DNA of 43,874 nt from Rhodanobacter sp. (GTDB taxonomy: Bacteria; Pseudomonadota; Gammaproteobacteria; Xanthomonadales; Rhodanobacteraceae): the NCBI GenBank assembly GCA_027307195.1, contig DAHUXL010000031.1, positions 1-43,874 on the forward strand, in the 5' to 3' direction. The position numbers were made by a program, and so were the translations under genes. The notes beneath the pieces were generated by a model. The model was not told the DNA's origin and ran no database searches. It saw only the letters and a list, made by a program, of their open reading frames with translations. Shown piece after piece: positions 1-43,874 of this stretch (positions are counted from its first letter, which is position 1; each line of letters begins with the position of its first letter).

Positions 1-1
1 C

Positions 2-547
2 AACCTGATCTGGATCGATCTGGAGATGACCGGCCTCGACACCGACAACGACTCGATCCTCGAGATCGCCACGGTAGTCACCGACAAGGAGCTGAATGTG
101 CTGGCCGACGGCCCGGTATTCGCGATACGTCACGAGATCGACCGGCTGGAGTCGATGGACAGCTGGAATACCAACCAGCACCACAAGTCGGGTCTGTGGC
201 GACAGGTGCTGATCTCGGAAACCGATCACGCGATGGCCGAGCAGGCCACGGTCGATTTCCTGCGCGCGTGGGTGCCACCGGGCAAGTCGCCGATGTGCGG
301 CAATTCGATTTGCCAGGACCGCCGTTTCATGCATCGGCAGATGCCGCGGCTGGAGCGCTACTTCCATTACCGCAACCTGGACGTGTCCACGCTCAAGGAG
401 CTGGCGCGGCGCTGGGCCCCGGAGATTGCCAAGAGTGTCGGCAAGGAGTCGGCGCATACGGCGCTGTCGGACATCCGCGATTCCATCGCCGAACTGCGCC
501 ACTACCGCCGTTTCATGGGCGAGCTGGGCGGCAAGGTCGAGGCCTGA
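2..547 (+). CDS. orn: Oligoribonuclease (5' truncated by window edge)
   Basis: This 3'-to-5' exoribonuclease degrades 2-5 nt RNA fragments and pGpG to mononucleotides in the cytoplasm. The open frame enters from the window edge and already reads [17 protein letters not shown], the first DEDDh motif (D..E), so only a handful of N-terminal residues are missing compared with the usual ~180 aa. The internal ATG at 26 would remove the catalytic Asp and Glu and is not the start. Later motifs are visible: the [11 protein letters not shown] block and the C-terminal H-x4-D ([10 protein letters not shown]). It ends 53 bp before folP on the same strand. Identification is very secure; the true start lies outside the window. 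Confidence 0.95.
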
Positions 548-600
548 GTGCGCCATCGGTTGCCGGATCCAGCAAGGTAATCACCAGTGAGGTAATCAGC

Positions 601-1512
601 ATGTCGAACGATCTGTTTGCGACGGTACTGGATTGTGCCGGGCGTCCGTTGCGGCTGGATCGTGCGCGGGTGGTCGGTATCCTCAATGTCACACCCGATT
701 CGTTCTCCGACGACGGTGCGCATGCCAGCGTGGAAGCCGCCGTGGCGCATGGTTTGCGCATGGCGGAGGAGGGTGCCGACATGCTCGATGTCGGCGGCGA
801 ATCCACCCGACCCGGTGCGGCTGATGTACCCGTCGAGGAAGAGCTGCGCCGCGTGCTGCCGGTGATCGAGCAGCTGATCGCGCGGACCACGCTGCCGATC
901 TCGATCGACACTTCCAAGCCAGAGGTGATGCGCGCCGCGGTGGTGGCTGGCGCCGGTATGATCAACGACGTGTACGCCTTGCGCCGCGATGGTGCGATGG
1001 ATGCGGTTGCCGAACTGGGCGTCCCCGTGTGCCTGATGCACATGCAGGGCGAGCCGCGCAGCATGCAGGCCGATCCGCATTACGCCGACGTGGTCGGCGA
1101 AGTGCACCGTTTTCTGACCGACCGGCTGTTCGCCTGCGAGCTGGCCGGAATCGACCGGCGCAAGGTGCTGGTCGACGTCGGTTTCGGTTTCGGCAAGACG
1201 CTGGAACACAACCTGGCACTGCTGTGCGCACTGGAACGCTTCAGCAATCTGGGCAGTGGCGTGTATGCGGGGCTGTCGCGCAAGTCGATGATCGGCACGC
1301 TGACCGGACGAACCGAACCGGCCGATCGCGCGGCAGGTTCCGTCGCCGCCGCGCTGATCGCGGTCCAGCGCGGGGCGCGGATGGTGCGCGTGCACGATGT
1401 GGCTGCCACCGTGGATGCGCTTGCGGTGTGGCAGGCCGTGCATGCGGCCGACGTGGTGCCGCGACGTGATGACAAAAAGCCCGCGATGCCACGCTGGCCT
1501 GACGACGATTGA
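601..1512 (+). CDS. folP: Dihydropteroate synthase
   Basis: Joins 6-hydroxymethyl-7,8-dihydropterin diphosphate with p-aminobenzoate to make dihydropteroate in folate synthesis; the target of sulfonamides. The 303-residue product carries the family signatures [14 protein letters not shown] near residue 24 and [11 protein letters not shown] near residue 62, then IDTSKPEV and a C-terminal SRKSMIG loop and VRVHDV strand. The ATG at 601 is preceded by a GAGG element and gives a normal N-terminus; longer upstream frames would run into orn. Followed by glmM, as in many gammaproteobacteria (folP-glmM), so probably co-transcribed. The highly charged C-terminal tail is typical variation. Confidence 0.95.
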
Positions 1513-1585
1513 GCGCCGCGGCGAGGACAGGGCGGCGCTATGCTGCGCGGCAGGGACAGGGAAACCCCATGGGACGATGGACACG

Positions 1586-2938
1586 ATGAATCAACGCAAA
1601 TATTTCGGTACGGATGGTATTCGCGGACTGGTCGGGCAGTGGCCGATCAGTGCGGATTTCATGTTGCGACTGGGCCGCGCCGTCGGCAGCGTGCTGGCGC
1701 GCGAAGGCAAGGAACGGCCCCAGGTGTTGATAGGCAAGGACACCCGCATCTCCGGTTACATGTTCGAGGCGGCGCTGGAAGCCGGCCTGGTGGCGGCCGG
1801 TGCGGATGTGGGCCTGCTCGGCCCGATGCCGACGCCGGCAGTGGCGTTCCTGACCCGCTCGATGCGGGCCCAGACCGGCATCGTGATCAGCGCCTCGCAC
1901 AATCCACACCACGACAACGGCATCAAGTTCTTCTCCGCCAACGGCGAGAAGCTGTCCGATGCGGTCGAACTGGCGATCGAGCAGGAAGTCGACGCCGACT
2001 TCGTGACTGTGCCGTCGGAGCAGCTTGGCAAAGCCACCCGGGTCAGCGATGCGGTGGCGCGTTATGCCGAATTCTGCAAGGCCACGGTGGCGGAGGATTT
2101 CAGCCTGCGTGGCCTCAAGATCGTGCTGGACTGCGCGCATGGCGCGACCTATCAGGTCGCCCCCAAGGTGTTTGCCGAACTGGGTGCCGAGGTGCTGGCG
2201 ATCGGCGACAAGCCGGACGGCTTCAATATCAATCACAACGTCGGTTCGACCCATCCGCAGGCCTTGCAGCAGGCGGTGCTGGCGCACGGTGCCGATATCG
2301 GTATCGCGTTCGACGGTGACGGCGACCGGGTAATGCTGGTCGACCGGCATGGCGCGTTGGCTGATGGTGACGACATCCTCTACGTGCTGGCGCGCAGCCT
2401 GCATGCGCAGGGGCGGCTCAAGGGGCCGGTGGTTGGCACCTTGATGAGCAACTACGGTCTGCAGCTGGCGTTGGCGGAACTCGACGTACCGTTGATACGC
2501 GCCAACGTTGGCGATCGCTATGTAATGCAGCAACTGAAGCAGCATGGCGGCATGCTCGGCGGTGAAACGTCCGGCCATATCCTGAGCCTGGACAGGGCGA
2601 CTACTGGCGACGGCATCGTTGCCGCACTGGCCGTACTGGAGGCGTTGACCTCGTCCGGTCAGGATCTGGCCACGGCCCGTCAGGGCCTGAAGAAATTGCC
2701 TCAAGTCATGCTCAATGTGCGCGCCAACGGCGCTCGCGAGGCGCTGTCCAGCAGCGAAGTGCAGCTGGCGTTGGCCGAGGCGGAGCAAACCCTGCAAGGT
2801 CGTGGTCGGGTTGTGCTGCGGGCTTCCGGTACCGAACCGCTGGTGCGCGTCACCATCGAGGGCGCTGATGCGGCGGAAGTGCAGCAGTTGGCAGAAAGGC
2901 TCGCGGGGATTGTAAAATCCGCAGCCGAACGCTCGTGA
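1586..2938 (+). CDS. glmM: Phosphoglucosamine mutase
   Basis: Interconverts glucosamine-6-phosphate and glucosamine-1-phosphate, the step feeding UDP-GlcNAc for peptidoglycan and LPS. The 450-residue protein begins [14 protein letters not shown], as GlmM proteins do. The active-site phosphoserine lies in ISASHNP (Ser104), the metal loop in FDGDGDR (about residue 243), the sugar loop in GGETSGHI and the phosphate loop in [11 protein letters not shown]. An in-frame ATG three codons upstream (1577) is an alternative; 1586 was chosen because it matches the family N-terminus. Lies 73 bp after folP, consistent with one transcript. Confidence 0.95.
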
Positions 2939-3036
2939 ACCTGTAGCAGTACTAGGTCGCCATGGATTGGCCCGACGTGCCCCGCTTTTGCGGTCGCGGA
3001 TGATTTGACCGCACGTCAACCTTGTGGACTACAGCC

Positions 3037-3969
3037 ATGAAGCATGTTCCCACCCTCGATATCCGTCGTTACGACACCGACCGCGATGCATTTGTCGCTG
3101 AGCTCGGGGCGGCCTACCGTGAATTCGGTTTTTGCTGCATCAGTGGCCACGGCATTCCACGCGAGCTGATCGACAGTTCCTACAACGTGTTCCAGCGCTT
3201 CTTCGCGCTGCCGACCGAAACCAAGACGAAGTACCACATCGTTGGCAGCGGCGGTGCGCGTGGCTACACGCCGTTCAAGGTGGAGACCGCCAAGGACAGC
3301 CAGTACGCCGACCTGAAGGAGTTCTGGCACATCGGTCGGGAGATTCCGCGCGACTCGAAGTTTGCCGACGTGATGCCGCCGAATCTGTGGCCGAGCGAAG
3401 TGCCGGATTTCAAGCAGTACGGCTACGGCTTGTACGAGGCACTGGATCAGCTCGGCACCCGCGTGTTGCGCGCGTTGGCGCTGCATATAGATCAGCCGGA
3501 AAACTTTTTCGAGGACAAGACCGACGTCGGCAACTCGATCTTGCGCCCGATCCACTATCCGCCGATCACCCAGGACAACATTCCGAACGTACGCGCCGGT
3601 GCGCACGAGGACATCAACTTCATCACCCTGCTGGTCGGTGCCAGCGCCGAGGGGCTGGAAGTGCTGAGTGACGGCGAGTGGTTGCCGATCACCACCGAGG
3701 GCGATGCGATCGTGGTGAACATCGGCGACATGCTGCAGCGGCTGAGCAACCACGTGTATCCGTCCACTTCGCACCGGGTGGTCAATCCGCAGAACGAGAA
3801 CGCGCGCAAGCCGCGTTACTCGGTGCCGTTCTTCCTGCACCCGAACCCGGATGTAGTGCTCGATCCGCTCGATTCGTGCATCACGCCGGACAATCCGCGT
3901 CGCTACGACACCTCGATCAGCTCGCACGAATACCTGCTGCAGCGGCTGCGCGAGATCAAGCTGATCTGA
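3037..3969 (+). CDS. Isopenicillin N synthase-like Fe(II)/2-oxoglutarate oxygenase
   Basis: A 310-residue cytosolic non-heme iron oxygenase of the isopenicillin-N-synthase/ACC-oxidase superfamily. The N-terminal DIOX_N part (about residues 5-120) includes FGFCCISGHGI. The C-terminal jelly-roll holds the iron ligands His and Asp in GAHEDINFITLL and the distal His in STSHRVV, and a RYSVPFF segment supplies the Arg/Ser that bind the co-substrate carboxylate. All metal ligands are present, so it should be active. Substrate is not deducible; no beta-lactam genes are nearby. The ATG at 3037 was preferred over an in-frame TTG at 3022. It converges with the next oxygenase, stops only 4 bp apart. It follows glmM at about 100 bp. 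Confidence 0.85.
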   Translation: MKHVPTLDIRRYDTDRDAFVAELGAAYREFGFCCISGHGIPRELIDSSYNVFQRFFALPTETKTKYHIVGSGGARGYTPFKVETAKDSQYADLKEFWHIGREIPRDSKFADVMPPNLWPSEVPDFKQYGYGLYEALDQLGTRVLRALALHIDQPENFFEDKTDVGNSILRPIHYPPITQDNIPNVRAGAHEDINFITLLVGASAEGLEVLSDGEWLPITTEGDAIVVNIGDMLQRLSNHVYPSTSHRVVNPQNENARKPRYSVPFFLHPNPDVVLDPLDSCITPDNPRRYDTSISSHEYLLQRLREIKLI

Positions 3970-3973
3970 GGCT

Positions 3974-4645
3974 TCAAGCCATCCAGAAAAAGACGGCGGT
4001 CATTCGTTTGGTCGCCGTTTCCTGTCCCCAGTACGCCGTGGCGCTATGGATCAGGTTGGCCTTGTAGACCAGTAACCGGTTGAAGCGATGCGCCACGCGC
4101 ACGTCTTCGGCAAATGCATTCGGTTGCACGAAACGATTGCCCAGCGCCTCGGCCAGGTTATGGTGCGGCGGCATCACGACGTTGCCGCCGAGCTGGCCAC
4201 CGGGCATGCGCTGGCGGTAAAAGCTGGTGCCGCACTGCTCGGGCACGTCGGGATTGAGATACAGGACCGCGGCGTAGCGGCACAGATTCGTCGAGTCGGT
4301 ATGCGGTTTGGCGGCGCCTTCGAGCGAGCCGACCACCTGCACGCAATTGTGATTGAGCTTGGTGCCGGCCTCCGTCTGCTCGACCCAGACCTTCTTCGCG
4401 CCGGTCAGCCGACACACCTTCGCGTCCAGCGCTGCCAGTTCGTCGTCCAGCAACGCGGGAATCGCGCGCATGCCGGGCCATACCTCGCCGGTGTAGGGAT
4501 AGCCCAGCTCCCAGTCGGTCTTGGCCAGGCAGCGCGCACGTATTTCATCCGCATTCGGCAGTGCGTCGTCCACCACCCAGTAATCGCGACCCTCGACAAG
4601 TTTGCGATAAGGCAATGGACGCATCTGGGTCGGAAACAGGGACAT
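3974..4645 (-). CDS. DUF6445-type small iron oxygenase
   Basis: Predicted protein of 223 residues with a prolyl-hydroxylase-like pattern: His and Asp in KPHTDSTNLCRYAAVLYLN, and a distal His in NLIHSATAYWG followed by a basic TKRMTAVFF segment. I recognise it as resembling the DUF6445 family; its reaction is unknown. The start MSLFPTQMRPLPY at 4645 was chosen because upstream residues in the frame look non-coding and the family begins near there; the frame is open back to 4702. It converges with the isopenicillin-N-synthase-like gene and shares its strand with the SDR gene upstream (63 bp gap), so the two may be co-transcribed. Confidence 0.7.
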   Translation of the reverse strand: MSLFPTQMRPLPYRKLVEGRDYWVVDDALPNADEIRARCLAKTDWELGYPYTGEVWPGMRAIPALLDDELAALDAKVCRLTGAKKVWVEQTEAGTKLNHNCVQVVGSLEGAAKPHTDSTNLCRYAAVLYLNPDVPEQCGTSFYRQRMPGGQLGGNVVMPPHHNLAEALGNRFVQPNAFAEDVRVAHRFNRLLVYKANLIHSATAYWGQETATKRMTAVFFWMA

Positions 4646-4708
4646 GCTGGTGGATGCCGAGGTGAAGGGTCGGGAAACATTAGCCGATGCGGCAATGCAC
4701 ATCCGTGC

Positions 4709-5524
4709 CTATACGCTGGTATTGCGGTAACGCTTCGATTCGCGTGCGGAAAGCCACATGGCCAGCCGATCAGGCATCAATTGCACGATGGTCTTGATGG
4801 TTCGATTGACCCGGCCCGGGATGTACACGGCATCGCCGCGCTCGACCGCTGCAATGCCCTGGCGCACCACGTCTTCCGCGCTAAGCCACATGAAGCCGGG
4901 CAGCTTGTCCATCTTGTCGCGGGTTCGTGTGACGTCGTGGAACTCCGACCAGGTGAAGCCCGGGCACAACGCGCAGACGTTCACCCCAGCCGTGCGGTTC
5001 TCTAGCGCCAGCGACTGCGAGAACTTGATCAGGTATGCCTTGGTTGCGGCGTACAGCGTATGTCCGGCCGGGCCGGGCACATGTCCGGCAAGCGAGGCGA
5101 CGTTGATGATGCGGCCGTAGCCACGCTGGCGCATGCCCGGCAACAACCGCCAAGCCAACTCGGTCGGTGCAGTCAGCAGTACCTGCAGAAAGTCGGTGTG
5201 GGCTGCCCAGTCGTTGGCGTCGAACGTGCCGGGCAGGCCATAGCCGGCATTGTTGATCAGCCAGTCCATCTGCAGGCCGTGCTGATTCAGCGCGTCCGCC
5301 AGCTCCTGCGGCGCGGCTGGATTGGCAAGATCATGCGGCAGCACGGTTACCTTGGTGTCGTGCTGCCCACGCAGTTCGACGGCCAGCGTTTCCAGTCGAT
5401 CGGCGCGGCGTGCAGTCAGCACCAGATCATGGTTGAGTGCGGCGAGTTGCCGGGCAAACGCGGCACCGATGCCGGACGAAGCGCCGGTGATCAGGCTGAG
5501 TGGACGGGAAGGTGTCATGGTCAT
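4709..5524 (-). CDS. Short-chain dehydrogenase/reductase
   Basis: A 271-residue classical SDR. The Rossmann cofactor motif TGASSGIG sits at residues 13-20; an Arg-rich stretch after the second strand (TARRADRLE) suggests NADP(H) preference. The structural NNAG motif is near residue 90 and the catalytic Ser (NVASLAG) and YxxxK (YAATK) follow. The C-terminal tail resembles the DltE/YqjQ-like group of SDRs with a basic end, but the substrate cannot be assigned. The divergent 119 bp interval to tpiA must contain promoters for both. Activity is likely because all catalytic residues are present. Confidence 0.85.
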   Translation of the reverse strand: MTMTPSRPLSLITGASSGIGAAFARQLAALNHDLVLTARRADRLETLAVELRGQHDTKVTVLPHDLANPAAPQELADALNQHGLQMDWLINNAGYGLPGTFDANDWAAHTDFLQVLLTAPTELAWRLLPGMRQRGYGRIINVASLAGHVPGPAGHTLYAATKAYLIKFSQSLALENRTAGVNVCALCPGFTWSEFHDVTRTRDKMDKLPGFMWLSAEDVVRQGIAAVERGDAVYIPGRVNRTIKTIVQLMPDRLAMWLSARESKRYRNTSV

Positions 5525-5643
5525 TCCAGGTAACGGATCGTCATTCTTGACCGCGCTGGCTGATCGACGCCAGCCGTCCGATCGGTTTGCCGAGACTGAG
5601 ACCCATCGGTAAGCTTGTAGTTTGATTGCAACGGAAGCAGACC

Positions 5644-6411
5644 ATGCGCAAGAAATTTGTCGCCGGCAACTGGAAAATGCACGGCAGCCATTCGATGACC
5701 ACGGCGCTGGTCAGCGACATCGTTGCTGCCAAGCCGGATTCCATTGATGTCGCCGTGTTTCCGCCGTTTCCTTATCTAGCCGAGCTGGCCCGGCAGCATG
5801 CCAGTTCCGGGCTTGGCATCGGTGCGCAGGATGTCAGCGAACATGAAGGGCAGGGTGCTTATACTGGCGAGGTGTCTGCGGCCATGTTGGCGGATATCGG
5901 TGCGCAATGGGTACTGGTAGGTCATTCCGAACGCCGCCAGTATCACGCTGAGAGCAATGAACTGGTCGCACGCAAGTTTGCCGCGGCACGTGCTGGTGGC
6001 CTTACACCAATCCTGTGCGTCGGCGAGACGCTGGAGCAGCGCGAAGCCGGCGAGACCGAGGCGGTCATCGCTCGCCAGCTGCAGGCCGTGCTGGCCATCA
6101 ATGGGATTGCCAGCTTCGATACGGGAGTGATTGCCTACGAGCCGGTCTGGGCGATCGGCACGGGGCGCACGGCCAGCCCGGAACAGGCACAACAAGTGCA
6201 TGCCTTCATTCGTAGCCAACTGGAAAAGGAAGATGTTATGATTGCCCGTCTGACCCGACTGCTTTACGGCGGCAGCGTCAAGGCGGCCAATGCCGCGGAA
6301 TTGTTCGCGCAAGCGGACGTGGATGGTGGGCTGATCGGCGGTGCTTCTCTGGCCGCATCCGACTTCCTTGGAATCTGCGCCGCGGCGCATCAGGCGCTAC
6401 AGGCTCAATAG
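5644..6411 (+). CDS. tpiA: Triosephosphate isomerase
   Basis: Interconverts dihydroxyacetone phosphate and glyceraldehyde-3-phosphate in glycolysis and gluconeogenesis. The 255-residue TIM barrel shows the N-terminal GNWKMHGS with catalytic Lys11, the catalytic His in VGHSERR, the catalytic Glu in AYEPVWAIGTG (loop 6 follows) and the phosphate-binding LYGGSV. The start at 5644 has GGAAG 6-8 bases upstream; a longer frame from 5626 lacks family support. The secG start lies 7 bp beyond the stop, the usual tpiA-secG pairing, so the two are almost certainly co-transcribed. Confidence 0.97.
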   Translation: MRKKFVAGNWKMHGSHSMTTALVSDIVAAKPDSIDVAVFPPFPYLAELARQHASSGLGIGAQDVSEHEGQGAYTGEVSAAMLADIGAQWVLVGHSERRQYHAESNELVARKFAAARAGGLTPILCVGETLEQREAGETEAVIARQLQAVLAINGIASFDTGVIAYEPVWAIGTGRTASPEQAQQVHAFIRSQLEKEDVMIARLTRLLYGGSVKAANAAELFAQADVDGGLIGGASLAASDFLGICAAAHQALQAQ

Positions 6412-6418
6412 AAACCTT

Positions 6419-6877
6419 ATGTTCGTCATTTTCAGCGTGTTTTACATTCTGATCGCTGCGGCGATGATCGTGCTGATCCTGCTGCAGAACGGCGCAGGCG
6501 CCGAGGCCGGTTCCGGTTTCGGCGGAGGCGCGTCGGCTACGGTGTTCGGTGCGCGTGGCTCGTCCACGTTCCTGACTCGTGCCACGGGAGTCCTTGCTGG
6601 GCTGTTCTTCCTGCTCAGTCTCGGCATGGGCGTCTACCTGCATGGCAACGGCGCTCCGCGCAGCAAAGCCACCGATCTGGGTGTCATGGCTGCGCTTGCC
6701 GACAAGCCGGCTGCCGCCAAGACCGCACCTGCCGCGCCGGCTGGCTCGGAAGTGCCGTCGGCTGTCCCTGCTGCAACCAACACCGCCGTACCGGCTTCCC
6801 TGCCGGCGGCAACCCCCGCCCCGACCCAAGGTCAGGGCGAGGTGCCGGCAGCTGCGAAGCCGCCGGCCAAGCACTGA
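6419..6877 (+). CDS. secG: Preprotein translocase subunit SecG
   Basis: Small inner-membrane subunit of the SecYEG channel that aids SecA-driven export. Two membrane helices are visible (about residues 2-22, FVIFSVFYILIAAAMIVLIL, and 53-73, LAGLFFLLSLGMGVYLHG) separated by the conserved glycine-rich loop GSGFGGGASATVFG. The 152-residue length exceeds that of E. coli SecG (110 aa) through an Ala/Pro-rich C-terminal tail of about 70 residues, common in xanthomonads. It starts 7 bp after tpiA and is followed 11 bp later by tRNA-Leu(GAG), matching the secG-leuU order of E. coli. Confidence 0.95.
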   Translation: MFVIFSVFYILIAAAMIVLILLQNGAGAEAGSGFGGGASATVFGARGSSTFLTRATGVLAGLFFLLSLGMGVYLHGNGAPRSKATDLGVMAALADKPAAAKTAPAAPAGSEVPSAVPAATNTAVPASLPAATPAPTQGQGEVPAAAKPPAKH

Positions 6878-6888
6878 GCAACACACCT

Positions 6889-6973
6889 GCCCAGGTGGCG
6901 GAACTGGTAGACGCACTACCTTGAGGTGGTAGCGACGTAAGTCGTAGGGGTTCGAGTCCCCTCTTGGGCACCA
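6889..6973 (+). tRNA. tRNA-Leu (anticodon GAG)
   Basis: An 85-base class II tRNA. The acceptor stem GCCCAGG pairs with CTTGGGC (one G-T pair), followed by discriminator A and an encoded CCA at 6971-6973. The anticodon stem CTACC/GGTAG encloses TTGAGGT, giving anticodon GAG (reads CUC/CUU leucine codons). A long variable arm (CGACGTAAGTCG) and the T-arm GGGGTTCGAGTCCCC are clear. It lies 11 bp after secG, so it may be processed from the tpiA-secG transcript. Confidence 0.97.
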
Positions 6974-6979
6974 ATAGAA

Positions 6980-7006
6980 GAGCTCCAGTGAATATCACTG
7001 GAGCTC
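6980..7006. repeat. Perfect 11-bp inverted repeat just 3' of tRNA-Leu
   Basis: GAGCTCCAGTG and CACTGGAGCTC flank the loop AATAT, giving a perfect 11-bp hairpin. There is no T-run after it; instead a second, stronger hairpin terminator starts 5 bp later. It may help 3' processing of the tRNA precursor or act as the first half of a double terminator. Confidence 0.85.
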
Positions 7007-7011
7007 GATGG

Positions 7012-7045
7012 AAACAAAAAACCGCCTTCGGGCGGTTTTTTGTTT
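7012..7045. terminator. Bidirectional intrinsic terminator after tRNA-Leu
   Basis: Perfect 15-bp arms (7012-7026 and 7031-7045) with a TTCG tetraloop. The GC core ACCGCC/GGCGGT is flanked by A-run and T-run, so it can terminate on both strands. It ends the folP...secG-tRNA-Leu block. Confidence 0.93.
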
Positions 7046-7096
7046 GTGGATAGATGGGAGGTCTGTCCAGTGCGAACGCGGGTCAAGGGTGTGCCA

Positions 7097-7120
7097 TGGT
7101 GCCAAGAGGGGACTCGAACC
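7097..7120 (-). repeat. Inverted partial copy of the tRNA-Leu 3' end
   Basis: The 24 bases here are the reverse complement of the last 25 bases of the tRNA-Leu(GAG) gene (6949-6973, T-arm through CCA) with one C deleted in the acceptor run. The copy therefore lies 124 bp downstream in opposite orientation. It is too short to be a tRNA gene. It may be a relic of site-specific recombination or of an inversion at the tRNA 3' end. The rest of 7046-7303 holds no convincing gene. Confidence 0.8.
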
Positions 7121-7303
7121 AGCGCAGCGATGTGTGAGCAGTCAGAGCAGGAATCGTGCGCCGTGATCCCGTACATGCTGTGTGGGTGCCAGCCGACATA
7201 ACCGCAGTTTTCGGCATGGCACATTGCGCTCCATTGATGACACTCGCTGCGTGTATCTGCCCCGTCGGGCCGTTGCCGTTTCATCGCTGAATGGGGAGCT
7301 GGC

Positions 7304-7549
7304 ATGGTGACGATTTCGCTCAAGCAATCGGCTGCAGGCCGTTGGCGTGTCTGTCGTTGGCAGATCGCGCTGTTCAATGATCTGCCACTGGGATCAGCGA
7401 TCAGGCTGGCGAGGGAAATGGCGCGTGATGAACATCACCGCATGGGGCATCAGGTATGCGTGAAAATACCGGGCCCGAGTTCCACGATCGTGCTGGCGCG
7501 TTATGCAGATGGCATTGGTGCGCGTGTGGCCAGCGCGAAGATCGCCTGA
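7304..7549 (+). CDS. Small protein of unknown function
   Basis: An 81-residue frame starting MVTISLKQSAAGRWRV with a GGGGAG Shine-Dalgarno 7 bases upstream. The composition is plausible for a folded soluble protein (alternating strands KQSAAGRWRVCRWQI, an amphipathic helix around SAIRLAREMARDEHH, and a VCVKIPGPSSTIVLARY strand pair); there is no signal peptide or membrane segment. I do not recognise the family; the layout vaguely resembles small DUF2188-like single-domain proteins. It sits alone between the tRNA-Leu terminator and the response regulator gene. Coding status rests on the ribosome site and codon pattern only. Confidence 0.5.
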   Translation: MVTISLKQSAAGRWRVCRWQIALFNDLPLGSAIRLAREMARDEHHRMGHQVCVKIPGPSSTIVLARYADGIGARVASAKIA

Positions 7550-7730
7550 GTTTGGCTGGTGGTGAGTTACGGTGCCGAAGCAGGATGACGGGTATGGCCG
7601 GAGCCCATGAGCCGTTGGTGACGCTGTGCGGTGACAAATCTTGTCGTATTGCACACAAGGGGCTGCGGATTGCTTGCAATAGGGTGCTGCGCAGCCTAAT
7701 TTCAGGAAGCCCAACCAAGGAGGGCGTCAA

Positions 7731-8384
7731 GTGATCAATGTGGTTCTGGTGGACGATCACGAGCTGGTTCGTACCGGCTTCCGGATGATTTTGCAGCAGC
7801 AGTCGGATATCAACATCAGTGGTGAGGCAGGTACGGCCGAGGAAGGTCTGCGCCTGATCCGCACGCTGACACCAGACATTGCTCTGGTCGATGTGCACAT
7901 GCCTGGCATGAGCGGCATTGAACTCACCGAGCGCGTGTGCCGTTCGAAACTGTCCACGCATATCGTCATCGTGACGGTGGTAGACGATGCACGCTTTCCA
8001 AAGCGTCTGCTTGATGCCGGTGCGCTGGGTTACCTGACCAAGGGCTGCAGTGCCGACGAGCTGGTGTCTGCGGTACGTCAAGTGGCCGGCGGTCGACGTT
8101 ACCTGGCCCCGGCGGTTGCGCAGCAGCTCGCATTGGCCACACTCGACGGCAGTGCGTCGCCGTTCGATGTGTTGTCCAGTCGCGAGCTGGAAGTGGCGAT
8201 GATGCTGGTGCGCGGCAAGCCGCTGACGATCATCGGCGAGCAACTCAATTTGAGCCCGAAAACCGTATCGACCTACAAGCAGCGTCTGATGGAAAAGCTG
8301 CATGTGGATCATGTGCTCAGCCTGGCTCACCTGATGACAGTGCATGGGCTGATCGATACGCCGAATCATCGCGTAGGCAATTGA
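7731..8384 (+). CDS. GacA/UvrY-family response regulator
   Basis: A 217-residue NarL/FixJ-type regulator closely resembling GacA/UvrY/SirA/VarA. The receiver domain (1-120) has acidic pocket Asp8/Asp9, phospho-acceptor Asp54 (LVDVHMPG) and Lys104 (GYLTKG). The LuxR-type helix-turn-helix (about 148-210) has LSSRELEV and NLSPKTVSTYKQRLMEKL. In related bacteria the partner is the hybrid kinase GacS/BarA, not in this window, and the main targets are CsrA-titrating small RNAs. It begins with GTG, supported by AAGGAGGG six bases upstream. The gene converges with rne across a shared terminator. The orthology to gacA is inferred from sequence resemblance. Confidence 0.85.
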   Translation: MINVVLVDDHELVRTGFRMILQQQSDINISGEAGTAEEGLRLIRTLTPDIALVDVHMPGMSGIELTERVCRSKLSTHIVIVTVVDDARFPKRLLDAGALGYLTKGCSADELVSAVRQVAGGRRYLAPAVAQQLALATLDGSASPFDVLSSRELEVAMMLVRGKPLTIIGEQLNLSPKTVSTYKQRLMEKLHVDHVLSLAHLMTVHGLIDTPNHRVGN

Positions 8385-8429
8385 ATACGCGGTGGTTGCC
8401 AAGACCCTTGATTGCGGCATGAGTCAGGG

Positions 8430-8465
8430 CAATAAAAAACCGGACTTGCGTCCGGTTTTTTATTG
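8430..8465. terminator. Bidirectional terminator between response regulator and rne
   Basis: Perfect 16-bp arms (8430-8445, 8450-8465) around TTGC. The CCGGAC/GTCCGG core is flanked by A6 and T6, serving both convergent genes. Confidence 0.93.
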
Positions 8466-8487
8466 CATGGAACAGTGAGGCGGCAAC

Positions 8488-11400
8488 TCAGCCGTGCGAG
8501 TCGCTCTTGTGCTCGCTGTTTTCGTCATCAGGCAGAACCGTTGCCGGCTTGCTTTCTTCGTGGCTCGACGCAGCCGGTTTTACCGGATGGATCGGCTGGG
8601 CCAGCAGATCACCCTGTTTCGGTAATGGCAGCGAAGAAACCGGGCTGGCAACCGCCGGCTTTTCCGGCACGCTGACCGACGGGGGCGGCGCCACAACGCT
8701 GGCGGGTTTGCTGACCGGCTCGATGACGGGAGTCACTGCTGCCGGAGTCGGCTGTACTGTCGGCTGAGCACGGGGCTCGTGGACAGGCTGGCTGATCGGC
8801 GTTGCAGTCGGCGTTACGGCAACCGGCATGACGGCTAAGGGCGCAGGAACGTTGGTGGTATCTGCGGTTGTGTCAATACGGTCAAAACCGGCGACAGCTG
8901 TGGGTATGACTTGTGGTGTGCTGCTGGTCGGAATTGGAGCCGTTGCTGTTGAATTCGCCTGATCGGGGATCGGCGGCAGGGTAGGCAGATTGAAGGCCGT
9001 CATGGTTGGCGCGGCAGCGTTGACCGCAGCGGCAGCTGGTGGGGTGATCGTCGGCTTCGGCTGGTTATCCATTGCCGAAGGGGCGGTCGCGCTGACAGCC
9101 GCGGTCTTCTCGACGGGCTGCGGAGCAACCGGGTGGTGAACTTCGGCTGCCGGTGCTGGCGTAGTGTCATCTGCCGCACCGACTGTCGAGTTGACTGCAC
9201 CCGCCGCTGTCGCGCGGGCAGCGAAAGATGCATGTGACGGTTCGCTGCGGGTTGTCGCAACGGTGCCAATGGCTTCATCGCGGTCCTCATCATCGAGTGC
9301 ACGTGCCTGCGCGGTGTCGAGCTCCGTACCGTTCGGAACGGCCTCGTCATGGCGGCGCCGACGACGACCACCGCGCCGACCGCGGCGACGACGCGACTGG
9401 CTGCCATCTGCGTCGAGAGCATCATCGGCGGATTCTGGTGCAGCCGATGCGGCCAGCGGTGTGAGCAGTTCGGCTTCCTTGGCGGCGGCGTCCAGCGGCG
9501 CGGCGAGCGGACGTTCGCTGGCGGCAGGACGTGGCTGACGCTCGATCTTCGGCTGTGGTGGATTGGGCTTGCGCTCGGTCCGCGCCTGGTTGCTTTCGGT
9601 TGCGACAGGCTTTGGTTGACGTTCCGCCTTCGCGGTCTGCACTTGTGCCTGCTGCGACTGGCGCGGCTGCGCCTCGTTGTTGCGCTGGCGGTTGTTCCTG
9701 GCCTGCTGCTGTGCGCCGGCTTTCGACGGATTCTGCTGCGCCGGTTCGCGCCGCGGCTGACGCGACGAAGATGCATTGGAGGTATTGCCGGCGCGAGTGC
9801 CGCGCTCGTCACGACGATTGCGGTTGTTGTCGCGGTCGCTGTCATCGGTACGTTTCGGTGCCGGTGCCGGAGTCGCGGCTTCGGCACTGCGGAACCAGCC
9901 AAGCAGGCGCGAGATAATGCCGCCCGTCGGTGCCGTGCGGGTGGTCGTCGCCATGGCTGGCTGGCGACGGGCTGCTGGCGCAGCAACTGCGGCTGGCGGT
10001 GCGACTTCCTCGCGCAGCGGAGCGGGGCTGGAGGGCACGACGCCGCTCACGGCGGGCTGCTCGCTGCTGCCCAGAGTCTGGCCCATCTTGGGAAGTTCGG
10101 CGGTCTCCACCGTGGTCAGTCGTTCATAGCTGGGTTTGCTGTGCTCGCCCATGTCCGCTTCGCGGATACGCTGGATCTCGATATGCGGTGTTTCCAGCTT
10201 CTCGTCCGCAACGATCATCACGTGCACCTTGTGGCGCAGTTCGATCTCGACCACGCTGGCGCGCTTCTCGTTGAGCAGGAAATTGACGACGCTCGAGGGC
10301 GCCTGCACCAGCACCTGGCCGGTGTTGTCCTTCATCGCGTGTTCTTCGATGAGACGCAGGGTCGACAGCGACAACGATTCCACGCCACGGATATGGCCAT
10401 GGCCTTCGCAGCGTGGGCAGACGATCTGACTCGCTTCGCCGAGGCTGGGGCGCAGGCGCTGGCGCGACATCTCGAGCAGGCCGAAGCGCGAGATGCGGCC
10501 GATCTGCACGCGGGCGCGATCCTGCTTCAGTGCCTCCTTCAGGCGATCTTCCACTTCGCGCTGGTGCTTGGGACTGTCCATGTCGATGAAATCGATCACG
10601 ATCAGGCCGCCGGCATCGCGGATGCGCGCCTGGCGGGCGATTTCCACCGCGGCTTCGCAATTGGTGTTGAACGCGGTCTCCTCGATGTCGCTGCCCTTGG
10701 TGGCCTTGGAGGAGTTGATGTCGATCGCGGTCAACGCTTCGGTCTGGTCGATCACGATCGAGCCGCCCGAGGGCAGGCGTACTTGGCGGTCGAACGCGCT
10801 CTCGATCTGCGTTTCGATCTGGTAGCGCGTGAACAGCGGGGTGTCGTCCTTGTACAGCTTGAGCTTGCGCAGCGCGTTCGGCATTACCTGCTGCATGAAG
10901 TCGCGAGCGTCGTTGTACAACGATTCCTCGTCGATCAGGATCTCGCCGATGTCGCTGCGCAGGTAGTCGCGCAGGGCGCGAATGAACAGCTTTGATTCCT
11001 GATAGATCAGGAACGGCGCGCGCTGCTTGTTGGCCGCTTCGGAGATCGACTTCCACAGCTGCAGAAGATAATCGAGATCCCATTGCAGCTCTTCGGCGTC
11101 GCGGCCGAGGCCGGCGGTGCGCACGATCAGGCCGACATCGTCGGGTACGGTGACGTGGTCAAGCGCTTCCTTCAGCGCCTGCCGATCCTCACCCTCGATC
11201 CGGCGCGAAACGCCGCCGGCCTTCGGGTTGTTCGGCATCAGCACCATGTAGCGACCAGCCAGGCTGATGAACGTGGTGAGGGCAGCGCCCTTGTTGCCGC
11301 GCTCTTCCTTTTCCACCTGAACGACCACTTCCTGACCTTCCTTGATCAGTTCGCGGATGCTGGACTTGTGCGGGTCCAGGCCCGGCGTGAAGTACTCGCG

Positions 11401-11622
11401 GGAGATTTCCTTCAGCGGCAGGAATCCGTGGCGTTCGGCTCCGTATTCGACGAAGCAGGCTTCGAGTGAAGCCTCGACACGGGTGATACGACCCTTGTAA
11501 ATATTGGACTTTTTCTGTTCCCGCGAAGGGATTTCAATGTCCAGGTCGTACAGGTTCTGGCCATCGACAATGGCCACGCGCAACTCTTCACGCTGAGTCG
11601 CGTTGATCAACATACGTTTCAT
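8488..11622 (-). CDS. rne: Ribonuclease E
   Basis: Essential endoribonuclease for mRNA decay and rRNA/tRNA processing and scaffold of the RNA degradosome. The 1044-residue protein has an N-terminal catalytic half: S1 domain (about 38-118, [20 protein letters not shown]), DNase I-like part with catalytic Asp301 (TAIDINSSK) and Asp344 (VIDFIDMD), and the Zn-link CPRC (Cys402, Cys405). Residues after about 520 are low-complexity, rich in Ala, Pro, Gln and Thr, with an Arg-rich [14 protein letters not shown] segment likely to bind RNA. The start [10 protein letters not shown] has GAGGA upstream; the frame is open further but without family support. Divergent from rluC as in E. coli. The 332 bp leader suggests autoregulation. 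Confidence 0.97.
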
Positions 11623-11710
11623 GCTAGTAATCCTCGGCTTGCCGCGCGTCGCGTGCCGCGGTGGCGCCTCAATTGGCGGCCTGCCGGGGATCGCGCCGCT
11701 GCGGTTAAGC

Positions 11711-11741
11711 GGCAAAAAAACGGCACCGTTTACGGTGTCGG
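11711..11741 (-). promoter_or_regulatory. Terminator-like hairpin in the rne leader
   Basis: Read on the minus strand, about 90-120 bases before the rne start, a CACCG/CGGTG stem with TAAA loop is followed by CC and a GTTTTTTT run. This has the form of a short intrinsic terminator located inside the long rne upstream region (11623-11954). It could act as an attenuator or terminate a leader RNA, or fold as one of the hairpins through which RNase E senses its own mRNA. The stem is short (5 bp plus mismatch). I see no other gene in this 332 bp interval. Confidence 0.45.
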
Positions 11742-11954
11742 GATGATTCGGTCAGCTGCGCCTGCCGCCCCGATACCTCATGGCATCGGACAAATAGCAG
11801 CCCAAACCGTTACGATGAAAGGGAGCCGCGACCGGTCGCCAAGGCAACCGGCGCAATCCTCGCCGACGTTACGGGCAGGCACTCGACCCGATCCAGACAC
11901 CGATGGGCAGAATGTGGCGCCCGTCGAGTATCCTATTTCAGCAGGTTTTTTTCA

Positions 11955-12953
11955 ATGCAGACGGCAATTTCCCCCGACGCACCTCACGGTGTACGTCAAG
12001 TCGCGATCGGTCCCGAGCGTGACGGCCAGCGCATCGACAATGCGCTGGTGACCCTACTCAAGGGCGTGCCCAAGAGCATGATTTACCGGCTTTTGCGCAC
12101 CGGCCAGGTACGCGTGAACGGCAAGCGGGCGAAGCCGGACACCCGTCTCGCAGACGGTGATACGCTGCGCATCCCTCCGGTGCGGGTGGCGGAACGGCCC
12201 GAGGGCAATGCACCTGCCACCGGTCTGGTGGCCTCGGTAGCCGACGCCGTCATTTTCGAAGACAAGCACTTTCTGGTCATCGACAAGCCTGCCGGCGTGG
12301 CCAGCCATGGCGGCAGCGGGGTCAGTCATGGCGCGATCGAGCTGTTGCGCGCGGCACGGCCGCAGGAGCATCTGGAACTGGTGCATCGACTCGATCGCGA
12401 TACCAGTGGCGTGCTGGTTTTTGCCAGGACGCGGGCTGGGCTTACCGGCTTGCAGGCGGCGATCCGTGCAGGTCAAGTCACCAAACAATATCTGTGCCTG
12501 ATGCTCGGCCATCCGTCCAAGGCGAAGTTCGACGTCAATGCGCCGTTGCTGAAATCAGTATTGCAAGGCGGCGAGCGGATGGTGCGGGTGGCCGATAACG
12601 GCAAGCCGTCACTGACCTTTTTCCGGGAAATGGAGCAGTACCCCGGCGCCCGTCTGATGCAGGCTACCTTGGGCACGGGGCGTACCCATCAGATCCGCGT
12701 GCATGCGGCGCACATCGGCCATCCGTTGGCCGGCGATCCGAAGTATGGCGACAAGGAGATGAACAAACGGTTCCGCGAGATGGGCCTGAACCGGATGTTC
12801 CTGCATGCCGCGCACATGAGTTTCGAGTTGGATGACCGCGCTTACAGTTTCTCCACGCCGCTGCCTGATGACTTGAAGACGTTTCTCGATGTGCTTGCCA
12901 TCAAGGGCAAGCGACTCGTCTATTCGCGGGACAAGTCGCGTACGGATTTCTGA
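11955..12953 (+). CDS. rluC: 23S rRNA pseudouridine synthase RluC
   Basis: Makes pseudouridines at 955, 2504 and 2580 of 23S rRNA in E. coli. The 332-residue protein has an S4 RNA-binding domain (about 20-80, DGQRIDNALVTLLKGVPKSM and VRVNGKRAKPDTRL) and an RluA-type catalytic domain with the HRLDRDTSG motif containing the catalytic Asp. C-terminal features include GRTHQIRVHAAHIGHPLAGDPKYG. It is divergent from rne, the standard arrangement that supports RluC over RluD. No strong Shine-Dalgarno precedes the ATG at 11955 (a TTTTTTTC run is there instead), so translation may be weak or the start imprecise. The stop abuts the convergent pterin dehydratase gene. Confidence 0.93.
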   Translation: MQTAISPDAPHGVRQVAIGPERDGQRIDNALVTLLKGVPKSMIYRLLRTGQVRVNGKRAKPDTRLADGDTLRIPPVRVAERPEGNAPATGLVASVADAVIFEDKHFLVIDKPAGVASHGGSGVSHGAIELLRAARPQEHLELVHRLDRDTSGVLVFARTRAGLTGLQAAIRAGQVTKQYLCLMLGHPSKAKFDVNAPLLKSVLQGGERMVRVADNGKPSLTFFREMEQYPGARLMQATLGTGRTHQIRVHAAHIGHPLAGDPKYGDKEMNKRFREMGLNRMFLHAAHMSFELDDRAYSFSTPLPDDLKTFLDVLAIKGKRLVYSRDKSRTDF

Positions 12954-13295
12954 TCAGCGCGCCAGCAAGGCCTCGACCCGTGCGGCACAGATGAAGTCGT
13001 TCAACGACAGTCCGCCGGCGTCATGGGTCGACCACAACACCTGGCAATGGCTGTAACCGGCTTCGAGGTCGGGGTGATGATCCTCATGGTTGGCCATGAA
13101 GCCCACCGCGTTGATGAAACCCAAGGTGTGGTGGAAGTCGGCGAACTTGAAGTCCTTGACGATGGCCATGCCATCGTCGCGCAGCTGCCAGCCCCGCAGT
13201 TGCCGCAACAGTCCCGCTACCTGTGCGGTGTCGAGCGCATGCTCTTTGCCTTTGCGCGGCTGGCAATGCTGCGTGGCCAGATCATTGGCGTTCAT
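12954..13295 (-). CDS. phhB: 4a-hydroxytetrahydrobiopterin dehydratase
   Basis: Pterin-4a-carbinolamine dehydratase recycles the pterin product of aromatic amino-acid hydroxylases; in some bacteria it also serves other pterin enzymes. The 113-residue length is right, and the active-site block NHEDHHPDLEAGYSHCQVLW plus DFICAARVEAL near the C-terminus are diagnostic. No phenylalanine hydroxylase gene is in the window, so the partner is unknown. Its stop directly abuts that of the convergent rluC with no spacer; its 153 bp upstream region is shared with nfuA. Confidence 0.93.
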   Translation of the reverse strand: MNANDLATQHCQPRKGKEHALDTAQVAGLLRQLRGWQLRDDGMAIVKDFKFADFHHTLGFINAVGFMANHEDHHPDLEAGYSHCQVLWSTHDAGGLSLNDFICAARVEALLAR

Positions 13296-13448
13296 GTGAA
13301 TCTCCGTGCGGGCTGAAAGTCAGGGATGCGAAGGGTCGGAGCTGCGCGCGCAAATGTCAAAGCGGACATCAAACTAGAAACAGGACTAAAATGGTGCTGT
13401 TTCGCTGGCGGAGTTCGCCGGCGCCCGTTTGGTGACACTGGAGCAGGC

Positions 13449-14057
13449 ATGATCGATATTTCGGAGCGCGCGCAACAGCACTTTCTGCGGCTTCTCTCAC
13501 AACAGGGCATCGATGGCCTGAGCATCCGCCTGCGGGTCACGGCAGCCGGTACGCCAGCGGCCAGCTGCGAACTCGAGTTCTGCGAGCCGGCCGACCTTGC
13601 CGGTGGGGAATGGACGATCGAGTGTGCCGGCTTCAACTTTCACATCGACGGCGACAGCGCCAGCTGGCTGGATAACGCGACCATCGATTTCGAGGCCAAT
13701 GCCACCGGTGGTCAGCTCAATATCCGCGCGCCGAAGATCAAGGGCGACGTGCCTGGTGCGGCGGCAGGGTTGGTCGAGCGGGTGCGCTATGTGCTTGAGG
13801 CCGAAGTGAATCCGAAACTGGCTTCACACGGCGGCCGGGTTACGTTGCTGGAGATCAGTGCCGACGGTGCGGTGCTGTTGCAGTTTGGCGGTGGTTGCCA
13901 TGGCTGCGGCATGGTCGACGTGACGCTCAAGCAGGGCGTCGAAAAGACCTTGCGCGAGCGCGTGCCGGAAATCACTGCGGTGCGCGACGCGACCGATCAT
14001 GCCGGCGGCGAAAAGCCGTATTACAGCAAGGCCGAGGGCAAGTCTGCGATCGCCTGA
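13449..14057 (+). CDS. nfuA: Fe-S cluster carrier NfuA
   Basis: Delivers 4Fe-4S clusters to apoproteins such as lipoyl synthase and aconitase, especially under oxidative or iron stress. The 202-residue product joins an N-terminal degenerate A-type domain (about 1-95) to a C-terminal Nfu domain with the cluster-binding C150-x-x-C153 in GGGCHGCGMVDVTL. The first domain keeps scattered Cys residues (40, 45) not in the classical A-type positions. The ATG at 13449 has GGAGCAGG just upstream; the longer open frame from 13326 has no family similarity. A strong terminator follows. Confidence 0.95.
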   Translation: MIDISERAQQHFLRLLSQQGIDGLSIRLRVTAAGTPAASCELEFCEPADLAGGEWTIECAGFNFHIDGDSASWLDNATIDFEANATGGQLNIRAPKIKGDVPGAAAGLVERVRYVLEAEVNPKLASHGGRVTLLEISADGAVLLQFGGGCHGCGMVDVTLKQGVEKTLRERVPEITAVRDATDHAGGEKPYYSKAEGKSAIA

Positions 14058-14084
14058 GCCAACCATGGCCGTACTGCCGGATGC

Positions 14085-14112
14085 ACAAAGGCCCGCCAGA
14101 GCGGGCCTTTGT
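14085..14112. terminator. Bidirectional terminator between nfuA and cytochrome c genes
   Basis: Perfect 12-bp arms ACAAAGGCCCGC and GCGGGCCTTTGT around CAGA, followed by TT. It separates the convergent nfuA and cytochrome transcripts. Confidence 0.88.
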
Positions 14113-14137
14113 TTGTCATGCGACAGGACGAGCCGAC

Positions 14138-14491
14138 TTACTTGGCGCCCTCGACATGACCTTGCAGGGTATCGAGCTTGGTCGGCAGGCTGGAGAAGTA
14201 GGCGGCAACGTCCTCGATATCCTGGTCGGACAGGGTGGCCACCATGCCCTTCATGATCGGATTCTCGCGCTGACCGTCCTTGTACTCGTGCAGCACTTGC
14301 TGCAGATACAGGTTGTACTGGCCGGCGAGGCGCGGGTATTGCGGATCGACTGCATTGCCGTCGACACCATGGCAGGCGAAGCAGGTGGCTGCTTTCTGCT
14401 TGCCGTTTTCAGCATTGCCATTGGCCAGCAATTGGGTGGAGGCGAACGCCAGCATGGCGCCGAATGAAAGCAGGGTAAGCGCACGTTTCAT
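14138..14491 (-). CDS. Periplasmic monoheme cytochrome c (c4/c553-like)
   Basis: A 117-residue exported class I cytochrome c. A signal peptide (MKRALTLLSFGAMLAFASTQLLA, cleaved after about residue 23) precedes the heme site CFACH and an axial Met candidate in ENPIMKGMVATLSDQD; the C-terminal helix is DIEDVAAYFSSL. It resembles one half of a diheme cytochrome c4. It is the second gene of a pair: the upstream cytochrome gene ends 18 bp before this start, and AAGGAC lies before the ATG. Likely an electron carrier to a terminal oxidase; the partner is unknown. Confidence 0.9.
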   Translation of the reverse strand: MKRALTLLSFGAMLAFASTQLLANGNAENGKQKAATCFACHGVDGNAVDPQYPRLAGQYNLYLQQVLHEYKDGQRENPIMKGMVATLSDQDIEDVAAYFSSLPTKLDTLQGHVEGAK

Positions 14492-14509
14492 GCGGAAAGT
14501 CCTTGGCAA

Positions 14510-14833
14510 CTACTTGGCGAGGCTGGAAAGATAGGCGGCGACGTTCTGGATGTCCGTATCGGACAAACTCTGCGCCTGTGCACCCATGGTCGGATGCTTG
14601 CGATCGCCACTCTGGTAACCATGCAGTGCATTGACGATGTACTGCTCGTTCTGTCCGGCGATTTTCGGCACCGGATATTGCGGGTAGGCATTGGTGTAAC
14701 CAGGTACGCCGTGGCAACCGGCGCAGGTGTAAATCAGTTCACGTCCGGCAGCCTTGTCACCTTCAGCGTGTGCACTGGCAGCGGCGAAAAGGGCTGTGGC
14801 CGCGGCCATGCCAAGCAATTGCAGTCGAGTCAT
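14510..14833 (-). CDS. Periplasmic monoheme cytochrome c (c4/c553-like)
   Basis: A 107-residue class I cytochrome c with signal peptide (MTRLQLLGMAAATALFAAASAHA), heme site CAGCH and axial Met candidate in HPTMGAQAQSLSDTD, then the terminal helix DIQNVAAYLSSLAK. It is clearly related to its downstream neighbour (same IAGQxxQY / LAGQYNxY and YLSSL/YFSSL blocks), so the pair looks like a tandem duplication or a split diheme c4. An in-frame ATG at 14842 is an alternative start, adding three residues. It is first in the operon. Confidence 0.88.
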   Translation of the reverse strand: MTRLQLLGMAAATALFAAASAHAEGDKAAGRELIYTCAGCHGVPGYTNAYPQYPVPKIAGQNEQYIVNALHGYQSGDRKHPTMGAQAQSLSDTDIQNVAAYLSSLAK

Positions 14834-15077
14834 CGAGATCATTCCCACGAGTACGGCGGGTACAGGGTGATATAAGTCGCCAAGTATAGACGTTGCGTCA
14901 CGGCGCGGACAACACTTCACGCGTGTGCACTGCATATTCGCGCGGTGCTCATCGACATCCCATGCATCCCATGCCGCCTTTCAGGATTCCTGGCGAAAAC
15001 CATAAAGAATGTGGAAGCTCATGTGTTGTTCGATGCACCTGTCACCGATGGAGTTACCCATGCTTCATCGGATGGCA

Positions 15078-15107
15078 TTGGTACTGAGGCCTTCGGCCGC
15101 ATATACT
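15078..15107 (+). promoter_or_regulatory. Putative sigma-70 promoter for ssrA
   Basis: TTGGTA and TATACT separated by 18 bp lie 25 bp before the mature tmRNA 5' end; transcription would begin about 15114, leaving a short leader removed by RNase P. The rest of 14834-15077 holds the divergent cytochrome promoter region and no convincing gene. Confidence 0.6.
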
Positions 15108-15131
15108 GGTCGGGTCAAAATCGTTTTCCCC

Positions 15132-15486
<355 letters not shown>

Positions 15487-15497
15487 ATAAACAAAAA

Positions 15498-15525
15498 GCC
15501 CTTGATGATCATCAAGGGCTTTTTT
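15498..15525. terminator. Terminator between ssrA and smpB
   Basis: A perfect 22-bp palindrome at 15498-15519 (arms GCCCTTGAT/ATCAAGGGC around GATC) flanked by A5 on the left and T6 on the right, so it works for both convergent transcripts. Confidence 0.92.
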
Positions 15526-15548
15526 GTTGCGCGATCCCTTGCGTGGCT

Positions 15549-16040
15549 TCAGGCACTGCGGTTGTGCGAGCGCATGGTGCGCTGCTTCTCGATCTGCCAG
15601 TCACGCTGCTTCTCGGTGTCGCGCTTGTCGTGTTCCTGCTTGCCGCGGGCGAGGCCGATCTCGACCTTGACCTTGTTGCCCTTCCAGTACATCGCCGTGG
15701 GCACCAGTGTGTAGCCCTTGCGCTCGACGGCGCCGACCAGCTGATCGATTTCCTTGCGATGCAGCAGCAGTTTGCGGGTGCGTCGATCTTCGGCGATGAC
15801 ATGGGTGGAGGCACTGATCAACGGCGGGATGGAGGTGCCGATCAGGAAGATCTCGTTCTTCAGGACGACCGCGTAGCTGTCGCCAAAGTTGATTCGCCCG
15901 GCACGCAATGCTTTCAGCTCCCAGCCTTGCAGGGCAATGCCGGCCTCGAAACGCTGGTCGATGTGGTATTCGAAACGGGAGCGCTTGTTGAGCGCGATGG
16001 TGCTGCCGCCCTTGTTGTCTTTATCCTTCGCCTTGGCCAT
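15549..16040 (-). CDS. smpB: SsrA-binding protein SmpB
   Basis: Binds the tRNA-like domain of tmRNA and brings it to stalled ribosomes. The 163-residue protein has an OB-fold core: NKRSRFEYHIDQRFEAGIAL, GWELKALRAGRINF and SYAVV, and a basic C-terminal tail (KVEIGLARGKQEHDKRD...) that enters the mRNA channel. The start MAKAKDKDNKGG is at 16040; the frame is open further upstream but overlaps the ratA leader. It is convergent with ssrA and divergent from ratA (83 bp). Confidence 0.97.
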   Translation of the reverse strand: MAKAKDKDNKGGSTIALNKRSRFEYHIDQRFEAGIALQGWELKALRAGRINFGDSYAVVLKNEIFLIGTSIPPLISASTHVIAEDRRTRKLLLHRKEIDQLVGAVERKGYTLVPTAMYWKGNKVKVEIGLARGKQEHDKRDTEKQRDWQIEKQRTMRSHNRSA

Positions 16041-16123
16041 GTCCGTTAAACTCGGGCCTTGTTGCCCTGATGCCGATTCCGCCGCATACCGGGCCAAACC
16101 AAGCGTGATGTGAAGAGGTTGCC

Positions 16124-16555
16124 GTGATCGAAATCCGTCGCAGTGCACTGGTGAAGTATTCGCCGATGCAGATGTTCGACCTGGTCAATGAAGTTGAAGC
16201 ATACCCAAAGCGTTTCCCCTGGTGTGCCGGTGCCGAAGTGCTCGAGCGTGAGAATGATGTGCTGGTGGCGCGGCTGGATCTCAAGTTTGCCGGGTTCCGC
16301 CAGAGTTTCACCACGCGCAATTCGGTCGATCCGCCCAGACGCCTGCAGATGAGTCTGGTCGATGGTCCGTTCCGCAGCCTCGAAGGCGTGTGGGAATTCA
16401 TCGCATTGGGTGATGCCGGTTGCAAGGTCGCGTTCGCGCTGGACTTCGATTATGCGGGGCGGCTTGGCGGGAGTGCGTTGAAGCTTGGCTTTCAGGGGTT
16501 GGCAGGGCGCATGGTTGACGATTTCTGTCGGGAGGCCGAACGAGTCTATGGCTGA
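16124..16555 (+). CDS. ratA: RatA/CoQ10-type START-domain protein
   Basis: A 143-residue polyketide-cyclase/START-fold protein. In E. coli RatA was reported as a toxin that blocks 70S assembly, while homologues (Coq10) bind ubiquinone; which role applies here is open. Family features: VKYSPMQMFDLVNEVEAYPKRFPWC near the N-terminus and GVWEFIAL and the C-terminal VDDFCREAERVYG. It starts with GTG at 16124 after GAAGAGG. The following ratB gene overlaps its last 8 bases. The smpB/ratA/ratB/bamE order is conserved in gammaproteobacteria. Confidence 0.92.
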   Translation: MIEIRRSALVKYSPMQMFDLVNEVEAYPKRFPWCAGAEVLERENDVLVARLDLKFAGFRQSFTTRNSVDPPRRLQMSLVDGPFRSLEGVWEFIALGDAGCKVAFALDFDYAGRLGGSALKLGFQGLAGRMVDDFCREAERVYG

Positions 16556-16826
16556 GCGCACGATCACGGCAGAGGTGGTTTATGCGGCTGCCGGACAGCA
16601 GATCCTGCGCCGGGTCGAGCTGGCCGAAGGCAGCACGGTAGAGCAGGCGATCGACGCTTCAGGAATAGCCGGGGTGCTCCCGGAGGGAGCGATCGACGCG
16701 CGCCACCTCGGTATTTTCGCTTGCAGGGTGGCGCCGGATCAGGTCGTGCAGAACGGTGATCGGATCGAAATCTATCGGTCGCTCATGCTCGGTCCGATGG
16801 AAGCGCGCCGGCGACGCGCCCGTTGA
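16548..16826 (+). CDS. ratB: RnfH/RatB family (UPF0125) protein
   Basis: A 92-residue ubiquitin-like (beta-grasp) protein of the RnfH family. Diagnostic blocks are AEVVYAAAGQQILRRVELAEGSTVEQAI, VGIFA-like LGIFACRVAPDQVVQNGDRIEIYRSL and a basic C-terminus. Called antitoxin RatB in E. coli, but the function is not firmly known. The ATG at 16548 lies inside the end of ratA, implying translational coupling. It converges with bamE at 43 bp. Confidence 0.9.
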   Translation: MAERTITAEVVYAAAGQQILRRVELAEGSTVEQAIDASGIAGVLPEGAIDARHLGIFACRVAPDQVVQNGDRIEIYRSLMLGPMEARRRRAR

Positions 16827-16869
16827 GTCGGGATCGGGAGGGTAGACGCTGCCCGATCCATGGCGGTGA

Positions 16870-17328
16870 TCAGTGGCCGTCGTTGTTGCCCTGGCCGAAG
16901 CCGCCGCTGTCCTTGTTGTCGTTCGGGGACTTGCTCTTGTCGCCCTCGGTCTCGTTGACCGGGTAGCCGGCGTTGTACTTCTTGCTGTCCTTGACCAGTT
17001 GCTGGGCATCCTGTGCGAAGAAGTCGCCCTCGGTGCGCACCAGCGTGTCGTTGTTGAAGGTCAGCGTGAATGTACGCACCTTGATCGGGCTGCCGCGATG
17101 CGAAAAGGTGGACACATAGTCCCAGCGACTCTGATCGAACGGCGTGCTGACCGAAGGCGTGCCCATCAGCACCAACACTTGATGCTTGGTCATGCCGGGC
17201 TTGAGCTGATCCACCACTTTCTTGTCGAGCAGGTTGCCTTGCTGCACGTCGGGTGTGTAGACGATATGGCAGCCGGCGATGGAGAGCGCCAGCATGGCGA
17301 AAACCAGCAGGGTGATCAGCTTTTGCAT
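16870..17328 (-). CDS. bamE: Outer membrane assembly lipoprotein BamE
   Basis: Lipoprotein of the BAM complex that folds beta-barrel proteins into the outer membrane (also SmpA/OmlA). The 152-residue precursor has a lipoprotein signal with lipobox LSIAGC (lipidated Cys20), the YTPDVQQGN motif right after it, and the SmpA/OmlA core KPGMTKHQVLVLMGTPSVSTPFDQSRWDYV. A charged, Asn/Asp/Lys/Gly-rich C-terminal tail of about 40 residues extends past the usual E. coli length (113). Divergent from fur (76 bp between starts), the omlA-fur arrangement known from Pseudomonas and Xanthomonas. Confidence 0.95.
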   Translation of the reverse strand: MQKLITLLVFAMLALSIAGCHIVYTPDVQQGNLLDKKVVDQLKPGMTKHQVLVLMGTPSVSTPFDQSRWDYVSTFSHRGSPIKVRTFTLTFNNDTLVRTEGDFFAQDAQQLVKDSKKYNAGYPVNETEGDKSKSPNDNKDSGGFGQGNNDGH

Positions 17329-17404
17329 GCGTGTTGCGTCCGGATCGTAAAGGTGTCGGATGATACACTACCGGCCTGGAAACGCCGTGTGCGGAGAGTG
17401 GGTC

Positions 17405-17827
17405 ATGGAACAGGAAACCAAAGAGCTGCGCCGGGTTGGCCTCAAGGTGACCCATCCGCGCATGCGCATCCTGCAGATTTTCGACGAGGAAGGGGTGCAG
17501 CACCTCACGGCCGAAGACGTCTACAAGAAACTGCTTGCCCACCAGGAAGATATCGGCCTGGCAACGGTGTATCGCGTGCTCACCCAGTTCGAGGCGGCAG
17601 GCATCATCGTCAAGCACAATTTTGAAGGCGGGCAGGCTGTCTACGAGCTTGATCGTGGCAAACATCACGACCACATGATTGATGTGGACAGCGGGAAAGT
17701 GATTGAGTTCGTCAGCGAGGAGATCGAGCGCCTGCAGCACGAGATCGCCGCACGGCATGGCTATGTGATCGAGGATCACAGTCTGGTGCTGTATGTGCGG
17801 CCAAAGCATCACCCACGCAAAAGCTGA
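17405..17827 (+). CDS. fur: Ferric uptake regulator Fur
   Basis: Iron-responsive repressor of siderophore and iron-uptake genes. The 140-residue protein has the winged helix domain (about 1-83; LATVYRVLTQFEAAGII recognition region) and the dimer/metal domain with HHDH (87-90). The Cys pair found at 93/96 in E. coli Fur is replaced by Asp93 and Ser96 in HMIDVDSGKVIEF, so the structural CxxC zinc site is absent, as in Pseudomonas Fur. The ATG at 17405 gives the normal N-terminus; a longer frame from 17360 lies over the promoter. Confidence 0.96.
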   Translation: MEQETKELRRVGLKVTHPRMRILQIFDEEGVQHLTAEDVYKKLLAHQEDIGLATVYRVLTQFEAAGIIVKHNFEGGQAVYELDRGKHHDHMIDVDSGKVIEFVSEEIERLQHEIAARHGYVIEDHSLVLYVRPKHHPRKS

Positions 17828-17887
17828 GCAAGCAAGACCGGCAATGCCGGCCTGTGGCTCCTGCTGGAGTTTTCGAGCAGTGCGCAT

Positions 17888-17925
17888 AAAAAAGCCGCGA
17901 GGAGGACTCCTGTCCGCCCGCGGCT
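17888..17925 (-). terminator. Intrinsic terminator, minus strand
   Basis: On the minus strand AGCCGCG (17925-17919) pairs with CGCGGCT (17899-17893) and is followed by T-run (17893-17888). An inner GGAC/GTCC hairpin with loop AGGA fills the middle. It terminates leftward transcription about 240 bp past the kinase stop; on the plus strand there is no T-run, so it does not serve fur. Confidence 0.85.
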
Positions 17926-18131
17926 GCTCCCCTACCTGTCCCAGTCGGCGTACGCGATCGACTCGCGATGGCCTGCACTCGTCGCCAGGTAGCGGCGAAA
18001 CGGCATCCTGCCGTTGTTTCAGAGCCCCCGTCCCCACGGTGACTCTGATCCGCCATCTTGCGATGGCAGCTCCCCCACATCGATGAACCGATCGTAACGA
18101 GCCCTTCACGTTTCCGGTATCGGAAAAATTC
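17888..18131 (-). ncRNA. Candidate structured, GGA-rich small RNA or long 3' UTR
   Basis: This 300 bp gap without a gene is packed with inverted repeats. In minus-strand order: TTTCCG/CGGAAA (18126-18111); GCCATC/GATGGC (18067-18052); CAGAG/CTCTG (18047-18020) enclosing CCGT/ACGG; AACGGC/GCCGTT with AGGAT loop (18015-17999); CTACCTG/CAGGTAG (17992-17932) enclosing CGCGA/TCGCG; and a terminator with GGAC-AGGA-GTCC inside. About ten GGA trinucleotides occur, two of them as AGGA in hairpin loops, the preferred site of CsrA/RsmA. Transcription leftward is implied by the T-run. It may be an independent RNA or the 3' UTR of the kinase gene, whose stop is directly upstream. No convincing promoter was found. 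Function is inference. Confidence 0.5.
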
Positions 18132-19730
18132 CTAGTTCTGTCGGCGAGTATCTACGGGACTGTTGTTGCTTCGCAGCAAAATTCTCAGATGCACGCCGGC
18201 ATGTTCGGGGCGCAGGCGGAATTGACCGCCAAGCGAGGTCACACGGTCGCGCATGCCTTGCAGGCCGCGGCCACCACGGGGCAGTCGGCTGGGCAGACCG
18301 GCCCCGTCGTCGCGCAGGTCGAGCACTGCCAGCGCGATACCCTGACGCTCGCCGATACGCAGGCGCAGTCTGAATTCGCTGGCCTGTGCATGCTTGACGG
18401 CGTTGGTTGCGCTTTCCTGCACCAGTCGATAAATCGCGGTGCGCGTATCGTCGTCGAGCAGGCGCGGATCACCGTGCAGTTCGGTGTGGTACGCCATGCC
18501 GGCGGTGTTCAACAGGTCACGGATCGGGCCTTCGTCGAGTGCGCGCAGCAATCCGAACTCGTCCAGCACGGCTGGACGCAGGTCGTCCAGCAGGCGGTGC
18601 AGGGCGCGACGCATGTGCGCCAGAATGGTATTGATCGAGGTACTCATGTCCTCCATGCCGGCCTGGTGCAGGCGCGCCTGGGCCAGCTTTACGTGGGTCT
18701 GGATCGCGGTGATGTTCTGGCCCAGTTCGTCGTGCAGTTCGGCGGCAAGATGCCGTCGCTGGTTTTCGTCTGCCTGCAGGTTGCCGCGGGCGGCGTCGCG
18801 CAATTGATGGGCAAGTTGGTCCAGTCGGCGATTGACCGCGCCCAGATAGACGTTCTGCTCGGCGACCCGCTCGCTGCTTCGCCGCAAGGCATCGGTAGCC
18901 GAACCCAGCATCAAGGCACCGGTGCCGGCGACAGCGAGAAACAGGTAAGCCGCCGCGGTCGACGGGGCGTGACCAAGATGCTGGTCGACCAGGGTCATGC
19001 CGAGACTGGTGATGAGCATCGCCAGGCTGGCGCCGCGCCAGCCGTGGCGAAACGCAAAAAACAGCACCGGTGCCAGTGACAGCACACGGGCAAATTGCGG
19101 TTGCGGTGCGGCCTGTTCAGACAGCACCAGCAGAATCGTCATCGACGGCAACATCACCAGCAGGCCATCCATGAGTAGGCCGGCCAGGGCGCGCTGGTCG
19201 AGCCGGGTGCGCAGCAGCATGATCATCAACGGCACGATCAGCAGGATGCCCAGATAGTGGCTGAGCAACTCCTCGCCGAGTACTCGCAGCATCAGGTCCG
19301 GTGAGTTGGGTGAATGGATCATTGCCAGCAGGGCTGCGTCCACCGCTGTCGTGGCGGTTACTACCAGCACTACGGAGAGCAGCAGTCGAGTCACCTCCTG
19401 TGGACTGTGCAGGCTGGCGTGCAGATTGAATCGCCGTAGCAGCCACAGACTGGCCGCCATCACCAGCGGCTCGGGCAATTCGCCGATGGTGAAACCGCTC
19501 CAGCCCAGTGGCAGGCCATGGGCCACGCTGATGCCCGCGGATGCGGCCAGTTCTGCGCCAAGGAGCCAGCCCCAGTGGCGTATGGGCGTGAGCAGCAACG
19601 CGCCGAAGCGCAAGCCATACGGCAACATCCAGAACGGTTGTACGGTCGGCCACAGCAACAGCCATAGCAGTACATAGCCGGCGGCCAGCAACGGGCCGGA
19701 GTTGGGCAGATGGAATGATTTCAGGCGCAT
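18132..19730 (-). CDS. Membrane histidine kinase, UhpB/NarX-type (MASE1-like sensor)
   Basis: A 532-residue sensor kinase. The N-terminal ~290 residues carry about eight hydrophobic segments typical of a MASE1-like sensor (e.g. YVLLWLLLWPTVQPFWM; LLLSVVLVVTATTAVDAALL). A linker coiled coil leads to the HisKA_3 dimerisation box AAELHDELGQNITAIQ (phospho-acceptor His) and a HATPase_c domain with N-box ESATNAVKHAQ and G-box DDGAGLP...GRGLQGMRDRV. The signal is unknown. The partner is almost surely the LuxR-type regulator encoded divergently 95 bp away. The start MRLKSFHLPNSG was chosen just before the first membrane helix. Confidence 0.88.
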   Translation of the reverse strand: MRLKSFHLPNSGPLLAAGYVLLWLLLWPTVQPFWMLPYGLRFGALLLTPIRHWGWLLGAELAASAGISVAHGLPLGWSGFTIGELPEPLVMAASLWLLRRFNLHASLHSPQEVTRLLLSVVLVVTATTAVDAALLAMIHSPNSPDLMLRVLGEELLSHYLGILLIVPLMIMLLRTRLDQRALAGLLMDGLLVMLPSMTILLVLSEQAAPQPQFARVLSLAPVLFFAFRHGWRGASLAMLITSLGMTLVDQHLGHAPSTAAAYLFLAVAGTGALMLGSATDALRRSSERVAEQNVYLGAVNRRLDQLAHQLRDAARGNLQADENQRRHLAAELHDELGQNITAIQTHVKLAQARLHQAGMEDMSTSINTILAHMRRALHRLLDDLRPAVLDEFGLLRALDEGPIRDLLNTAGMAYHTELHGDPRLLDDDTRTAIYRLVQESATNAVKHAQASEFRLRLRIGERQGIALAVLDLRDDGAGLPSRLPRGGRGLQGMRDRVTSLGGQFRLRPEHAGVHLRILLRSNNSPVDTRRQN

Positions 19731-19825
19731 GGACGGATGGTACATGCGCGATCCGCATCGATGAGCCAGCACGATTGTTGACGACGGACGCGCATAAAGT
19801 TCGGATCCATGTGTAAAGTAGCGGG

Positions 19826-20461
19826 ATGTACAGCATTGTTCTGGTCGATGACCACGCCATCGTTCGTGAGGGCTTCAAGCGGCTGATCGAGATGGAGCCG
19901 GATCTTGACGTCGTGGCCGAATGCCGCAGCGCCGATGATGCAGTGGAGGCGGTGGGGCATTGGCGTCCCGATCTGGTGGCGCTGGATCTGTCCTTGCCGG
20001 ACGGCAGCGGTCTGCCGTTGATCGAGCACCTGCTCAGCGTGGCCGCCGAGACACGTATCGTGGTGCTGAGCATGCATGACGGCGAGCCGTACGTGTCCGA
20101 GGCTCTGCGTCGTGGCGCCAGTGGCTACGTGACCAAGGGCGTCGCGCCTGAGGAACTCGTTGCAGGCCTGCGTGCGGTGATGCAGGGCGAGTGCTTCCTG
20201 AGTTCGGATCTGCGCCAGCGCCGGGCCGATCGGCCGAACGCGGCACTTGACCCGATCAACCGTCTGACCGCGCGCGAGCGCGAGGTATTCCTGTTGCTGG
20301 CCGGCGGGCGTGCACCGAAACAGGTGGCGGCGGAACTGGGGATCGGCCAGAAAACCGTCTACATCCATCGCGCCAGCCTGATGGGCAAACTGGGCGCGGG
20401 TTCGGAACTGGATCTGTACCGGATGGCGACCGAACGCGGGCTGTTGCCACCGAACAGCTGA
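19826..20461 (+). CDS. LuxR/NarL-type response regulator (UhpA-like)
   Basis: A 211-residue regulator: receiver domain (1-120) with Asp8/Asp9, phospho-acceptor Asp54 (LDLSLPDGSG) and Lys104 (GYVTKG), linker, then a LuxR helix-turn-helix (about 145-205) with LTAREREVFLLLAGG and ELGIGQKTVYIHRASLM. Divergent from the membrane kinase; the pair resembles UhpB-UhpA in layout, though no sugar-phosphate transporter is nearby. Targets are unknown; autoregulation in the 95 bp between the genes is likely. It converges with recN (17 bp between stops). Confidence 0.9.
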   Translation: MYSIVLVDDHAIVREGFKRLIEMEPDLDVVAECRSADDAVEAVGHWRPDLVALDLSLPDGSGLPLIEHLLSVAAETRIVVLSMHDGEPYVSEALRRGASGYVTKGVAPEELVAGLRAVMQGECFLSSDLRQRRADRPNAALDPINRLTAREREVFLLLAGGRAPKQVAAELGIGQKTVYIHRASLMGKLGAGSELDLYRMATERGLLPPNS

Positions 20462-20478
20462 TCCGGCCCGGGCAGCGC

Positions 20479-22152
20479 TCAGGCGGTCTGCGCCCGCTCC
20501 AGCATCTGCTTGGCGTGTGCCCGCGTCTCACGAGTGATCTCGACGCCACCAAGCATGCGCGCCAGTTCGTCCCGACGGCCACCGGCATCGAGCTTCTCGA
20601 TTTGCGTGCGGGTGGAGTCGCCGTCGCTGTGCTTGCTGACCCGAAGGTGCGCGTGGCCCTGGGCGGCTACCTGAGGTAGATGGGTGACACACAGCACCTG
20701 ACGCTGGGCCCCGAGCGCGCGCAGTTTCTGCCCGACCACTTCGGCCACGGCGCCACCGATGCCGCTGTCGACCTCGTCGAAAATCATGCTGCCGACGGTG
20801 TCCTTGCCCAGGGTGGCGACTTCGATCGCCAGGCTGATACGCGCCAGTTCGCCGCCGGAAGCCACCTTGCGCAACGGCCTTGGCGGTTGGCCGGGATTGG
20901 CGCTGACCAATAGCTCGCAGCGTTCCTGACCTTGCGGGTCCGGCTCTTCTCCAGCAACGGCGTCCAGTTCGATGTGCAGCAGGCCGCCTGCCATGCCCAG
21001 TTCGGTCATCAGTACGCTGACTTCCTCGCCGAGCCGTGTTGCCGCCATTGCTCGCGCCTGACCCAGTTGAGCTGCCGCACGCGTGTAATCGTGCTGCAGT
21101 TGCTGGCGCTGCACAGCCAGTTGTTCCAGCGCATCGCCGGCACCTTCGAGTTCAGCCAGCTCGGTACGCAAGGCGCCGAGCCTGTCGTGCAGCTCGGCCA
21201 GCGGCAAACGATGTCGACGCGACAATTCGTGCAAGCGGGCCAGGTGGTTGTCGACCTCCGTGTAGCGTTCCGGGTCGAGGTCGACGTCCTGCGCATAGCG
21301 GCCGAGGCCATCGGCGGCTTCGCCGAGTTCGATGCCGGCGTTGTCGAGCAGCTCCAGCAGCGGTGCCAGCTTGTCGTCAAGCGCAGCGAGTTTGCCGAGT
21401 TCGGCATGCGCGCGACCCAGCGCACGGCGCAGCGCGAATTCGCTCTCCCCGTCCAGCAGTTCGACCACGCTGGCGCTGCCTTCGGCCAATCGGCCGGCGT
21501 TAGCCAGGCGCCGGTGGCTTGCCTCAAGTTCGCCCAGCTCAGCGGTCGGCAATGCCCATTTTTCCAGTTCGCCCAGTTCATGACGCAGCAGTTCGATGCG
21601 CTGATCGCGATCCTCGCCACCGCTGAGCTTGCGCATGCGTGCACCGAGTTCGCGCCACTGCAGCGCGCCATCGCGTACCTGCGCAAGCAGGTCATCGTGG
21701 CCGGCATAGGCATCCAGCAGGGCCAGTTGGTGCGAGCGCGACAGCAATGCCTGATGCTCGTGCTGGCCATGGATCTCGACCAGCAGCGAAGCGAGTTCAC
21801 CGAGCTGGCGGGCGTTGGCGGGGCGGCCGTTGATCCAGGCCTTGGAACTGCCTTCGGCACGGATCACCCGACGCAGCTGGCAGCCGCCGTCTTCGTCCAG
21901 TTCCTCGCGCTGCAGCCAGTCGCGAGCTTCCGGCAGTTCGGCCAGATCGAACTCTGCAGCCAGTTCGGCGCGATCGCTGCCAGCGCGTACCATGCCGCTG
22001 TCGGCGCGGGCGCCGGCCAGCAGCATCAGTGCGTCGACCAGCAGCGATTTGCCGGCACCGGTTTCACCGCTGACCACGGTCAGGCCGGGACCGAACGCGA
22101 TCTCGGCAGCCTCGACGACAGCAAATTGACGAACGTAGAGCGAAGTGAGCAT
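20479..22152 (-). CDS. recN: DNA repair protein RecN
   Basis: SMC-like ATPase acting in double-strand break repair and recombination. The 557-residue protein has Walker A GETGAGKS near residue 31, two coiled-coil arms rich in Leu/Glu/Arg (about 160-360), the ABC signature region KVASGGELARISLA and Walker B SMIFDEVDSGIGG. The start MLTSLYVRQFAVVEAAEI matches RecN; the frame is open upstream without support. It is divergent from hrcA with 138 bp between the starts, a neighbourhood seen in many gammaproteobacteria (recN/hrcA-grpE). I did not find a clear LexA box in that gap by eye. Confidence 0.96.
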   Translation of the reverse strand: MLTSLYVRQFAVVEAAEIAFGPGLTVVSGETGAGKSLLVDALMLLAGARADSGMVRAGSDRAELAAEFDLAELPEARDWLQREELDEDGGCQLRRVIRAEGSSKAWINGRPANARQLGELASLLVEIHGQHEHQALLSRSHQLALLDAYAGHDDLLAQVRDGALQWRELGARMRKLSGGEDRDQRIELLRHELGELEKWALPTAELGELEASHRRLANAGRLAEGSASVVELLDGESEFALRRALGRAHAELGKLAALDDKLAPLLELLDNAGIELGEAADGLGRYAQDVDLDPERYTEVDNHLARLHELSRRHRLPLAELHDRLGALRTELAELEGAGDALEQLAVQRQQLQHDYTRAAAQLGQARAMAATRLGEEVSVLMTELGMAGGLLHIELDAVAGEEPDPQGQERCELLVSANPGQPPRPLRKVASGGELARISLAIEVATLGKDTVGSMIFDEVDSGIGGAVAEVVGQKLRALGAQRQVLCVTHLPQVAAQGHAHLRVSKHSDGDSTRTQIEKLDAGGRRDELARMLGGVEITRETRAHAKQMLERAQTA

Positions 22153-22217
22153 GGGCAAGAAACTGATGAGGTCGACGGATTGTAGCGTCAGCCCGGCGAT
22201 GCAAAACATCGCCTCCA

Positions 22218-22246
22218 CTTGCAAGCTGCGCGCGCAGACCTTATTT
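22218..22246 (+). promoter_or_regulatory. Possible sigma-32 promoter for hrcA
   Basis: CTTGCAA at 22218 and CCTTATTT at 22239 with 14 bp between resemble the heat-shock consensus CTTGAAA / CCCCATNT in most positions, located 45 bp before the hrcA start. The -10 match is weak. No CIRCE palindrome was seen here. Confidence 0.4.
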
Positions 22247-22290
22247 CTGTCGGGTCTCAAGGACTGCTACACCATGGATCACCTCAGCGC

Positions 22291-23352
22291 ATGATCAACC
22301 CGCATGGCCACGATCTCGATGCCCGCGCGCGACGCCTGTTGCGCACGTTGATCGCCCAGTATCTGGTCGATGGCGAGCCGGTCGGCTCACGCACGCTGTC
22401 GCGTTCGTCCGGCCTGGACGTGAGTCCGGCGACGATCCGCAACATCATGGCCGACCTGGAAGACGCCGGCCTGGTCGCCTCGCCACATACCTCGGCGGGC
22501 CGCGTGCCGACGCCGCGCGGACTGCGCCTGTTCGTCGACAGTCTGATCGAACTGCAGCCGTTGCCGCATGCCGAGATGGCGCGCCTGCAGCGGGAACTGC
22601 CGCCGGGGCCGACCACGACACGGGACCTGCTCGGCAATGTCTCGACCCTGCTGTCGGCGATGACCCATTTTGCCGGCGTGGTCACGGTGCCTCGCCAGGT
22701 CGATTTCCCGCTGCGGCATATCGATTTCGTACCGCTGCCGGATGCGCGGGTGCTGGTGATCCTGGTATTCACCGACAACCAGGTGCAGAACCGCATCGTG
22801 CAACTGGCCAAGCCTCTGCAAAGCAGCGAGCTGGAGCAAGCCGCCAATTACCTTAACAGCCAGTTTGCCGGGCTGCGCGTGGACGACATCCGCATGCATC
22901 TGCTGGCCGAATTGCGCGAAACCGGCAGCGAGCTCAACCGGCTGCTGGCCAGCACGATGGAACTGGCCACCGCTTCATTCGCACCACAGGCCGGCGGCAA
23001 CGACGTGCTGGTCAGCGGCCAGACCAATCTGATGGCGTACTCGGAACTGTCCGACTTGCCGCGCCTGCGCGAATTGTTCGAGGCGTTTCAGCAGAAGAAT
23101 GAGTTGCTGCAGCTGATGGAAGTCTGCGCCAGGGCACCCGGCGTGCGCCTGTTCATCGGCGAGGAATCTGGCTTCACCGCGCTCGATGGCTGCAGCGTGG
23201 TTACCGCAAGCTACGGTGCGCAGGGGCGCGTGCTGGGCGCGGTCGGAGTGATCGGACCGACGCGGATGGCGTACGAGCGGGTGATTCCGGTGGTGCAGGC
23301 CACCGCCGGATTGCTCAGTGACGCCTTGAATCGCGCCGCCACGACCCTATAA
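22291..23352 (+). CDS. hrcA: Heat-inducible transcription repressor HrcA
   Basis: Represses heat-shock genes by binding CIRCE and depends on GroEL for folding. The 353-residue protein has the N-terminal winged helix (about 5-75: PVGSRTLSRSSGLDVSPATIRNIMADLEDAGLV, then HTSAGRVPTPRG) and a GAF-like domain with VLVILVFTDNQVQNRIV and the C-terminal GVIGPTRMAYERVIPVV. It heads hrcA-grpE-dnaK-dnaJ. The start MINPHGHDLDARARR at 22291 is family-typical. No CIRCE site occurs in the window, so targets such as groESL lie elsewhere. Confidence 0.96.
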   Translation: MINPHGHDLDARARRLLRTLIAQYLVDGEPVGSRTLSRSSGLDVSPATIRNIMADLEDAGLVASPHTSAGRVPTPRGLRLFVDSLIELQPLPHAEMARLQRELPPGPTTTRDLLGNVSTLLSAMTHFAGVVTVPRQVDFPLRHIDFVPLPDARVLVILVFTDNQVQNRIVQLAKPLQSSELEQAANYLNSQFAGLRVDDIRMHLLAELRETGSELNRLLASTMELATASFAPQAGGNDVLVSGQTNLMAYSELSDLPRLRELFEAFQQKNELLQLMEVCARAPGVRLFIGEESGFTALDGCSVVTASYGAQGRVLGAVGVIGPTRMAYERVIPVVQATAGLLSDALNRAATTL

Positions 23353-23431
23353 CCGCTGCGGGAGGCGGGGTTTCTCGCAAATCTGGACGGTCGGCATGCG
23401 TGCCGGCCATGACAATCGTTTGGAGTAATGC

Positions 23432-23965
23432 ATGCAGAACAACGATCCGCAGTCACCGGGCGCGGCGCCGCCACAAGGCCAGCCGGGTGAGTCGTCGACC
23501 ACTGATCTGGAGAGCCTGCAGGCACGCGTGGCCGAGCTCGAGGCCAACAATGCCGAGTTGCTCGAAACCGTGCTGCGCGAAAAGGCCGAGCTGGAGAACC
23601 AGCGTCGTCGCCTGCATCGCGACCTGGAACAGGCCCGCCGTTTCGCCAATGAAAAGCTGCTGAACGAGTTGCTGCCGGTCTACGACGGGCTGGAGAGTGG
23701 CCTGGCGGTCGAAGGTGGTGACCTTGCCTCGATGCGCGAAGGCATCAATCTGACCCTGAAGGCGCTGTTGAAGGTGGCCGAGAGCCACGGCATGGCGCAG
23801 ATCGATCCACTCGGCCAGCCGCTTGATCCGGAACGCCACCACGCGGTGAGCATGGTCGAGGCGCCGGGGCAGGCGCCGGGCACCGTGGTCAGCGTGCTGC
23901 AGAAAGGCTACGTGCTGAACGATCGTCTGTTGCGCCCGGCGCTGGTCGCGGTGGCCAGGGACTGA
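23432..23965 (+). CDS. grpE: Nucleotide exchange factor GrpE
   Basis: Speeds ADP release from DnaK. The 177-residue protein has a disordered Pro/Gln-rich N-terminus, a long coiled coil (about 25-85: LQARVAELEANNAELLETVLREKAELENQRRR), and the C-terminal beta-wing with DPERHHAVSMVE and GTVVSVLQKGYVLNDRLLRPALVAVA. GGAG lies before the ATG at 23432. It follows hrcA by 79 bp and precedes dnaK by 169 bp, where a further promoter lies. Confidence 0.97.
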   Translation: MQNNDPQSPGAAPPQGQPGESSTTDLESLQARVAELEANNAELLETVLREKAELENQRRRLHRDLEQARRFANEKLLNELLPVYDGLESGLAVEGGDLASMREGINLTLKALLKVAESHGMAQIDPLGQPLDPERHHAVSMVEAPGQAPGTVVSVLQKGYVLNDRLLRPALVAVARD

Positions 23966-24057
23966 GCCAATCCTGGACTGAATGATTCACTCGCTGGCGT
24001 CTGCCTGAATGGCGCGTCGGGGAGAACAACCAAATCGCATCCGGGGCGTTGCCGGCA

Positions 24058-24084
24058 TTGAATCGCCAGAGCAGACCCCCATCT
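24058..24084 (+). promoter_or_regulatory. Putative sigma-32 (RpoH) promoter for dnaK
   Basis: TTGAATC (24058-24064) and CCCCATCT (24077-24084), 12 bp apart, closely match the heat-shock consensus CTTGAAA / CCCCATNT. The dnaK start is about 50 bp downstream, after a GC-rich hairpin (GCGGCC...GGCCGC) and GGAGAG. It would let dnaK be induced beyond the hrcA-grpE transcript. Confidence 0.65.
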
Positions 24085-24134
24085 GGAAACCATCGCGGCC
24101 GCGGGGGCCGCAAGCAAATTTGGAGAGCACACTC

Positions 24135-26054
24135 ATGGGCAAGATCATCGGTATCGACCTGGGCACCACCAACTCCTGCGTGTCCGTGATGGACGGCAGC
24201 ACCACCAAGGTCATCGAAAACTCGGAAGGTGACCGCACCACACCATCCATCGTCGCCTTCAACAAGGATGGTGAAGTATTGGTGGGTGCCTCGGCCAAGC
24301 GCCAGAGCGTGACCAACCCGAAGAACACCTTCTATGCGGTGAAGCGCCTGATCGGCCGCAAGTTCACTGACGCCGAGGTGCAGAAAGACCTGCACATCGT
24401 CCCGTACAAGATTGTCGCGCACGACAACGGCGACGCCTGGGTCGAGACCTCCGACGGCAAGAAGATGGCGCCGCAGGAAATCGCCGCCAAAGTGCTGATG
24501 AAGATGAAGAAGACCGCCGAGGATTATCTCGGCGAGACGATCACCGAAGCGGTGATCACCGTGCCGGCGTACTTCAACGACAGCCAGCGCCAGGCGACCA
24601 AGGACGCGGGCAAGATCGCCGGCCTCGACGTCAAACGCATCATCAACGAGCCGACCGCGGCCGCGCTGGCCTACGGCATGGACAAGAAGGGCGGCGACCG
24701 CAAGATCGCGGTGTACGACCTCGGCGGCGGCACCTTCGACGTGTCGATTATCGAGATCGCCGAAGTCGACGGTGAGAAGCAGTTCGAAGTGCTGGCGACG
24801 AACGGCGATACGTTCCTCGGCGGCGAAGACTTCGACATGCGCGTCATCGACTACCTCGTCGACGAATTCAACAAGGAGCAGGGCATCGACCTGCGCAAGG
24901 ATCCGCTGGCGCTGCAGCGTCTGAAGGATGCCGCCGAGCGCGCCAAGATCGAGCTGTCCTCGAACCATCAGACCGACGTGAACCTGCCGTACGTGACGGC
25001 GGATGCATCCGGTCCGAAGCATCTGAACATCAAGCTGACCCGGGCCAAGCTCGAGGCGCTGGTGGAAGAACTGATCAAGCGCACCATCGAGCCGTGCCGC
25101 ACCGCGTTGAATGACGCCGGTCTGCGCGTCTCCGACATCGACGACGTGATCCTGGTCGGTGGCCAGACCCGGATGCCCAAGGTGCAGGAGTCGGTGAAGG
25201 ACTTCTTCGGCAAGGAGCCGCGCAAGGACGTCAACCCGGACGAGGCCGTCGCCGTCGGCGCGGCGATCCAGGGTGGCGTGCTGGGCGGTTCGGTCAAGGA
25301 CGTGCTGCTGCTGGACGTCACCCCGCTGTCGCTCGGCATCGAGACGATGGGTGGCGTGATGACCAAGCTGATCGAGAAGAACACCACGGTGCCGACCAAG
25401 GCGGCACAGACGTTCTCGACCGCCGACGACAACCAGACCGCGGTGACCGTACACGTGCTGCAGGGCGAGCGCGAGCGCGCCAGCGCGAACAAGTCGCTGG
25501 GCAAGTTCGATCTGTCCGGCATCGATGCGGCACCGCGTGGCCAGCCGCAGATCGAGGTCACCTTCGACATCGATGCCAACGGCATCCTGCATGTGTCGGC
25601 CAAGGACAAGAAGACCGGCAAGGAACAGAAGATCGAGATCAAGGCCGGCTCGGGCCTGTCCGAGGACGAGATCGCGCGGATGGTGGCCGATGCCGAGGCG
25701 AACAAGGAAGAGGACAAGAAGTTCCACGAGCTTGTCGCCACCCGCAACAAGGCCGACCAGCTGGTGCACGCCACGCGTACTGCACTGAAGGAGCATGGCG
25801 GCAAGGTGCCGGCTGATCAGCTGAGTAGCATCGAAGGCGCGTTGTCCGATCTTGAAAAGGTCAAGGACGGTGAGGACAAGGCCGCGATCGAGTCCAAGGT
25901 CGAGAAGCTGGAGCAGGTCGCGCAGGCCTTGCACGCGGCTGCACAAGGCGGGCCCGCCGATGCCGGTGCGCAGTCCGCGCCGGGTGGCGGCTCGGCCCAG
26001 CCAGACGACGTGGTCGATGCCGAGTTCACCGAAGTGAAAGATGAAAAGAAGTAA
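24135..26054 (+). CDS. dnaK: Chaperone DnaK (Hsp70)
   Basis: ATP-driven chaperone acting with DnaJ and GrpE. The 639-residue protein opens with [15 protein letters not shown] (phosphate 1), has the [11 protein letters not shown] and VGGQTRMP nucleotide-binding motifs, the interdomain linker [14 protein letters not shown], the substrate-binding domain and a helical lid, and ends with the Gly/Pro/Asp-rich tail [19 protein letters not shown] at 24135 follows GGAGAG. Downstream, a 14-bp hairpin separates it from dnaJ. Confidence 0.98.
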
Positions 26055-26101
26055 CCGGCAGCCGTAAGTTATGGAATCGACCGTGGCACGGTCGAAATCA
26101 G

Positions 26102-26135
26102 CAGCCCGCGCCGGGAATTATCCTGGCGCGGGCTG
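26102..26135 (+). promoter_or_regulatory. Strong hairpin between dnaK and dnaJ
   Basis: CAGCCCGCGCC (26102-26112) pairs with GGCGCGGGCTG (26125-26135), extended inward by three more pairs (one G-T). There is no following T-run. It could slow decay of the dnaK mRNA 3' end or partly reduce read-through into dnaJ, which is needed at lower amount. Confidence 0.6.
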
Positions 26136-26204
26136 TCTGCTGAATGCAGGATGCGGAACCCTCGGTTTCCATCCTGGGGCGCGAAGAGCAGTGTGGATGC
26201 ATGA

Positions 26205-27332
26205 ATGAGCAAGCGTGATTACTACGAAGTGCTGGGCGTCGAGCGCAGCGTCACCGAAGTCGAGCTGAAGAAATCCTTCCGCCGGCTGGCAATGAAGTTC
26301 CACCCGGACCGCTGCCCGGACGATCCGCACGCGCAGGAGAAGTTCAAGGAGGCCAAGGAGGCCTACGAAGTGCTGTCCGACGCGCAGAAGCGCGCGATGT
26401 ACGACCAGCATGGCCATGCCGCGTTCGAGCACGGCATGGGTGGTCGCGGCGGCGCCGGATTTGGTGATGTCGGCGACATCTTCGGCGACATCTTCGGCGA
26501 CATCTTTGGCCGCAACGGCGGTGGCCGCGGCCGTCCGCGCCGCGGCGCCGATCTGCGCTACATCATGGAGCTGGATCTGGAGGAGGCCGTGTTCGGCGTC
26601 AGCCGGCAGATCGAAGTGCCTAGCCAGGTCAACTGCCATCACTGCAACGGCAGCGGCTCGGAGGACGGCAAGGTCAGCAAGTGCAAGACATGCCACGGCC
26701 ATGGCCAGGTGCGCATGCAGAACGGCATCTTCTCGATCCAGCAGGCGTGTCCGCATTGCGGCGGCACCGGCCAGGCGATCGAGAAGCCGTGCAAGAAGTG
26801 CCATGGCGAAGGCCGGATCGAGGAAACCCGCACGCTGTCGGTGCAGATTCCCGAAGGCGTCGACAACGGCGATCGCATTCGCCTGACCGGGCAGGGCGAA
26901 GCTGGCCCGTCCGGCACGCCGGCGGGCGACCTGTATGTGGAAGTACACGTGCGCGAGCACGCGATCTTCCAGCGTGAAGGCAGCGATCTTTATTGCGAAC
27001 TGCCGATCCGTTTCTCGCAGGCCGCGTTGGGCGCCGAGCTGCCGGTGCCGACATTGGAAGGCGAGGTGCCGATCAGCATTCCACCCGAGACGCAGACCGG
27101 TACCCAGTTCCGCCTGCGTGGCCGCGGCGTCAAGTCGGTGCGCAGCAGTCGCCACGGCGATCTGATCTGCCGCGTGGTGGTTGAAACGCCGGTGCGCCTG
27201 ACCAAGCAGCAGCGTGAATTGCTGGAATCACTGGAAGCCACCTTCGACAGCAACGACGCCGGCAAGCACACGCCGCGCGCGAAAGGCTGGGTCGACGGCG
27301 TGAAGCAGTTCTGGTCAAAAGTCACCGCGTGA
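26205..27332 (+). CDS. dnaJ: Chaperone DnaJ (Hsp40)
   Basis: Co-chaperone that stimulates DnaK ATPase and delivers substrates. The 375-residue protein has the J domain (1-70) with HPD (FHPDRCPDD), a Gly/Phe linker, four zinc-finger repeats ([32 protein letters not shown]) and the C-terminal substrate domains. The Gly/Phe linker carries a threefold GDIF repeat, encoded by a 12-bp tandem repeat at 26472-26507. The start [12 protein letters not shown] at 26205 overlaps an out-of-frame ATG at 26201. Confidence 0.98.
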
Positions 27333-27388
27333 TGCAACGGCACACGCGGTAGCATGTGCCGATCGACGGTTTTGACTGGAATGTGCCG

Positions 27389-28189
27389 ATGACCCGACCT
27401 GTTCGCCTCGCCATCAGTGGCGCCTCCGGCCGCATGGGCAGCGCGTTGCTGAGCCTGCTCGGCAATGACGCACGTTTCGAGCTGGTGCATGCGGTAGTGG
27501 CGCCGGGCTCGGCCCACACGGGCCAACCGGTGTTTGCCGGGGATGCGGGCTCATTGCGTTACGCGGATGGCTGGACGCAGGCCCCTGCGCTCGATGTCGT
27601 CATCGACTTCAGTGGTCCGGCCGGCCTGACCTTGGCACTCGATCATTGCCTGGCGCATGGCATGGCATTGGTGAGTGGCACCACCGGCATCGACGCGGCG
27701 CTGGAAGCGCGGCTTGCCAGCGCCGGCAGCAGCATCGCGATCCTGCGCGCAGCCAATTTCAGTCTCGGCGTCGCCGTACTGACGCGGCTGTTGCGTGAGG
27801 CTGCTGTGGCATTACCGGGCTGGGATCTTGAAATCATCGAGGCGCACCACGGCCGCAAGCAGGATGCCCCGTCCGGTACGGCGCTGGTGCTCGGTCACGC
27901 CGCTGCAGCCGCACGCCACACCACGCTGGAAGCGGCGGCGGTATGCAGCCGCGTAGGCCAGACGGGCGAACGCATCGAGGGCAGTATCGGTTTTGCCGTG
28001 GTGCGTGGTGGCGATATTGTCGGTGAGCACACCGCGATGCTGATCGGGCAGGGTGAACGGCTGGAGCTGGCTCATCGCGCCACCGATCGTTCGATCTTTG
28101 CGCGCGGCGCCTTGCAGGCGGCGCATTGGCTGGCTGGCCGTGCGCCCGCGCTTTGGCAGCTTGACGACGTGATAGCCACCAGCAAGTAG
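27389..28189 (+). CDS. dapB: 4-hydroxy-tetrahydrodipicolinate reductase
   Basis: Second committed step of the lysine/diaminopimelate pathway. The 266-residue protein has the N-terminal Rossmann motif LAISGASGRMGSALL, VVIDFSGP, ALVSGTTGI and the active-site block EAHHGRKQDAPSGTAL. Ends with DRSIFARGALQAAHWL. Start MTRPVRLAI at 27389 was chosen; an in-frame GTG at 27356 would add 11 atypical residues. It follows dnaJ at 56 bp. In many relatives carA follows directly; here about 2.2 kb with a riboswitch-controlled gene and an oxygenase intervene. Confidence 0.96.
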   Translation: MTRPVRLAISGASGRMGSALLSLLGNDARFELVHAVVAPGSAHTGQPVFAGDAGSLRYADGWTQAPALDVVIDFSGPAGLTLALDHCLAHGMALVSGTTGIDAALEARLASAGSSIAILRAANFSLGVAVLTRLLREAAVALPGWDLEIIEAHHGRKQDAPSGTALVLGHAAAAARHTTLEAAAVCSRVGQTGERIEGSIGFAVVRGGDIVGEHTAMLIGQGERLELAHRATDRSIFARGALQAAHWLAGRAPALWQLDDVIATSK

Positions 28190-28270
28190 CTGGATGTTGT
28201 GAATGCCACTACCGGATCGAATGTTGGCTTGTGCCTCGTGATCCGTACCGTTAGCATTCCCGCACGTTGT

Positions 28271-28405
28271 CATTGGGGAGTAGCCAGCCTCGTCCCCTGA
28301 GGCGCTCGCATCAACATACTTGGTCGTCGCTGTTTTTGACGCCATGGTGCGAACAGCAGCCGCCACCATCGGGTGGCGGTCCTGCCCGGCGAGACCTTTG
28401 GCCAT
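28271..28405 (+). promoter_or_regulatory. yybP-ykoY (Mn2+) riboswitch aptamer
   Basis: The conserved elements of the yybP-ykoY class are present in order: GGGGAGTAG at 28275-28283, TCAACATACTTG at 28311-28322 (the docking/metal loop seen in E. coli alx and mntP leaders), and the closing GGCGAGACC at 28388-28396. Between them are stem-forming stretches (CGCCATGG..., GCCGCCACC..GGGTGGCGG at 28361-28379). This class binds Mn2+ and activates efflux genes. It lies 78 bp before a cation exchanger gene. Exact ends are approximate; the region 28190-28270 is probably its promoter. Confidence 0.88.
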
Positions 28406-28421
28406 CGACATGCTTACCCTA

Positions 28422-28471
28422 GACCGGGCGAGCGGTGTCGTTGAGCCATCGGTTATTCCGCTCGCCCGGTC
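28422..28471 (+). promoter_or_regulatory. Expression-platform hairpin of the Mn riboswitch
   Basis: A 14-bp perfect inverted repeat, GACCGGGCGAGCGG (28422-28435) and CCGCTCGCCCGGTC (28458-28471), ends directly before CAGG (28472-28475), the only ribosome-binding candidate for the ATG at 28483. There is no T-run. It probably controls translation or read-through together with the upstream aptamer; CCCGGCGAGACC of the aptamer shares the GGGCGAG-type sequence. Confidence 0.65.
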
Positions 28472-28482
28472 CAGGTCATCCC

Positions 28483-29490
28483 ATGTTGCTTACCCTGTGT
28501 CTGTTTCTCGGTTCGGCCGGCGCGATCTATCTCGCCTGCGAATACTTCGTCAACGGCGTCGAATGGTTCGGGCAGAAGCTCAAGCTGAGTGAGACGGCGA
28601 CCGGTACGGTGCTGGCGGCGTTCGGCACGGCGTTGCCGGAAAGCGCGGTGACTTTCGTCGCGGTGATGTTCGGCAAGACAGCCGAGGCGCGCGATATCGG
28701 CGTGGGTGCCGCGATGGGTGGTCCGCTGGTATTGGCCACGATCGCCTATGCGGTGGTCGGCGTGGCGATGTGGTGCAATCGCCATCGGCTGCGGCGGACT
28801 GACCGGATCATCCGGGTCGATCATCGCCGGCTGGCGCGCGATCAATCGTGGTTCCTGGCGATTTTTGTGGTCAAGGTCGGCCTGGGGCTGGTCGTGTTCG
28901 CGTTCAAGCCGCTGCTGGGCGTGCTGTTTCTGGTTGCCTATGCCATGTATGTGTGGCGCGAAATTCGCAGCGACGACAGTGCTCCGGAAGACGAGACACT
29001 TGAGCCGCTGAAGTTTCGCACCAGTCAGATCGATCCGGCCCTGCGCTGGGTGGTGATGCAGACGGTGGCAGCGTTGGTGGTGATTGCAGCCGCATCGCGG
29101 GTGTTCGTCAGCCAGCTCGAAGCCATCGGCGTCGCACTTTCATTGCCGCCGAATCTGGTCGCGCTGCTGCTGAGTCCGGTCGCGACAGAACTGCCGGAAA
29201 CCGTCAACGCACTGATCTGGGTACGCCAGGGCAAGGAGCGTCTGGCGCTGGCGAACATCTCCGGCGCGATGATGATCCAGGCCACCATCCCCAGCTCACT
29301 GGCGATCTTCGCCACGCCATGGCTGTTCGATACGCCGCTGATCGTGGCCGGCGTACTGACCGCGATCGCCATCGTGTATCTGTGGTGGTTGTTCCGCCGT
29401 GGTCGGGTAGACGCACGCTGGCTGTTGCCGGTCGGCCTGCTGTACGGCGTGTTTGCCGGGTTTGTGGCGTGGCACTTTGCCGGCAGATGA
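28483..29490 (+). CDS. CaCA-family cation exchanger (putative Mn2+ exporter)
   Basis: A 335-residue membrane protein with about ten hydrophobic segments and two alpha-repeats typical of calcium/cation antiporters: alpha-1 LSETATGTVLAAFGTALPES (about 36-54) and alpha-2 LPPNLVALLLSPVATELPET (about 221-240). An acidic cytoplasmic loop (RSDDSAPEDETLEPL) separates the halves. The family includes Na+/Ca2+ and H+/Ca2+ exchangers; control by a manganese riboswitch suggests Mn2+ efflux here, an inference. Start at 28483 follows CAGG. It is inserted between dapB and carA and may be transcribed on its own. Confidence 0.88.
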   Translation: MLLTLCLFLGSAGAIYLACEYFVNGVEWFGQKLKLSETATGTVLAAFGTALPESAVTFVAVMFGKTAEARDIGVGAAMGGPLVLATIAYAVVGVAMWCNRHRLRRTDRIIRVDHRRLARDQSWFLAIFVVKVGLGLVVFAFKPLLGVLFLVAYAMYVWREIRSDDSAPEDETLEPLKFRTSQIDPALRWVVMQTVAALVVIAAASRVFVSQLEAIGVALSLPPNLVALLLSPVATELPETVNALIWVRQGKERLALANISGAMMIQATIPSSLAIFATPWLFDTPLIVAGVLTAIAIVYLWWLFRRGRVDARWLLPVGLLYGVFAGFVAWHFAGR

Positions 29491-29505
29491 TCCGCGGGAG
29501 CCGGT

Positions 29506-30207
29506 TCAGTCGGGGTGCGAGGCGTTGCGGTCGCGCCCCGCGCCCAGCTTGGTGTCGAGACTGCCGAACAGTTTCTTGAACGCACGCGAGAACTTGCCGC
29601 GCTTCGTCTTGCGCAGCTTTTCTTCTTCACTGGTAAGCCATGCGACCTGGATCACCCGCCGTTCGCCTTCATAGGGCAAATGGCCGTGGAAGGAATTCTC
29701 GCAGCGCTTGAATACGGCAAACTCGCCATACAGCGGGGCCAGTTCGGGCGCAACCATACTGTCGATATCGTCGATCTTGTGCAGGAAGCGCAGACAGCCA
29801 TCGCTGGTGTCGGGCCATTGCGTGTTGAGGTAGAGCAGTGCCGTGGCCACCTTGGACTTGCTGTCGGTATGGATGGTGCCGTGGCGCTTGTTGAGCAGTC
29901 GGCACAATGTCACCAGGGTCGGATACTGGCCAAGGTTGTCGATGCCCAGCCGCTGGCCGATGGCGCTGGCAAAGGCTGGCGTCGTCATGTTTTCGATCAG
30001 CGCGTTCACGGACGGACCGCAGTCGCTCGGGTCATACGGAAAGAAGCCGGCACTGGCATAGCGCGGGAAATCGCGATCCAGGTCGCTGCGCACTTCGTCC
30101 GGCAGCTGGCCGTGCGCCACCATGAACGGGAAGGGCTGGTGCTGCACCGTGGTATCCGGGCGATCAAGTCGGGCGGGATCGAGCAGGACGGCGGCGCTCA
30201 TGGACAT
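29506..30207 (-). CDS. Fe(II)/2-oxoglutarate oxygenase, prolyl-hydroxylase-like
   Basis: A 233-residue non-heme iron oxygenase: metal ligands His and Asp in GTIHTDSKSKVATALLYLN, distal His in NSFHGHLPYEG and the 2-oxoglutarate-binding Arg in ERRVIQVAWL. The C-terminal part is strongly basic (EEEKLRKTKRGKFSRAFKKLFG). The family contains P4H-like enzymes that act on protein or small molecules; substrate unknown. Start MSMSAAVLLDP at 30207, with GGAG 4 bases upstream (second ATG 30201). It converges with the exchanger gene (15 bp apart) and is divergent from carA. Confidence 0.83.
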   Translation of the reverse strand: MSMSAAVLLDPARLDRPDTTVQHQPFPFMVAHGQLPDEVRSDLDRDFPRYASAGFFPYDPSDCGPSVNALIENMTTPAFASAIGQRLGIDNLGQYPTLVTLCRLLNKRHGTIHTDSKSKVATALLYLNTQWPDTSDGCLRFLHKIDDIDSMVAPELAPLYGEFAVFKRCENSFHGHLPYEGERRVIQVAWLTSEEEKLRKTKRGKFSRAFKKLFGSLDTKLGAGRDRNASHPD

Positions 30208-30413
30208 TCAGCTCCATTGAAATGGGGCTTAGTGTAGCGCCGACCGATTGGCCGCGATGGGTGCAAAAACGCATGATTCAGACTGCGTAAGGTGGACAGA
30301 AACGCCGCCGCCGCCTATCATTTCCACCCGCCCTGATCCTTTCCTTTCCAAGCTCCACAAGCCAGCAATCCTGCGGCTTGCGGACTTTGCTGCATCTAAA
30401 AGGCGGTTACCGT

Positions 30414-31541
30414 ATGCCTACTCCTGCTCTGCTGGCCCTCGAAGATGGCAGCGTGTTTCATGGTCATGCCGTCGGCGCGACGGGCGAAACCGTTGGCGAG
30501 GTGGTCTTCAATACCGCGATGACCGGTTACCAGGAGATCCTCACCGATCCCTCGTACTCGCGTCAGGTCGTCACGCTGACTTATCCGCACATCGGCAATA
30601 CCGGCGTCAACGCCGAAGATGTCGAATCCACCGCCGTGCACGCCGCCGGACTGATCGTGCGCGACGTGCCGCGCCGGGCCAGCAACTGGCGCAGCAACGA
30701 AAGCCTGCCCGATTATCTGAAGCGTCATGGCACGGTCGCCATCGCCGGCATCGATACCCGCCGGTTGACCCGCATCCTGCGCGACAAGGGCGCGCTGGCC
30801 GGCTGCATCATGGCCGGTGAGCACGTTGACGCCGAGACGGCACTGGCGAAGGCGCGGGCTTTTCCCGGCTTGAACGGGATGGACCTGGCCAAGCTAGTCA
30901 GCACGACCAAGTCGTATGTGTGGAAGCAGGGTGTGTATGACCTGGACCGCACGGCGTTCAATCAACCGGCGATGCGCTTCAAGGTGATTGCCTACGACTT
31001 CGGTACCAAGCTCAACATCCTGCGGCTGCTGGCCGAACAGGGCTGCGAGGTCACCGTGGTGCCGGCGCAGACGCCTGCCGCCGAGGTGCTGGCGATGAAG
31101 CCGGATGGCGTGTTTCTGTCCAACGGTCCCGGCGATCCGGCAGCCTGTGATTACGCGATCGCCGCTACCCGCGAACTGCTCGATGCGAAGATCCCGTTGT
31201 TCGGCATCTGTCTCGGTCATCAGCTGATGGGTCTGGCATTGGGCGCGAAGACACTGAAGATGAAGTTCGGCCATCACGGCGCGAATCATCCGGTGAAGGA
31301 TCACGACGATGGTCGCGTGCTGATCACCTCGCAGAACCATGGCTTCGCGGTCGACCCGGCCACGCTGCCGGCGAACGTGCGGGTGACGCATACCTCGCTG
31401 TTCGATGGTTCGCTGCAGGGTTTCGCGCTGACCGACCGCCCGGCATTCTGCTTCCAGGGACATCCGGAAGCGAGTCCCGGCCCGCTCGACATCGGCTATC
31501 TGTTCCAACGTTTTGCCGCACTGATGCAGGAGGCCCGCTGA
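30414..31541 (+). CDS. carA: Carbamoyl-phosphate synthase small subunit
   Basis: Glutamine amidotransferase subunit that supplies ammonia to CarB for arginine and pyrimidine synthesis. The 375-residue protein has the CPSase_sm domain ([19 protein letters not shown]) and a class I GATase domain with nucleophile Cys266 in [11 protein letters not shown] and the His-x-Glu pair in [12 protein letters not shown]. The ATG at 30414 is preceded by AAAAGGCGG. The 206 bp upstream is shared with the divergent oxygenase gene. carB starts one base after its stop. Confidence 0.97.
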
Positions 31542-31542
31542 A

Positions 31543-34766
<3,224 letters not shown>

Positions 34767-34770
<4 letters not shown>

Positions 34771-35243
34771 GTCGTGCTCCCATCACCAAGGCCGGTTCGG
34801 AGCGTCTTCGCGCCGAGCTGGAGAGGCTGAAGTCGGTCGATCGCCCGCGCATCATCGCGGCGATCGCCGAGGCGCGTGCACATGGCGACCTCAAGGAAAA
34901 CGCCGAATACCACGCTGCGCGCGAACTGCAGAGCTTCACCGAAGGTCGCATCGGTCAACTGGAGGCATTGCTGTCGACGGCCGAAGTGATCGATGTGACC
35001 CAGCTCAACCCCGGCAACAGGGTAGTGTTCGGCGCCATTGTCGATCTGGAAGATGAGGACAGCGGTGCAGCCGTGACCTATCAGATCGTTGGCGACCTTG
35101 AAGCCGACATCAAACAGCACCTGATCGCGGTATCCTCACCGATTGCCCGTGCGTTGATCGGCAAGAGCTCCGGCGACAGCTTTGAATTCACTGCGCCGAA
35201 CGGCGTCAAGCACTACGAGATCATCGACGTCCGCTACGAATGA
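34767..35243 (+). CDS. greA: Transcription elongation factor GreA
   Basis: Rescues backtracked RNA polymerase by stimulating transcript cleavage. The 158-residue protein has the N-terminal coiled coil with tip residues Asp41 and Glu44 in [13 protein letters not shown] and the C-terminal FKBP-like domain ([33 protein letters not shown]). The ATG overlaps the carB stop, implying translational coupling. A strong terminator follows at 35287. In many relatives recJ or another gene follows, but here the operon ends. Confidence 0.97.
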
Positions 35244-35286
35244 GGGAAGCGCCATGGCGTCCGCTTGCAGTGCGACGGACGCCCAC

Positions 35287-35313
35287 AAAAAAGGCCGCTT
35301 GCGCGGCCTTTTT
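35287..35313. terminator. Bidirectional terminator between greA and rpmJ
   Basis: GGCCGC (35293-35298) and GCGGCC (35303-35308) around TTGC, flanked by A6 on the left and T5 on the right. Confidence 0.92.
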
Positions 35314-35345
35314 CATGACTTCGTTCGCAACTGGCCCGATTGAGC

Positions 35346-35471
35346 TTAGCGCTGACGAGCCTTGAAACGGGGATTGCTCTTGCAGATCACGAACACCTTG
35401 CCACGACGACGCACAATCTTGCAATCGCGGTGCCGCGCCTTGGCGGACTTCAAAGAGTTAAGCACCTTCAC
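35346..35471 (-). CDS. rpmJ: Ribosomal protein bL36, zinc-independent (YkgO-like) form
   Basis: A 41-residue protein, [20 protein letters not shown]..., containing the signature [17 protein letters not shown]. It lacks the four-ligand CxxC zinc pattern of standard bL36 and keeps just two Cys (17 and 30), as YkgO-type (C-) paralogues do. It begins with GTG at 35471; AGGAG lies 6 bases upstream and decides this start. Such short genes are often missed. The C-type is usually made under zinc starvation when two copies exist; whether a second copy exists here cannot be seen. A promoter lies just upstream. Confidence 0.95.
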
Positions 35472-35495
35472 GGCCAGCTCCTGACACTAAACGAA

Positions 35496-35525
35496 AATGT
35501 AAGCGGGCAAGTGTAACGAGTCCAA
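35496..35525 (-). promoter_or_regulatory. Putative promoter of rpmJ
   Basis: On the minus strand TTGGAC (35525-35520) and TACATT (35501-35496), 18 bp apart, lie 25 bp before the GTG start. No Zur-box-like palindrome was recognised. Confidence 0.4.
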
Positions 35526-35532
35526 TGGTTTA

Positions 35533-36444
35533 TCACAAGTCTGATGCGACGACAGTTTCGGCAACCGTGACCAGAAACTGCTGCAATGCCGGCGAGTGAT
35601 CGCTGGCGCGACTGGCCACTGCCAGCAAGAGGTAAGCGCCAGAGTCTTCCAGCGGTACGTAACTGACTCCGGCCAGCCGCACGGCGCGCATGCTGGCAGG
35701 CACGAGAGCCAGCCCCAGACCCGCTGCGACGAGTGCCAGAAGGCCATTGATCTGCTGTGCGTGCTGGACGATCGTTGGCTGGAAACCTGCCGCAGTCGCC
35801 AGTTTCACCAGTCGGTCGTAAAGCGTGGCGGCGAGTTTGCGCGGTTGCGAAACAAACGCATCACCTGCCACTTCGGCCAGTCGCATGCTGCTGCGGCTGG
35901 CCAGGGGATGGCCGGCGGGCAGGGCAAGCAGCAGGGGTTCGCGATCAATGACACTGAGGCGCAAGTCGCGGGCATCCTGTGCATGAGCCGGTTCATTGCG
36001 AACAAAACCGATGTCGATTTCACCGGCCAGCAGCGCAGCGAACTGAGGCTCCGTATACATCTCACTCAGTTTCAGGCGGACATTGGGCGCGATCTGGCCA
36101 TAGCGCAGCAAGGTCTGTGGCAATGCAGGATGAAACGAGACCGAAACCGTATACGCCAGGCGCAACTGCCCACTGTAGCCGGCGGCGGCGGCGGTCACCT
36201 CGCTGCGCGCCTCATCAGCCATGGCCAGGATCTGTCGGGCTTGCTCCAGGAAGACCCTGCCTGCTTCGGTAAGCGCCACGTGACGCTTGGTGCGCTCCAG
36301 CAAACGTACGCCCAAATCCAGCTCCAACGACTGGATCTGTTGGGACAACGGTGGCTGGGAGAGATGCAGGCGCAGGGCCGCACGGGTGAAGCTCAGCTCC
36401 TCGGCCACGGCGACGAAATAGCGCAATTGGCGAAAATCAAACAT
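35533..36444 (-). CDS. LysR-type transcriptional regulator
   Basis: A 303-residue LTTR. The N-terminal helix-turn-helix (MFDFRQLRYFVAVAEELSFTRAALRLHLSQPPLSQQIQSLE) and the C-terminal two-lobe effector domain (about 92-295; LRLAYTVSVSFHPALP, EIDIGFVRNEP, ALVAAGLGLALVPASM) are clear. It resembles the BenM/CatM/AlsR cluster that acts on aromatic or central metabolites; the effector here is unknown. The divergent interval typical of LTTRs does not exist: the gene upstream (fadH-like) reads in the same direction. Likely targets are itself or fadH. The start is followed upstream by an AT-rich stretch with inverted repeats. Confidence 0.9.
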   Translation of the reverse strand: MFDFRQLRYFVAVAEELSFTRAALRLHLSQPPLSQQIQSLELDLGVRLLERTKRHVALTEAGRVFLEQARQILAMADEARSEVTAAAAGYSGQLRLAYTVSVSFHPALPQTLLRYGQIAPNVRLKLSEMYTEPQFAALLAGEIDIGFVRNEPAHAQDARDLRLSVIDREPLLLALPAGHPLASRSSMRLAEVAGDAFVSQPRKLAATLYDRLVKLATAAGFQPTIVQHAQQINGLLALVAAGLGLALVPASMRAVRLAGVSYVPLEDSGAYLLLAVASRASDHSPALQQFLVTVAETVVASDL

Positions 36445-36445
36445 A

Positions 36446-36472
36446 TAGCGTTTTTGAATTAATGTGACGCTA
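36446..36472. promoter_or_regulatory. Inverted repeat at the LysR start, with distant direct repeat
   Basis: TAGCGT (36446-36451) and ACGCTA (36467-36472) form an imperfectly spaced palindrome over the first bases before the LysR ATG. The right arm is part of GACGCTAAATA (36466-36476), which recurs exactly at 36568-36578, 102 bp upstream of the gene. The AT-rich core 36471-36490 (TAAATATATATTAGATA) is a plausible -10 region. Together they look like operator sites for the LysR protein. Confidence 0.5.
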
Positions 36473-36651
36473 AATATATATTAGATACTTTATTGCGTCG
36501 ATCATAAACTCTCTTCCGTCCCGCCACTTCCCCTCCCCCCTAGTGGCGGCGGCCCTCGCCCCGCAGCGACGCTAAATACGATATCTGGTTCAACTCCCCC
36601 CCTGAGCCCATATCGATGCGTCTTCCCTGCGGGGCGCTTTCTTTTGCATTT

Positions 36652-36684
36652 CCGACGCCGCTGCCTTCCAGGCTGCGGCGTCGG
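36652..36684 (-). terminator. Hairpin downstream of fadH
   Basis: CCGACGCCGC (36652-36661) pairs with GCGGCGTCGG (36675-36684), 10 bp with a 13-base loop. No T-run follows on the minus strand, so it is a weak or rho-assisted terminator or an mRNA-end stabiliser between fadH and the LysR gene. 36685-36701 and 36480-36650 hold no gene. Confidence 0.45.
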
Positions 36685-36701
36685 CGTTTCTGGCGATGGA
36701 G

Positions 36702-38735
<2,034 letters not shown>

Positions 38736-38808
38736 TCAAACGATCGTATGAATGTGCCGGTGTTGGGTGTCGAAAAGCAAGCGCCGCGGCAAACTCAGGC
38801 CGGGACGT

Positions 38809-39066
38809 TCATGCCAGCAGCTGGTGCACCAGTGCGATGTAACGGCGCATGGCTTCCTCTTCGGATACGCCATTCAGTTGCGCCCACGCCGCGTGCTTGG
38901 CGGTGCCGACAAAGTCGAAGAAGCCCGGCTGGGTCCGGCGCAGATCGCCCTCCGAGCCTTGCTTGTACAGGGCATACAGCTTCAGCAAGGTGTCGTTGTC
39001 GGGGCGCGTACCCAATTGCTGGATGTCCTCGGCGGCTTGTTCGAATTCGCGGCGAAGATCGGTCAT
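38809..39066 (-). CDS. Acyl-CoA-binding protein
   Basis: An 85-residue four-helix ACBP that binds and buffers long-chain acyl-CoA. The key pattern LLKLYALYKQGSEGDLRRTQPGFFDFVG contains the Tyr and Lys residues that contact the CoA, and KHAAWAQLNGVSEEEAMRRYIALVHQLL forms the last helices. The start MTDLRREFEQAAED at 39066 is family-typical; the longer open frame is unsupported. ACBP is mainly eukaryotic but occurs in a minority of bacteria. It precedes fadH and may be co-transcribed. Confidence 0.92.
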   Translation of the reverse strand: MTDLRREFEQAAEDIQQLGTRPDNDTLLKLYALYKQGSEGDLRRTQPGFFDFVGTAKHAAWAQLNGVSEEEAMRRYIALVHQLLA

Positions 39067-39176
39067 AAGGCGGATCGGGCTGGCATGGATGCAGGGAGAC
39101 CGGCTAGATAGCACGCGTTCCCGGTGGGGTCAACGCGTTAAACTTCCGCTTACTCCCGTTCAGCCAGGATCTTGCC

Positions 39177-39857
39177 ATGAGCCATGCCGCGCCCGCTCCC
39201 GTACTCACCATCGACGGGCCATCCGGGTCGGGCAAGGGCACCATCAGCGCCCTCGTGGCAGAGCATCTGGGCTGGCGGCTGCTGGATTCTGGTGCCTTGT
39301 ATCGGGCTGTGGGCTACGCCGCCGGCATGGCCGGGCTGGACTTGTCGGACGTGGATGCCGTGACCCGCTGCGCCCAAGCCACGAAGATCCATTTCCGCGC
39401 AGCCAGTGACGGAAGCCAGACCCGGGTGATCGTCAATGGGCACGACGCCACCGATGAGCTGCGCACCGAAACTGCCGGTGCAGCGGCCTCGGCGATTGCC
39501 TCGATGCCGTCGGTGCGCGAGGCCTTGGTGGCGCTGCAGCTGGGCTTCCGAAAGGCGCCGGGGCTGGTCGCTGACGGGCGCGACATGGGCACGGTGATCT
39601 TCCCGGATGCCGCGTACAAGGTTTTCCTCACGGCGAGCGCCGCCGAACGTGCGAAAAGACGCTATAAGCAGTTGAAGGAAAAGGGACTCAGCGTTACACT
39701 TGGCGGCCTTCAGCGCGAAATCGAGGCGCGTGACAGCCGCGATGCATCGCGCGCGGTCGCGCCCCTCAAGCCTGCCGAAGATGCCGTATTGGTGGACACC
39801 ACCGGGATGGGTATCGACGAGGTCGTCGCGAAAGTACTTGCCGTCGTGCAGCCTTGA
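39177..39857 (+). CDS. cmk: Cytidylate kinase
   Basis: Phosphorylates CMP and dCMP. The 226-residue protein shows the P-loop GPSGSGKGT (14-22), [12 protein letters not shown] nucleotide-binding segment, [16 protein letters not shown] and [11 protein letters not shown] lid region. Start [14 protein letters not shown] at 39177. It precedes rpsA by 178 bp, the conserved cmk-rpsA pair; rpsA may also have its own promoter there. Confidence 0.97.
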
Positions 39858-39883
39858 GTCCAGGTTGCGCGGCGGTTTCTGCG

Positions 39884-39901
39884 CCCCTGCTGTGGCAGGG
39901 G
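39884..39901 (+). promoter_or_regulatory. Hairpin in the rpsA leader
   Basis: CCCCTGC (39884-39890) and GCAGGGG (39895-39901) around TGTG, followed by ATTTTGG. It lies 27 bp after cmk and 134 bp before rpsA. It may be a weak cmk terminator or part of the translational autoregulatory region of rpsA. Confidence 0.5.
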
Positions 39902-40035
39902 ATTTTGGCCAATGGTGACGACGGTCGGTTCCGAGGAACCACCTGAAGACACCCTCAACCGGTGGACCGGGAAGTTCGTGCGCAACACGTCAACAAGCGC
40001 AACGGGCAACGGTCTTTTCCCACTATGGAATCAAC

Positions 40036-41712
<1,677 letters not shown>

Positions 41713-41731
41713 TCGCAAGCGCGAGCCTGAT

Positions 41732-41760
41732 GCGGGGCGGCACATCGCCGCCCCGCTGTT
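41732..41760 (+). terminator. Hairpin after rpsA
   Basis: Perfect 10-bp stem GCGGGGCGGC (41732-41741) and GCCGCCCCGC (41747-41756) around ACATC, followed by TGTTT. The short T-run makes it a partial terminator, letting some transcription run into ihfB. Confidence 0.7.
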
Positions 41761-41784
41761 TCATGTCACGGACATTGGGGTCCC

Positions 41785-42084
41785 ATGACCAAATCCGAAT
41801 TGATCGAAGCGCTGGCCATGCGCCAGACCCATCTTGCGTTTGCTGACGTCGAGATGGCCGTCAAGAGCGTGATCGAACAGATGAGTCATGCGCTGGCTCA
41901 CGGCGAACGCATCGAGGTGCGTGGGTTCGGCAGCTTCGCGCTGCATTACCGACCGCCGCGCATGGGTCGCAACCCGAAGACGGGCGAAGCCGTGGCATTG
42001 CCCGGCAAGCACGTCCCACATTTCAAACCAGGCAAGGAATTGCGCGAACGCGTCAATCTGGATCTGGAGCAGGAAGCCGGTTGA
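41785..42084 (+). CDS. ihfB: Integration host factor subunit beta
   Basis: Forms with IhfA a DNA-bending nucleoid protein. The 99-residue product shows the HU/IHF fold: [23 protein letters not shown], the beta-arm [28 protein letters not shown], with the Pro at the arm tip region. Start at 41785 after GGGG. It ends before a strong terminator. Confidence 0.97.
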
Positions 42085-42104
42085 TACGACACAAAAAGTT
42101 GATC

Positions 42105-42140
42105 GAAGGCAGGCGACGCAAGTCGACCTGCCTTCTTTTT
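42105..42140 (+). terminator. Intrinsic terminator after ihfB
   Basis: GAAGGCAGG (42105-42113) pairs with CCTGCCTTC (42127-42135), followed by T5 at 42136-42140. It closes the rpsA-ihfB unit before the lapAB genes. Confidence 0.85.
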
Positions 42141-42240
42141 GCCTGAAATCCGGAATGTCTGGAGTGGCGTTCTGAATCGTTGCCGCACGGATGGCCTGCT
42201 TTGCCTGTGCCTGTCACGGTCAATCGGGTAAAGTCTCGTC

Positions 42241-42498
42241 ATGCGATTGCTCGCCATCATCATCCTGCTCATCTTCATTGCCGCCGGCATCGTGCTGGGC
42301 GCGCTCAACGCCGATCTGGTCGGCTACGATCTCGCGTTTGCCCGGGTGAAACTGCCCAAAGGCGCTGCCCTGCTGGGGGCCGTGGTGATCGGCTGGCTGC
42401 TTGGTGGGCTTACCGCATGGCTTGGGGTCAGTTCGCGCCAGCGTCGGCAGCATCGCCAGCAATCGCGCGCGGACAAGAAGTTGCCGGCCCAACCATGA
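42241..42498 (+). CDS. lapA: Lipopolysaccharide assembly protein LapA
   Basis: Small inner-membrane protein that, with LapB, controls LPS levels through LpxC turnover. The 85-residue LapA (DUF1049) product has two membrane helices (about 2-22, RLLAIIILLIFIAAGIVLGAL, and 42-63) with a conserved N-A-D-L-V loop, and a basic tail. lapB overlaps its end by four bases. Confidence 0.9.
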   Translation: MRLLAIIILLIFIAAGIVLGALNADLVGYDLAFARVKLPKGAALLGAVVIGWLLGGLTAWLGVSSRQRRQHRQQSRADKKLPAQP

Positions 42499-43667
42499 AT
42501 CTCATGTATGTGCTGGCTCTGCTGGTGCCAGTTGCGTTTGTACTGGGCTGGTGGGCCTCTCGCCAAGTGGGTGCGCGCCGTTCCGGCGCCGAAGTCAGCG
42601 AGCTGTCCTCGGACTATTTCCGCGGTCTGAATTACCTGCTCAACGAGGAGCAGGACAAGGCAATCGAGGTCTTCCTCAAACTGGCCGAATACAACCGCGA
42701 CACGGTCGAGACGCATCTCGCGCTGGGCAATCTCTTTCGTCGGCGCGGCGAAGTGGACCGGGCGATCCGGCTGCATCAGCATCTGGTGTCGCGGCCTGGC
42801 CTGTCCGATGCCATGAAGACGGTAGCCTTGCTGGAGCTGGGCGAGGATTACATGCGTGCCGGCCTGCTCGATCGCGCCGAAGCGCTGTTTTCCGACCTGG
42901 TGGCGATGGATGCGCACGCGCCTTCGGCATTGCGCCACCTGATCGCGATCTATCAGCACGAACGCGATTGGCACAAGGCGATCGAGCACGCGCGTCGGCT
43001 GGAGGTGATGACCGGCGAGGACGAGGCGCCGATGATTGCCCAGTTCTATTGCGAACTGGCCGATCGTTCGCGCCAGCATGGCGCGCGCGCCGAAGCCCGT
43101 GATTACCTGCATCAGGCGTTCGAGTGCCAGCCTGATTGCGTGCGTGCATTCATGCTGACCGGCCGTCTGCAATCCGAGGATGGCCATCACGTCGAGGCGG
43201 TAACGGCCTACGAGGCGGCGGTGGCTGCCGACATCGCGTTCACTCCGGAAATCCTGCCGCCACTGCTCAACAGTTACGCCCATTCGCAGCAAATGGAACG
43301 TGCCGAAGGTTTCCTGCGCAGCATGCTTGAGCGTTATCACGGCGTCTCGCCGGTCCTGGCGTTGACCCATCTGTATCGGCAGCGCGATGGCGAGCGGGCG
43401 GCGATCGACTTCCTGACAACGCAATTGCGCCTGCGGCCATCGGTGCGGGGTCTGATGGCATTGATCGACGCGACGATGGACAAGATCGAAGGCGAGGCGC
43501 GAGAAAACTTCCTGATTCTGCGCGATCTGACCAAGAAGCTGCTGGAAGGCCAGGCGATGTATCGCTGCAGCCGCTGCGGTTTCGGTGCCAAAGCACATCA
43601 CTGGCAGTGCCCCAGCTGCAAAAGCTGGAGTACGATCCGGCCGATTCACGGCGTCGCCAGCGAGTGA
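42495..43667 (+). CDS. lapB: Lipopolysaccharide assembly protein LapB
   Basis: Membrane-anchored TPR protein that recruits FtsH to degrade LpxC and coordinates LPS synthesis. The 390-residue product has one N-terminal helix (LMYVLALLVPVAFVLGWWA), about nine TPR-like repeats (42-340) and a C-terminal rubredoxin-type metal site with Cys358, 361, 372 and 375 (YRCSRCGF, WQCPSCKSW). The ATG lies in lapA's last codons (ATGA overlap). Confidence 0.95.
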   Translation: MNLMYVLALLVPVAFVLGWWASRQVGARRSGAEVSELSSDYFRGLNYLLNEEQDKAIEVFLKLAEYNRDTVETHLALGNLFRRRGEVDRAIRLHQHLVSRPGLSDAMKTVALLELGEDYMRAGLLDRAEALFSDLVAMDAHAPSALRHLIAIYQHERDWHKAIEHARRLEVMTGEDEAPMIAQFYCELADRSRQHGARAEARDYLHQAFECQPDCVRAFMLTGRLQSEDGHHVEAVTAYEAAVAADIAFTPEILPPLLNSYAHSQQMERAEGFLRSMLERYHGVSPVLALTHLYRQRDGERAAIDFLTTQLRLRPSVRGLMALIDATMDKIEGEARENFLILRDLTKKLLEGQAMYRCSRCGFGAKAHHWQCPSCKSWSTIRPIHGVASE

Positions 43668-43679
43668 GACGAAATTAGT

Positions 43680-43874
43680 ATGTACACAGCCACGGGATGG
43701 TTGCTGACCAGCTTCCTGATCACGTTGCTGCTGGCGCGCGGCGCGATCGGTTACGCATATCGTCGCGGCATGCTCGATCATCCCGGGCAGCGCCGCTCGC
43801 ATCGTCTGCCGACCCCGCGCGGGGGCGGTATCGGCATCGTCGTGGCGATGTTGATCTGTCTGCCCGGCACGTTG
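43680..43874 (+). CDS. Glycosyl-1-phosphate transferase, WecA/MraY family (3' truncated)
   Basis: First 65 codons of an integral membrane undecaprenyl-phosphate sugar-1-phosphate transferase, running off the window end. The N-terminal helix (TGWLLTSFLITLLLARGAIG) is followed by the family loop RRGMLDHPGQRRSHRLPTPRGGGIGI; the HRLPTPRGGG motif is characteristic. It begins 12 bp after lapB. Likely starts O-antigen or another surface glycan synthesis; WecA, WbpL or a related enzyme cannot be distinguished from this fragment. Confidence 0.85.
   Translation, partial: MYTATGWLLTSFLITLLLARGAIGYAYRRGMLDHPGQRRSHRLPTPRGGGIGIVVAMLICLPGTL

Follow-up and report, generated by a model that had tools for sequence, protein, structure and literature searches.

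Upstream of a gene of the cation:Ca2+ exchanger family (CaCA, PF01699) in Rhodanobacter sp., a perfect 14-bp hairpin, here called H, is conserved together with a set of alternative pairings that would dissolve it. We consider it rather probable that H is the Mn2+-bound (ON) hairpin of a riboswitch expression platform with two toggle strands. The window analyzed is a stretch of 43,874 nucleotides, from a genome that is Rhodanobacter-like in that Rhodanobacter makes up most of the closest named relatives with the gene. Mn2+ riboswitches are widespread, and how the signal is relayed in proteobacterial ones that lack a clear terminator is unsettled. A covarying two-toggle platform, common to CaCA and UPF0016-type genes and in outline to E. 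coli mntP, turns this into exact, testable base pairs, and it carries the warning that a stem adjoining the ribosome site is not necessarily the OFF structure. The switch, which would control a probable manganese exporter gene, appears to be a variation, not seen before in this form, on an established riboswitch platform, though part of it may already have been published for mntP.

Aptamer, promoter and gene

A cmscan search placed a match to the yybP-ykoY Mn2+ riboswitch family (RF00080) at 28263-28387, with 52.7 bits against a cut-off of 45. It was the sole match in the genome, and such a match was present in 209 of 234 genomes of the bacterial family. The features that mark membership of RF00080 were found as well, namely the conserved loops GGGGAGUAG and UCAACAUACUUG at 28275-28283 and 28311-28322, the P1.1 switch helix GTCATTGG/CCTTTGGC, and a metal-transporter context, given here by the PF01699 exchanger gene with its ATG start codon at 28483. 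From these sequence features the element is predicted to bind Mn2+ and to control expression. The product of the gene is probably a Mn2+ exporter, judging from the riboswitch and by analogy with B. pertussis BP3410 (PMC8546581), and the promoter-like boxes suggest a putative RNA start near 28264, at the foot of the aptamer.

28229-28234, + strand: putative -35-like box TTGTGC, 17 nt from the -10-like box; similar boxes occur in several relatives
28252-28257, + strand: putative -10-like box TAGCAT; TANNNT at this place in relative loci L069-L144, TATAAT in Burkholderiaceae loci
28263-28387, + strand: Mn2+ riboswitch aptamer (yybP-ykoY, RF00080), P1.1 3' strand excluded
28269-28276, + strand: P1.1 5' strand GTCATTGG, which pairs with 28395-28402; standard pairs at 6 of the 8 pairings in 62-69 of 69 sequences
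28483-29490, + strand: CaCA family gene (Pfam E=1.4e-29); relatives match from residue 1

The Rfam model stops short of the P1.1 3' strand (28388-28403, compared with the match at 28263-28387), and the conserved GAGACCTTTGGCC, the switching segment in these proteobacteria, falls outside the annotated RF00080 match.

Hairpin H

The left arm GACCGGGCGAGCGG and the right arm CCGCTCGCCCGGTC are perfect 14-nt inverted repeats enclosing a loop of 22 nt, and the hairpin alone has a computed folding energy of about -39 kcal/mol. An earlier sequence-only reading had reported this 14-bp perfect stem and the lack of a T-run after it, and both observations were confirmed: the stem lies at 28422-28435/28458-28471 and no T-run was found 3' of it. 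The window contains four perfect 14-bp inverted repeats with a loop of at most 40 nt (at 7012, 8429, 15493 and 28422), compared with a mean of 0.02 per window in 200 dinucleotide-preserving shuffles, so that H is real and far above chance. The three further repeats span 7012-7045, 8429-8466 and 15493-15524; those at 7012 and 15493 lie 3' of a tRNA (6889-6970) and of the tmRNA (15132-15486), respectively, and are probably terminators.

28422-28435, + strand: left arm of H (toggle strand 2), perfect complement of 28458-28471; both-side changes in 10 of 11 pairs of H
28458-28471, + strand: right arm of H, complement of the left arm; shares in the covariation of H
28473-28475, + strand: SD-like AGG, which can pair with CCT 28418-28420 as an extension of the stem in this window; extension not conserved

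A search of the whole genome for the arm of H returned the two arm sites and no other exact copies, and near-matches were no more frequent than for a reversed control pattern; the uniqueness of the arm rules out H as a dispersed repeat. The stem runs on past one A.C mismatch, CCT facing AGG, and the SD-like AGG is thus itself pairable in this window, a point absent from the sequence-only reading. This extension was paired in 18/43 and 24/43 of the relatives, which rules out pairing of the SD with the H stem extension as a conserved device.

Two strands with two partners each

The sequence-only reading had noted that part of the left arm resembles the aptamer's CCCGGCGAGACC. The resemblance is real. 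Both the P1.1 3' strand and the left arm have two possible partners, and the RNA can therefore form either P1.1 together with H or one long OFF hairpin, in which 28394-28420 pairs with 28426-28453 through helices A, K and K'.

28395-28402, + strand: P1.1 3' strand (toggle strand 1), which pairs with 28269-28276 (ON) or with 28445-28452 (OFF, helix A)
28404-28411, + strand: helix K 5' strand of the OFF hairpin, which pairs with 28435-28442; both-side changes at 28406-28411, matched by 0/500 runs of the phylogeny-aware null
28412-28419, + strand: linker GCTTACCC, a mimic of the right-arm sequence GCTCGCCC; pairs with the left arm at 28426-28433 in the OFF hairpin (K')
28435-28442, + strand: helix K 3' strand; covariation against both nulls
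28445-28452, + strand: segment l GCCATCGG, which mimics the P1.1 5' strand and contends with it for 28395-28402 by forming helix A

Segment l shared 6-7 of its 8 letters with the P1.1 5' strand in 61/69 sequences, and a change of G to A at 28401 was accompanied by C to T at 28446 in 17/17 cases. The linker, GCTYACCC, copies the right arm. At 28413/28432/28461 the linker, left arm and right arm changed together from CGC to TAT in 6/92 sequences, a three-way covariation.

Conservation across relatives

The aptamer and the same series of segments were found 5' of nearly all orthologues, in Rhodanobacter, Dyella, Luteibacter, Frateuria, Acinetobacter, Ralstonia, Chromobacterium and others. The order is conserved as P1.1 3' strand, linker, left arm, l, right arm and ribosome site, and H in the relatives always lies between the RF00080 aptamer and the start codon. 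The same order, built from quite different sequences, was present at more distant exchanger genes and at UPF0016-like genes, both within the same bacterial family and in the Burkholderiaceae. Class-wide searches, one with a covariance model and one with the protein, gave few matches.

At loci L002-L015, L170-L173 and L247-L280 the same interleaved two-hairpin platform, in different sequence, was observed upstream of more distant CaCA genes and of UPF0016/GDT1-like genes, whose family was assigned by eye from the start of the protein. A strong SD usually stands directly 3' of the right arm at the UPF0016/GDT1-like and distant CaCA loci.

Covariation of the helices

A first covariation scan of 92 close relatives met too little variation in the region. 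The covariation of H, A and K was scored on alignment A2, which holds 69 diverse sequences, with two nulls: 500 shuffles, which ignore relatedness, and 500 runs in which column evolution was simulated on the tree (phylogeny-aware). In A2, H was 93.3% paired with both-side changes in 10/11 pairs, helix A (28395-28402 with 28445-28452) was 97.8% paired, and helix K (28406-28411 with 28435-28440) showed both-side changes in 6/6 pairs. Jointly, the three helices exceeded all 500 shuffles and all slid controls; against the phylogeny-aware null each exceeded 500/500 simulations in both covariation measures. Helix K' (28412-28419 with 28426-28433), 91.3% paired in alignment A1, exceeded 500/500 simulations in one measure and all but one in the other, with 37 compensatory cells compared with 9.8 in the phylogeny-aware null (1/500). 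Over all measures, H, A, K and K' were matched by 0-2/500 simulations each, except for the percentage paired of helix A (7/500). At the level of single pairs, 28401-28446 alone was significant under the phylogenetic null (GC:52 AU:17, E=0.03), and the support therefore stands at the level of the helix. An alignment-free test of the u:l duplex, in which the P1.1 3' strand with the bases next after it faces l with the bases just before it, gave z < -2 in 68/69 sequences (mean -4.1). Covariation in the aligned sequences thus shows the helices H, A, K and K' to be conserved pairings.

The sequence-only reading had proposed that the stem is part of the riboswitch switch and had looked to its conservation in relatives; the stem is conserved, with covariation, and the alternative fold lends further support to its role in switching. 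That reading had also suggested that the right arm may pair alternatively with the aptamer 3' side at 28384-28396. Such a pairing is possible, also in energy: 28388-28393 can form a helix with the right arm, and 28385-28393 a longer one with 28461-28469 that contains a single conserved C.C mismatch. Covariation was absent, however: the helix of the right arm with 28388-28393 was matched by 198/500 and 165/500 runs of the phylogeny-aware null and by 194/500 shuffles. It was rejected as a conserved alternative; the covarying one consists of the left arm with the linker and of 28395-28402 with 28445-28452.

Predicted fold energies

With the helices enforced, P1.1 with H folded at -107.8 kcal/mol in this window and the OFF fold at -107.5 kcal/mol, which bears out the expectation of an alternative fold of comparable energy. 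Other settings gave gaps of 1.0-1.4 kcal/mol in either direction, and the two folds are thus predicted to be nearly balanced in this window. In 92 relatives the OFF fold was favoured by 8.2 ± 6.3 kcal/mol for the complete RNA and by 8.5 ± 3.3 kcal/mol for an RNA ending before the right arm. Nearest-neighbour energies leave out Mn2+ and the tertiary contacts of the aptamer, and the preference for the OFF fold therefore fits a switch that needs its ligand to form P1.1 and H.

The output step

From the position of the stem and the missing T-run, control of translation rather than termination had been proposed. This does not follow, because many relatives have a weak SD motif or none and because the predicted accessibility of the ribosome site, 0.58 when H is formed and 0.51 in the OFF fold, differs little between the folds and speaks against H as a block to the site; the Mn-dependent RNA levels of a related pair (PMC8546581) likewise leave the claim unsupported. 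Pairing of the SD or start codon conserved in one state only, as in an SD-sequestering platform, was not found, and an SD paired in the OFF state to the linker between l and the right arm gave energies no better than those of swapped controls (-2.36 vs -2.67). Nor did we find the GC-rich hairpin and U run of an intrinsic terminator: no run follows H, and the U tract after the OFF hairpin is weak (2.8 T per 8 nt vs 2.0 expected), which rules out the OFF hairpin as a good intrinsic terminator.

Pairing of the ribosome site with the freed aptamer loop GGAGUAG was discarded, being predicted in some Betaproteobacteria and Acinetobacter only. At those loci (L133-L138, L145 and L213, from several Betaproteobacteria and Acinetobacter) a CTACTC or CTATTCC before the start codon is complementary to the aptamer loop GGAGTAG and predicted to be paired in the OFF fold. 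In the P1.1 and H fold of this window, CGACATG at 28406-28412 can pair with CATGTTG at 28482-28488 over the start codon. As a general feature this pairing was also discarded, since it is absent in most relatives and occurs mostly in Rhodanobacter.

Proposed role of H in the switch

In the riboswitches of X. oryzae and L. lactis, P1.1 is stabilised by Mn2+ and its invasion by a downstream hairpin is blocked (PMC6754395, PMC11087558); Mn2+ should therefore favour P1.1, and hence H, here as well. Because the B. pertussis CaCA gene and E. coli mntP are induced by Mn, H is taken as the hairpin of the ON state, with the polarity borrowed by analogy from these relatives. Without Mn2+, the P1.1 3' strand and the downstream sequence would zip into the long OFF hairpin, where the left arm of H would be captured by the linker at 28412-28419. 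With Mn2+, P1.1 would be stabilised and the base of the OFF hairpin lost, upon which the left arm would move to the right arm and form H just upstream of the ribosome site. The role of H would be to block the OFF hairpin from forming again and not to hide the ribosome site. In the OFF state, output may be cut by early transcript loss (possibly Rho-dependent), by reduced translation, or by both; we infer this output step, and likewise the co-transcriptional order of events.

Some points speak against H as the ON hairpin. Its place next to the ribosome site, with an overlap of the SD in some sequences, gives it the look of a sequestering stem, and both the right arm and the SD are unpaired in the OFF state, so that a translational OFF is unexplained by the conserved helices. 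H could instead be an OFF hairpin, masking the ribosome site until opened by the long hairpin as an anti-sequestor, or by the right arm pairing with the aptamer. We think this unlikely, even with H 1 nt from AGG, an extension that pairs CCT with AGG in this window, and strong SDs directly after H in the UPF0016 and Burkholderiaceae relatives. P1.1 and helix A share a strand, and Mn2+-bound P1.1 should favour H; Mn2+ would then repress the exporter, yet both the related pair (PMC8546581) and E. coli mntP (PMC9603457) are induced by Mn. Conservation is lacking, moreover, for the SD extension, as is covariation for the pairing of the right arm with the aptamer. The balance thus favours H as the ON hairpin over H as a sequestering stem.

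In sequence order H and K are adjacent, crossing helices, K can persist with P1.1, and 15-17 nt (28443-28457) are left to cross K. Both might therefore be present at once in the Mn-bound state, as an H-type pseudoknot that stacks on P1.1 and links the aptamer to the ribosome site; when helix A zips up, the crossing loop would become shorter and H would be broken. This arrangement is quite improbable, as K' covaries and is incompatible with H, which favours a plain strand exchange. A reading of H as a common transcription terminator, or as a dispersed palindromic repeat with no connection to the riboswitch, might be suggested by its perfect GC-rich stem and the terminator-like character of other 14-bp stems of the window, but is highly implausible given the missing T-run, an arm unique in the genome and, in the relatives, a conserved location always between aptamer and start codon.

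With H as the ON hairpin, a wider claim can be put forward tentatively: that a platform deeply conserved in gamma- and betaproteobacteria uses double molecular mimicry, l copying the P1.1 5' strand and the linker copying the right arm, to couple two strand exchanges, and that the hairpin on the side of the ribosome site is its ON state rather than a sequestering stem.

Comparison with known riboswitches

As in L. lactis yoaB and the X. oryzae yybP-ykoY riboswitch, the P1.1 3' strand here otherwise joins a downstream hairpin (PMC6754395, PMC11087558). In L. lactis that hairpin is an intrinsic terminator (PMC11087558), whereas the U tract of the OFF hairpin here is weak; unlike in L. lactis, a second hairpin, H, takes the left arm of the OFF hairpin and ends at the ribosome site.

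The leader of E. coli mntP has the same order of P1.1 3' strand, left arm CTGGGG, l, right arm CCCCGG and SD AGGA. In E. coli K-12 (locus L229, ~547-791), the H-like stem CTGGGG/CCCCGG flanks the partner of the P1.1 3' strand and ends 2 nt before the SD AGGA, and the u:l duplex has -21.8 kcal/mol (z -4.0). Mn turns this riboswitch ON at the level of translation, and Rho termination is partly relieved (PMC9603457, PMC11647493). It differs in having an extra hairpin between u and the left arm, no linker that mimics the right arm, an H-like stem of only 6 bp, and a gene of another family.

B. pertussis BP3410 (BprK) is a CaCA-family gene behind a yybP-ykoY riboswitch and is induced by Mn (PMC8546581). 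Its platform would have the same architecture, by analogy with other Betaproteobacteria rather than from its own leader sequence. Its RNA levels are Mn-dependent, and a short RNA of ~200 nt occurs without Mn (PMC8546581); in the window, the distance from the putative RNA start to the end of the OFF hairpin is ~190 nt.
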